From the NCBI GenBank assembly GCA_003864455.1, contig BGZN01000008.1, positions 1 through 45,489 of the forward strand: 45,489 nt of DNA. The letters are read 5' to 3'. Below are positions 1 to 45,489 of the stretch, in pieces. The stretch is from Candidatus Termititenax aidoneus. Lineage in GTDB: Bacteria; Margulisbacteria; Termititenacia; Termititenacales; Termititenacaceae. Position 1 is the first letter of the stretch, and every line of letters starts with the position of its first letter. The translations under genes were made by a program, and so were the position numbers. The notes beneath the pieces are model-generated. The model saw nothing but the letters and a program-made list of their open reading frames with translations, did not search any database and was not told the DNA's origin.

Positions 1-102
<102 letters not shown>

Positions 103-110
103 TAAGGAGA

Positions 111-138
111 AACAAGATTGGCTTCGGCCGGTCTTGTT
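111..138 (+). other. Post-16S hairpin with TTCG tetraloop
   Basis: A 12 bp stem (AACAAGA at 111-117 with TCTTGTT at 132-138, extended by TTGGC/GCCGG with two G-U pairs) is closed by a TTCG tetraloop, 9 nt past the 16S end. No T-run follows, so it is not a terminator. It could be a processing or stability structure of the precursor 16S transcript; that role is inferred. Confidence 0.6.
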
Positions 139-188
139 ATGTCGATGTAGTATTGGTATCCGTTATTCAGCTTTCAACGATTGGTTTT

Positions 189-215
189 GAGCCAGCTAAC
201 GCTGGCTCTTTTTTT
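189..215 (+). terminator. Rho-independent terminator of the 16S transcript
   Basis: There is a perfect 8 bp stem, GAGCCAGC (189-196) and GCTGGCTC (201-208), with a TAAC loop and seven T residues. It ends the 16S transcription unit about 90 nt after the rRNA, so the gene appears to be transcribed alone. The rest of 216-396 has no gene; it contains a hairpin (GAAAGCTG 282-289 with CAGCTTTC 300-307) and the left copy of a direct repeat. Confidence 0.9.
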
Positions 216-299
216 GTAGGAAACTGAGTCTCCCCTTACGGGAAGCACAGCTAGATTTCAAGCATAAAGAGTTTTTTGGTAGAAAGCTGAGGCTTCGCG

Positions 300-325
300 C
301 AGCTTTCAGGGATTAGAAATTGTCT
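300..325 (+). repeat. Left direct repeat flanking TA module 1
   Basis: This 26 nt copy begins CAGCTTTCAGGGATT and ends GAAATTGTCT. It matches 1104-1130 except for one inserted T and one C/T difference. Both copies form the right arm of a hairpin whose left arm (AAGCTG) lies 5'. The two copies enclose the Phd/PIN pair, as expected if the module moved or was inserted as a unit. Confidence 0.75.
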
Positions 326-396
326 TTTTCCAGTGAATTTGAAGCTGCTTGAAGAAGCTAAATCTAGGTATCAAAGTAGAGTAGAATAATTTATCT

Positions 397-433
397 GGTC
401 AACTTGACCAACTTGACCAAGTATGCTACATTA
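397..433 (+). promoter_or_regulatory. Promoter and operator of TA module 1 (leaderless)
   Basis: A -35 TTGACC (405-410) and a -10 TACATT (428-433) are separated by 17 nt, which puts +1 at about the ATG at 439. The -35 lies in a perfect inverted repeat, TGGTCAA-C-TTGACCA (397-411), followed by a third half-site TTGACCA (414-420). This fits autorepression by the antitoxin. No Shine-Dalgarno precedes the ATG, so a leaderless mRNA is likely. Confidence 0.65.
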
Positions 434-438
434 ACGGC

Positions 439-681
439 ATGAAAACATTTCCGGTGGCCGAAGCCAAGACGCATTTTTCCGCTCTGCTCAAAGATGTGGA
501 GAAAGGCGAGGAGATTGCCATATCTTACGGGCGGAAGAAAGAAATGGTAGCGCTGCTAGTGCCTTTTACCGCGCGCCAGAAAAAAAAGACACGCGGGCTT
601 GGTTCTTTACAAGGCAAGGCTACTGTGAAATTTGCCAAAGACTGGTATATGACCACTGAAGAATTGATAAATATGAAATAA
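439..681 (+). CDS. Phd/YefM-type antitoxin
   Basis: This 80-residue protein has the N-terminal Phd/YefM pattern: VAEAKTHFSALLKDVEKGEE, then a basic turn (GRKKE) and a hydrophobic strand (VALLVPF). Such proteins form a DNA-binding N-terminal dimer, while a disordered C-terminus neutralises the toxin. The stop codon is directly followed by the ATG of the PIN-domain gene, so the two are translationally coupled. An inverted repeat in the promoter is its probable operator. The family is clear, though its exact partner specificity is not. Confidence 0.85.
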   Translation: MKTFPVAEAKTHFSALLKDVEKGEEIAISYGRKKEMVALLVPFTARQKKKTRGLGSLQGKATVKFAKDWYMTTEELINMK

Positions 682-1077
682 ATGAATTACTTGGTCGATA
701 CACATATCCTGATTTGGGCTTTTTCTGCGCTGAAAAAAATATCTCCAACAGTCTTAGATATTTTAGCTGATGAAAATAATTTAGTGTATTATAGTCCGGT
801 TAGTTTATGGGAAATTTCTATTAAATACAGCGTAAAGAAATTGACACTAGAAGGTTATACTCCCGAAGAATTTTTTGCGGAGTTAGAAACGCGCAGCTAT
901 GTTTGTCTGCCCTTAAATAATCTGGACTTGATAACCAATTATCAACTGCCCCTGCGCCACAAAGACCCTTTCGACCGCCTGCTGATCTGGACGGCGCTGC
1001 GCCATGATTTGACCTTTTTGACCGTTGACCGGACGACGGCGCGGTATGTGAAAGACGGACTGAAGTGCGTTTGGTGA
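682..1077 (+). CDS. PIN-domain toxin (VapC-like ribonuclease)
   Basis: This 131-residue PIN domain opens with LVDTHILIWAF and carries the expected acidic Mg2+ site: D6, E44 (SLWEIS), D95/D98 (KDPFDRLL) and D116 (LTVDRTT). PIN toxins cleave RNA, often tRNA or rRNA, when the antitoxin is degraded. It starts immediately after the antitoxin stop with no spacer. The type with WEIS and DPFDR is usually paired with Phd-like antitoxins, as here. The length is complete. Confidence 0.9.
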   Translation: MNYLVDTHILIWAFSALKKISPTVLDILADENNLVYYSPVSLWEISIKYSVKKLTLEGYTPEEFFAELETRSYVCLPLNNLDLITNYQLPLRHKDPFDRLLIWTALRHDLTFLTVDRTTARYVKDGLKCVW

Positions 1078-1103
1078 ATGGCGTCAAGCTGTCTGCGGGT
1101 ACG

Positions 1104-1130
1104 CAGCTTTCAGGGATTTAGAAACTGTCT
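1104..1130 (+). repeat. Right direct repeat flanking TA module 1
   Basis: This is the second copy of the 26-27 nt sequence at 300-325, with one extra T and one transition. It starts 27 nt after the PIN stop and forms a hairpin with AAGCTG at 1086-1091. Confidence 0.75.
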
Positions 1131-1139
1131 CAAAAAAAC

Positions 1140-1300
1140 TTGCAACAAATTAGAACTGCTTACGATTATCTTATTACGTAAGTAAATTACGCAAATAAAA
1201 ATTAAGGAGGTATTTTATAAATTTGCAACAAATTAGAATTGCTTACGATTAGCTTGCTGCGTAAGTAAATTACGTAAGTAAATTGAGGAGGTAGTTTATG
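1140..1300 (+). repeat. Tandem 83 bp duplication of a gene leader, with nested 13-mers
   Basis: Two copies with an offset of 83 bp (TTGCAACAAATTAGAA at 1140 and 1223) each hold a weak promoter-like pair (TTGCAA, GATTA), two 13 bp direct units of TTACGTAAGTAAA type (1174-1199 and 1257-1282) and a strong GGAGG ribosome binding site. Only the second copy ends in an ATG (1298); the first reads TTTTATAA where the start should be. The 13-mers look like operator or factor-binding iterons. Confidence 0.8.
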
Positions 1301-1672
1301 TTTTCTGTAAGTAATGATAATAACAGGCCATGGTTTAATTCTATTTTGGCGGGAGGTAGCCGTGATTCGGTGCGGGCGTCTGAGTTGTCTTTTGCGGAGG
1401 CCAAAGAATATATCCTTAATCTTATGCTGAGCCAAAATATAAATCCAGATGAATTTTCCATCAAGAATAATAAAGGTGAAGTAGTTATTGTTCCTCATGC
1501 GGATGCTCAGCGTATTAGTGTTTTGAAATATTTACTGGAGAAAGCGATTTTAGAAAAGCTGCCGACACAGGCAGACCAGCGGCGCTTTTTGGATTTGCTG
1601 GGATCTTTTAACGGCAACGAGCCTTTTGTGATTAGATTGTCTGATTTGGCAAAAGCCAAGGCAGTCAAATAA
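1298..1672 (+). CDS. Small protein of unknown function
   Basis: I do not recognise this 124-residue protein. It is soluble, with no signal or membrane segment. The middle is helical (ELSFAEAKEYILNLMLSQN), then come a short strand with KNNKGEVVIVPHAD and a helical C-terminus ending in LAKAKAVK. Start support is strong: GAGGAGGT at 1285-1292, 5 nt from the ATG. The leader carries a duplicated block with iterated 13-mers, which suggests tight regulation. It is monocistronic and followed by a transposon-end relic. Confidence 0.65.
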   Translation: MFSVSNDNNRPWFNSILAGGSRDSVRASELSFAEAKEYILNLMLSQNINPDEFSIKNNKGEVVIVPHADAQRISVLKYLLEKAILEKLPTQADQRRFLDLLGSFNGNEPFVIRLSDLAKAKAVK

Positions 1673-1682
1673 CCTGAAATTT

Positions 1683-1884
1683 AGAGGGTGTAAATTAAAC
1701 TGTGCAAACAGTACGTTTCACCCTCCTGACAGTGCGGCGTATCCAATTGCGGCAACGATTTTTCCAATCCAGACAGGCCAAATTTAACTGCACCGCAATT
1801 GGATACTAAAAGAATAAAGCGTGTTAAACAAGGCAGTGGTTCGGCAGACTCACCAACTATTACGCAGGTTAATTTACACTCTCC
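1683..1884. mobile_element. Short element with terminal inverted repeats, IS256-like ends (relic or MITE)
   Basis: The outer inverted repeats match at 14 of 16 positions: GTGTAAATTAA at 1688-1698 against TTAATTTACAC at 1869-1879. Weaker similarity continues inward (CTGTGCAAA against CTGCGTAAT). The end sequence resembles IS256/Mutator-family termini as I remember them. An inner perfect 14 bp inverted repeat (1739-1752 with 1793-1806) encloses 40 nt. There is no transposase and I see no clear target duplication, so this is a deleted or non-autonomous element. Confidence 0.5.
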
Positions 1885-1902
1885 AAAAATGAGACATAAA
1901 TT

Positions 1903-1931
1903 TTCCGCTAACGATATATTGTTGTTATAAT
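1903..1931 (+). promoter_or_regulatory. Promoter of the HA-repeat protein gene
   Basis: A perfect -10 TATAAT (1926-1931) lies 18 nt before the ATG. The -35 region (TTCCGC, 1903-1908) is poor. An AAGGA ribosome binding site at 1939-1943 follows. Confidence 0.5.
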
Positions 1932-1948
1932 ATAACTAAGGAACAAAT

Positions 1949-3049
1949 ATGTTTGTAAAAGTTATTGCCCAAACTGCCCAGGAGACGCTTACTAAAGCAG
2001 GTATCCAGCGCAATAATACGCAAAATTTCACAGCGTGGAAAAATTTTATAGCGCAAAACGGCTATAGACCTAGATCCCAAATTACAGGAGCAGAACAGGC
2101 TTCGTTGTCTGCTGAATCTTATAAGCTTGAAATAAAACTGGGAAAATGGGCAACTCATGTTTCACAACAGCTCAAAGGTCATGTGCCCTATGGCATAGAT
2201 TGGCAGTATCCAGAACAACAACCGGCTGAGTTTACGGAGTGGTGGGATAAAACACCGACCTGGCAGCAGAAAAATAACACGGACAATTTAGCGGCCTGCC
2301 GGGAATTTAGCGCGCGTCATGGCCGCCGGCCAAGGCAGGAAATATCTGCCGGAGAAGCTGAGCTGCTGAGTCCTGAAGACCTCCGGCACGAGCTTGAGCT
2401 GGGCAACTGGATGGCACATGCTGCCCAGACGCTGAATGATGAGAAAAACCGCTCAAGAGATTGGCAGTATCCAGAAAAGCAGCAGGCTGAGTTTGCGGAA
2501 TGGCATGCCCAAACCCCAACTTGTTATCAAAAACAAAATGCGGATAATTTAACAGCCTGGAAACTTTTTATTGCACGGCATGGTTATAGGCCAAGACAGA
2601 TGATATCTGTGGAAATTCGCCGGCAAATGACAGAACTTGAATATGAGCAGGAAGTTCAATTAGGAAAATGGGCGAATTCTATTTCGCAGCCCTTGCCGCA
2701 GAAATGGAATGCGAGAGTTTGGCAATATGAGGAACAGTATGCTGAGTTTGAAAAATTGTGGAATGAGATCCCGACATTTAATCAAAAACTAAACGCCGAT
2801 AGATTAATTTTGTTACAAGAGTTTTGTCAAAACAACGGCTACCGGCCGAGCCATGACACCAGCAAAGATCATCCGGATATTGTTTCGGCGGGGGAAATTT
2901 CGCCGGAGGAAGACAGGCTGGCCATTTTTGTCGATACCGTGCGTGCTGGCAATAGCGCTTTTCAATATCTGGAGCAATACCAGCAGTTTGAGGAATGTTT
3001 GCAATATATCACCCATCTGGTTTTTCTGAGAAAAAGAATTTCGCATTGA
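1949..3049 (+). CDS. Protein of four helicase-associated-like repeats
   Basis: This 366-residue protein is made of about four ~86-residue units starting near residues 25, 112, 199 and 283. Each unit has the pattern N(L/F)xAWKxFIAxxGYRPR, then an acidic stretch, LGKWA, and a closing (D/V)WQYxEQxxEFxxxW. The W...F...G.RP...LG.W signature resembles the helicase-associated (HA) domain, a helical DNA-contacting module usually found C-terminal to helicases; here it stands without a helicase. The fourth unit is degenerate and lacks LGKW. A DNA-binding or scaffold role is inference. It lies directly upstream of the str operon promoter in the same direction. Confidence 0.6.
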   Translation: MFVKVIAQTAQETLTKAGIQRNNTQNFTAWKNFIAQNGYRPRSQITGAEQASLSAESYKLEIKLGKWATHVSQQLKGHVPYGIDWQYPEQQPAEFTEWWDKTPTWQQKNNTDNLAACREFSARHGRRPRQEISAGEAELLSPEDLRHELELGNWMAHAAQTLNDEKNRSRDWQYPEKQQAEFAEWHAQTPTCYQKQNADNLTAWKLFIARHGYRPRQMISVEIRRQMTELEYEQEVQLGKWANSISQPLPQKWNARVWQYEEQYAEFEKLWNEIPTFNQKLNADRLILLQEFCQNNGYRPSHDTSKDHPDIVSAGEISPEEDRLAIFVDTVRAGNSAFQYLEQYQQFEECLQYITHLVFLRKRISH

Positions 3050-3064
3050 TTGAAGTTTTGACGA

Positions 3065-3094
3065 TTGACAATTTTCAGCCTGCTACCTTATAAT
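3065..3094 (+). promoter_or_regulatory. Main promoter of the str-S10-spc operon
   Basis: A consensus TTGACA (3065-3070) and TATAAT (3089-3094) are 18 nt apart, with +1 expected near 3101. This is the only full-consensus promoter in the ribosomal protein region and it precedes rpsL. Confidence 0.9.
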
Positions 3095-3099
3095 AGCCG

Positions 3100-3133
3100 C
3101 CCTTTTGCCGTTGAACTACGGAAAAGGGTTTTT
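3100..3133 (+). promoter_or_regulatory. Hairpin plus T-run at the very start of the str operon mRNA
   Basis: CCCTTTT (3100-3106) pairs with AAAAGGG (3122-3128), and inside that CCG pairs with CGG. TTTTT (3129-3133) follows directly. It has the form of an intrinsic terminator but begins within a nucleotide or two of the predicted +1. It may be an attenuator or a 5' stabilising hairpin; the sequence alone does not decide. Confidence 0.55.
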
Positions 3134-3169
3134 GTGTGTTTGATTAAGGATTTTGAGGAGAACTTTGAA

Positions 3170-3553
3170 ATGGCGACGATAAATCAGTTGATTAAAAAAG
3201 GCCGGCGGAAAAAAGTCAGCAAGACTAAATCTCCGGCGATGGCGTCCTGCGCGCAAAAGCGCGGCGTCTGCATGAAAGTTTACACAACTACTCCCAAAAA
3301 ACCAAATTCCGCTTTGCGCAAAGTCGCGCGCGTGGTGCTGTCCAATAAAGAAGAAGTTACCGCCTATATCCCTGGCGAGGGGCACAATCTGCAGGAGCAC
3401 TCGATTGTGATGATCCGAGGCGGCCGCGTCAAAGATTTGCCCGGTGTGCGTTATCATATTTTGCGCGGCGCGCTGGACACGCTCGGCGTGGACAAACGCC
3501 GGCAGGGGCGTTCCAAATACGGCGCGAAACGGCCGAAGCCCGAGAAGAAATAA
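3170..3553 (+). CDS. rpsL: 30S ribosomal protein S12
   Basis: This 127-residue S12 belongs to the decoding-centre protein family. The start at ATG 3170 ([15 protein letters not shown]) is chosen because it matches the family N-terminus and has GAGGAG at 3155-3160; an upstream in-frame ATG at 3065 lies in the promoter. The conserved [15 protein letters not shown] and [13 protein letters not shown] loops are intact, with lysines at the two positions where streptomycin-resistance changes usually occur. It is the first gene of the operon. Confidence 0.98.
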
Positions 3554-3566
3554 GGAGAGCGGATAG

Positions 3567-4037
3567 ATGTCAAGAAGAAGCCGAGCAGTCAAAAGAATTA
3601 AAACTCCCGATCCTATTTACAGTAGTTATTTGGTGTCCGAGACAATCAGCAAAATTATGCTGAAAGGCCTGCGCTCCAAAGCGGAGAGCATCGTGTACGG
3701 CATGATCGATTTGCTGGGCGAAAAAACCAAAAAATCCGGCATCGAGGTTTTTACCGAAGCGGTCAATAACATCAAGCCGGTCATGGAAGTGAAATCCCGC
3801 CGCGTCGGTGGCGCTAACTATCAAGTGCCGGTGGAAGTCCGTCCCGAACGGGCGCAGTCGCTGGCGATACGCTGGTTTATCACGGCCGCCCGCGCGCGCA
3901 AAGGCAAAAATATGATCGAACGCGCGGCCGCGGAAATGCTAGACGCTTTCAACAATACGGGCGCGGCGATTAAGAAAAAAGACGACACGCACAAAATGGC
4001 TGAAGCCAACAAAGCTTTCGCGCATTTTAGATATTAA
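3567..4037 (+). CDS. rpsG: 30S ribosomal protein S7
   Basis: This 156-residue protein nucleates assembly of the 30S head. The features are typical: SRRSRAVKR at the N-terminus, the KGLRSKAESIVYGMID helix, GGANYQVPVEVRPERAQSLA and the C-terminal HKMAEANKAFAHFRY. AAGGAG lies just upstream, 13 nt after rpsL. Confidence 0.98.
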   Translation: MSRRSRAVKRIKTPDPIYSSYLVSETISKIMLKGLRSKAESIVYGMIDLLGEKTKKSGIEVFTEAVNNIKPVMEVKSRRVGGANYQVPVEVRPERAQSLAIRWFITAARARKGKNMIERAAAEMLDAFNNTGAAIKKKDDTHKMAEANKAFAHFRY

Positions 4038-4071
4038 ATTGCGGCGGTCTTTGAAATAAAGGAGCAGGAAA

Positions 4072-6168
4072 TTGGGCGCTAGACAGGTAGAGTTAAAAGA
4101 CACTAGAAATATCGGTATTGCCGCGCATATCGACGCCGGCAAGACGACGCTGTCCGAGCGCATTTTGTTTTACACCGGTGTTTCGCACAAGATCGGCGAA
4201 GTGCATGACGGCGCGGCGATCATGGATTGGATGGTACAGGAGCAAGAGCGCGGCATCACGATCACTTCGGCGGCGACGACCTGTTTCTGGAATAAAGATA
4301 ATATCAAACACCGCATCAATCTGATTGACACGCCCGGACACGTGGATTTCACTGTGGAAGTTGAGCGTTCTTTGCGCGTGCTGGACGGCGTGGTCGCGGT
4401 TTTCTGCGCGGTGGGCGCGGTGCAGCCGCAGTCGGAGACAGTCTGGCGCCAGGCCACCAGATACAAAGTGCCGCGTATCGTTTTCGTCAATAAAATGGAC
4501 CGCGTCGGCGCGAATTTTTACCGTGTGGAAGAACAAATCATCGAAAAACTAAACGGCCGGCCGATACCGATACAATTGCCGATCGGCGCGGAAGATAATC
4601 TCAAAGGTGTGTTTGATCTGGTCAATATGCGGGCGATTTACAACAAAGGCGAAAAAGGCACGGAGCTGGAATACTCGGACGAAGTGCCGGAAGAACTGAA
4701 AGATAAAATTCCGGCCTACCGCGAAAAATTAATCGAAGCCGCCGCCGAGCAGGACGAGGCTTTGCTGGAAAAATACATGGCTGATCCGTCCAGCTTGACT
4801 TCCGCCGAGATCAAAAAAGGCCTGCGCGCCGGCGTGATCAAGACGGATTTTGTGCTGATGACCTGCGGCTCGGCTTTCAAAAACACTTCGATTCAGCCGC
4901 TGCTCGATGCGGTCTGCGATTATCTGCCGACTCCGCTGGAGAAGCCGGTTTTTGGCACGAATGCGGACACGGGCGAAGAGATCACGGTCAAAGTCGGCGA
5001 CACGGAAAAATTTGTCGGTCTGGCTTTCAAAGTGGCGACCGATCCTTTTGTCGGACGGCTGACTTATGTGCGGATTTATTCCGGCACTTTGCAGTCCGGC
5101 TCTTATGTGGTGAATACGACCAAAGACTCCAAAGAGCGCGTCGGCCGTATAGTGCTGATGCATTCCAACAAGCGTGAGGAAATCGACGAAGTCCACGCCG
5201 GAGATATTTGCGGCGTGATTGGTTTGAAAGACACCACGACCGGCAATACGATTGCCGCGGAAGGCAACAATATTGTGCTGGAAGCGATGACTTTCCCCGA
5301 GACGGTTATTGACGTGGCGATTGAGCCAAAAACCAAAGCGGATCAGGAAAAAATGGGCGAGGCGCTCAAGAAACTGGCCGAGGAAGACCCGACTTTCAAA
5401 GTGCGCACCGATGAGCAGACCCAGCAGACTATTATTTCCGGCATGGGCGAGTTGCATCTGGAGATTATCGTTGACCGCTTGGTGCGTGAATTTAAGGTCG
5501 AGGCCAATGTCGGCAAGCCGCAGGTGGCTTACCGCGAAACTATTCGTAAATCTGTCGAGCAGGAAGGCAAGCATATCAAGCAGTCCGGCGGCCATGGCCA
5601 GTACGGTCATGTCTGGCTGCGCATTGAGCCCAATGAAAAAGGCAAAGGCTACGAATTTGTCAATGAAATTGTCGGTGGTGTTGTGCCGCGCGAGTTCATC
5701 ACTCCGGTGGACAAGGGTGCGAAAAACGCTCTGGCTTCCGGCGTGCTGGCCGGTTTTCCGCTGGTCGACGTGAAAGTTTCGCTGTTCGACGGGTCTTATC
5801 ACGATGTGGACTCTTCGGATATTGCTTTCCAGTTGGCGGCTAATCTGGCGATCAAAGAAGGTGTGCCGAAATGCAATCCGGTTTTGCTGGAGCCGGTCAT
5901 GAAAGTCGAAGTCGAAGTTCCGGAAATTAATTCCGGCGACGTGATTGGCGATTTGAGCAGCCGCCGCGGACGCATCGAAGGCATGGAATCTATTCGCGGC
6001 TCACAAATCATCAAGGCCAAAGTTCCGCTGGCGGAGATGTTCGGCTACTCCACAGACCTGCGCAGCAAAACGCAGGGACGCGGCACTTATACGATGGAGT
6101 TTTCCGATTACGAGGAAGCGCCGAAAAACGTTACCGAGGCGATTATCAGCAAATACAAAGGAAATTAA
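4072..6168 (+). CDS. fusA: Elongation factor G
   Basis: This 698-residue translocation GTPase has G1 AHIDAGKTT (18-26), G3 DTPGH (86-90) and G4 NKMD (140-143), followed by domain II, the domain IV region with GGHGQYGHV, and a C-terminal domain with [11 protein letters not shown]. The start is a TTG at 4072, 7 nt after AAAGGAG; no ATG is better placed and the N-terminus fits the family. In many bacteria tuf follows fusA, but here rpsJ follows after 18 nt. Confidence 0.98.
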
Positions 6169-6186
6169 TTTTAGAGAGGATATACT

Positions 6187-6522
6187 GTGGCAGCCAAAGC
6201 AAAAACTAAAACGACTTCCAATCACACGGTGCGGATCAAGCTGCGGTCTTTTGACCACGCTTTGCTGGATCAGTCTGCCGGCAAGATCGTGCATACCGCG
6301 CAGCGTTCCGGCGCCAAAGTGCTGGGACCGATACCGCTGCCGACTGGCATCAAACGCTGGACAGTTTTGAAATCACCGCACGTGAATAAAAATTCCGGCG
6401 AGCATTTTGATTTGCGCGTGCACAAACGGCTGATCGACATTATCGATCCGCCAGCTACTACTATTGATGCGCTGACTAAGCTGGATTTGCCGGCCGGCGT
6501 GGATATCGAGATCAAGAGTTAA
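6187..6522 (+). CDS. rpsJ: 30S ribosomal protein S10
   Basis: This 111-residue protein uses a GTG start (6187) after AGAGAGGA. The core [21 protein letters not shown] and [22 protein letters not shown] are classic S10/NusE. A ten-residue Lys/Thr-rich N-terminal extension ([10 protein letters not shown]) makes it slightly longer than usual. It opens the S10-type gene order but is joined directly to fusA. Confidence 0.98.
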
Positions 6523-6534
6523 GAGAGGACTGAC

Positions 6535-7188
6535 ATGAAAAGTTTACTGGGCAGAAAGATCGGCATGACGCAAATTTTCACCGAAGACGGTCGTGCACAG
6601 GCGGTTACCGCGGTGGAATGCGGTCCCTGCGTAGTCTTGCAGGCCAAGAAAAAAACCGAAAAAGACGGCTACACCGCCCTGAAACTTGGTTTTCTCGACC
6701 GGAAAAAATCCAACAAAGCCGGTTTGGGCGCTGCCAAAAAAGCCGGCTTGGAAAAGGCCAAAAAATATGTTCGAGAAGTGCGCGTGCCGGACACGCTGAA
6801 TATTCCGGCGGGCAGCGTTTTGAATTGCTCTATTTTTGCGGCCGGCGAAAAAATTTCAGTAACCGGCACGAGCATCGGCAAAGGTTTTCAGGGCGCGATT
6901 AAGCGGCACGGCTTCACGATTGGTCCGCGCAGCCACGGCTCTAAAAACAACCGCATCACCGGCTCGCAGCGTTTCATGGACCGCGGCGGACGCATTCCCT
7001 GCGGAGCTAAAATGCCTGGACAGATGGGCAACGCGCGTGTTACAATCCGCGGCCTTAAGGTTGTGGAAGTCTTAAGCGACAAAAACGTTATTCTTGTCAG
7101 CGGCGCTATACCGGGCCCGAAAAACGGGCTGGTTGTTGTAAGCAACCATCATGCCGAATACGACGCTGGGAAAATAGCTGCAAAATAA
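6535..7188 (+). CDS. rplC: 50S ribosomal protein L3
   Basis: This 217-residue protein starts MKSLLGRKIGMTQIFTEDG, the L3 signature, and carries the central loop with GKGFQGAIKRHGF and GPRSHGSKNNR that reaches the peptidyl transferase centre. The methylation-site region (GKMPGQMGN type) is present as GAKMPGQMGN. It is 12 nt from rpsJ with AGAGAGGA-type spacing. Confidence 0.98.
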   Translation: MKSLLGRKIGMTQIFTEDGRAQAVTAVECGPCVVLQAKKKTEKDGYTALKLGFLDRKKSNKAGLGAAKKAGLEKAKKYVREVRVPDTLNIPAGSVLNCSIFAAGEKISVTGTSIGKGFQGAIKRHGFTIGPRSHGSKNNRITGSQRFMDRGGRIPCGAKMPGQMGNARVTIRGLKVVEVLSDKNVILVSGAIPGPKNGLVVVSNHHAEYDAGKIAAK

Positions 7189-7203
7189 TAAGAGGTTTAG
7201 GCG

Positions 7204-7824
7204 ATGACGTCAGAGGTAAAAGTTTTTGATCTGGCTGGCAAGGCTGTCGGGTCATTGACGTTAAATGAAAAAGTTTTCGGCGTGAAAGTGAACAAGGGTT
7301 TGCTGCATCAGGCCGTATTGAGTTATTTGGCGGCGGCGCGCTCCGGCACGCACAGCACTTTGACCAAATCCGAAGTGCGCGGCGGCGGCAAAAAGCCGTT
7401 TTCCCAAAAAGGCACAGGCAACGCCAGACGCGGCTCTAGCCGCTCTCCATTGATCCCGGGCGGCGGCGTGTCCATGGGTCCCAAGCCGCGCGATTATGCT
7501 TTCTTTTTGAACAAGAGCATGAAAAAAGCGGCGCTGCGTTCGGCGCTGACGGACAAGAAAGAAAACATGATTGTTTTGAAAAATCTGGATATTGCGCAGC
7601 CCAAGACCAAAGAAATGCGGGCGGTTTTGCAGAATTTTAAAACGGAAACCAGGGCTTTGTTTGTTGACGAAGTGATTACGGAAAATACGGCCAAAGCCAG
7701 CCGGAATATTCCGACGCTTAAAACCGAGAGCGTTAAAAATATTTCGGTTTATGCTTTGCTGAAGTACGACAAATTTTTTGTAACCGAAGCAGCGGTGCGC
7801 AAACTGGAGGAAACCTTAGGATGA
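7204..7824 (+). CDS. rplD: 50S ribosomal protein L4
   Basis: This 206-residue protein has the exit-tunnel loop GGGKKPFSQKGTGNARRGSS and the downstream RSPLIPGGGVSMGPKPRDY. In many bacteria L4 also autoregulates the S10 operon; no leader target is evident here because rpsJ lacks its own promoter. Its stop overlaps the rplW start by 4 nt (ATGA). Confidence 0.97.
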   Translation: MTSEVKVFDLAGKAVGSLTLNEKVFGVKVNKGLLHQAVLSYLAAARSGTHSTLTKSEVRGGGKKPFSQKGTGNARRGSSRSPLIPGGGVSMGPKPRDYAFFLNKSMKKAALRSALTDKKENMIVLKNLDIAQPKTKEMRAVLQNFKTETRALFVDEVITENTAKASRNIPTLKTESVKNISVYALLKYDKFFVTEAAVRKLEETLG

Positions 7825-8102
7825 GCGTTTATGAAGTACTGGTCCAGCCGGTGGTAACGGAGAAAAGTAACGCGGCGCTGGGCAAAAATGTTTATACATT
7901 TATTGTCGACCGCCGGGCGACCAAAGTTGACGTGCGCAATGCGGTGGAAAAAATTTACAGTGTCAAAGTGGCCAAAGTCAACACACAAAATGTTTCCGGC
8001 AAAAAACGGCATTACGGCCGCATCACCGGACAGGAGTCCGATCAGAAAAAAGCGGTGGTTTATCTCCAGGCCGGCCAGAAAATTGACGCGTTGTTAGGGT
8101 AA
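7821..8102 (+). CDS. rplW: 50S ribosomal protein L23
   Basis: This 93-residue tunnel-exit protein is the docking site for trigger factor and SRP. The typical pattern is present: [13 protein letters not shown] at the N-terminus, [22 protein letters not shown], then [18 protein letters not shown]. It is translationally coupled to rplD by the ATGA overlap. Confidence 0.97.
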
Positions 8103-8113
8103 CGGGAGTAAAG

Positions 8114-8944
8114 ATGGGCGTAAGAAGAATAAAACCGATTTGCAATGCCAGCAGAAATACTATTCTGTATGATTTTGCGGAGATCACGACGGACAAGCCG
8201 GAAAAAAGCCTGCTGACCGTTGCTCGCAAAACTTCCGGCCGCAACAATCAGGGCAAAATCACCTGCCGGCACAAAGGCGGCGGTCATAAAAACTTTTTCC
8301 GCAAAATTGATTTCAAGCGCGAAAAAGACCAGATTCCGGCCAAAGTTGTTTCTATAGAATATGATCCCAACCGTACCGCGCGTATCGCGCTTTTGAGTTA
8401 TGCCGACGGCGAAAAAAGATATATCCTGGCGCCGCGCGGCTTAAAAGTAAATGACACTGTGCAGTCCGGCGCGGACGCCGATATTCACCCTGGCAACGCT
8501 TTGCCGCTGGGTGCGATACCGGTAGGCACTGTCGTCCACAATGTGGAGTTGACCGCCGGCAAAGGCGCGCAGTTGGCGCGTTCGGCTGGAGTTTCAATCC
8601 AGCTGATGGCCAAAGAAGGCGATTACGCCGTGCTGCGTCTGCCGTCTTCCGAGCTGCGTTTGGTGCGCCAGGAATGCCGCGCGACTATCGGTGTGGTGTC
8701 CAATGAAGATCATTTCAATATCAAACTGGGCAAGGCCGGCCGTGCGCGCTGGAAAGGCCTGCGTCCGGAAGTCCGCGGTTCGGTGATGAATCCGGTGGAT
8801 CATCCGCACGGCGGCGGTGAAGGCCGCGCTCCGGTCGGCCACCCGGGACCGATGACCCCGTGGGGCAAACCGGCTCTGGGTAAAAAGACCCGCAAGCTGA
8901 AAAAACTTTCGACGAAATTGATTATTCGCCGGAAAAATAAATAA
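8114..8944 (+). CDS. rplB: 50S ribosomal protein L2
   Basis: This 276-residue protein supports peptidyl transfer and subunit association. [18 protein letters not shown] lies near the N-terminus, and [14 protein letters not shown], containing the conserved active-site histidine, lies near the C-terminus. The tail is very basic ([20 protein letters not shown]). GGGAG precedes the start. Confidence 0.98.
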
Positions 8945-8953
8945 GGAGAAGAA

Positions 8954-9244
8954 ATGTCTAGATCGTCAAAAAAAGGCCCGTTTTGCGACGAACCTCTGCT
9001 GAAAAAAGTGCAGAAAATGAACGAAGCCGGCGAGAAAAAATTAATCAAAACTTGGTCGCGCCGCTCGGCGATTTTTCCGGATTTTGTCGGGCATACAATT
9101 GCGGTGCACAACGGCAACAAGCATATCCCGATTTATATTACAGAAAATATGGTCGGGCACAAGCTGGGCGAGTTTGCGCACACGCGCACTTTTAGAGCGC
9201 ACGGCGGCACGCAAAAGAAAGAAGAGGGAGCGCGTAATGGCTGA
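8954..9244 (+). CDS. rpsS: 30S ribosomal protein S19
   Basis: This 96-residue protein of the 30S head has [18 protein letters not shown], the [22 protein letters not shown] motif and [24 protein letters not shown] lies 8 nt upstream. Its 3' end overlaps the rplV start by 8 nt. Confidence 0.98.
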
Positions 9245-9584
9245 GAAGTTGGTCAAAGCTGAAGCCAAAATGGTGCGCATTTCGCCGCGCAAAGCAGACC
9301 GGATTTTGAAATTGATCCGCGGCAAAAATGCTGCAGCCGGTTTGACGATGCTGCAGTTTTTGCCGCACTCGGCTGCGCGCTATATTGAAAAAGTTTTGAA
9401 ATCGGCGATTGCCAACGCGGAGCATAATAACAAACTGGCCAAAGACAATTTGGTGATCGCGCAGGCGGTGGCCAATAGCGGCACGCTGCTCAAACGCTGG
9501 CGCGCCGGCGGCAAAGGCCGTGCGCAGCGCATAAAAAAATATACGTCGCATATCAGGATAGCCGTGCAGGAAGGGAGCAGATAA
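9237..9584 (+). CDS. rplV: 50S ribosomal protein L22
   Basis: This 115-residue protein starts at ATG 9237 ([20 protein letters not shown]), inside the end of rpsS, with GAGGGAG upstream. A longer frame open from 9084 lies inside rpsS and is not used. The exit-tunnel hairpin region is present as [20 protein letters not shown]. The stop overlaps the rpsC start. Confidence 0.96.
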
Positions 9585-10285
9585 TGGGACACAAATCTGA
9601 TCCGCGGTCGTTGAGGCTGGGCATCAATAAAGAATGGGATCGTGTTTGGTACGCGTCCAAAAAAGATTTTTCCAGATGTTTTTTGGAAGACCAAAAAATC
9701 GAGGATTTTGTCCTGGCCAAATTGAGCAAGGCCAGCGTTTCGCGCGTGCTGATCAAGCGCAAAGTCAATCAAATCACGGTGGACATTTTTGCGGCGCGTC
9801 CGGGCATGATCATCGGCAAGGGCGGCGCGGATGCGGAGATTTTCAAGCAGCGTCTGCAAAAACTGACCGGCAAAAATGTGCAGCTCAATATCAACGAGTC
9901 GCCCAATGTGAACACTTGCGCGATTTTGCTGGCCGAAAATGTGGCGTCGCAGTTGGAGCGCCGCATTGCTTTTCGCCGCGCGATGAAGCAAATCATCACC
10001 AAAGCGCTGAAATCCGGCGCGCAAGGCATCAAAGTGATGGTGTCCGGACGCTTGGGCGGCGCGGAAATCGCGCGCACGGAGTGGTACAGAGAAGGCCGCG
10101 TGCCGCTGCACACTTTCCGCGCGGACGTGGACTATGCCGTGACTGAAGCGCAGACCACTTACGGCAAGATCGGCGTAAAAGTCTGGGTGTACAAAGGCGA
10201 TATTTTGGATAAAAAAGACGTAAAACTGGATTTGAAACCCTCGGCTGTGGAGATAGAGGAGGAAAAAGAAAATGTTAATGCCTAA
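9584..10285 (+). CDS. rpsC: 30S ribosomal protein S3
   Basis: This 233-residue protein carries the KH domain GMIIGKGGADAEIFKQRLQ near residue 75 and the C-terminal SGRLGGAEIARTEWYREG and TTYGKIGVKVWVYKGD motifs. S3 lines the mRNA entry channel. The first base of its ATG is the last base of the rplV stop. An acidic tail (EIEEEKENVNA) ends it. Confidence 0.98.
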   Translation: MGHKSDPRSLRLGINKEWDRVWYASKKDFSRCFLEDQKIEDFVLAKLSKASVSRVLIKRKVNQITVDIFAARPGMIIGKGGADAEIFKQRLQKLTGKNVQLNINESPNVNTCAILLAENVASQLERRIAFRRAMKQIITKALKSGAQGIKVMVSGRLGGAEIARTEWYREGRVPLHTFRADVDYAVTEAQTTYGKIGVKVWVYKGDILDKKDVKLDLKPSAVEIEEEKENVNA

Positions 10286-10679
10286 ACGCACGAAGTACCG
10301 CAAACAGCAGCGCGGTAAAAATCGCGGCGTGGCTTCGCGCGGCACAAAAGTGTCGTTTGGCGAATACGGCTTAATGGCTTTGGATAATTGTGCTTTGACC
10401 AGCCGGCAAATCGAAGCGGCGCGCAAAGCAATCACGCATCATGTGCTCAAAGGCGGCAAGATTTGGATTCGTGTGTTTCCCGATCATGTGGTTACACAGC
10501 GTCCGGCCGATTCGCGCATGGGCAAAGGCAAAGGCGCGCCGGTACTTTGGGTGGCCAAAGTGCGCGCCGGCAAAGTGTTGTTTGAATTAAGCGGTTTGGC
10601 TGGCGCGGCGGCGCAAAAAGCGCTCCTGTCCGCCGGACACAAACTGCCCTGCCACGTAAAATTTGTGGCGGCCGAGTAA
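10272..10679 (+). CDS. rplP: 50S ribosomal protein L16
   Basis: This 135-residue protein begins MLMPKRTKYRKQQRGKNRG, the standard L16 N-terminus, and has the GGKIWIRVFPDHVVTQRPAD and RMGKGKGAPVLWVAKV segments near the A-site tRNA elbow. It overlaps rpsC by 14 nt, with the GAGGAGG ribosome binding site inside rpsC. Confidence 0.98.
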   Translation: MLMPKRTKYRKQQRGKNRGVASRGTKVSFGEYGLMALDNCALTSRQIEAARKAITHHVLKGGKIWIRVFPDHVVTQRPADSRMGKGKGAPVLWVAKVRAGKVLFELSGLAGAAAQKALLSAGHKLPCHVKFVAAE

Positions 10680-10693
10680 TTGAGGAGAAATAA

Positions 10694-11041
10694 ATGCTGA
10701 CCTGGGAAGAAATAAAAAAAATGGACAGAGCCGCGATTGAAAAAAAAGTCGGGGAGCTGAAAAAAGAGTATTTTGAGAAAAAGCAAAAATTGCTGCGCGG
10801 CGAGCAAAAAGACATTTCGGAATTTAAAAAGCTGAAAAAAACCGTGGCACGCCTGCTGACTTTTGCCGCGGCGCTGCCGCCGATGGAAATAAAAAAAATA
10901 GAGGCGACTGTCACGCAGACAGAGGAAAAAGGCAAAAAGTCAAAACCGGCGAAAGAGCCGAAACCGGAAACAAAAAAGACCGAGAAAAAAGCGGTGAAGA
11001 AAACCGAAAAGAAAATAGTGAAAAAGGAGAAACGTAAATAA
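10694..11041 (+). CDS. rpmC: 50S ribosomal protein L29 with a long basic tail
   Basis: The first ~65 residues are an ordinary helical-hairpin L29 (LTWEEIKKMDRAAIEKKVGE, then KKEYFEKKQKLLRGEQ and FKKLKKTVARLLTF). Residues ~75-115 form an extra low-complexity tail of Lys, Glu, Pro and Thr (KPAKEPKPETKKTEKKAVKK). L29 is usually 60-70 residues, so at 115 it is nearly doubled. L29 sits by the tunnel exit next to L23, so the tail could contact rRNA or nascent-chain factors; that is inference. Position between rplP and rpsQ confirms identity. Confidence 0.95.
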   Translation: MLTWEEIKKMDRAAIEKKVGELKKEYFEKKQKLLRGEQKDISEFKKLKKTVARLLTFAAALPPMEIKKIEATVTQTEEKGKKSKPAKEPKPETKKTEKKAVKKTEKKIVKKEKRK

Positions 11042-11343
11042 TGCGCGGAGTAAAGAAAACCCGTCAAGGGATTGTGGTTAGCAGTAAGATGAATAAAACC
11101 ATTGTCGTGCAGGTGGACGTGCAAAAAGCGCATCCGCAGTTCGGCAAAATTATCACAGTGAGCAATAAATTTCATGCTCACGACGAAAAAAATGCCGCCC
11201 AGCCGGGCGATGAGGTGCTGATCATGGAAACCCGCCGTTTGAGCAAAACCAAAACTTGGCGGCTGATGGAAATTGTGAAAAAGAGCGCTAAAGCGCTGGA
11301 AACCAAAGTGGAAAACAGTTTAGAAAATATTGACAAGATTTAA
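11041..11343 (+). CDS. rpsQ: 30S ribosomal protein S17
   Basis: This 100-residue OB-fold protein has GVKKTRQGIVVSSKMNKTIV, then HPQFGKIITVSNKFHAHDE and PGDEVLIMETRRLSKTKTWR. Its last ~15 residues (KVENSLENIDKI) extend past the usual end. The ATG shares one base with the rpmC stop. Confidence 0.97.
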   Translation: MRGVKKTRQGIVVSSKMNKTIVVQVDVQKAHPQFGKIITVSNKFHAHDEKNAAQPGDEVLIMETRRLSKTKTWRLMEIVKKSAKALETKVENSLENIDKI

Positions 11344-11363
11344 ATTAAGGAGCAGGAAATATA

Positions 11364-11735
11364 ATGTTGCAGCGTGAATCAAGAATGGTGGTAGCGGACA
11401 ACAGCGGCGCGCGTGAAGCGCTGATCATGCACATACCCGGCAATTCTTATCAAAAAGAAGTGTCGGTCGGCGCGGTCGTAACCGTGGTTGTCAAAAAAGC
11501 CTCGGTCGGTATGAGTGTTAAAAAAGCCGAAGTACAAAAAGCGGTGATTGTGCGCACCAAAAGGCCGCTGCGCCGTCCTGACGGCACGTATTTACGTTTT
11601 GACGACAACGCCTGCGTGATCATCGATCCAAAAACCAAAGAGCCGAAAGGCACGCGTATTTTTGGGCCGGTGGCGCGCGAGCTTAAAGACAAAGGCTACG
11701 CGAAAATTATTTCGCGCGCCTCGGAAGTGCTGTAG
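11364..11735 (+). CDS. rplN: 50S ribosomal protein L14
   Basis: This 123-residue protein has the family start [20 protein letters not shown], the central [20 protein letters not shown] and the end [25 protein letters not shown] precedes the ATG. L14 contacts 16S helices in an intersubunit bridge. Confidence 0.98.
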
Positions 11736-11744
11736 GAGAAAATA

Positions 11745-12059
11745 ATGGCAAGCAAGATAAAAAAAGGCGATTTGGTCAAAGTGCTGTCCGGCAAGGACAA
11801 AGGCAAGCAGGATAAAGTGCTGGAAGTTTTTCCGGACAAGGACAAATTGCTAGTGGACAATGTAAACAAAGTAAAAAGACACACCAAGCCGACGCAGGGT
11901 CATGCTGGCGGCATAATTGAAAAATTGCTGCCGCTGCCGGCGGCGCGCGTGCGAATTGTTTGTCCGGCCTGCAAAGCCGCAGTGCGCGTGGGTTTTAAAA
12001 CCGTCAAAGATAAAAAAGTCCGTTACTGCAAAAAATGCGCCGCGGTTATTGATAAATAA
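11745..12059 (+). CDS. rplX: 50S ribosomal protein L24
   Basis: This 104-residue protein has the KOW motif KKGDLVKVLSGKDKGKQDKV and the following VNKVKRHTKPTQGHAGGI. Four cysteines near the C-terminus (CPAC and CKKC) suggest the zinc-ribbon form of L24. It is 9 nt from rplN. Confidence 0.97.
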   Translation: MASKIKKGDLVKVLSGKDKGKQDKVLEVFPDKDKLLVDNVNKVKRHTKPTQGHAGGIIEKLLPLPAARVRIVCPACKAAVRVGFKTVKDKKVRYCKKCAAVIDK

Positions 12060-12070
12060 CAGGAGTAAAA

Positions 12071-12613
12071 ATGTTAGACCTGAAAGAATTATATAAAAAA
12101 GAAGTTGTGCCGGCGATGCTGAAGGAATTCAATTACGCTAATCCGATGATGGTGCCGAAAATCACCAAAGTCGTGGTCAACCGCGGCCTGGGCAAAATTG
12201 CCACTGAAAACGTAAAAAACGTCGATATTTTTGTGGACGAGTTGCAGCAAATCACCGGCCAAAAAGCTGTGGTCAATAAATCCAAAAAAGCAATTTCCAA
12301 TTTTAAACTGAAAGAAAATTTGGCGATTGGCTGCAAAGTGACGCTGCGCAAAAATAAAATGTACGACTTTTTGTCTAAACTCTTAAATCTGGCGCTGCCC
12401 AAAGTGCGCGATTTCCGCGGCGTGCCCAAAAATTCTTTTGACGGCCGCGGCAATTATTCGCTGGGCATTCAAGAACAGATTGTTTTTCCGGAAATCAAGT
12501 TTGAGCAGGTGCAAAAATTGACTGGCATGGACATCACGATTTGCACGACTGCCAAGACCAATAAAGAAGCGTATTTCCTTTTGGAAAAATTGGGAATGCC
12601 GTTTAGAAAATAA
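12071..12613 (+). CDS. rplE: 50S ribosomal protein L5
   Basis: This 180-residue 5S rRNA-binding protein has MLDLKELYKKEVVPAMLKEF, the PKITKVVVNRGLGK strand, TGQKAVVNKSKKAISNFKLK, and DFRGVPKNSFDGRGNYSLGI. Unlike the packed genes before it, it is followed by a 96 nt gap filled with palindromic repeats before rpsN. Confidence 0.98.
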   Translation: MLDLKELYKKEVVPAMLKEFNYANPMMVPKITKVVVNRGLGKIATENVKNVDIFVDELQQITGQKAVVNKSKKAISNFKLKENLAIGCKVTLRKNKMYDFLSKLLNLALPKVRDFRGVPKNSFDGRGNYSLGIQEQIVFPEIKFEQVQKLTGMDITICTTAKTNKEAYFLLEKLGMPFRK

Positions 12614-12687
12614 CACCTCGACTACGCTCGGTGTCCAGACGGTCATCGAACGGTCACTGAGCGGAGTCGAAGTGAGCCGAGATGACC
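12613..12687. repeat. Palindromic repeat pair inside the ribosomal operon
   Basis: The first unit is a hairpin, ACACC (12613-12617) with GGTGT (12630-12634), around TCGACTACGCTC. The second is a nested palindrome: GGTCATC (12641-12647) with GATGACC (12681-12687), enclosing TCACT/AGTGA around GAGCGGAGTCGA. The same two unit types recur between secY and adk in the opposite order. They look like REP-type interspersed elements. No T-run follows, so they are not terminators. Confidence 0.75.
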
Positions 12688-12709
12688 GATATAGAGAAAA
12701 AGGAGAATT

Positions 12710-12895
12710 ATGGCTAAAACGTCAATGAAGGAAAAAGCGAAAAGGAAGCCGAAATTTGCGGTGCGGCAGCACAACCGCTGCCAGATTTGCGGCCGGCCGC
12801 GCGGTTTCTTGCGTTTTTTTAATATTTGCCGCGTTTGTTTTCGCGAGTATGCGGCGCAGGGCAAAATCCCCGGCGTGCGTAAAACAAGCTGGTAA
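12710..12895 (+). CDS. rpsN: 30S ribosomal protein S14, zinc type
   Basis: This 61-residue zinc-binding form has CQIC and CRVC spaced as in type Z S14 ([19 protein letters not shown], then [10 protein letters not shown] and [11 protein letters not shown]). AAAGGAG precedes the ATG. The short Zn form is typical of many non-proteobacterial lineages. Confidence 0.98.
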
Positions 12896-12904
12896 GGAGA
12901 AAGT

Positions 12905-13309
12905 ATGAGCACAACAGATTCTTTGGGCGACATGATTACAATAATCCGCAACGGCTCGTCCGTCGGATTTAAGCAGGTCGAACTGCCGTTTTCCAAACTG
13001 CGGCAGGCCGTGTTAAACGTGATGAAGCGCGAGGGCTTTATCAACGAGGTGGAGTCTTACCAAAAAGAAGACACGGCGCATTATTATTTGAAAGTAACTT
13101 TAAAATACGGTCCGGCCGGCGAAAAAGTTTTAAATCACATCGAGCGGATCAGCAAACCCGGCCGCCGCGTGTATTTGCCCAAAGATAAAATCCCGCGCGT
13201 GCGCAACGGTTACGGCGCGATAATTTTAACGACGCCGAAAGGTGTTTTGTCCGGCAAAGAAGCCCGTCTAAAAAAGACCGGCGGCGAAGCGATTTGCCGG
13301 ATGTGGTAG
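12905..13309 (+). CDS. rpsH: 30S ribosomal protein S8
   Basis: This 134-residue central-domain organiser has DSLGDMITIIRNGSSVG at the N-terminus, LRQAVLNVMKREGFI, and a slightly divergent C-terminus where STSKGVMT-type residues read ILTTPKGVLSGKEARLKKTG, followed by GGEAICRMW. It is complete; position between rpsN and rplF is standard. Confidence 0.97.
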   Translation: MSTTDSLGDMITIIRNGSSVGFKQVELPFSKLRQAVLNVMKREGFINEVESYQKEDTAHYYLKVTLKYGPAGEKVLNHIERISKPGRRVYLPKDKIPRVRNGYGAIILTTPKGVLSGKEARLKKTGGEAICRMW

Positions 13310-13319
13310 GAGGAGAGTC

Positions 13320-13865
13320 ATGGGTCGCGTAGGCAAAATGCCAGTAATTATTCCGCAGGGCGTGGACGTCAATATTCAGGACGCCGGCCTGTTGTACAAA
13401 GTTTCCGTCAAAGGCCCGAAAGGGACATTGAACGGTGATTTTCGCAAGAGCGTCAAGATCGAGAAAAAAGAAAACACGCTGGCTTTGATTATGACCAATG
13501 AGGAGAAGCAAACTTCCGCGCTGCACGGCACTTACCGCGTGCTGCTCAATAATATGGTGTTGGGCGTAACCAAAGGCTTTGCTAAAACTTTGACCTGGGA
13601 AGGCGTCGGTTACCGCATGCAGGCCAAAGGTAAAGGCTTGAATATTCAAATGGGCTATTCGCACGACGTGGAATTTCCAGAGACGCCGGGCATTGCTTTT
13701 AAAGTGGACAACAATGTTTTGACTATCGAGGGCGCGGACAAACAATTGGTCGGGCAGGTAGCCGCCAATATTCGCGCGATACGCGGACCGGAGCCGTACA
13801 AAGGCAAGGGCATACGTTATATAGACGAAGTGATTCAGCGCAAGGCCGGCAAAGCCGCGAAATAA
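13320..13865 (+). CDS. rplF: 50S ribosomal protein L6
   Basis: This 181-residue protein has two repeats of the L6 fold. Landmarks are SRVGKMPV-like VGKMPVIIPQGVDV, KGPKGTLNG, TWEGVGYRMQAKGKGLNIQM and the C-terminal RGPEPYKGKGIRYIDEVI. AGGAGAG precedes the ATG. Confidence 0.98.
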   Translation: MGRVGKMPVIIPQGVDVNIQDAGLLYKVSVKGPKGTLNGDFRKSVKIEKKENTLALIMTNEEKQTSALHGTYRVLLNNMVLGVTKGFAKTLTWEGVGYRMQAKGKGLNIQMGYSHDVEFPETPGIAFKVDNNVLTIEGADKQLVGQVAANIRAIRGPEPYKGKGIRYIDEVIQRKAGKAAK

Positions 13866-13925
13866 CGTCGCGCTTCGTGCTGGTTTAAGTTCGGGTAACG
13901 GAGAATTGAGAAAGGTGTATTATAT

Positions 13926-14249
13926 ATGGCAAGGTTAAACAAAATATCGGACAGAGCGAGAAAAGTCAAAGGTACGTCCGAACGGCCGCGTCTGGCGGTG
14001 CATAAATCGATACGCCACATCACGGCGCAAATCGTTGATGATGAAAAAGCCGTAACGCTGGCTTACGCTGTGTCCGGTAAAGAGGACAAAAATAATGTTG
14101 AAACTGCCAAGAAAATCGGCGCGGAGATTGCCCAAAAAGCGCAGGCTGCCGGGATTAAAAAAGTAAATTTTGACCGTCGGCGTTATTTGTATCACGGCAA
14201 AATCAAGGCTTTGGCTGACGCTGCGCGCGCCGGCGGATTGGAATTTTAG
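13926..14249 (+). CDS. rplR: 50S ribosomal protein L18
   Basis: This 107-residue 5S rRNA-binding protein is about ten residues shorter than many homologues at the N-terminus. The GTSERPRLAVHKSIRHITAQ strand and the C-terminal FDRRRYLYHGKIKALADAAR are typical. AAAGGTG at 13911-13917 supports the start. A 60 nt gap without notable content separates it from rplF. Confidence 0.97.
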   Translation: MARLNKISDRARKVKGTSERPRLAVHKSIRHITAQIVDDEKAVTLAYAVSGKEDKNNVETAKKIGAEIAQKAQAAGIKKVNFDRRRYLYHGKIKALADAARAGGLEF

Positions 14250-14383
14250 TCGAGATTAACAAGGCCACGTGTGGCCGACGTTAAGCGAGACCCACAAGCA
14301 GACGGAGTCTGCGCCGTGCGAGGTAGTGAAAATAGAATGTATAATTGTGAAACTAGGTTAATAATTTAAAAGGGAGTTAGTTA
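14250..14383 (+). promoter_or_regulatory. rplR-rpsE gap with palindromes and a possible internal promoter
   Basis: This 134 nt gap holds a palindrome GGCCACGTGTGGCC (14263-14276), a 6 bp hairpin GCAGAC-GGA-GTCTGC (14298-14312) and a perfect -10 TATAAT (14340-14345), but no convincing -35. Such a gap is unusual between these genes. An internal promoter for rpsE-rplO-secY is possible. Confidence 0.35.
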
Positions 14384-14986
14384 ATGTCAGAACGAGATTT
14401 TAACGCGAAAGCGACGGATCAGCAGGAAAGAGTTATTTCCATTGACCGCGTGACCAAAGTGGTCAAAGGCGGCAAAAATATGCGTTTCCGCGCCGCAGTG
14501 GTGGTCGGCGATCTAAAAGGCAGTGTCGGTTTTGGCGTGAGCAAATCGATCGAAGTGCCCAAAGCGATACGCAAAGCTATCGAAGCCGCGAAAAAATCAC
14601 AGATCACAGTCAAGTTTTTTGGCACGACTATACCGCATGAGATCGAGGGCAAATACGAAGCCTCGCGTGTCATTCTCAAGCCAGCGCGCAAAGGTACGGG
14701 CGTGATCGCCGGCGGCGCGGTGCGTTCGGTGCTGGAATTAGCCGGCATCAAGGACGTGGTGGCCAAATCCAAAGGCTCTTCTTCGCCGGTCAATGCGGCG
14801 CGCGCGACGATTTACGCTTTGAGCGGACTAATGGATCAAAAAGCTATCGAGGATCTGCGCGGCGTGAAATTGTCGACCTACAATACCAGCGAGCGTATGA
14901 TTTTCAGCGGCGATAAAACTTACAGCATCAATATTGCCGCTGCTGAGGCGGACGCGCCCAAGGGAGAAACAAATGTTGAAGCTTAA
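14384..14986 (+). CDS. rpsE: 30S ribosomal protein S5
   Basis: This 200-residue protein has the dsRNA-binding-like N-domain ([20 protein letters not shown]), [19 protein letters not shown], and the C-domain [19 protein letters not shown] and [17 protein letters not shown] 35-residue C-terminal extension with an acidic end ([16 protein letters not shown]) is longer than usual. It is followed by rplO, without rpmD (L30). Confidence 0.98.
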
Positions 14987-15434
14987 TCAATTGAGTCCGG
15001 ATAGAGGCGCGAGGAGAAAGACCAAACGTCTGGGACGCGGTCATGCTTCGGGCGTCGGCCAGCAGGCCGGCCGCGGCCACAAAGGACAGGGTTCGCGCGC
15101 GGGCGGCGGCGTTTACACCGGACACGAAGGCGGACAGAAGCCTCTGTACAAACGCACACCCAAATTGCGCGGTTTTCGTCCGCACAATAAATTAGCCTAC
15201 GGCATCGTCAATGTTGCGAGTTTGGCTTTTGGCGAAAAAGACGGCGTGGTCAATCTGGCCGCTTTGATCGAGGCCGGCGTGGTGAAAAAGAATTTTACTT
15301 TGCTGAAAGTTTTGGGCAATGGCGAATTGAAAAACGCCTTGACTGTGCAGGCGCACGCTTTTTCCGCTTCGGCCAAAGAGAAAATCTTGAACGCCGGCGG
15401 CAAGGCGGAAGTGCTGGCTGTTGCAGCGAAGTAA
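14973..15434 (+). CDS. rplO: 50S ribosomal protein L15
   Basis: This 153-residue protein starts at ATG 14973 ([20 protein letters not shown]), within the end of rpsE, with AAGGGAG in the rpsE coding sequence; the family start supports this over an upstream in-frame codon. The [19 protein letters not shown] and [20 protein letters not shown] tracts are typical. Confidence 0.97.
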
Positions 15435-15435
15435 A

Positions 15436-16725
15436 ATGCTCGCCAACCTCAAATATATTTTTAAACTTCCCGATTTGCGAAAAAGACTATTTTTCACTCT
15501 GGCAATGATTGCCGTGTCGCGTATCGGCGCGTTTATCGCGCTGCCCGGCATTGACACTTCCGCGTTAAAAGCCCTGTCCGCCGCTGGTGCGACCGGCAAT
15601 TCTTCACTTTTGGGTTTCGTCGATTTGTTTTCCGGCGGCGCGCTGACCAATTTCTCGATTTTTTCGATGGGCATTATTCCGTACATCAATGCCTCGATCA
15701 TCATTCAACTGCTGACTATTATCATGCCGTCGCTCAAAGAGCTGGCGCAGGAAGGCGAGGGCGGCCGCAAACAAATTTCGCAGTACACGCGTTATCTGGC
15801 GCTGGGCTTGGGTTTTTTTCAGGGGCTGACTGTGGCGATCAGTTTTTTGAACACCAATCTGATTTCTATTAACACCGGTTATCTGTCCTATTGGTGGTTT
15901 GTGCTCACTTCGGCGCTGACCATGATGGGCGGCACGGCGTTCCTGATGTGGATTTCCGAGCTGGTTACCACCAACGGCATCGGCAATGGCGCGTCGCTGC
16001 TAATTTTCACCGGTATTATTTCGCGTATGCCTTCTTATATTTCGCGCACTATGAAAGTTTTGCTCGAGCCGTCGGATTATGTTGGACTGTTTTTTCTGCT
16101 GGCGGTGCTGGTGCTGGTTGTGATCGGAATTGTGATCGTGCAGGACGCGCAGCGCAAGATACCTGTGCAGTACGCCAAAAAAATTGTCGGCAACAAAATG
16201 TATGGCGGTCAGGCGACGTATATTCCGCTAAAGATCAATCAAGGCGGCGTGCTGCCGGTAATTTTTGCTTCATCGATGCTGATGTTTCCGGCGATGCTGG
16301 CGCAGCTGCTGCCGTTCTTGGCAGGACTGGCTGCCGCGCTGCGTCCGGACGGAGTGTGGTACATGCTGCTTTTTGCCGTGCTGATTTTCTTTTTCACTTA
16401 TTTTTACACGGCGGTTACTTTCAATCCGCGCGAGCTGGCGGACAATATTCAAAAATACGGCGGATTTATTCTGGGGGGCGTGCGCCCGGGACAGCCGACA
16501 GTGCAGTATCTGGACAGCATTATTTCGCGATTGACTTTTGTCGGCGCGACGTTTTTGGCGCTGATTACAATTCTGCCGATAGTGGCCGCCAATATCACCA
16601 CGATTGACACGTTCATTGGTTTGGGCGGCACGGCTTTGCTCATCATGGTCGGCGTGACTCTAGACCTCATGCGTCAGATCGATATGACGGTCGTCAATAG
16701 CAAATATGAGGGGTTGATCAGATAA
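15436..16725 (+). CDS. secY: Protein translocase subunit SecY
   Basis: This 429-residue integral membrane channel of the Sec translocon has about ten transmembrane segments. Family marks include RKRLFFTLAMIAVSRIGAFI in TM1, the GALTNFSIFSMGIIPYINAS plug/TM2 region, ISQYTRYLALGLGF, RKIPVQYAKK and the late FNPRELADNIQKYGGFILG loop. ATG 15436 is one base after the rplO stop and is preferred over an in-frame TTG at 15421 inside rplO. There is no separate strong ribosome binding site, so translational coupling is likely. Confidence 0.98.
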   Translation: MLANLKYIFKLPDLRKRLFFTLAMIAVSRIGAFIALPGIDTSALKALSAAGATGNSSLLGFVDLFSGGALTNFSIFSMGIIPYINASIIIQLLTIIMPSLKELAQEGEGGRKQISQYTRYLALGLGFFQGLTVAISFLNTNLISINTGYLSYWWFVLTSALTMMGGTAFLMWISELVTTNGIGNGASLLIFTGIISRMPSYISRTMKVLLEPSDYVGLFFLLAVLVLVVIGIVIVQDAQRKIPVQYAKKIVGNKMYGGQATYIPLKINQGGVLPVIFASSMLMFPAMLAQLLPFLAGLAAALRPDGVWYMLLFAVLIFFFTYFYTAVTFNPRELADNIQKYGGFILGGVRPGQPTVQYLDSIISRLTFVGATFLALITILPIVAANITTIDTFIGLGGTALLIMVGVTLDLMRQIDMTVVNSKYEGLIR

Positions 16726-16731
16726 AATAGC

Positions 16732-16792
16732 GGTCATCGAGCATAGTCGAGATAGATGACCGTCATGGACACTTCGACTTCGCTCAGTGTCC
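16732..16792. repeat. Palindromic repeat pair between secY and adk
   Basis: GGTCATC (16732-16738) pairs with GATGACC (16755-16761), and GGACACT (16767-16773) pairs with AGTGTCC (16786-16792) around TCGACTTCGCTC. These are the same two unit families as in the rplE-rpsN gap, arranged in the opposite order. Confidence 0.75.
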
Positions 16793-16806
16793 GTAAGGAG
16801 TATTTT

Positions 16807-17457
16807 ATGACCAAAGATTTAATAATACTTGGCGCGCCGGGCGCCGGCAAAGGCACGCTGGCTGTGGACTTGTGCCCACGTCTGGGCATTAAGCATATTT
16901 CCACCGGTGATTTGCTGCGGGAAGTTATCGTTTCCGGTTCGCCGCTCGGCCAGGAAATCAACGGCTATGTAAAATCCGGCGCGCTGGTGCCGGACGACTT
17001 GATCGGTCAGATGATCAAAGATACTTTAAACTCTGCTGATTGTAAAAATGGTGTTTTGCTGGACGGATTTCCGCGGACTATACCGCAGGCCGAGATGCTG
17101 GAAAAAATCATGACCGATTTAGGCAGACCAATTTCCGCGGTGTTTTACTTGAGCGTGGAACTAGACCGAGTGATACGCCGTTTAGTCAATCGCGTGTCCT
17201 GCCAGAAATGCGGCAAGCCCTATCATTTAATCAATCTGCCGCCAAAACAGTCCGGAGTTTGCGATGCTTGCGGCGGCGCGCTGATCCAGCGCGAGGACGA
17301 CAAAGAAGAAACTATCCGCAAACGTTTTGCGACTTTTATCGAGAAAACCCAGCCGCTGATTGATTTTTACCAAAAACAAAATTTACTAGTGGAAATCAAA
17401 GCTGACGACGATCCGCAGAAGACTTTGGCTGTCGTTTTGAAATATTTAGCCGAGTAG
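16807..17457 (+). CDS. adk: Adenylate kinase
   Basis: This 216-residue enzyme converts AMP + ATP to 2 ADP. The P-loop GAPGAGKGT is at 9-17, with STGDLLREV at 32-40 and the AMP-site DGFPRT at 86-91. The LID carries four cysteines (C132, C135, C152, C155), so it is the zinc-stabilised long form. ATG 16807 is chosen because TAAGGAG lies at 16794-16800 and the P-loop then sits where the family has it. It is the last gene of the ribosomal block. Confidence 0.97.
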   Translation: MTKDLIILGAPGAGKGTLAVDLCPRLGIKHISTGDLLREVIVSGSPLGQEINGYVKSGALVPDDLIGQMIKDTLNSADCKNGVLLDGFPRTIPQAEMLEKIMTDLGRPISAVFYLSVELDRVIRRLVNRVSCQKCGKPYHLINLPPKQSGVCDACGGALIQREDDKEETIRKRFATFIEKTQPLIDFYQKQNLLVEIKADDDPQKTLAVVLKYLAE

Positions 17458-17491
17458 TACTCTGCTTGGTATTTCTTTTCGCGCAATTACG

Positions 17492-17560
17492 CTTTACATT
17501 TAGCCGCACTTCAACTTTACATTTAGCCCCATCTCCACTTTACATTTAGCCGCACTGCTG
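17492..17560. repeat. Three 23 bp tandem repeats (possible IS21-type end relic)
   Basis: CTTTACATTTAGCC starts at 17492, 17515 and 17538, an exact 23 bp period, with variable last 6-9 nt per unit. In reverse complement it reads GGCTAAATGTAAAG, similar to the iterated ends of IS21-family elements as I recall them. No transposase gene is present. There are only three units, with no spacers of CRISPR size. Confidence 0.6.
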
Positions 17561-17573
17561 ATATGCTCTTAAT

Positions 17574-18788
17574 GTGGTTAAAAGCAGGTGGCAAGAGGCC
17601 TCTATAATGGAGTCATTGAAAACCATGCGGGTAACTCTGCTGGCGGGCTCCAGGCAGTGCGGCAAAACCACTTTGGCCAAATATCTGGCTAAAAAAGGTT
17701 TTGCTTACCGGACTTTGGACGATGAGTTTTTCTTAAAATCTGCCCTGGCGGACGCGCCGGAATTTATAAAACACGACCAGCGCACCATGATTATTGACGA
17801 GGTGCAGAGAGCGCCGGACTTACTGCTGGCTATTAAGCTGGCGGTGGATAAGAACAGACGTTACGGCCAGTATCTCCTGACCGGCTCGGCCAATATACAA
17901 ACTTTGCCGACAGTCAGAGAATCTCTAGCCGGCCGGGTGGAGAAAATAAGATTGCGGCCTTTTTCCTACGGAGAAATTTTAGGCAACAAGCCTTTGCTGT
18001 TCAAAAGACTGGCGCGCCGGGATTTTGTAGAAAATAAATCCTTTAACAAAAAGAAAATATTGGAGATCGCGCTGGCCGGCGGATTTCCAGAGCCTTTGAC
18101 CAAAAATTTAGCCGCGCGCCGAAGATGGCATCGCAATTATGTTAATGTCTTGATCGAAAAGGATCTGCGTTATGTGGCCAATATCAAAAGACAGGATGTT
18201 TTGAAAAAACTGTTCGCGGCGCTTTGCGAATTTTCAGCCAAATATATGGACAAAGCGAGCATAGGCTCAGGATTCGCGGTTGCTCGTCAGACACTGGATG
18301 AATATATCAATGTTCTGGAAAACGTTTATTTGCTGGATCGGGTTTCGCCCTGGCTTAACACCGGCTATGACCGCGTGGGCAAGCAGGACAAGATATTTAT
18401 AACTGATACAGGTTTGATGAGCGCGGTGTTAAACTGGAAGCTGGCGGATGTGGAATCTTCCGGCGACCGCTCCGGAAAACTCATGGAAACTTTTGTTTAC
18501 AACCAATTGGCGGCTCAGGTCGATCTGGCCGAGGACGCCAGCCTGTATCATTATCGGGACAACCGCAAACACGAGGTGGACTTTATAATTGAAACTAAAA
18601 AAGAAATTTTTGGTTTGGAAGTTAAGTCCGGTTCCGGCTTATGCGCCGAGGATTTTAAGCAGCTTAAATGGTTCAGAGATAACCTGGCCAAAAAGCCATT
18701 TTACGGCCTGGTGCTGTACGCCGGCGAGCATGTTTTGCCTTTTGGCCAAAACTTGCGCGCCGTGCCGCTGAATAATTTGTGGGAATAA
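17574..18788 (+). CDS. ATPase of the AAA/DUF4143 family
   Basis: This ~400-residue protein has an N-terminal P-loop ATPase domain: Walker A GSRQCGKTT at 25-33, Walker B MIIDEV at 72-77 and sensor LLTGSA at 101-106. The C-terminal DUF4143 region ends with a restriction-nuclease-like core, HEVDFIIETKK at 333-343 and EVK at 349-351. These are common accessory ATPases of uncertain function, often near TA and mobile genes. The start is either GTG 17574 or ATG 17607 (MESLKTMRV); an AAGAGG 8 nt before the latter makes it a real alternative. Confidence 0.85.
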   Translation: MVKSRWQEASIMESLKTMRVTLLAGSRQCGKTTLAKYLAKKGFAYRTLDDEFFLKSALADAPEFIKHDQRTMIIDEVQRAPDLLLAIKLAVDKNRRYGQYLLTGSANIQTLPTVRESLAGRVEKIRLRPFSYGEILGNKPLLFKRLARRDFVENKSFNKKKILEIALAGGFPEPLTKNLAARRRWHRNYVNVLIEKDLRYVANIKRQDVLKKLFAALCEFSAKYMDKASIGSGFAVARQTLDEYINVLENVYLLDRVSPWLNTGYDRVGKQDKIFITDTGLMSAVLNWKLADVESSGDRSGKLMETFVYNQLAAQVDLAEDASLYHYRDNRKHEVDFIIETKKEIFGLEVKSGSGLCAEDFKQLKWFRDNLAKKPFYGLVLYAGEHVLPFGQNLRAVPLNNLWE

Positions 18789-18928
18789 CCTTTATCTGAT
18801 ATAATTACATTATGGTTATAAACTGTGTTAATATCTCCAAGGGCGAGTTTGGCCTGCGCTATTTAGTCCTAAAATAATATGAAGCAATATTCTGCATATC
18901 TGTCGGCGAAAATTAGCGTCAAAAAATA
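18789..18928 (+). promoter_or_regulatory. Gap with a -10-like box and a 21-codon ORF
   Basis: A perfect TATAAT (18800-18805) is followed 6 nt later by an ATG (18812) opening a 21-codon frame that ends at 18877 (MVINCVNISKGEFGLRYLVL and one Lys). It could be a remnant or a leader peptide of the regulator downstream. Nothing else is recognisable. Confidence 0.3.
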
Positions 18929-19738
18929 ATGGATAATATATTATCTATTAAGGAATCCCTGGTGGAGCGCGTCAAACAACGCCGCAAGGAACGGAATTTG
19001 TCCCAGCAGACATTGGCGGATCGTTCACTAGTAAGTTTCGGTTCGGTTAAGCGTTTTGAAAGAAGCGGGGAAATTTCTCTAAGCGCGCTTTTGCGCATCG
19101 CCCTGTTGCTGGGTTGTGAAAATGATTTTACCGGTTTGTTCCAGGAAAATTTTGCGTTAAGCGATGCTCCACAATCATCTCCTCCGCCCGCTGCCGATTT
19201 GGTATTCAAGCGGTTTTCCGTTTTTCAAGATGAAAAAGTCCGTAAAATTTGGCACGATAATGAATGGTGGTTTTGCCTTTCGGATATTGTAGAAACGCTG
19301 ATCAACTCCAAACGACAAAAACATTATTTGCTGGACATACGCCGCCGCGATCACAGTCTGGCGCGGCTTTGGCCGGACTTGACCAAATTGCTGCCGCTGG
19401 ACACGCCGCGCGGCAAGCATGAATTGCTCTGCATCAACACGCTGGGTTTTTTCCGTCTAGTGCAGTCGATGCCCAATAAGCAGGTGGAGTCCTGGCGGCT
19501 CTGGCTGGCGGAGACGGCCTATGAGCGGCTGTGTTTTATCGAAGACCCGCTGCGGGCGGTGCAATTGGCCAAAGACCTTTACAAGGCCAAAGGTTACTCC
19601 GACAGATGGATCGCGCAGAAGCTCAGCGGCGCTATGCTGCGCGAAGAATTAACCGCTTCGGAAAAAGAAAAAGCGGATAAAGACTATCTGCTTTTCATGG
19701 CCGAGTTGAGCAAAAATATTCAACCGATCTGGCAGTAA
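18929..19738 (+). CDS. XRE-type HTH plus BRO-N regulator
   Basis: Residues ~11-66 of this 269-residue protein form a helix-turn-helix of the XRE class (ERNLSQQTLADRSLVSFGSV, then KRFERSGEISLSALLRIALL). Residues ~92-200 resemble the BRO-N/phage antirepressor domain (WWFCLSDIVETL, then LLCINTLGFFRLVQS and WRLWLAETAYER). BRO-N usually sits N-terminal with other partners, so the HTH-BRO order is worth noting. It lies immediately upstream of the large radical SAM operon in the same direction and is a candidate regulator of it. Confidence 0.8.
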   Translation: MDNILSIKESLVERVKQRRKERNLSQQTLADRSLVSFGSVKRFERSGEISLSALLRIALLLGCENDFTGLFQENFALSDAPQSSPPPAADLVFKRFSVFQDEKVRKIWHDNEWWFCLSDIVETLINSKRQKHYLLDIRRRDHSLARLWPDLTKLLPLDTPRGKHELLCINTLGFFRLVQSMPNKQVESWRLWLAETAYERLCFIEDPLRAVQLAKDLYKAKGYSDRWIAQKLSGAMLREELTASEKEKADKDYLLFMAELSKNIQPIWQ

Positions 19739-19791
19739 AAATTAAAAAAAATTGAGCAAAAAAGCAATAGAAAAAATCGATAAATTGCGGG

Positions 19792-19822
19792 TTGACAACG
19801 CACTACAATTCTCAACTAGACT
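19792..19822 (+). promoter_or_regulatory. Candidate promoter of the radical SAM operon
   Basis: A perfect -35 TTGACA (19792-19797) follows an A-tract-rich stretch (19739-19770) that could act as an UP element. The best -10 is TAGACT (19817-19822) at a 19 nt spacing, which is not ideal. It is the only good promoter-like sequence before the packed gene run. Confidence 0.45.
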
Positions 19823-19868
19823 AATAGAAATTTTTTAATCTGGCAGTTGAAAAAAGGGGGAAATATTT

Positions 19869-20531
19869 ATGGCTGAATATACAGGCATAGGAAGAGGACA
19901 AAGTCTTAAAGCTAGCCATATGGAAGCCGCGTTGGATTCTAAGGTCAGCAAAGAGGACGATGAAACTATCTTCGGGCTAAAGACTTTTACCACTTCGCCA
20001 ATAGTGACAACTGGAAACCCGACAGCGACCGCTAATACAGCGATCGCCACGGAAGCGTATCTTTATAACGCATTTAAGGATAAGATTAATAAATACAATG
20101 TGCTTTATAAGACTGGCAACCAGGATAATATTAGCGGAAAGAAAACTTTCGAAAAAGAAGTCTTACTGGGAACGCCGGGTAAAAATACAGCAGTCGGTAA
20201 CAACGAGGCTAATAAAAATGCCGTAGCCACAGAAGCGCAAGTATTTAAAGAAGTATCTGAAAAAACGACTCCAATAATGGTTGAAATTGAGGAGAGCATG
20301 GAGGAGCTTAATCGTGCTCTTAACTTCAAGGCCGATGCCGACGATGTAGTTTATCGGATTGGCAACTTGGAATATCCGAATGGTATTCCCCAAGGTATTA
20401 ACGGAGTCAAGACTTTTGCCATCACGCCGAAAATCTCGGAATCTAAAACAATGCCAAGCGATAATACCGGAGACAAAATAGCGGCTACCGAAGCGCAAGC
20501 TTACAAAGCGGCTCTCTGGCAGCCAACATAA
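19869..20531 (+). CDS. Tail-fibre-like repeat protein 1
   Basis: This 220-residue protein has no signal peptide. It holds three units of about 50-60 residues with the pattern (I/F)xGxKTF...P, a Ser/Thr/Asn-rich stretch, then ATEAQVY or a variant (ATEAYLY, ATEAQVF, ATEAQAY). Such KTF..P...ATT(A/E) units resemble beta-rich repeats of phage tail fibres; that likeness is from memory of the family. It begins MAEYTGIG, contains ALDSKV, and ends ALWQPT. The next gene is a paralogue. As first gene of a radical SAM operon it is a candidate substrate or the structural product of the system. GGGGG precedes the ATG. Confidence 0.6.
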   Translation: MAEYTGIGRGQSLKASHMEAALDSKVSKEDDETIFGLKTFTTSPIVTTGNPTATANTAIATEAYLYNAFKDKINKYNVLYKTGNQDNISGKKTFEKEVLLGTPGKNTAVGNNEANKNAVATEAQVFKEVSEKTTPIMVEIEESMEELNRALNFKADADDVVYRIGNLEYPNGIPQGINGVKTFAITPKISESKTMPSDNTGDKIAATEAQAYKAALWQPT

Positions 20532-20550
20532 TTTTAAGGGAGGGGTAAAT

Positions 20551-21186
20551 ATGGCGGAAAAATACAGTGGAATAGTAAAAAATAATAATATTAACGCGCA
20601 GGACGTAATAGACGCACTGGATAGCAAAGTTGACGTAACTGGAAACGTAACTATAAATGGGGTAAAAACTTTCGCTATAGCGCCGGTAGTGCCGTCCAAA
20701 AATACACCGCTAACCAGCGCTGGCAGCACTACGGCGATCGCCACCGAAGGGCAGGTTAATGCAACGGCCGCGCTTCAGGCTGATGCTAGTACTGTGGTTA
20801 CTCTGGACGGCGAGGAACCAATATCTGGACAAAAAACTTTTCTCACCCCGCCAGTAGTGCCGTCCAAAGATAATGTGATTGGTTTTGCTACTGGCACGAC
20901 TGTCATAGCCACGGAAGCTCAGGTGTATAACACGGTTGCTGACGCGGTTGAGGATATGGAGACTAAGCTTTCTGGAAAGGTTTCTTTATTGAGTGAAGGG
21001 ATTTCTGGTAAAGCTGATTCTAGTAATGTGGTCGATCGGTCCACCGCTCAAATAATCAACGGGGTAAAAACTTTTGCAAGTTCTCCAGAGATACCGGCTA
21101 ACGCCGCCATGCCAGTTGCTACGGGCGCTACGGCTAATAATATAGCTACAGAGGCGCAAGTTTATAAGGCCAGCCTCTGGCAGTAG
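20551..21186 (+). CDS. Tail-fibre-like repeat protein 2
   Basis: This 211-residue paralogue of the preceding protein has the same MAE-Y-GI start, ALDSKV near residue 28 and a shared C-terminal LWQ. Its three units are clearer: INGVKTFAIAPVVPSK to IATEGQV, ISGQKTFLTPPVVPSK to IATEAQVY, and INGVKTFASSPEIPAN to IATEAQVYKASLWQ. A central helical linker (VEDMETKLSGKVSLLSEG) separates units two and three. GGGAGGGG precedes the ATG. Duplicate structural or precursor proteins followed by modifying enzymes are typical of RiPP-like loci, but a tail-fibre or surface-fibre role is equally possible. Confidence 0.6.
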   Translation: MAEKYSGIVKNNNINAQDVIDALDSKVDVTGNVTINGVKTFAIAPVVPSKNTPLTSAGSTTAIATEGQVNATAALQADASTVVTLDGEEPISGQKTFLTPPVVPSKDNVIGFATGTTVIATEAQVYNTVADAVEDMETKLSGKVSLLSEGISGKADSSNVVDRSTAQIINGVKTFASSPEIPANAAMPVATGATANNIATEAQVYKASLWQ

Positions 21187-21197
21187 GGGAAAATACT

Positions 21198-22337
21198 ATG
21201 ACGGATCGTGGTCGCGTAAAAGAAAGATTGCTGCCTGCGGCATATCGGCTGAATACTTATGAGGTTTTTATGACTTGGGATTGTAATTTGCGCTGCGTTT
21301 ATTGTTATGAATGTGTGGCGGGCAAAGACACAGCCGAGCGGCGTGAAGAAAAAAAAGGCGCGATGACTTCAGAAAAGATCACTGAGGTGGTTAATTTTAT
21401 TGCAGAGACTCACGATAAAAATGCCAAGGAACTGCGAATTATTTTCTGGGGTGGGGAACCCTTTTTGGCGTTTGAACAGATCAAGGAAATGATCGCCAAG
21501 ATCGAGCAGGCGCAGGCCGACGGCCGGATCGAAAAAGAGGTCTCTTATACCACCACCTCAAATTTAACAGTGCTTACTTTAGAACAAATGCAATATTTGC
21601 AGACCAAACGTTTTTCTATATTGGTTTCGTTTGATGGGTTGGAAAAGACCACGGATCAAAATCGCGGCAAGGGCACCTTTGCCAAGGTGATCAAAAATAT
21701 GGCCTTGCTGCATGGTTTGAGGATTCCATTCTCAATAAGGATGACAGTTTCTCTGGAGCAAATCGACAGTCTTGGTAGGAATTTAGAATTTGTTAATGAT
21801 CTGGGGCATAAATTTTGGTGGAGTCTAGACAGCACCAAGAAAACTCTCGCGCAAGATGATATAGAAAAGATTTTAAATATTCTTTTATGGTTTCATCAAA
21901 GCTATCCAAATAACTTTGCGGAAACATTAAGCCGTCATCTGCGCAAAAGAGACAAGAATTTTTGCATAGATCCTTACAGGCAAATAACTATTGATCCTGC
22001 CGGCGATCTGCGGGTTTGTTCCAGGGTGGACTATGTTATTGGCAATATACGTGAAGGTGTGACCAAATATTCAGAAATCAGAGACTGGCCGTTTTATTCT
22101 GGCAAGCCGCTTAAAATATGCGCCGATTGTTTGGTTTATGATAAATGCAAAGGTGGTTGTCTTGGAGAGCATTTTGAAAAAAACAAGAATTTGAGCGCGG
22201 ATTATAAATTGAACACTGCGCAATGCCAAGAAATATTGATGATGCATTTGCTGAATGAAAATTTAATTTTAAAACAGCAATACGCTTCATTAAAAAAAGA
22301 GGAGGAAAAAGAACTATGCCATATTCCAACCATTTAG
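21198..22337 (+). CDS. Radical SAM/SPASM enzyme (first of the cluster)
   Basis: This 379-residue enzyme has the [4Fe-4S] CxxxCxxC at C29, C33 and C36 (DCNLRCVYCYE), WGGEPF at 84-89 and a C-terminal SPASM domain with C256, C274, C308, C311, C317, C321 and C343, enough for auxiliary clusters. SPASM proteins typically modify peptides (thioether or C-C crosslinks, sulfatase maturation). It starts 11 nt after repeat protein 2, and its 3' end overlaps the Cys-rich protein gene by 22 nt. The substrate is unknown; proximity favours the repeat proteins or the Cys-rich protein. Confidence 0.88.
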   Translation: MTDRGRVKERLLPAAYRLNTYEVFMTWDCNLRCVYCYECVAGKDTAERREEKKGAMTSEKITEVVNFIAETHDKNAKELRIIFWGGEPFLAFEQIKEMIAKIEQAQADGRIEKEVSYTTTSNLTVLTLEQMQYLQTKRFSILVSFDGLEKTTDQNRGKGTFAKVIKNMALLHGLRIPFSIRMTVSLEQIDSLGRNLEFVNDLGHKFWWSLDSTKKTLAQDDIEKILNILLWFHQSYPNNFAETLSRHLRKRDKNFCIDPYRQITIDPAGDLRVCSRVDYVIGNIREGVTKYSEIRDWPFYSGKPLKICADCLVYDKCKGGCLGEHFEKNKNLSADYKLNTAQCQEILMMHLLNENLILKQQYASLKKEEEKELCHIPTI

Positions 22338-23104
22338 ATCATAATTCCTGTGAAAATTGTACGAATACATGCGACAATAATGATCGATGTGATAATGTAG
22401 ATTATTGCAAGGTTTGTGAAGAAGCCAGTCATCACGATTACTATTGTTATGGCGACTCTTGTTTTCAGTGCAGTCATTATTATTCATGCAATCAAACTGA
22501 GGAGTATACAGATACATATAGCTATGCTGATAACTATAGTTACAACAATCACGCGAACTATTCTATTGCTTATCCGCCCAGTTTCGAATTGGAGGGTATA
22601 TCAAAGACTTCCACGAATGCTTGGACAAATTTATCTTCGGCCATCCCGGATATAAAAAAGCTGCGCGACGAGATCAAGCGTATTACTACTAAATATGGCA
22701 CACAAAAAGGTATTGCCGCTAATGGGAGCTTGACCAGCGGCAAAGGACCGATACAATGGGAAACGGCTACTACTGAAAATGCCGAAACAGAATTCGGATA
22801 CGGCAAAATGGCCAGGGCGGCGCAAATAAATGAAACAATCAATAATGTGGAGACACTATGGCAGGCTATAAAAGGCGGAAGCAGCGGATTACCGTCCTTA
22901 AAAAATAAAGGTGATCCAAGGAGCAAAGCGGATTACAAGACTATTATTGAAAAAGCTAGCGAGTTGGCGAAAATAGACCAAACGCCAGCCACTGGGTATC
23001 TAAACCATCTGAATGAAAATAAATATCCTAATTATCATAGCAGCACAAAAAACAATATACCGGCGAGCGATACTAAACCCAATAGACCAACCTGGAAGAA
23101 ATAA
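22316..23104 (+). CDS. Cys/Tyr/His-rich protein, candidate radical SAM substrate
   Basis: This 262-residue protein has an extraordinary N-terminus. Residues 12-58 hold ten cysteines (12, 15, 19, 25, 31, 34, 44, 49, 52, 58), including CENC, CKVC and CFQC, mixed with His, Asp and Asn. A Tyr/Asn/Ser-rich tract (61-86) follows. The rest is ordinary and helical, with LWQ at 181-183 echoing the LWQ ends of the two repeat proteins. No signal peptide. Two readings are open: a modified precursor (leader-like part C-terminal or internal) or a metal-binding structural protein. The ribosome binding site GAGGAGG lies inside the upstream radical SAM gene, so the two are coupled. Confidence 0.6.
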   Translation: MPYSNHLDHNSCENCTNTCDNNDRCDNVDYCKVCEEASHHDYYCYGDSCFQCSHYYSCNQTEEYTDTYSYADNYSYNNHANYSIAYPPSFELEGISKTSTNAWTNLSSAIPDIKKLRDEIKRITTKYGTQKGIAANGSLTSGKGPIQWETATTENAETEFGYGKMARAAQINETINNVETLWQAIKGGSSGLPSLKNKGDPRSKADYKTIIEKASELAKIDQTPATGYLNHLNENKYPNYHSSTKNNIPASDTKPNRPTWKK

Positions 23105-23127
23105 ATCATCTTATAAGGAGTTTTACT

Positions 23128-23385
23128 GTGTCTACGCCGTGGAATGATTTGCAGTCCTGCACTCTATGTGGCAAGCCATTAAGAGATATTTTGGTGTTGA
23201 CTAAAGTGTCTATGGATCTACATAGCCGCTATTACCGAGAGGATGGTGTTTTTGAAAACATGAATGGTTTAAAGAAAGCAACTTCTGAATATTTGTGCGA
23301 AGAATGTTTCAAGGTTTTTGTGGATAAGCTGGAAGCCTTTTCAACAGAACGGACTGTTTTGAAAAATAAAAACGGTGACATTTGA
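23128..23385 (+). CDS. Small double-CxxC (zinc-ribbon-like) protein
   Basis: This 85-residue protein starts at GTG 23128, 8 nt after AAGGAG. It has CTLC near residue 11 and CEEC near residue 57, spaced as in a small treble-clef or zinc ribbon. The section between is charged and the tail helical (FKVFVDKLEAF). I do not recognise the family. Lying between the Cys-rich protein and a radical SAM enzyme 3 nt downstream, it could be a recognition or delivery partner; that is inference. Confidence 0.6.
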   Translation: MSTPWNDLQSCTLCGKPLRDILVLTKVSMDLHSRYYREDGVFENMNGLKKATSEYLCEECFKVFVDKLEAFSTERTVLKNKNGDI

Positions 23386-23388
23386 GTT

Positions 23389-24696
23389 ATGTTTGAAAAT
23401 GTGCAGGAGATAATTCTTAAAGTAACCCGTGATTGTAATTTGCGTTGTTCTTACTGTTACGTGCGGGATAAGGATCGTTTTAGAGGAGAACGCATGACGT
23501 TTGCCGTTTTCCAGAAGATAATTGAGCGTTATTTACAGGATCAAGCGCGGAATATCGGAGCAGCGGTCAAACAGCTTTTATTAGTGTTCCACGGCGGTGA
23601 ACCAACTTTACTGGGCGCTAAAGAACTGCGGCGTTTTATGAATTATGCCAGAAGTAAAATTCCTTATATCCGGTTTGGCATACAGACTAATCTTACGAAT
23701 ATTTCGCCGGAATTGGCGGCGCTCTTTAAAAAATACAGTATTGTGCCGGGCATCAGTGTGGATGGCTGGCATTCACGTTCCAATAGCTTGCGGATGAACG
23801 GTAAGAAAAGTCCGGTTTTAGAAAATGTAAGAAAACTAAAAAAATATCATATTGACTGCGGGCCATTATTGGTAGTCAATAAAGCCAATATTAAGAAAAC
23901 TTGGACTAATATTATTAAACTGATCAGAAATTTTGCCATACCAGGGATCAAAGCCAACTATGTGGAAAATATTTATTCTCCGGATTTTGTATATCCGGAA
24001 TGCAGGGCTGAAGAGTTATTCAAAGAATTATTCCTTCCGACAATAAAGCATTTGCAAAAAAAACAACAATTGGTGGAAAGAAATGCAGAAGGAGTTCTTT
24101 CTAATTTTTTTAATGCGCTTATTTTTCAAAACGAAAACTCTCCAGAGCGGGACTGCCATAAAGATAATTGTCAAATAAAATTTTGTACTGGAGGCAATAA
24201 GCTGGCCGAAGTTGACGCTGAGGGAGTGGTTCTTTCCTGCGGCCGTTGGGATGATGTGCATGAACTTTGCCGGATCGGTTCTGTCGAGGCTCTGGACTTC
24301 TGGGGAATTAGCTCTTACAGCAAAGTGCTGGCCTTGCAATGCCGAAAGGCTGCGGCTGTGCGGCAGAAACATTGTGATAGCTGTCCGGCCGGTGAAATTT
24401 GCAGTTACGGCTGCCTGGCTTTTAGTTACGCAAAATATGGCGATATTCGTATCCGAGCGGACTCGGTCTGCGCTTATTACAAGCAAGTTTGGCAATATTT
24501 GCTGGCTAATGCCTCAGTTGTTTTAAAAAGTTATGCCGCAGTCCGGAATTGGGAAATTGCTGAGCGGCGGAGCAGAAATTTTCAAGTGTTTTTTCCAAAA
24601 AATGCGCCAAGATTAAATGAGGAGAGTATTAACAAAGTCTCGGGGTGGTCTATCGGTCAAGCAGGCGCCAAAACTTGCTTGCAAGTGCGGTATTGA
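23389..24696 (+). CDS. Radical SAM/SPASM enzyme, anSME-like (twin A)
   Basis: This 435-residue enzyme has C16, C20, C23 (TRDCNLRCSYCY), FHGGEPT at 67-73 and a cysteine-rich SPASM region with C256, C261, C266, C284, C318, C329, C332, C338, C342 and C361 (CDSCPAGEICSYGC). The arrangement is close to anaerobic sulfatase-maturating and related peptide-modifying enzymes. It is homologous along its length with the next gene: both begin M(F/L)ENxQxxIL.VTRDCNL. An unrelated-looking C-terminal tail of ~60 residues follows SPASM. It starts 3 nt after the small CxxC gene. Confidence 0.9.
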   Translation: MFENVQEIILKVTRDCNLRCSYCYVRDKDRFRGERMTFAVFQKIIERYLQDQARNIGAAVKQLLLVFHGGEPTLLGAKELRRFMNYARSKIPYIRFGIQTNLTNISPELAALFKKYSIVPGISVDGWHSRSNSLRMNGKKSPVLENVRKLKKYHIDCGPLLVVNKANIKKTWTNIIKLIRNFAIPGIKANYVENIYSPDFVYPECRAEELFKELFLPTIKHLQKKQQLVERNAEGVLSNFFNALIFQNENSPERDCHKDNCQIKFCTGGNKLAEVDAEGVVLSCGRWDDVHELCRIGSVEALDFWGISSYSKVLALQCRKAAAVRQKHCDSCPAGEICSYGCLAFSYAKYGDIRIRADSVCAYYKQVWQYLLANASVVLKSYAAVRNWEIAERRSRNFQVFFPKNAPRLNEESINKVSGWSIGQAGAKTCLQVRY

Positions 24697-24697
24697 T

Positions 24698-26077
24698 ATG
24701 CTGGAAAATCTGCAGCACCTTATCTTAACTGTTACCCGCGATTGTAATTTAAATTGTCAATATTGTTTTGAGCAGGACAAACAGTTGTATGCGCAAGAGA
24801 AAATGTCTTTAGCCGTGTTTAAGCGGTTTATGGAAAAACTACTGATCGACCGCAAAAAATATCGACAGACAAATCCTGTGGAAATTTGTTTTCATGGCGG
24901 AGAGCCGACCTTGGGCGGAATTCCGCTTTTGCAAACATTTATCGATGAAGCTCAGCAGCAGTTGGGCGCGGATAAAGTTATTTGGGCAATGCAAACCAAC
25001 GGCACGCTTTTGAATGAAGAATGGCAGCATTTTGCGAAAAAAAATAAGGTTAAAATCAGTGTTAGTTTAGACGGATATAATTACGGCCAAAATCGGCTGC
25101 GTTTTAAGAAAAATGCGTTTAAAAATTATTTTCGGCGCATGCTGGCGGTTAAACCTGTGGGTGCGCTGGCTTTATTGACTAAAAATAATTTGTCAAATAT
25201 GGTGTTTCATATTTGGTTTATGTATTTTAAGTTTAAGATCGGCGTGCGCGTTAATCCGGCGGAATTTGTTGATGGTCCGGCAGTTAATCCTCAAGAAATT
25301 AGCGGCCAGCAATTGGCCCGGAAATTTTATTTGCCTTTGTTGCGTTGGAGCGCTTTATTCCCTTGTCTGGCTGAGCACCTGCTGCGGGGTTTTTTACAAA
25401 GTTTTTTCTTGGAAACTATATATACAAAAATGACGCAGAATAATGAGACCGACTTGGCCTGCCGCTTGTGCAGCGCAAAATTTTGTTCGGCGGGGAATGG
25501 TATTATTAACTTATTGCCAAATGGCGCTTTGTGGGCTTGTCAGCGTTCTCAAGGCTTGGAAGATTATCGAATGGGATCTGTTTTTGAAAGTGCCATTGAT
25601 CCTTTTGGCCTAAAACATTTTAATAAATTATATGCTTTAGCGCTGCCTCAAGCGCGGACCATACGCGAGCTTAGATGTGATGTTTGTTTTGCTGCGGATA
25701 TCTGTAATTATGGCTGCAAGGCCTTTGGTTTATTAAAAACGCAGGGGCGGGCTACTATTCGGAAGGAGTTGGTCTGTGAAGCGGCACAAATTGTTCGTGA
25801 ATATTTTAGCAGAAATATTTATGATATGCTGTTTGTTTACGCGCGGCTTTCTGATTTCTCGATCAGAGCAGCTAGATCCCGGGTCAAAATATATTTGCCG
25901 CAGAAACTCAACTATGATGCGGTCCGTTATGAATTAAAAAATATAAATGACCATAATATTTCCATAGCTCAAGACAAGGAAGACAATGTTTATATTGCTT
26001 TCTCCAGGAAAAATTTAAGCTTAGGGAATAGATTGATCTTGAGCGCGCAAAATTTTATCCAGAAAGGAAAAAAATGA
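24698..26077 (+). CDS. Radical SAM/SPASM enzyme, anSME-like (twin B)
   Basis: This 459-residue paralogue of the preceding enzyme has C16, C20, C23 (TRDCNLNCQYCF), CFHGGEP at 64-70, CRLCSAKFCSAG and CDVCFAADICNYGC in the SPASM part. ATG 24698 is chosen because it aligns with the start of the twin; an in-frame ATG at 24617 lies inside the upstream gene. One base separates it from the twin's stop. The basic C-terminal region (VRYELKNINDHNI) has no counterpart I recognise. Paired SPASM enzymes suggest two successive or alternative modifications. Confidence 0.9.
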   Translation: MLENLQHLILTVTRDCNLNCQYCFEQDKQLYAQEKMSLAVFKRFMEKLLIDRKKYRQTNPVEICFHGGEPTLGGIPLLQTFIDEAQQQLGADKVIWAMQTNGTLLNEEWQHFAKKNKVKISVSLDGYNYGQNRLRFKKNAFKNYFRRMLAVKPVGALALLTKNNLSNMVFHIWFMYFKFKIGVRVNPAEFVDGPAVNPQEISGQQLARKFYLPLLRWSALFPCLAEHLLRGFLQSFFLETIYTKMTQNNETDLACRLCSAKFCSAGNGIINLLPNGALWACQRSQGLEDYRMGSVFESAIDPFGLKHFNKLYALALPQARTIRELRCDVCFAADICNYGCKAFGLLKTQGRATIRKELVCEAAQIVREYFSRNIYDMLFVYARLSDFSIRAARSRVKIYLPQKLNYDAVRYELKNINDHNISIAQDKEDNVYIAFSRKNLSLGNRLILSAQNFIQKGKK

Positions 26078-27081
26078 ACATAATTTTGACAACCAGATGC
26101 AATAAAAATTGTTCTTTTTGTTTTGCCAATAAAGTCATGCGGGAAAAGCCCGCGGAAGATATGACGCTGGCTAATTTTAGCGGGCTAGTAGAGTTGGCTT
26201 GTCGAGACAATCCTAGGCCGCAGGGTTTGAAGCTGCTGGGCGGCGAGCCGACCATGCATCCACAGTTTGTAGAAATATTAGACTTTTTAACGGCTAGGCA
26301 GATTCAGGTGTCGCTGATTTCTAATTTGCTGTACGAGGATGAAAAAGTGCGCATGCGGATTTATCAGGCAGCGCGAGACGGCGTGATTGTGGGCGGGTTG
26401 GCTAATGCGGCTGAATTGGGTTCGAGTAATAAAATGCAGATATTTAAAGATAATTTTAATGCCTTGCGGGAGGCTTTGGGTCGGCGTGATTTTCAGCGAG
26501 ATCTGGCGGCGGGGATAACGCTTTCCAGGCATAAATCAAGCGCAGAAGAGGTTGCTTATGTGGAATATTTAAGCCAAAACTTGGAAATATCTGCTTTGCG
26601 CATATCGCTGGATTTTTTAGGGGACAATGTTAGAGACACGTTTTTTATTAATAATAAAGAATATGGGCAAAAATTTTTGGCTGTTATTCATAAATGTTTG
26701 GATTTGCGCATACCAGCTTCCGGCGATTGCAAAATGTATCCCTGTATGTTTGAGCCAAAGAATTTTCGGAAAGATATTCAGGGATTTATTCAGAGGATTC
26801 GCACAGCTTGCCTTGCCGGTGCGGCGCCTTTTGATGTTCTCCCGGACATGTCTTATATTCATTGTTATCCGGCGCGCAAGTTATCCGGTCAGAATATTCT
26901 AAAGTTTTCGCATTTGTCTGAGGCGCTGGGTGAAATAACTTTCCTAAAAAAGTCCTTACAAAGTCTTGGCAGAGAAGATTTGCCGCCAGAGTGTCGAGTT
27001 TGCGATTATTATAAAACAAATAGATGCGATTCTTTGTGCTTGGGTTGTCGAGAGCTGGCGGTAGGATTTTTGGATAACTAA
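26074..27081 (+). CDS. Radical SAM enzyme with cysteine-rich C-terminus
   Basis: This compact 335-residue radical SAM protein has C9, C13, C16 (TTRCNKNCSFCF) and LGGEPTMHP at 55-63, close to the start as in MoaA/PqqE-like enzymes. Cysteines near the end (CRVCDYYKTNRCDSLCLGC) could hold an auxiliary cluster. It overlaps the previous stop by ATGA. No sulfatase- or cofactor-specific residues are evident. Confidence 0.85.
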   Translation: MNIILTTRCNKNCSFCFANKVMREKPAEDMTLANFSGLVELACRDNPRPQGLKLLGGEPTMHPQFVEILDFLTARQIQVSLISNLLYEDEKVRMRIYQAARDGVIVGGLANAAELGSSNKMQIFKDNFNALREALGRRDFQRDLAAGITLSRHKSSAEEVAYVEYLSQNLEISALRISLDFLGDNVRDTFFINNKEYGQKFLAVIHKCLDLRIPASGDCKMYPCMFEPKNFRKDIQGFIQRIRTACLAGAAPFDVLPDMSYIHCYPARKLSGQNILKFSHLSEALGEITFLKKSLQSLGREDLPPECRVCDYYKTNRCDSLCLGCRELAVGFLDN

Positions 27082-27083
27082 AT

Positions 27084-29294
27084 ATGGCAAAAAAGATAAA
27101 ACTGCAATTTAGCATCGCCGGCGGATTAAGTATTCATAAATCTACGCTAGCTTTTATCTTGGCCAGGGAACAACATTCAGAATGGTTTTACCCCGAAATG
27201 GAGGTAGCGTCTGTGTATGATTGTTTTCCGGGATTTATTTGGAATGGCGGCAGGATATATTCTCAATCTGTAATGTCAGCCGAGCAAATGATCCAAAGGG
27301 TCAACTTTTTTAATAATCGGAATATCGGAGTTAATTTTACTTTTACTAATTGCGCCTTAACTGCCAAGCATTTGTGCGACCCTTTAGGCAATTGGGCTTT
27401 GGAGAAGTTTGTTAAACCGATAAACGCGATCGTGATCAATAGTCCAATCCTGGAAGAATATATTCGTCAAAATTATCCCCAGTGTAAAATGATTTCGTCC
27501 GTTACAAAGGTGATCAGGGATATAGATCGCTTATTGGCAGACACGCTCAAATATGACGCAGTGGTTGTGGCTCCGGAGTTTAATCATGATTGGCAGGCCT
27601 TGAGTAAATTGCCAGTGGATAAGATAGTTATATTAGTTAATGAAGGCTGCGCGCCTTACTGTTCGGACAAACTCAAACATTATAAAATGTATTCGGAAGC
27701 TATTTTGGGGCTAGCGACAAAAGAATCCATCAAGTATTTTTGTCCAGATGGACGCAAGGGAAACAAAACCATCTTATCCAGAAAACAACTTTTAGTCTTG
27801 GCTGAAAAATTAAAGATTAAACATTTTAAACTAAATGGCCGCGATGCTACTACTCTGGAAACGCTGCTCGGATATTATAAAGAATATTTTGTGCTACCGG
27901 AATTTCAAGCCAAATTTGAACGGTTTATGCGTGAAAACAACAATTTGAAATTCTGGAATAAGCAAATAAGCGCAATTCAATGGGATAAAAACATCGTGGA
28001 TAGGCTGGCCAAGGTTTATCAAGAAGTGTTGTTCGATACGGTGAAAAAGATTTGTCAGAAAAATATTACACCGCTGGCGGTATATATTCACAGCCCATTT
28101 TGTCCCTCGCAGTGCAAGTATTGTGCCTATCGAGGCCGAGTGCCGTTAAAGGGCGAGCTGGAAAAATATTATAATGAATATCTTCCAGCGCAAATCAATA
28201 ATTATAGAGAGATTTTGCAAGCCGCGGAGGTCAGCTCTTGGTTTTTTGGCGGCGGGACACCATCTTTGATGACGCCGGAAATGCTACGCCATATTTTAAG
28301 CCTGTTGCCCGGCCTTAAAGAGCGCGGCGAAAAGATTTTTGAGATCCACCCGGCCAATTTTAATATAGAACTTTTAGATATTCTGCAGGAATATAATTTT
28401 CATAATGTGATTGTTGGTGTCCAGTCCTTTGCTGAGGAGACGTTAAGGAAAGCGAAGCGTATTCCTGCCGGCAGGGAACAGATAAAGAGCATAATTCAAG
28501 AAATTCAAAAACGGGGCATGGCGGCCTGGGTGGATTTAGTAGGCTATGTCAACGATGATCCTGGAGAAATAGCCGTCCTGGGACAGGATATTTACACTGC
28601 GCTGGAGCTGGAGCCGGACGAGATCAGCATTTGTATTAATTATTTTCTGAGGGAAAAATATTTGCAAACGACTTTAGAGTTGCTTACTGTTGTATTGCAG
28701 ACGGTTGGATTTGGCTGGCAATGGGAAGACTTTATCGCCAAACCGGCGGACATCCGAAAACATTTAGAGAATTTTAAGGTATTGAGATTATATAACAAAA
28801 GTAAGCCGCTGGTTTTAAAGCAGCGGAATTTTCTTAATGCACTGGCGACACACACGGAGCATTTTGTCAAACAATCCTTTTTAGGCATAGGCAGCTATCA
28901 AAATCAAACACATGGCACGATTTCTTGCCTGGTGACGGAGGATTATAAATATTTTTTTACAGAAGCAAATAAGGATTGGCAGCCGCGTTATTTTATTACA
29001 CACACCGCGGATTTTTTGGCGGAGGCTCAACGGCTGCTTTCAGATATGAGAGATACCGCCGCAAGTATGAAAAGAACGCTCCAGATCAAGCAGGTTTGCT
29101 TAGAACGACGATACTACAATCCGACCGGCACGCTTGGTCTGGGCGAGGATATTTCTTTTTTGTCGGCAACTTTAGAGAGAGACTTTTCCAGCAGCCTTGC
29201 GGAAAGAATAAAATGTGAGTCTCTTTTGCAGAAATACCAGCTGCCGCCGGACAAGCCGTTTATCGATTTATCAAAAATTGGGGTACCGAAATGA
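27084..29294 (+). CDS. Fusion: uncharacterised N-domain plus HemN-like radical SAM
   Basis: This is a 736-residue fusion. Residues 1-~320 form a domain shared with the protein at 32471 (FPGFIWNGGR, NIGVNFTFTNC, VNEGCAPYC with C189 and C193). I do not recognise it with certainty; the NEGCxxxC pattern recalls U32-peptidase-like TIM barrels that bind Fe-S clusters, and I remember similar domains in polysaccharide loci. Residues ~330-735 resemble HemN-type radical SAM enzymes: YIHSPFCPSQCKYCAY with C340, C344, C347 and FFGGGTP at 387-393. HemN-like proteins often act as methylases or oxidases. It overlaps the next gene by ATGA. Confidence 0.8.
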   Translation: MAKKIKLQFSIAGGLSIHKSTLAFILAREQHSEWFYPEMEVASVYDCFPGFIWNGGRIYSQSVMSAEQMIQRVNFFNNRNIGVNFTFTNCALTAKHLCDPLGNWALEKFVKPINAIVINSPILEEYIRQNYPQCKMISSVTKVIRDIDRLLADTLKYDAVVVAPEFNHDWQALSKLPVDKIVILVNEGCAPYCSDKLKHYKMYSEAILGLATKESIKYFCPDGRKGNKTILSRKQLLVLAEKLKIKHFKLNGRDATTLETLLGYYKEYFVLPEFQAKFERFMRENNNLKFWNKQISAIQWDKNIVDRLAKVYQEVLFDTVKKICQKNITPLAVYIHSPFCPSQCKYCAYRGRVPLKGELEKYYNEYLPAQINNYREILQAAEVSSWFFGGGTPSLMTPEMLRHILSLLPGLKERGEKIFEIHPANFNIELLDILQEYNFHNVIVGVQSFAEETLRKAKRIPAGREQIKSIIQEIQKRGMAAWVDLVGYVNDDPGEIAVLGQDIYTALELEPDEISICINYFLREKYLQTTLELLTVVLQTVGFGWQWEDFIAKPADIRKHLENFKVLRLYNKSKPLVLKQRNFLNALATHTEHFVKQSFLGIGSYQNQTHGTISCLVTEDYKYFFTEANKDWQPRYFITHTADFLAEAQRLLSDMRDTAASMKRTLQIKQVCLERRYYNPTGTLGLGEDISFLSATLERDFSSSLAERIKCESLLQKYQLPPDKPFIDLSKIGVPK

Positions 29295-30409
29295 GAAAGG
29301 TAATACCCTTGTTTAAAGTTTTTATGAGTAAAGATGTGCTTAAGCCGCTTGAGCGGGTTTTGTTTAGCGGTTTTATAGGCCAGGGCAAAAAAGTTGAACA
29401 ATTTGAAAAAGTATTGAAATACAAATTAAACTCCCCGTATATTTTGACAATGAATTCCGGAACATCCTGTCTACATATTGCCTATCAAATGTTAACTGTT
29501 AAGGAAGAGACTAACGAGGCGATAGTGTCGCCGCTAACCTGCGCCGCGACCTTAACTCCTTTGTTGGCCAATAATATTCAGCCAGTCTGGGCAGATGTTG
29601 ATGGACGGACTGGCAATATTAATGTTCTGGATGTTGAAAGAAAGATCACGCCGCGAACTAAAATGATTGTTGCTGTGCATTGGGGCGGCAATCCTTGCGA
29701 GTTGTCAAAATTGGCGCAGCTCAGCAGAAAGTATCATATTCCGCTTATTCAAGATGCCGCGCATGCTCTGGGCGCTGAGTATCACGGCAAGTCTATTGCT
29801 GCTTATAGTGATTTTACGATGTTTTCCTTACAGGCTATAAAACAGGTTACTACGGGCGATGGCGGAATATTGGTTTGTAGAAGCGCTCAGTACTATAAAA
29901 GAGCCAAATTATTAAGATGGTACGGAATAGATAGAGAAAAGAATTGTAGAAACAGTGATCTGCGCTGTGCCATTGATATTAAAGAAGCCGGACATAAATT
30001 TCATATGAATGATATTAATGCCATGCTTGGTTTGGAAAACATCAAATTTTTGGATTGGCTGTTAGCGCGGCATAGAGATAATGCGGAGTATTATGATCGT
30101 AGATTTAAGGGAAAAATAGACCATGTGGTTGCAGCCAAAAATACTAAACCGACCTACTGGCTTTACACAATTTTCGTGAAGAATGCCGAAGCTCTGCGCC
30201 GCAAATTGCTGCAAAGAGGCATTCAAGTTTCTAAAGTCCATGCGCGGAACGATCAACACACGGTATTTAAGAAATATAATCGTTGTCCTTTGCCCGGGGT
30301 TGATTGGTTTGATCTGCATCATCTTTGTATCCCTTGTCATTATGCTCTGACTGAACAAGAGCGGGAGTATGTGTCGGACAGTGTTTTGGAGCTGGCAAAA
30401 TGGGGATGA
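29291..30409 (+). CDS. DegT/DnrJ/EryC1-family aminotransferase
   Basis: This 372-residue PLP enzyme normally transfers an amino group to a nucleotide-linked keto-sugar. It has MNSGTSCLHIAYQML, the cofactor aspartate D155 (IQDAAHALGAEY) and the Schiff-base lysine K184 (MFSLQAIKQVTTGDGG). The C-terminal YWLYTIFV and HLCIPCHYALTEQE are as in the family. Its place among glycosyltransferases points to an amino sugar used by this locus. It is coupled on both sides by overlaps of 4 and 10 nt. Confidence 0.93.
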   Translation: MRKVIPLFKVFMSKDVLKPLERVLFSGFIGQGKKVEQFEKVLKYKLNSPYILTMNSGTSCLHIAYQMLTVKEETNEAIVSPLTCAATLTPLLANNIQPVWADVDGRTGNINVLDVERKITPRTKMIVAVHWGGNPCELSKLAQLSRKYHIPLIQDAAHALGAEYHGKSIAAYSDFTMFSLQAIKQVTTGDGGILVCRSAQYYKRAKLLRWYGIDREKNCRNSDLRCAIDIKEAGHKFHMNDINAMLGLENIKFLDWLLARHRDNAEYYDRRFKGKIDHVVAAKNTKPTYWLYTIFVKNAEALRRKLLQRGIQVSKVHARNDQHTVFKKYNRCPLPGVDWFDLHHLCIPCHYALTEQEREYVSDSVLELAKWG

Positions 30410-32457
30410 ATAATTTATTAAATATTAAATTAGACAAAAATCAGAGTTTTCTGGAATTAGAATTTCCAGAAAGCATGTTTTGTGAGGAAATAGTATTACA
30501 AGCTAAGAAATTGATAGAGAAGAAGTATGCTGGAGCGATTATTAGTTATGAAGTCGATCAAAATAACTATGACCGCGCGGCGATAAAAATAACAAAATCG
30601 GACAATAAGCTTGATATTAAAGCGGTTGCGATAGATTTATTTAGCACGATAAATAACTATCCGAATTATTATCCCTATAAAGATAAATCCGCGCCGGCTA
30701 ATGTAGACGCCAAGCAGCCGCTGCTTACTTGTATTATTGTTGTGGCATTTAATGAATTATTTGTTTTAAATCAAACCATTCCATCAATTTTAGCAAATAC
30801 TAAAGATATTCCTTTTGAAATAATAATTGTCGGTAATGACAGCGTCAGTAAGGCGGATTTGTTTAAGCATTTGCCGGTAAAGTATATTGACGCATCCAGC
30901 GCCCCTTTTCATGTAAGCAGAGCTTATAATTTAGGCATTAAATCAGCTCAGGGACAGTATATTGCTATATTGCATGATGACGCGGTTATTGATGATGTGC
31001 TTTGGGCAGAAAAATGCATTAAGGTTATTGATTCAGAACAATTTATTCTTTTGTCTGCAACTATTCAACAGAGAGACGTGTTAGGCAGTGTTACTGTCGG
31101 GGGCACTCCGCTCCTAATGTTTAGGGCTGCTCTTACGCAGAAGTATGGATTGTTTGATGAAAATATATATATTGGTTTTGAAGAAAATGAATACAGCGCG
31201 AGAATGTTGGCTAATAATATTTCTGTAAGGTATACGCCTTGTCGGGTTTTCCACATGAAAAGTTCAAGTACTGCTATTTTATTTAATCATGATTCTGAAT
31301 TATTTAAAATATTATTTAGCCTAAATATTATGCCAAAGAAATGGATTGGGTTATTCTGGCAATTTTTTCGTAAAAAAAACTTCTCCGAGTTGTTGGATGT
31401 TGCAGATGATCTTTATCTGGCTTATTGTGTGAGAAAATATCAGCCAAAACGTTTTCATGATTTTATGCAAATGCAAAAATATAAATCGGTTTTTTTAAAT
31501 AGAAGTCGAGAATACTTTTTGTTTGATGAATGGCCGCTTCCAAATAATTTTATTAATTCTAAGCATGAATTATTGATAATAAAAACCCTGGAACATTTAA
31601 AAAGCAGCTCCATGCAATCCATTATAGATTTTATTTTTGCGCCGCCGCGCAGATTAGAATTTGATTTTGAATTGTCCAGCAAGTGTACGGCTAGATGCGG
31701 TTTTTGCCCGCGAATTCATCTACAGAGAGATAATGACTTTATGCCAACGCAATGTGTGTGCAAGGTATTAAGTCAAATACCGGACATTATTAATGACTAT
31801 GATATTATCTCTATAGGCTTTGCCGGGTTGGGCGAGCCTCTATTAAACAAGCAAGGTTTTTTTGCGATCTTGGATTATGTAAGAACTATGCCTTATCGGG
31901 CTAAATTGAAAACAACAATAGTTACTAACAACACTTTGATTGATGCTGATTTTATTAGTAATCCATTGTTGCGCTATCTGAATTCTATGGTGATTAGCGC
32001 TGCTGGTTATAGTTATGCTGACTATGTCAGACAATATAATCAGCCTTGGCCCAGAACATTAGCCAACATTCTGGAGTTACGCAAGCGTTGGCCGCGTATG
32101 AGTATCAAGGTTGCCGCGGTAAATTATTTGGATCAAGCCGCGCCTCCATTAAAAGAAAATGAAATATTTCTTTCCTGCCAGGAGAACCAAATTTGGTATG
32201 AAAATCCTCCATTGCATGGCCGCGGCGGATATTTGTATAAGGCCAATATCGCTGAACGGCGGACTTGCCAGATTTATAGTAGATTTGTTTTTATTTCTAG
32301 TGATGGCAACTATCTTTCTTGCTGTAATGATCTAACCCAGGAAAACATTTTAGGTAAAGTAGCGGTTGCGCCTTTGTCTGGTGTTTTAGCTAAGAAAAAA
32401 TGTTTTGACTATAAAAATCCTTTCCCGCTTTGTAAAACCTGCGATATTAGTAATTAG
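30400..32457 (+). CDS. Fusion: family 2 glycosyltransferase plus radical SAM
   Basis: This 685-residue protein has three parts. Residues 1-~105 are an unrecognised small domain. Residues ~108-300 are a GT-A glycosyltransferase of family 2 type (CIIVVAFNE, HDDA at 192-195, the TPLLMFRAAL and GFEENEYSARM acceptor region). Residues ~420-685 are radical SAM: C429, C433, C436 (CTARCGFC), GLGEP near 470, and a SPASM-like end (CCNDLTQENILGKV, CKTC). A single chain joining sugar transfer and radical chemistry is unusual. ATG 30400 or 30406 could start it. The base composition is clearly AT-rich. Confidence 0.85.
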   Translation: MGMNNLLNIKLDKNQSFLELEFPESMFCEEIVLQAKKLIEKKYAGAIISYEVDQNNYDRAAIKITKSDNKLDIKAVAIDLFSTINNYPNYYPYKDKSAPANVDAKQPLLTCIIVVAFNELFVLNQTIPSILANTKDIPFEIIIVGNDSVSKADLFKHLPVKYIDASSAPFHVSRAYNLGIKSAQGQYIAILHDDAVIDDVLWAEKCIKVIDSEQFILLSATIQQRDVLGSVTVGGTPLLMFRAALTQKYGLFDENIYIGFEENEYSARMLANNISVRYTPCRVFHMKSSSTAILFNHDSELFKILFSLNIMPKKWIGLFWQFFRKKNFSELLDVADDLYLAYCVRKYQPKRFHDFMQMQKYKSVFLNRSREYFLFDEWPLPNNFINSKHELLIIKTLEHLKSSSMQSIIDFIFAPPRRLEFDFELSSKCTARCGFCPRIHLQRDNDFMPTQCVCKVLSQIPDIINDYDIISIGFAGLGEPLLNKQGFFAILDYVRTMPYRAKLKTTIVTNNTLIDADFISNPLLRYLNSMVISAAGYSYADYVRQYNQPWPRTLANILELRKRWPRMSIKVAAVNYLDQAAPPLKENEIFLSCQENQIWYENPPLHGRGGYLYKANIAERRTCQIYSRFVFISSDGNYLSCCNDLTQENILGKVAVAPLSGVLAKKKCFDYKNPFPLCKTCDISN

Positions 32458-32470
32458 ATTGGTGGTATAT

Positions 32471-34138
32471 ATGACGACTGAGCAGAAACTGAAATTTAGT
32501 TTGGGCGGCGGCTTGACTGATAACTATGTTATCCAGTTGTTTATTTTAGGGAGAGAAGAACATCCGGAATGGTTTTATCCGGGAATAGAAATCGAGTCAA
32601 TATTTGATAGTTTCCCGGGGTTAGTCTGGAATGGCGGCCGTTTGGTGGAAGGCTCATTGACTATGGATGATGCTATGGCCAGAGTGGAGTTTTTTAATAG
32701 CCGCAATATTGGAGTGAACTTCACTTTTACAAATTGTTTGTTGACAGAAGAACATATTGACGACCCATTATGCAATGCCGTGCTTCAGAATTTTGCCAAT
32801 CCTTTAAATGGCGTGGTCGTCTATGATCCGCGTTTGGAAGCGCATATCCGGACGGCTTGTCCGCAATACAAGATAATTTCTTCTGTCTCAAAATGTATCT
32901 ATGACCGGAGAGAAAGACTGATTGCAGACACGGAAAAATATGATTTGGTTGTAATTCCACCGGAATTTAATCGCGATTTAGCATTTTTGCGCCTATTCCC
33001 GCCGGAAAAAGTGGAGTTATTGGTAAATGAAGGCTGCCCGCCTTATTGTAAGGAAAGGATGCAGCACTATATTGTTACTTCTCAGATGGTCTTAGGATTA
33101 AGAGCTATAGAGGATAATCCTTATAACCCCTGTAAAAAAGTTATGCGCAAGCCGCCGGCGGGAAAGATGGTTTTAACAATTACTGAATTATTCGAAATAT
33201 TAGCGGCGACAGGCATCAGTCATATGAAGTTTAATAATCGCGGCAATCCTTCTGTCGAGCGCTCCCTTCAAGAAATAATCAAATATTTTGTGCTGCCGCG
33301 GCATAGCCTGGCCTTCAATTCTTTTATGCAGGATAAAATCCGGCAATTAAGGGGAGATAAAATTAATGCCGCAGATTATGCTGTTTTTAAAATATCAGTC
33401 ATAGTGCCGGTTTATAATACAGAAAAATATTTAGCGGCTTGTTTGGATAGTGTTCTAGCACAGACCCATCAGAATTTGGAAATTATTATTGTAGATGATA
33501 ATAGTCCAGACAATGCCCAAGAGATTTATAACAAATACGCGAGATACGATAAGAGAATAAAAATAATAAAGCATCTGCACAATAAAAAACTCTCTGCCTC
33601 CCGTAACAGCGGATTGCGACAGGCCAGCGGGGATTATGTGCATTTTTTAGACAGCGATGATTATATTATGGATGCGGATTACTACAAGATAATGCTGAAA
33701 TACGCTGTTGATTATAATGCTGAGCTTGTGCGCAGTGGTTTTTATAATGAGCGGACAACGCACCGCTTGGATGGTGTTTGGCTGCTTGGTTCTCTGCGGG
33801 ATTTATCCCGTAAATTGACTTTGGTGGAAGAAGCCCCGTATTGTTGGTGTTTTTTGTTTAAGAGAGAATTTTTGCAAAAATACAATCTTGAGTTTGATAT
33901 CTCTTTGCTGTGCGGAGGTGAAGATTTAATTTTCTCTTTTGAGGCAGCGTATTATGCTAATCAAATTGTTTTGGTACCGAATGTGAAGGTTTTTTATCGA
34001 AAAGATGGCGCTTTCCGCAAATCAAATAATGAACAAAGAATATATAGTGAAAACCTGGCTCATAGAAAAATAAGTGAATTTGCTGAGCGGCATAAATTTC
34101 AGGATTTATTCCGGCGAATATTTGAAACAAACCGGTGA
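32471..34138 (+). CDS. Fusion: uncharacterised N-domain plus family 2 glycosyltransferase
   Basis: This 555-residue protein has residues 1-~300 homologous to the N-domain of the protein at 27084 (FPGLVWNGGR, NIGVNFTFTNC, VNEGCPPYC with C189 and C193 at identical positions). Residues 308-~540 are a family 2 glycosyltransferase (ISVIVPVYNTEKYLAACLDS, then DSDD at 394-397 for nucleotide-sugar and metal binding, and GGEDLIFSFEAAYYA). ATG 32471 is chosen because the N-domain start aligns with the paralogue; a longer frame from 32405 lies in the upstream gene. Confidence 0.85.
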   Translation: MTTEQKLKFSLGGGLTDNYVIQLFILGREEHPEWFYPGIEIESIFDSFPGLVWNGGRLVEGSLTMDDAMARVEFFNSRNIGVNFTFTNCLLTEEHIDDPLCNAVLQNFANPLNGVVVYDPRLEAHIRTACPQYKIISSVSKCIYDRRERLIADTEKYDLVVIPPEFNRDLAFLRLFPPEKVELLVNEGCPPYCKERMQHYIVTSQMVLGLRAIEDNPYNPCKKVMRKPPAGKMVLTITELFEILAATGISHMKFNNRGNPSVERSLQEIIKYFVLPRHSLAFNSFMQDKIRQLRGDKINAADYAVFKISVIVPVYNTEKYLAACLDSVLAQTHQNLEIIIVDDNSPDNAQEIYNKYARYDKRIKIIKHLHNKKLSASRNSGLRQASGDYVHFLDSDDYIMDADYYKIMLKYAVDYNAELVRSGFYNERTTHRLDGVWLLGSLRDLSRKLTLVEEAPYCWCFLFKREFLQKYNLEFDISLLCGGEDLIFSFEAAYYANQIVLVPNVKVFYRKDGAFRKSNNEQRIYSENLAHRKISEFAERHKFQDLFRRIFETNR

Positions 34139-34148
34139 AAGGAATTTT

Positions 34149-35231
34149 ATGTTCAGTAAGACGGTCGGGGTTTTTTTTAATAATAAAAAAGTGGGCAGAA
34201 TAACGGAACTTCAATCAGGACATTATGGTTTTACTTATGATCCAGAATGGCTGCTCAATGGTTTTGCGATAGATCCGCGGCATTTACCGTTGCAAAATGT
34301 TCTATTTACCGTGAGACAGATTGCTCCCAGCATGTATAGCAACTGTTCATTCAATATCTTTTTGGCTAGTTTTTTAGGCGGGTGGCAGTATGTGCTTATA
34401 GATTCTTTATTGTTAAAATATGTAGACTCTCCGCAGGAAATATCATTATTGGATAGACTGGTCGTTTTGGCTGAACATGGCTGCGGTTCTTTAACATATA
34501 AATTAGAAGAAGCATTTGATTATAAGATGGATATGCGCTGCTTAATCTTCTGGCATGAACAAATGGTGTGTAAACATAGATCGGAAGATTTGAATAAACT
34601 GTTAGCATGCTGGAGTTTACTGGATGAAAACTCTGGCGTAACGCTTAAAATGGTTTTGGTTGCACTAGGTAAGACGCAATGGCTGCTTAAGTTTAAACGC
34701 AAAGGCGATGAGATTGAGTGGTTGAATAGTCAAGCTGCTTTAAAGGCGGGGTTATGCTTGCCAGAGATCCGGCGGCTGGAAGATAGATATTTTTTGAGCA
34801 AGCGTTTTGATTGTCGAGAAGACGGCCGGAAAATATTTTTCTGCCGGGCGGATGTTTTATTGGAAGAACGCGGCTGTGATTATGCGGATATTTTAAATTT
34901 AACTAAAGATTTAACCGAGTCGAGTGAAGAAGTATTAAAAATGTTTCAACGCGCATGTTTTAATATTCTTTCCGGCTGCGATGATCATATTCATAATTTG
35001 GGTTATTTATATGATGGCGTCAATTGGACGGTATGTCCGAATTATGATTTGGCACAAGGTCCCAAACCAGGGCACGACGCGTTGTTAACTGTCAACCATT
35101 CACACAAACCAAATACAGAGGATATCTTGATTGTGGCTGAGAAAGCGGGAATTCCGGCTCGGATTGCCAAAGATGTTTTGGCGGAAGTAAGAGCAGCAGT
35201 AGATGAATGCCTTCTCTCCGGTCTGGCCTAA
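34149..35231 (+). CDS. HipA-like kinase
   Basis: This 360-residue protein of the HipA/HipT type has a HipA N-subdomain (VGVFFNNKKVGRITELQSG, YDPEWLLNGF), the LLKFKRKGD and YFLSKRFD segments that line up with HipA nucleotide-binding parts, the catalytic loop GCDDHIHN (D278, D279, N283) and the metal-binding NYDLA (D300). HipA proteins phosphorylate targets such as aminoacyl-tRNA synthetases. No HipB antitoxin is adjacent. The ATG follows AAAGGA, 10 nt after the glycosyltransferase gene, so it belongs to the operon and may phosphorylate a cluster component. Confidence 0.8.
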   Translation: MFSKTVGVFFNNKKVGRITELQSGHYGFTYDPEWLLNGFAIDPRHLPLQNVLFTVRQIAPSMYSNCSFNIFLASFLGGWQYVLIDSLLLKYVDSPQEISLLDRLVVLAEHGCGSLTYKLEEAFDYKMDMRCLIFWHEQMVCKHRSEDLNKLLACWSLLDENSGVTLKMVLVALGKTQWLLKFKRKGDEIEWLNSQAALKAGLCLPEIRRLEDRYFLSKRFDCREDGRKIFFCRADVLLEERGCDYADILNLTKDLTESSEEVLKMFQRACFNILSGCDDHIHNLGYLYDGVNWTVCPNYDLAQGPKPGHDALLTVNHSHKPNTEDILIVAEKAGIPARIAKDVLAEVRAAVDECLLSGLA

Positions 35232-35270
35232 TATTTCATGGTGATTATGCGTCCCCTTAGTCAAAAATAT

Positions 35271-35301
35271 TTAACATTTGCTTTTAAAGGAATGATATAA
35301 T
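35271..35301 (+). promoter_or_regulatory. Promoter of the AlbA-type regulator (probably leaderless)
   Basis: A perfect -10 TATAAT (35296-35301) and TTAACA (35271-35276) are 19 nt apart. The -10 ends 8 nt before ATG 35310, so the transcript would start at or next to the start codon. The AAAGGA at 35286-35291 lies upstream of the -10 and cannot be in the mRNA. Confidence 0.55.
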
Positions 35302-35309
35302 TTTTGTCT

Positions 35310-36674
35310 ATGTTATTGTCTGAATCGGAGACTGCCGAGCTAAAAACATCCACCTCTGAATTGAAAGAAGCTATCGTTTCTATTTGCGCTATTCTCAATA
35401 AGCATCAAGGCGGGATATTATATTTTGGCCTTAGAAATAACGGCAGAGTTATTGGACAGACTGTTTCTGAAAAGACCCTGCGGGACATTTCTAAAGCGAT
35501 TGCCGAGCATATCGAGCCTAAAATATATCCTATTGTTGAAAAAGTAATTCTGGATAATAAACAATGCGTTCGAGTAGAATTTAACGGCCAAACCATTCCT
35601 TATTTTGCGCAGGGGCGTGCTTATATCCGTGTCGGAGACGAAGACAGAAAATTATCCGCAAAAGAGTTAGAAAATATAATTTTAGAGAGGCACCGCAAAA
35701 ATATTTCGTGGGACACAGAGATTTGTAAAAAGGCCGTGCTTCAGGACATTAGCATTGAAAAGCTAAGAAAATTTGTCAAAATGGCCAAAGCAACTTATGC
35801 GTCTCAAAAAAATTCTTTGGAAAAATTAAATTTACTTGCTGGTAAAAGTTTGTTAAACACCGCATTGCTGTTTTTTGGTAAAAATCCGGCAAGATTTTTC
35901 CCCGGCGCTAAATTAAGATGCGCGGTTTTTGGCGCCCAAAATACCGCGTCCATTATTGATCGCCAGGAATATTGCGGAGATGTGCTTTATTTGATTGAAC
36001 GAGCCCAAGAGTATATTTTAAAGAATATACATGTCGGCATGAAAATAGAAAGTTTGTCTAGGGAAGACGTCCCTGAAATAAACAAAGAGGCTTTGCGGGA
36101 AGCTGTTATTAACGCTTTTTGTCATAGAGATTACCGCGAGCATGATGCAGTGAATATTGCCGTATTTAAAGATCGTGTGGAAATTAGGAGTCCGGGCGGA
36201 TTGTATGGCGGACTGACTCTTGCCCAGATAAAGGAAGAGTCTGTGTCCAAAAGACGCAATGAGTTGATTGCGGATTTATTCCATCGAATAAATTATGTAG
36301 AAAAATGGGGGCGCGGTATACCATTGATTTTAGCCAAAGAACCAACTGTTCGATTCAAGGAAGTGGCGGGCATTTTTATCGCGGTATTTCAAAGAAAATA
36401 TTATTTGGAACAAGCGGAAGCCGGCTTGGAAAAAGCAAGAAAGCGCGGTAAAAAAACTACCCTGAAAACTACCCTGAAAACTACCCTGAAAACTACCCTG
36501 AAAATTATTAGGTTAATTAAGCAAAATCCGCAAATTACCACCACGCAATTGGCTGAAATGCTGGGGTTGAGCCTTGATGGAACAAAGTGGAATCTAAAAA
36601 AATTAAAGGAGCAGGGCAAGATTCGGCGTGTTGGACCGGATAGAGGCGGTCACTGGGAAGTGTCAAATATTTAA
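35310..36674 (+). CDS. AlbA/Schlafen-type DNA-binding regulator with winged helix
   Basis: This 454-residue protein has an N-terminal AlbA_2 domain (ESETAELKTSTSELKEAIVS, then ILNKHQGGILYFGLRNNG and RAYIRVG at ~100) and a middle HATPase-like part (NKEALREAVINAFCHRDYRE, IRSPGGLYGG, EKWGRGIPLI). The C-terminal winged helix (PQITTTQLAEMLGLSLDGTK) is joined by a linker of four KTTL repeats. These proteins are accessory regulators, often near mobile and defence genes. ATG 35310 is used; a TTG at 35304 in frame is less likely given the promoter. Confidence 0.85.
   Translation: MLLSESETAELKTSTSELKEAIVSICAILNKHQGGILYFGLRNNGRVIGQTVSEKTLRDISKAIAEHIEPKIYPIVEKVILDNKQCVRVEFNGQTIPYFAQGRAYIRVGDEDRKLSAKELENIILERHRKNISWDTEICKKAVLQDISIEKLRKFVKMAKATYASQKNSLEKLNLLAGKSLLNTALLFFGKNPARFFPGAKLRCAVFGAQNTASIIDRQEYCGDVLYLIERAQEYILKNIHVGMKIESLSREDVPEINKEALREAVINAFCHRDYREHDAVNIAVFKDRVEIRSPGGLYGGLTLAQIKEESVSKRRNELIADLFHRINYVEKWGRGIPLILAKEPTVRFKEVAGIFIAVFQRKYYLEQAEAGLEKARKRGKKTTLKTTLKTTLKTTLKIIRLIKQNPQITTTQLAEMLGLSLDGTKWNLKKLKEQGKIRRVGPDRGGHWEVSNI
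36453..36500 (+). repeat. 12 bp minisatellite, four perfect copies, in frame
   Basis: AAAACTACCCTG is repeated four times without a mismatch and encodes (KTTL)4 in the linker before the winged helix. The length is a multiple of three, so copy-number changes keep the frame. Identical codon use in all copies points to recent expansion by slippage. Confidence 0.95.
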
Positions 36675-36814
36675 CTATCCCTCTCCTCCGTCCGTACCCT
36701 CGCCGCAAACTCCGCTGACGGCAAAATCTGTATACCTCGATCTTAAAGCGTGTTGATTATGCGCAGATTGGTATAGCATTTCCAACTGAACACGGTTTGG
36801 ACTGCTGCCGCGGC

Positions 36815-36844
36815 TTGTCCGGTTTTGTTAAACCATGCTATCAT
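36815..36844 (+). promoter_or_regulatory. Promoter of the B12 uptake operon
   Basis: TTGTCC (36815-36820) and TATCAT (36839-36844) are 18 nt apart, placed just before the riboswitch. Upstream, 36675-36814 shows no gene or clear structure. Confidence 0.45.
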
Positions 36845-36849
36845 CTCCC

Positions 36850-36985
36850 TGCCATATGGAGGAAAGTCGCTCCTGCGTAAGTAGGCGCGTTAACCGGTGC
36901 GAATCCGGCGCTGTCCCGCAACTGTGAACAAGTCCGCGAAATAAACAAAAATTATTTTGCCTAAACTTGCTAAGTCAGAATACTC
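36850..36985 (+). promoter_or_regulatory. Cobalamin riboswitch
   Basis: The conserved core is present: CCGGTGCGAATCCGG (36894-36908), CTGTCCCGCAACTGTGA (36911-36927) and, after a variable arm, AAGTCAGAATAC (36972-36983), the B12-box end. It directly precedes a TonB-dependent receptor, as expected for repression by adenosylcobalamin. The GGAGG ribosome binding site (37010-37014) lies 26 nt further on, so control of translation is plausible; no T-run terminator is seen. Confidence 0.92.
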
Positions 36986-37020
36986 AATTTGGCTAATATA
37001 TTATCCCGCGGAGGAAAACC

Positions 37021-39018
37021 ATGAAAAAATTTTTGGTATTGTGCTGTTTTGTTTGCGGTTATGCATTTTCCCAAATTTATGAAACGGAAGGAATTACAGT
37101 AGTCGGCAAGCGGCTCTATGACGGCTCGCTGCAGACCGGCTATTACGGCGCCGCGCAGATCATCACTTCGGCGGACATTACCGCCGTCGGCGCGCTGACC
37201 GTACCGGATGTTTTGCAAAAATACGGCGTGGCCAAATACAGCAATGCCACGGGCAGTCCGCTGGACTGGACGCTCAATTGGAACGGCTTCAGCAAAGGCG
37301 AAGAAATAGTCGTGATTGTGGACGGCGTCAAAGTCAATGAGGCCGATGACAATGTGGTGTACTGGACTAATATTCCGGTGGCGGACATTGAGCGCATCGA
37401 GATACTGCCCGGCGCAGGGTCAGCGCAGTACGGCTCTGGAGCTTTTGCTGGCGTGTTAAATATTGTCACCAACAAATCCGCGCAAAAATCTGTCGTGGCC
37501 GAAATAGGCACGGACGGCTATGGCCGTCAGGGTTTTACTCTGGGTGATACTTTCGCGGAAAATTTTTATTATCGTTTAAATTTTGACAATCTGGCGGCAA
37601 CCGGCCAGCGTAAACATTCCGCTTACCGCGACCAGCGGCTCTCCGGAAAACTGGGCTGGTTTAACGATAGTTCGGAATTAAATCTGTATTACAAACTGGC
37701 GGATGCGCAGGCCAATTACCCTGACCAATTGACCGCCAAGGAAATTCTCGACAACCGCCGTCAGGCTATTGCGCCGGACAGCAGAGACATAGACACCGAT
37801 CAGACCAATCTAGAATATCTTGGTCGTCTGGGTGCGGACTGGACTTATGTGCTGAATTTGGGCTTGAAAAACAGGACAGTTAAATATGATACTGTAGGGC
37901 GCGGTGGAGATGAGACGATTATCCGTGCTAATGAAAATAGTCATAGTTATTTGGGGCAATTGACATATAAAAACAAATTGACTTTTGGTTACGATTATCG
38001 TTTGGCAAATATTCGCTCCAAAGATTACGGGACAGATAGTTACGATGCTTTCTACGTTCCTATAATAGTGGATATCAACGAGAAAACGGCGGATATTTCT
38101 GCGACCAAAGGCGAATATGCGCCTTATATTCAATATTTTGACCGCTGGGGCGCTGTATACTGGCGGTATGGCGCGCGCGAGGACAGTGTGGATTATGTGC
38201 AGACGGATAATTTTAATAAATCTGCTGAACGTAAAACTAAAAAATTTTCCAAACGCGCGCACAATGGTGAAGTTGGCGTAAACTTTTTGAACGACTGGCA
38301 AACTTATTTTAGTTACGGCGAGGCGTTCAAAGCCCCAGGCTTTTCTTATTTGTTTGGCTCATGGGGCGCTAATGAAAACCTTTCCGCGGAGCTGGCCAAA
38401 ACCCAGACTGCAGGCCTGCGTTGGCAGAATACTTATACCAATTTTAACTGGAATGTTTTTAACACGCTGGTCGATGATGAAATAATTTGGGTGTGTACTG
38501 ATCCTGGTATGGGAGATGGTATAAATCAAAATGCCCAGAAAACCAGACGCGACGGTTTCAATCTGAATATTGAGCAAAAACTAAATGCGGAATGGCAGAT
38601 TTTTACCAACTATAACTATACTAAAGCCAGATTTATAGATGCTACAGTCACAGATTGGAATACTTATCCGTATGAGACTCTCGATTTGTCAGGCTACGCT
38701 CTGCCCTTGGTTCCGGAGCAGGTTTATAGTTTTGGCCTGAATTATGTTGTGTCCAATTGGTCACTGTCTGTTATACAAAATTTTGTAGACAAACAATATG
38801 CCGACGGAGATTATACTAATGAGTATGATTTTCTTTCGGCCTATTCTTTTGCGGACGCTCGCATTGCTTATAGTCCGTTTGTTGAACTAAATTTGTATCT
38901 GAATATTCATAATGTTCTGAATAATATTTATAATACCAAAACTCTGGCTGGCGAGCCTATTTACTATACACCTGCCGACTTGCGTACGGCGGCGATAGGA
39001 GCGCAATGGTCGTTTTAG
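37021..39018 (+). CDS. btuB: TonB-dependent outer-membrane receptor, BtuB-like
   Basis: This 665-residue protein has a signal peptide (KKFLVLCCFVCGYAFS), a TonB-box-like segment (EGITVVGKR), the plug domain (GAAQIITSADITAVGA; VVIVDGVKVNEADD; IERIEILPGAGSAQYGSGAF) and a beta-barrel that ends in the terminal phenylalanine typical of BamA substrates (AAIGAQWSF). The riboswitch makes cobalamin, or a precursor, the probable ligand. It heads an operon with exbB, exbD and tonB; the exbB ATG lies inside its last codons. Confidence 0.93.
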   Translation: MKKFLVLCCFVCGYAFSQIYETEGITVVGKRLYDGSLQTGYYGAAQIITSADITAVGALTVPDVLQKYGVAKYSNATGSPLDWTLNWNGFSKGEEIVVIVDGVKVNEADDNVVYWTNIPVADIERIEILPGAGSAQYGSGAFAGVLNIVTNKSAQKSVVAEIGTDGYGRQGFTLGDTFAENFYYRLNFDNLAATGQRKHSAYRDQRLSGKLGWFNDSSELNLYYKLADAQANYPDQLTAKEILDNRRQAIAPDSRDIDTDQTNLEYLGRLGADWTYVLNLGLKNRTVKYDTVGRGGDETIIRANENSHSYLGQLTYKNKLTFGYDYRLANIRSKDYGTDSYDAFYVPIIVDINEKTADISATKGEYAPYIQYFDRWGAVYWRYGAREDSVDYVQTDNFNKSAERKTKKFSKRAHNGEVGVNFLNDWQTYFSYGEAFKAPGFSYLFGSWGANENLSAELAKTQTAGLRWQNTYTNFNWNVFNTLVDDEIIWVCTDPGMGDGINQNAQKTRRDGFNLNIEQKLNAEWQIFTNYNYTKARFIDATVTDWNTYPYETLDLSGYALPLVPEQVYSFGLNYVVSNWSLSVIQNFVDKQYADGDYTNEYDFLSAYSFADARIAYSPFVELNLYLNIHNVLNNIYNTKTLAGEPIYYTPADLRTAAIGAQWSF

Positions 39019-39350
39019 TTTTACTGGGTTTGTGCTCGGTGGTCTCTCTGGCGGTCATTTTAGAGCGGCTGGTTTTTTTCTGGACGCATAAAAAATACAC
39101 GTCAAAAGCAGCGGAGCGGTATTTATATTTGTTGTCCACAATGATTTCTATCGCTCCGCTTTTGGGCATACTCGGCACGGTCTGGGGCATCATGCAGGCT
39201 TTTGGCGGCTATTCTCTGCAAGGCGACATGCAGTCCATTGCCGGCGGCATAGCGGTGGCTTTGCAGACGACAGCGGCCGGTCTGCTCATCGCCCTGACCG
39301 ATTTGGTTTTTTATAATTATTTTGCGCACAAGGCTGACAATGCACAGTAA
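39006..39350 (+). CDS. exbB: Miniature ExbB/TolQ-like proton channel subunit
   Basis: At 114 residues this is about half the usual ExbB length. Three membrane segments are visible (residues ~2-22, ~43-65, ~79-105) with the family core APLLGILGTVWGIMQAF and GGIAVALQTTAAGLLIALTD. The large cytoplasmic region between TM1 and TM2 is reduced to ~20 residues (WTHKKYTSKAAERYLYL). AGGAG lies inside btuB. It should work with ExbD to energise TonB; the short form is complete and not frameshifted. Confidence 0.85.
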   Translation: MVVLVLLGLCSVVSLAVILERLVFFWTHKKYTSKAAERYLYLLSTMISIAPLLGILGTVWGIMQAFGGYSLQGDMQSIAGGIAVALQTTAAGLLIALTDLVFYNYFAHKADNAQ

Positions 39351-39699
39351 GCAACGTCGAATTGTGCACAGTGAGCAGCGTCGAACCGTGCACAAAAATA
39401 ACTCTCCGCATATCGATTTGGTGCCGCTGCTGGACACGATTTTTTTGCTGCTGTTTTTTTTCTTGTGCGCGGCGCTGCTGCAGTCCAGCAATCTGGCGGC
39501 CGGCTTGTCCGCTCCTGGCGAGCAAATAAAAAAATATCACACTATCACTATAACCAAAGATAATGTCAGCGGTCTGGAAGACGGCGGCGCTTTGCCGGTG
39601 CTGATCAAAGCTGACGCAGATGTGGATTTCGGACGAGTGAGCGCCGTCCTGCGCCGTTTGCAGGAGCGCAAAGTACAGAAAATAAATTTTGCATTATGA
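39340..39699 (+). CDS. exbD: ExbD/TolR-like protein
   Basis: This 119-residue protein has one transmembrane helix (LDTIFLLLFFFLCAALLQSS), preceded by the conserved IDLVPLLD in which the aspartate carries protons, and a periplasmic domain (VLIKADADVDFGRVSAVLRR). ATG 39340 is used; an in-frame TTG at 39322 has less support. The first ~25 residues come from a 24 bp tandem duplication (HSKQRRIV HSEQRRTV H) and are an unusual addition. Confidence 0.9.
   Translation: MHSKQRRIVHSEQRRTVHKNNSPHIDLVPLLDTIFLLLFFFLCAALLQSSNLAAGLSAPGEQIKKYHTITITKDNVSGLEDGGALPVLIKADADVDFGRVSAVLRRLQERKVQKINFAL
39341..39394 (+). repeat. 24 bp tandem duplication at the 5' end of exbD
   Basis: TGCACAG starts at 39341, 39365 and 39389, an exact 24 bp period with two full units and a partial third. 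The unit carries GAGCAGCGTCGAA, loosely like the GAGCGGAGTCGA core of the palindromic repeats in the ribosomal operon. Multiples of three keep the reading frame. Confidence 0.8.
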
Positions 39700-40154
39700 C
39701 TAAATATTTTTTTATTTCTTTGTTGATCCATTTGTTGGTTCTGGTTTTTTATTTGAACGGCAGGGTCAGCGCAGACTTAAATAACTTTTATTTTGGCCGG
39801 CAGTCCGGAGAAAAACCCAGCATAACTATCGGTTTTGGCGCGGCAGCGGCGGAAGCAGCGGACAGCGCAGGTTATGAACTTATCGGCGCGGCGGAGTTGT
39901 CCAGTTATGCCAGTCCGCAAAACCGTCCGCCCAAATATCCAGCGCTGGCTTTACACAATCGCTGGCAGGGTGAGGCCGTCCTGCTTTTGAGCATAAATAA
40001 AAATGGCGCTTTGGATAGAGTTGATTTAGTGAAGTCTTCCGGTCACCAAATTTTGGACCAAGCCGCTTTGCTGGCGGCACAGGACTGGCGGTTTCAGAGT
40101 CTGCGGCGCGGTATTCAAGTTAATTTTCCGGTTAAATATGTTTTACAAAATTGA
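39696..40154 (+). CDS. tonB: TonB-family energy transducer, short form
   Basis: This 152-residue protein has an N-terminal membrane anchor (YFFISLLIHLLVLVFYL, with the His found in TonB anchors) and the C-terminal domain PPKYPALALHNRWQGEAVLL, LVKSSGHQILDQAALLAAQD and WRF. There is almost no proline-rich periplasmic spacer. It overlaps exbD by ATGA and completes a dedicated B12 uptake operon. An inner-membrane BtuCD-type transporter is not in the window. Confidence 0.93.
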   Translation: MTKYFFISLLIHLLVLVFYLNGRVSADLNNFYFGRQSGEKPSITIGFGAAAAEAADSAGYELIGAAELSSYASPQNRPPKYPALALHNRWQGEAVLLLSINKNGALDRVDLVKSSGHQILDQAALLAAQDWRFQSLRRGIQVNFPVKYVLQN

Positions 40155-40187
40155 CCATTTCTTGATTGAACAATAGCAGTCAAGTGG

Positions 40188-40216
40188 TTGACATTCTATA
40201 TCGATAGTGTTATAGT
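40188..40216 (+). promoter_or_regulatory. Promoter of the VapBC module
   Basis: TTGACA (40188-40193) and TATAGT (40211-40216) are 17 nt apart, close to consensus. CTATATCGATAG (40197-40208) lies in the spacer as a small palindrome and is a probable VapB operator. Confidence 0.75.
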
Positions 40217-40234
40217 AAGACAAGAGGTGCATCG

Positions 40235-40441
40235 ATGAGTACAGTGACGCTTTCCAGTAAATATCAAGTAGTTATTCCTAAAGAAGTGCGGAAAGATGCT
40301 GGTTTACAGGCCGGAGCGATTTTAGAAGTGTTGGTTTATGGCCAGCGCATAGAGCTTGTGCCGCTGCAGCCTTTGTCAAATTTAAAAGGTATTTTTAAAG
40401 GCCTGAATACAGAAATTTTGCGAGAAAAAGAAAGACTATGA
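40235..40441 (+). CDS. vapB: AbrB/MazE-type antitoxin (VapB-like)
   Basis: This 68-residue protein has the swapped-hairpin SpoVT-AbrB pattern (VTLSSKYQVVIPKEVRKDAG, LEVLVYGQRIELVPLQP). It binds DNA as a dimer and neutralises the PIN toxin through its C-terminus. GAGGTG precedes the ATG, and the stop overlaps the toxin start by ATGA. Confidence 0.92.
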   Translation: MSTVTLSSKYQVVIPKEVRKDAGLQAGAILEVLVYGQRIELVPLQPLSNLKGIFKGLNTEILREKERL

Positions 40442-40869
40442 ATAATATAGTGGATTCTTCTTGCTGGCTGGAGTATTTAGCCGGAACAAAGGCCGGCGAA
40501 CAAGTAGCGGATATTCTGGCGGAAACGAATACCTTGTTTGTGCCTGCGATTACTATCTATGAAGTTTTTAAAAAATTGCTGCTGGAAACCGATGAAGACA
40601 AAGCTTTGTTTGCGGCGGCGCACATGAAACAAGGCCGGGTGATAGACCTAGATACGGAACTGGCTTTACTGGCTGCCAAACTCGGCCGGGAGCATCAACT
40701 GCCGCTGGCGGACAGCATTATTTACGCTTCTGCGCGCAAGTACAATTGTGTTTTGTGGACGCAGGATAAACATTTTAAGGGTTTAGAATCGGTGCATTAT
40801 GTGACTGGCGGGACAAAATCACCGCTTTTTAAACGCAGCGTACAAAATTCAACATTCCGCCGGGCATAG
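40438..40869 (+). CDS. vapC: PIN-domain toxin (VapC-like)
   Basis: This 143-residue PIN nuclease has the acidic residues D6 (IVDSSCWLEYL), E42 (YEVFKK), D92 (LADSIIYA) and D110 (WTQDKHF). The last ~12 residues (SVQNSTFRRA region) are encoded by the left copy of a 23 bp direct repeat, so the original C-terminus may have been altered when the neighbouring module arrived. Confidence 0.92.
   Translation: MNNIVDSSCWLEYLAGTKAGEQVADILAETNTLFVPAITIYEVFKKLLLETDEDKALFAAAHMKQGRVIDLDTELALLAAKLGREHQLPLADSIIYASARKYNCVLWTQDKHFKGLESVHYVTGGTKSPLFKRSVQNSTFRRA
40841..40863. repeat. Left 23 bp direct repeat flanking the RelE/Phd module
   Basis: Identical over 23 bp with 41501-41523 (begins TACAAAATTCAACATTCC). 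It forms the 3' end of vapC. On the minus strand it could encode the same AGGMLNFV-like end as aconitase, as if it were a scar of the aconitase 3' end. Confidence 0.9.
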
Positions 40870-40875
40870 GAAAGT

Positions 40876-41184
40876 TCAATTGTTGCTGGGAATTTGTAAA
40901 TACAAAGAATTATCTCGTTTGGCGTGCAGAATACGGTAAATTCGAATAGTTTTAGCGGCAGAGAAAACTTTATAAAACACCAGATAGTCTTCCACGGTTA
41001 TTTTCCGGTATTGTTTGTTGTGCTCCGGATACATATAAGGAGTTTGCGCGATATTGGTCAGAATATTGTCCAGAGAATCAAGGAGTTTTTTAATTTTATT
41101 CGTTCCGGCATAGTAAACGCAAATATCGTCCAGGTCTTTTGCAGCGCGCCAAAGAATTTTTATAGCATAAACTGATTTAGGCAT
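40876..41184 (-). CDS. RelE/ParE-family toxin
   Basis: This 102-residue protein has the family layout: YAIKILWRAAKDLDDICVYY at the N-terminus, then the helix pair (LLDSLDNILTNIAQTPYMYP) and the core strands YRKITVEDYLVFYKV and IRIYRILHAKRD. ParE-type members poison gyrase and RelE-type cleave mRNA; the target is not clear. Its start overlaps the antitoxin end by 8 nt. Confidence 0.9.
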   Translation of the reverse strand: MPKSVYAIKILWRAAKDLDDICVYYAGTNKIKKLLDSLDNILTNIAQTPYMYPEHNKQYRKITVEDYLVFYKVFSAAKTIRIYRILHAKRDNSLYLQIPSNN

Positions 41185-41458
41185 TGTATTTTTTGCGTAA
41201 TTTGCGGATTACAGTTTTGTAATCCAACCATTTGGCTGTTGGTTTAGCTGCCTCTGCTTCCGCTTCACGCAGTTTTTCTGCCACGTATTTATAATGAGTA
41301 TACTCGGCAATCTCGGTATAATCCTCAAAATTTATTAACACTGCCGCTCCGCGCCCGTGCTTGGTGAGAATGACCTGGCCGTGATTGTCCAACAAGGATT
41401 CCACTTGAGGATAATTGTTGCGCAAATCCCTTACCGGACGAACATGAACATCCCGCAT
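41177..41458 (-). CDS. Phd/YefM-type antitoxin
   Basis: This 93-residue protein with VRPVRDLRNNYPQVESLLDN and the strand VILTKHGRGAAVLINFEDY is a standard YefM/Phd domain. The C-terminal helix (AEKLREAEAEAAKPTAKW) should bind the RelE-like partner. AAAGGGG precedes the ATG at 41458. Confidence 0.92.
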   Translation of the reverse strand: MRDVHVRPVRDLRNNYPQVESLLDNHGQVILTKHGRGAAVLINFEDYTEIAEYTHYKYVAEKLREAEAEAAKPTAKWLDYKTVIRKLRKKYNA

Positions 41459-41482
41459 AGAAAACCCCTTTCTGGAATCAGT

Positions 41483-41512
41483 ATTGTATCATAATTTTGA
41501 TACAAAATTCAA
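41483..41512 (-). promoter_or_regulatory. Promoter and operator of the Phd/RelE module
   Basis: On the minus strand TTGAAT (plus 41507-41512) and TACAAT (plus 41483-41488) are 18 nt apart. Between them lies the inverted repeat GTATCA...TGATAC (41486-41503), a likely antitoxin operator. The -35 lies within the 23 bp direct repeat, inside the aconitase gene end. Confidence 0.65.
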
Positions 41513-43405
41513 CATTCCGCCGGCGCGGATAATTGCGCTATCTCTGTCTGACAGATCGTAGGTTAATTCTATGCGAATATTGAGCGGCTTGATATCCGCG
41601 AAAATGTTTTTTTTGTTTTGCAAAGCGGAGCTGATGTCAGCGATCTTTAACTCCGCGCCCTGCGTGAGTTTTGCATAATCCGCAGGTTCGGCAAAAGTCA
41701 GCGGCAAAATGCCGAAATTGATGAGATTGGCTTTGTGAATGCGCGCAAAAGATTTGGCGATGACTGCCTTGACGCCCAGATACATCGGCGCTAACGCGGC
41801 GTGTTCGCGCGAAGAACCCTGCCCGTAATTTTCGCCGCCGACAATGAAGCCGCCTTTTTGCTCCAAAGCGCGTTTGGCAAAATCCGGGTCGAGACCGGCA
41901 AAAACAAAATTGGCGATAGCCGGCACATTGCTGCGCAGCGGCAGAACTTTGCTGCCCGCGGGCATGATGTCGTCAGTCGTGATATTGTCGCCGGTTTTGA
42001 GCAGGACTGTGCCGGTCAGGTCTTTGGCCAGCGGCTCGCGTTTGGGACAGGGCTTGATGTTGGGGCCGCGGATAATTTCCGTGGCGGGATTTGGTTCTAG
42101 CGTCATGCTGTCGTCAATGCTGAACTGTTCCGGCGGCGTAAATTTGGGCGGTTGCAAACCTAAAGCGCGCGGGTCGGTCAGTCTGCCGGTCAGCGCGGTC
42201 GCGGCGGCAGTTTCCGGCGACACCAGATAAATACCGGCGTCTTTAGTGCCGGAGCGTCCCTGAAAATTGCGGTTATTCGTGCGCACCGACACGCCGCCGC
42301 TGTTCGGCGCTTGTCCCATGCCGATGCAAAAACCGCAGGCGGCTTCCAGTATGCGCGCGCCGGCGGCGACGATGTCAGCCAAAGCGCCGTTTTGCGCGAG
42401 CATTGTCAATACTTGTTTAGAGCCGGGCGCCACGCCCAGAGAAATATCCGCGGCGATTTTCCGGCCCTGGAGCATATGGGCGACAGTCATCAGATCTTTG
42501 TACGATGAATTGGTGCAAGAGCCGATCAGTACTTGATCGACTTTGAGGTCTTTTAGCTCCGAAACTTTTTGGACAATATCCGGCATGTGCGGACAGGCGG
42601 CCAGCGGCTCCAGCGCGGACAGATCGATATTTATTTCCGTGTCATACACAGCGTCTGCGTCGGCCAGTATTTCCTGCCAGTCCGCCGCGCGATTTTGCGC
42701 CTGCAAAAATTGTTTGGTCGCCGCGTCGGACGGAAAGACGCTGGTTGTCGCACCCAGCTCCGCGCCCATATTGGTGATCGTGGCGCGTTCCGGCACGGAA
42801 AGCGTTTGCAGGCCGCCGCCGCTGTATTCGATGATCTTGCCCACGCCGCCTTTGACAGTGAGCAGTTGCAGGACTTTTAAGATAATGTCTTTGGCGGAAA
42901 CAAAGGGCGGCAATTGGCCGGTCAAATTGATTTTCACGATTTGGGGCATAGTCAAATAAAAAGGCTGTCCGGCCATAGCGCAGGCTACGTCCAGTCCACC
43001 CGCGCCGATAGCGATCTGGCCGATGCCGCCGCCTGTCGGCGTATGCGAATCCGAGCCGAGCAGCGTAGCGCCGGGTTTGCCGAAACGCTCCAGATGCACT
43101 TGATGACAGATGCCGTTGCCCGGCCGCGAAAATTTGACGCCGTATTTAGCCGCGACGGTCTGCAAATAACGATGATCGTCCATATTCATAAAATCATTTT
43201 GCAAAGTGTTGTGATCGACATAGCTGACAGACAGGTCGGTTTTGACCCGCGGTATGTCCATCGCCTCGAATTGCAAATAAGCCATCGTGCCGGTCGCGTC
43301 CTGTGTGAGCGTTTGGTCGATGCGTATAGCGATAGGCGCGCCGCGCTCCAGCCGGCCCTCAACGAGATGTTTGGCGATTATTTTTTCTGTTACTGTGCAG
43401 CCCAT
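41489..43405 (-). CDS. acn: Aconitate hydratase
   Basis: This 638-residue enzyme interconverts citrate and isocitrate in the TCA cycle. The [4Fe-4S] ligands are C297 (GSCTNSS), C357 and C360 (CGFCIGMG). DSHTPTGGG lies at 119-127, and the swivel-domain GGENYGQGSSREHAA at 523-537 carries the catalytic serine. The length suits the short bacterial class. The last codons (GGMLNFVSKL) are made by the right 23 bp repeat and the first bases of the TA promoter region. It is divergent from the TrpD-like gene with a 37 nt gap. Confidence 0.95.
   Translation of the reverse strand: MGCTVTEKIIAKHLVEGRLERGAPIAIRIDQTLTQDATGTMAYLQFEAMDIPRVKTDLSVSYVDHNTLQNDFMNMDDHRYLQTVAAKYGVKFSRPGNGICHQVHLERFGKPGATLLGSDSHTPTGGGIGQIAIGAGGLDVACAMAGQPFYLTMPQIVKINLTGQLPPFVSAKDIILKVLQLLTVKGGVGKIIEYSGGGLQTLSVPERATITNMGAELGATTSVFPSDAATKQFLQAQNRAADWQEILADADAVYDTEINIDLSALEPLAACPHMPDIVQKVSELKDLKVDQVLIGSCTNSSYKDLMTVAHMLQGRKIAADISLGVAPGSKQVLTMLAQNGALADIVAAGARILEAACGFCIGMGQAPNSGGVSVRTNNRNFQGRSGTKDAGIYLVSPETAAATALTGRLTDPRALGLQPPKFTPPEQFSIDDSMTLEPNPATEIIRGPNIKPCPKREPLAKDLTGTVLLKTGDNITTDDIMPAGSKVLPLRSNVPAIANFVFAGLDPDFAKRALEQKGGFIVGGENYGQGSSREHAALAPMYLGVKAVIAKSFARIHKANLINFGILPLTFAEPADYAKLTQGAELKIADISSALQNKKNIFADIKPLNIRIELTYDLSDRDSAIIRAGGMLNFVSKL
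41501..41523. repeat. Right 23 bp direct repeat, within the 3' end of aconitase
   Basis: Identical copy of 40841-40863, covering the aconitase codons for GGMLNFV and flanks. The 637 bp between the copies is almost exactly the RelE/Phd module. Confidence 0.9.
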
Positions 43406-43430
43406 GCGGGTAATTATAGGATAATTTTGC

Positions 43431-43436
43431 TATAAT
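43431..43436 (+). promoter_or_regulatory. -10 box of the TrpD-like gene (leaderless)
   Basis: A perfect TATAAT ends 6 nt before ATG 43443, so +1 should be at that ATG. An ATG at 43437 lies in or upstream of the initiation site. I see no good -35. Confidence 0.5.
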
Positions 43437-43442
43437 ATGTAT

Positions 43443-44522
43443 ATGCGCAATTTGGCTAACGTTATCCAAAAACTAATCGACAAAAATACTTTTCCGCAAA
43501 AAGACGCGGCGGAAATCATGGAGCATATTCTTTCCGGCAAATGCTCCGATGCTGAACTGGGCGCGTTTTTGATCGCCATGCGTTTGAAAGGCGAGGACCT
43601 GACCGAACTGCTGGGTTTCGCGCAGGCTGCGCGCCGGCACGCCGTCAAGATCAAAGCGCCGGCCGCCGGGTTGATCGACACCTGCGGCACGGGCGGCGAT
43701 TTGCAGGACACTTTTAATATTTCCACGCTGGCGGCTTTTGTGGCGGCGGCGGCCGGCGCGCGGGTGGCCAAACAAGTTTACGCCGACCCGGACTGCGGCT
43801 GCAGTTCGCGGCAGGTGCTGGCTAAGCTCGGCGTCAATATCGAGCTGGCGCCGGAAAAAATTCTCAAACTGCTGGCCAAAACCGGACTGACTTTTTTGTA
43901 TTTGCCGCTTTTTCAGCCGTGCCTAGCGCAGTTGACGCGCGTCAGCAAACAGATCGGCGTGCTCAATCTGCTGAATACGCTTTTTCCGCTGATCAATCCT
44001 CTGCGTTTGTCCGGCCAAAGTCTCGGTGTTTTCAATGAGCCAATGACCACGCTGCTGGCCGGCGTGCTGCGGGCGCAGGGTATCAAGCGCGCTTTTGTTT
44101 TTCACGGCGTGGAAGGCCTCGACGAGATTTCCATCACCGCCAGCACGCGCATTTCGGAATTGCGCAATGGTCTTATCAGCACCTATATTTTTACGCCGGA
44201 GCGTTTTGGCCTGCAGTCAGCTTCGGTTTCCACGCTGCATTGCGACAGCGCGGCGGACAGCGCGCAGATCTGCAGAGTAATTTTGACCGGCCGCGAGGAT
44301 TCGCCGCGCGCTGACGTTGTCGCTTTGAACGCCGCCGCCGCGCTGGTTTGCGCCGGTCTGACCAAAGACCTTGAATCCGGTTTTCAAAAAGCCAAAGAAG
44401 TCCTGCATAAAGGCCTGGCTTATAAAAAACTGGAAGAAGTTGCCGCAACTGCTCAATCTTTAACAAAAAAACAGAAAAAAGTGGCGCGTCTGCTCAAAAA
44501 TAAACGCAAATCCCGCCGCTAA
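43443..44522 (+). CDS. TrpD-like (phosphoribosyltransferase-family) protein, divergent
   Basis: This 359-residue protein belongs to the TrpD/nucleoside phosphorylase fold. The glycine loop CGTGGD (81-86), TFNISTLAAFVAAAAG and NLLNTLFPLINP match TrpD. Two key places differ: the AKHGNR-SS segment reads AKQVYADPDCGCSS (109-122), and the HPA of FAPxxHPA reads FQP (157-159). The end is strongly basic (KKQKKVARLLKNKRKSRR). Anthranilate phosphoribosyltransferase activity is therefore doubtful; a TrpD2-like, possibly nucleic-acid-binding protein is an alternative. No other trp gene is near. Confidence 0.75.
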   Translation: MRNLANVIQKLIDKNTFPQKDAAEIMEHILSGKCSDAELGAFLIAMRLKGEDLTELLGFAQAARRHAVKIKAPAAGLIDTCGTGGDLQDTFNISTLAAFVAAAAGARVAKQVYADPDCGCSSRQVLAKLGVNIELAPEKILKLLAKTGLTFLYLPLFQPCLAQLTRVSKQIGVLNLLNTLFPLINPLRLSGQSLGVFNEPMTTLLAGVLRAQGIKRAFVFHGVEGLDEISITASTRISELRNGLISTYIFTPERFGLQSASVSTLHCDSAADSAQICRVILTGREDSPRADVVALNAAAALVCAGLTKDLESGFQKAKEVLHKGLAYKKLEEVAATAQSLTKKQKKVARLLKNKRKSRR

Positions 44523-44584
44523 AGGCCAAAAACTTGGCATAAAACCTGTAATTATCCTCTGGAATTAGCAATGGGGGGATTTTC

Positions 44585-44746
44585 ATGAACAAAGCGGAAG
44601 CGCAAATGCGTATCAAGCTGAATATCAATCGTTTGTTCGACGGCGGCAAATTGCTGGTGTCGCGCGATGATTACACGGACAATGCGAATTACGAATATAT
44701 GGAAAACAATGAAAAGTTTTACAAACTGGCCGGACTGATCCGCTAG
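44585..44746 (+). CDS. Small protein, 53 residues, unknown
   Basis: ATG 44585 is preceded by a GGGGGGA ribosome binding site. The peptide (NKAEAQMRIKLNINRLFDGG, then a Tyr/Asn/Asp-rich middle, then KFYKLAGLIR) has codon use like its neighbours and no membrane segment. I do not recognise it. The site and composition make a real gene more likely than chance. Confidence 0.5.
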   Translation: MNKAEAQMRIKLNINRLFDGGKLLVSRDDYTDNANYEYMENNEKFYKLAGLIR

Positions 44747-44774
44747 GTAATAGGCTAAAAAGGGGTTGAGGGTT

Positions 44775-44894
44775 ATGCGGAAAATCAACGACAAGGCTAA
44801 TTACAAAAAGGCCAAAGTGAAAGAACTGCCGCGCACTGTGCAGGACGACAATGGTTTTGTGCGCATCGATCCGCGCTATCTGGCCAACGCCTGA
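44775..44894 (+). CDS. Small protein, 39 residues, unknown
   Basis: ATG 44775 follows GAGGG closely, 28 nt after the preceding small ORF. The peptide is basic at its start (RKINDKANYKKAKVKELPRT) and ends VRIDPRYLANA. It is not recognised. Together with the upstream ORF it could form a two-gene unit. Confidence 0.4.
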   Translation: MRKINDKANYKKAKVKELPRTVQDDNGFVRIDPRYLANA

Positions 44895-44914
44895 ATTGTC
44901 TGAATTTAGCGACT

Positions 44915-45280
44915 TTAGTGACTTAAAATGTTATCGCCCTGACCATAGCCGAGCTGCAAAGCGTGCGGCGCGGAAATTGCTTCCTCTTGCGCTGACCAGC
45001 GGTGCTGATATTTCAAAAAATCTCCAGCGCGGGTCTTGCCGCCGATAGTTGTGGTGTAAAGCGTTTTGCCGGCTTTAGCGCCGTATTCCCGGCCGTTAAC
45101 GACAATGCCGCGCTTGGGAGCGTAAGCGCGCACTTCCAGCCCGGCCGCGCCGTCCACCTGCGTGAGCAGTGAGTCTATGCCGAAAATCAACTGATCGTTT
45201 TCCGTGCCGATATAGATTTTGGTATTGGCGTTCAGTATGGCCAAAACGAGGATAATTAATAGTAAAATTCTTTTTTTCAT
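44915..45280 (-). CDS. Small exported protein, unknown
   Basis: This 121-residue protein has an N-terminal signal peptide (KKRILLLIILVLAILNANT) without a lipobox cysteine. The mature part has strands (KIYIGTENDQLIFGIDSLLT) and a Gly/Arg-rich middle (GIVVNGREYGAKAGKTLY) with no motif I recognise. AGGAAG precedes the ATG. It is probably periplasmic. Confidence 0.6.
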   Translation of the reverse strand: MKKRILLLIILVLAILNANTKIYIGTENDQLIFGIDSLLTQVDGAAGLEVRAYAPKRGIVVNGREYGAKAGKTLYTTTIGGKTRAGDFLKYQHRWSAQEEAISAPHALQLGYGQGDNILSH

Positions 45281-45343
45281 AACCGCGCTTCCTAACTTTA
45301 GCTGTTTTCTCTATAAATATATCGTAAGTTAGCGCCGCTTGTT

Positions 45344-45489
45344 TCATTTTTGGCAATATTTTTGTGCTAGGCATGAGAGATGGTAACCCCCTGGGGCAAC
45401 AGATAAATACCCAGAAAGGTCAGGATTATGCATGGCGGAAAAAGCCCGAATAACCTTGAGATTGTGGTCTTCCATCAACACTACAGGAA
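45344..45489 (-). CDS. Partial reading frame at the right edge (C-terminal end)
   Basis: On the minus strand a frame enters from beyond the window and stays open for 47 codons to a TGA at 45344 (segment VVLMEDHNLKVIRAFSAMHN, end LAQKYCQK). It reads like a real protein end but is too short to assign. A plus-strand frame from ATG 45428 is also open across the same bases, so strand is uncertain. Confidence 0.3.
   Translation of the reverse strand, partial: PVVLMEDHNLKVIRAFSAMHNPDLSGYLSVAPGGYHLSCLAQKYCQK

Follow-up and report, generated by a model that had tools for sequence, protein, structure and literature searches.

Paired tail-fibre-like proteins at the head of a radical-SAM cassette in Margulisbacteria: candidate members of a domesticated, repressor-paired fibre family

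The window, by which we mean the whole stretch of 45,489 nucleotides of Margulisbacteria DNA analyzed here, contains two adjoining genes (the twins) that encode small tail-fibre-like proteins. Each twin gene is preceded by a Shine-Dalgarno-like sequence of its own and both are real open reading frames, whose coordinates in an earlier note on this DNA proved exact. That note also placed a modification operon behind the twins, and radical-SAM genes do lie directly 3' of them. The features of the cassette, in order, are:

18929..19738, + strand: regulator with HTH_3 and Bro-N domains (Pfam Bro-N 2e-8, HTH_3 4.3e-8), directly upstream of the twins
19739..19868, + strand: intergenic region, possibly a control region, with the block AAAAAATCGATAA...TTGACAA conserved with contig C24 (alignment)
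19869..20531, + strand: first twin, 220 aa, three fibre-neck units, ends LWQPT (sequence, Pfam)
20551..21186, + strand: second twin, 211 aa, three fibre-neck units, ends LWQ (BppL_N 8.7e-8)
21198..22337, + strand: radical-SAM/SPASM protein (PF04055 3.8e-13); its nearest NCBIfam model is PapB, a ranthipeptide maturase (NF047865, 6.4e-40), with 137 of 340 bits and thus under the cut-off
22316..23104, + strand: Cys/Asn/Tyr-rich protein, 262 aa, presumed enzyme substrate; its gene and the enzyme gene before it share 22 nt
23128..23385, + strand: CxxC...CxxC zinc-ribbon-like protein, 85 aa (sequence; weak matches only)
23389..24696, + strand: second PapB-like radical-SAM protein (Pfam/NCBIfam)
24617..26077, + strand: third PapB-like radical-SAM protein (Pfam/NCBIfam)
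26074..27081, + strand: fourth radical-SAM protein (Pfam/NCBIfam)
27084..29294, + strand: 736-aa protein with an N-terminal domain without Pfam match and a HemN-like radical-SAM domain
29291..30409, + strand: DegT/DnrJ/EryC1 aminotransferase (PF01041 1.8e-77)
30400..32457, + strand: glycosyltransferase 2 fused to a radical-SAM/SPASM domain
32405..34138, + strand: N-terminal domain as in the 736-aa protein, followed by glycosyltransferase 2 (PF00535 3.6e-37); probable cassette end

A homologue of the Bro-N regulator, 73% identical over 185 aa, is found at the same position before the twins of contig C24. The conserved block between regulator and twins is a possible promoter or operator; a sigma-70 consensus scan reported no site on the twin strand before the window twins, so that we only infer a promoter there. 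The domain without Pfam match, of ~290 aa, occurs at 27084-29294, at 32405-34138 and at L005:7856-8731, either joined to a HemN-like radical-SAM domain or a glycosyltransferase domain or on its own. A HipA-like protein (34074-35231) lies directly 3' of the cassette.

Each twin carries three copies of a unit of ~45 residues, (V)xLTGNExIxGxKTFxxxPxVPxKxTxxxxxxxxIATEAQVY, and no receptor-binding head, and in this sense we call the twins headless. GxKTF is located at residues 36, 90 and 179 of the first twin and 37, 93 and 171 of the second, and ATEAQV-like motifs are located at 60, 120 and 206 and at 64, 120 and 199, respectively. These positions define three units in each protein, as had been noted before. 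Alignments of unit against unit score 72-92 in the second twin (shuffled maxima 38-44) and 42-51 in the first (shuffled maxima 39-43); the first-twin scores are close to the shuffled ones, so its units are more degenerate. The two twins align to each other with a score of 265, where shuffled sequence reaches 70 at most. In Pfam, BppL_N (PF18338) is found in the second twin of the window (31.9 bits, above the cut-off of 25.8) and in the second twins of L005 and L006 (37.9 and 28.2 bits), three passing twins in all, and the first twins in general stay under the cut-off (6e-4 in the window). The only PDB matches of the twin profile are TP901-1-type receptor-binding/baseplate proteins (E 0.017-0.1); the PHROGs matches are chiefly to families of unknown function. 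A near-identical unit is present on viral contigs, for example VKLTGNQTVAGVKTFSSSPVVPSKTTAATNTGTALATEAQVF in the phage fibre protein L059, and units of the twin kind also occur in structural-region genes of Streptomyces phages. When viral contigs were queried with the twin sequence alone no match was confirmed; with the twin alignment 21 loci were found, and those that were read hold ordinary phage-type fibre units. At the level of sequence, these matches identify the twin units as phage fibre-neck units (BppL_N type), in line with the likeness to tail fibres that the earlier note had recognized. In Streptomyces phage Dryad (MT498037.1; L033:4567-8187), a gene with a related unit is followed by glycosyltransferase and methyltransferase genes. 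The AlphaFold monomer model of the second twin is poor (pLDDT 52).

It was also proposed earlier that the fibre module had been recruited outside a phage. This proposal stands, as no portal, terminase, capsid or tail genes are found beside the twins at five loci in three genomes. The neighbours are housekeeping genes such as those for ribosomal proteins, secY, adk, clpC, ribH and an ABC transporter (named from sequence), and judged by this company the twins are not prophage parts. A prophage fragment does exist in the same genome (G000), on contig C32, where a reverse transcriptase is accompanied by a gene that looks integrase-like by eye; the fibre of this fragment has no significant match to the twins. 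On C32 (L042:3854-9164) and on C56 (L041:2251-5154), also a prophage fragment, the reverse transcriptase adjoins a fibre that ends ...GARLMFL and has variable residues, an arrangement that appears to resemble a diversity-generating retroelement.

The five twin pairs are found on C8 (the window), C24 and C13 of G000, on C158 of G003 and on C33 of G006, and all are accompanied by a ~260-aa Cys- or Asn/Tyr-rich protein and by radical-SAM genes. In the type I cassettes (the window and G006:C33) the twins are followed by a PapB-like radical-SAM/SPASM protein, the Cys/Asn/Tyr-rich protein and then more radical-SAM proteins, to which the window adds the DegT aminotransferase and two glycosyltransferase-2 proteins. 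In the type II cassettes (C24, C13 and G003:C158) they are followed by a Cys-rich protein whose C-terminal region is of the CxCNAR type, a radical-SAM protein of 275-277 aa and another of 568-574 aa, with a third one added at C13 and C24. The cysteines number ~29-54 in the type II proteins and just 7 in the type I protein of G006 (L026), and no homology is detectable between the two types. Among 74 genomes of the phylum, a homologue of the window protein occurs only in G006:C33, and the Cys-protein profiles match only the twin clusters and one cassette without twins. The latter (G001:C71, L087:692-2017) encodes a Cys-rich protein of 441 aa that contains 54 Cys and is extended N-terminally by ~95 aa. 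Searches of the Cys-rich proteins against phages and viral contigs gave no match, and Pfam, PHROGs and NCBIfam gave nothing meaningful.

One question that is raised by this gene order is which protein the enzymes act on. None of the enzymes reaches the PapB-type cut-off of 340 bits (best 137, 109, 118, 120 and 113 bits), and no obvious exporter or protease was seen in the cassette. PapB forms Cys-Asp/Glu thioether links (PMC9413430), which makes cross-linking of the Cys-rich protein a natural guess rather than a result. The Cys-rich protein is a better substrate candidate than the twins, since its gene accompanies the enzymes in every cassette, the twin-less one included; from that one cassette it also follows that the twins are not strictly required.

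The twins are probably related to a larger set of proteins. Orphan fibre genes are dispersed in all eight sampled genomes of the bacterial family and in none of 66 other genomes of the phylum. They encode proteins of ~200-550 aa that have in common with the twins the start MAxxYxGIxxGxxIxAxDxxxAL; the start that the twins were said to share is confirmed. The C-termini are collar-like (...YYxxIYIMKxx) or FGE-sulfatase-like (...GxRLART). A profile of the orphan N-terminus (E<=1e-8) has 24 matches in G000 and 31, 14, 36, 24, 3, 39 and 4 in seven relatives; the matches count stretches, so that genes are somewhat fewer (~23 in G000). Two twin loci match this profile weakly (E 3e-4). On contigs C2, C4 and C102 of G000 (L128/L134, L123/L133 and L131/L136), a headless and a headed fibre gene form a tandem pair behind one HTH gene and, as read from their order, are another kind of twin arrangement.

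A small divergent HTH gene, always of the same Cro/CI-like kind (Pfam HTH_3), is present in 36 of the 38 fibre loci with enough upstream sequence, these loci being the best-scoring ones and not a random sample. The two exceptions are gene arrays in G002, and in G000 the gene is found at 18 of 18 loci. Its distance to the first fibre gene is 26-200 bp, with one case in which the frames as called overlap by 45 bp. Some of the proteins at these loci went into the HTH profile, which is thus biased toward finding more like them; its only matches in eight control stretches of about 150 kb were genes beside fibre or twin loci. At the twins, the HTH gene is divergent at C13 and G003:C158 and codirectional, as HTH/Bro-N, at C8 and C24, and none of this kind was seen beside the type I cassette of G006:C33.

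Two chromosomal sites can be followed across species. Between ilvD and rpiB the HTH protein is ~94% identical in three species, the intergenic DNA is conserved and contains TTATCT...AGATAA, and the fibre gains or loses internal modules. At the other site an HTH gene lies downstream of clpC, and the intergenic DNA next to it is conserved and contains TTGACA-N17-TATACT. In this slot G000 and G003 carry a twin cassette (twins, Cys-rich protein, radical-SAM enzymes), with the ribH/ABC-transporter region after it. In G001 the gene for the 441-aa Cys-rich protein comes directly after the HTH gene, without twins, and ribH and the ABC transporter follow the enzymes. In G005 the slot is occupied by a 299-aa collar-type fibre, preceded by an HTH gene whose product is 83% identical to its G003 counterpart, and the contig ends soon after. 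With such different cargo at a conserved repressor and promoter, twin cassettes and orphan fibres seem able to replace each other as the output of a repressor-controlled slot, and this exchange is the strongest evidence that they are alternative outputs of one control unit. The explanation that we favour, by a little over even chances, is therefore that the twins belong, as two headless subunits, to a phage-tail-fibre family that this bacterial family has domesticated, dispersed and paired with repressors, within a repressor-gated set of alternative surface or interaction products.

Another explanation, which we consider unlikely, is that the twins are themselves substrates or carriers, with the repeats as leader or scaffold and the C-terminal Trp as the modified core. 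The twin genes directly precede the enzyme genes, and the Trp is placed within the last five residues in 10 of 10 twins, with only 4 Trp among the 1739 other residues. In four of five first twins a Cys is adjacent to it (e.g., CW, CWCNR). The LWQ end described earlier is present in both window twins, with the first however running on to LWQPT, and across the ten twins the Trp is its sole invariant residue. Yet a Trp-containing tail (VYNCFW, VYDAFW, HDYFW) also forms the end, behind the last AVY/AVH helix, of headless orphan fibres that have no neighbouring enzymes. The Trp of the twins is accordingly read, with low certainty, as a structural cap that would close the last helix rather than as a modified core. 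The earlier idea of the twins as substrate thus receives no direct support; they contain 0-3 Cys, and enzymes and Cys-rich protein persist in a cassette without them. They may still act as a display scaffold, the other role suggested in that note.

The phage-like features of the family can also be explained in other ways. The twins may serve as fibres in a tailocin or extracellular injection system whose other genes lie elsewhere, with the orphan fibres as alternative tips; the fibres have no signal peptides, and the orphan heads include FGE-sulfatase-like and weakly Gp10-like domains. We regard this as improbable: a search for phage sheaths found none in six genomes of the family (two other genomes were also covered), and Baseplate_J occurs just on the prophage contig C32 in G000 and once in G006, although non-contractile tails were covered less fully. 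The hypothesis to which we give the least weight is that the loci are remnants of decayed prophages, in which a fibre and a phage-type repressor (Cro/CI, Bro-N) were left after deletion. Repressor-fibre pairs and the Bro-N domain are indeed phage-like, and C32 and C56 are real prophage fragments with reverse transcriptases. But decay does not fit with frames that are open nearly everywhere, with repressor and intergenic sequences conserved across species, with the same two-gene layout at dozens of sites or with twin loci that have no other phage genes alongside.

If the twins are members of a domesticated fibre family, as we prefer, the protein families suggest how a cassette might work. The repressor would keep the slot off until needed, the twins would form short trimeric shafts, and the radical-SAM enzymes would cross-link the Cys-rich partner. 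The whole set would be one of many alternative products for the surface or for interaction. No signal-peptide-like hydrophobic stretch was found in the twins or the Cys proteins, which together with the lack of an obvious exporter makes a surface location no more than putative. Public records matched are Candidatus Margulisiibacteriota MAGs (Gx481, Kf353), a Candidatus Symbiothrix MAG (Hs463) and Bacteroidia bacterium MS495-25. Symbiothrix are ectosymbionts of termite protists (PMC7228121), and Termititenax is placed in the window's phylum by the NCBI taxonomy. The family of the window is thus probably Termititenax-like and from termite guts, and its public members look like termite-gut symbionts. 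Contact would probably be with spirochetes or flagellates in the gut, where surface display and attachment are our guess.

A further-reaching and more doubtful proposal, which we offer tentatively, is that in a family of symbionts phage tail fibres have become a repressor-gated library of outputs spread over the genome, with slots that can exchange one whole cassette for another. In the twin cassette, the fibre shafts would serve to display a Cys-rich protein, cross-linked by radical-SAM enzymes, through which symbionts make contact. If this is right, it would be phage-fibre domestication on a large scale, with a phage-type repressor for each fibre, in bacteria that, going by the title of Utami et al., live attached to other microbes. 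It would link fibre modules to radical-SAM protein modification and offer testable candidates for how nested symbioses choose and hold their partners.

Phage-derived fibres and radical-SAM peptide modification are both known kinds of system; their arrangement together was not found described. The literature searched contained no combination of fibre and radical-SAM genes and nothing relevant on tail-collar proteins in termite symbionts. The cassette is similar to ranthipeptide/PapB RiPP systems (PMC9413430) in its SPASM-type maturases, which are nearest to PapB, and in the Cys-rich partner gene that is next to or overlaps an enzyme gene. It differs from them in that the partner is a protein of ~260 aa (up to 441 aa with 54 Cys) and not a short peptide, and in having several enzymes and glycosyltransferases, all under the NCBIfam cut-offs, with no exporter or protease seen. 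With the BppL_N neck repeats of TP901-1 fibres and receptor-binding proteins, the sole PDB relatives, the twins have in common the unit (V)xLTGNETIxGxKTF; unlike them, they are headless, have no phage structural genes around and are paired genes at the head of a radical-SAM cassette. Related units, with 29-47% identity, also occur in tandem in long fibres of Bacteroidia (MS495-25 and Ca. Symbiothrix). These end in a non-repeat domain and begin with a hydrophobic signal-like segment, which speaks for surface fibres as the role of such units in Bacteroidia; the twins have neither the domain nor the segment. Contingency and antigenic variation systems are repertoires of alternative surface proteins, and the fibre family is like them in its many dispersed alternative genes per genome; it is unlike them in that no switching mechanism was seen and each locus has a divergent Cro/CI-type repressor gene of its own.
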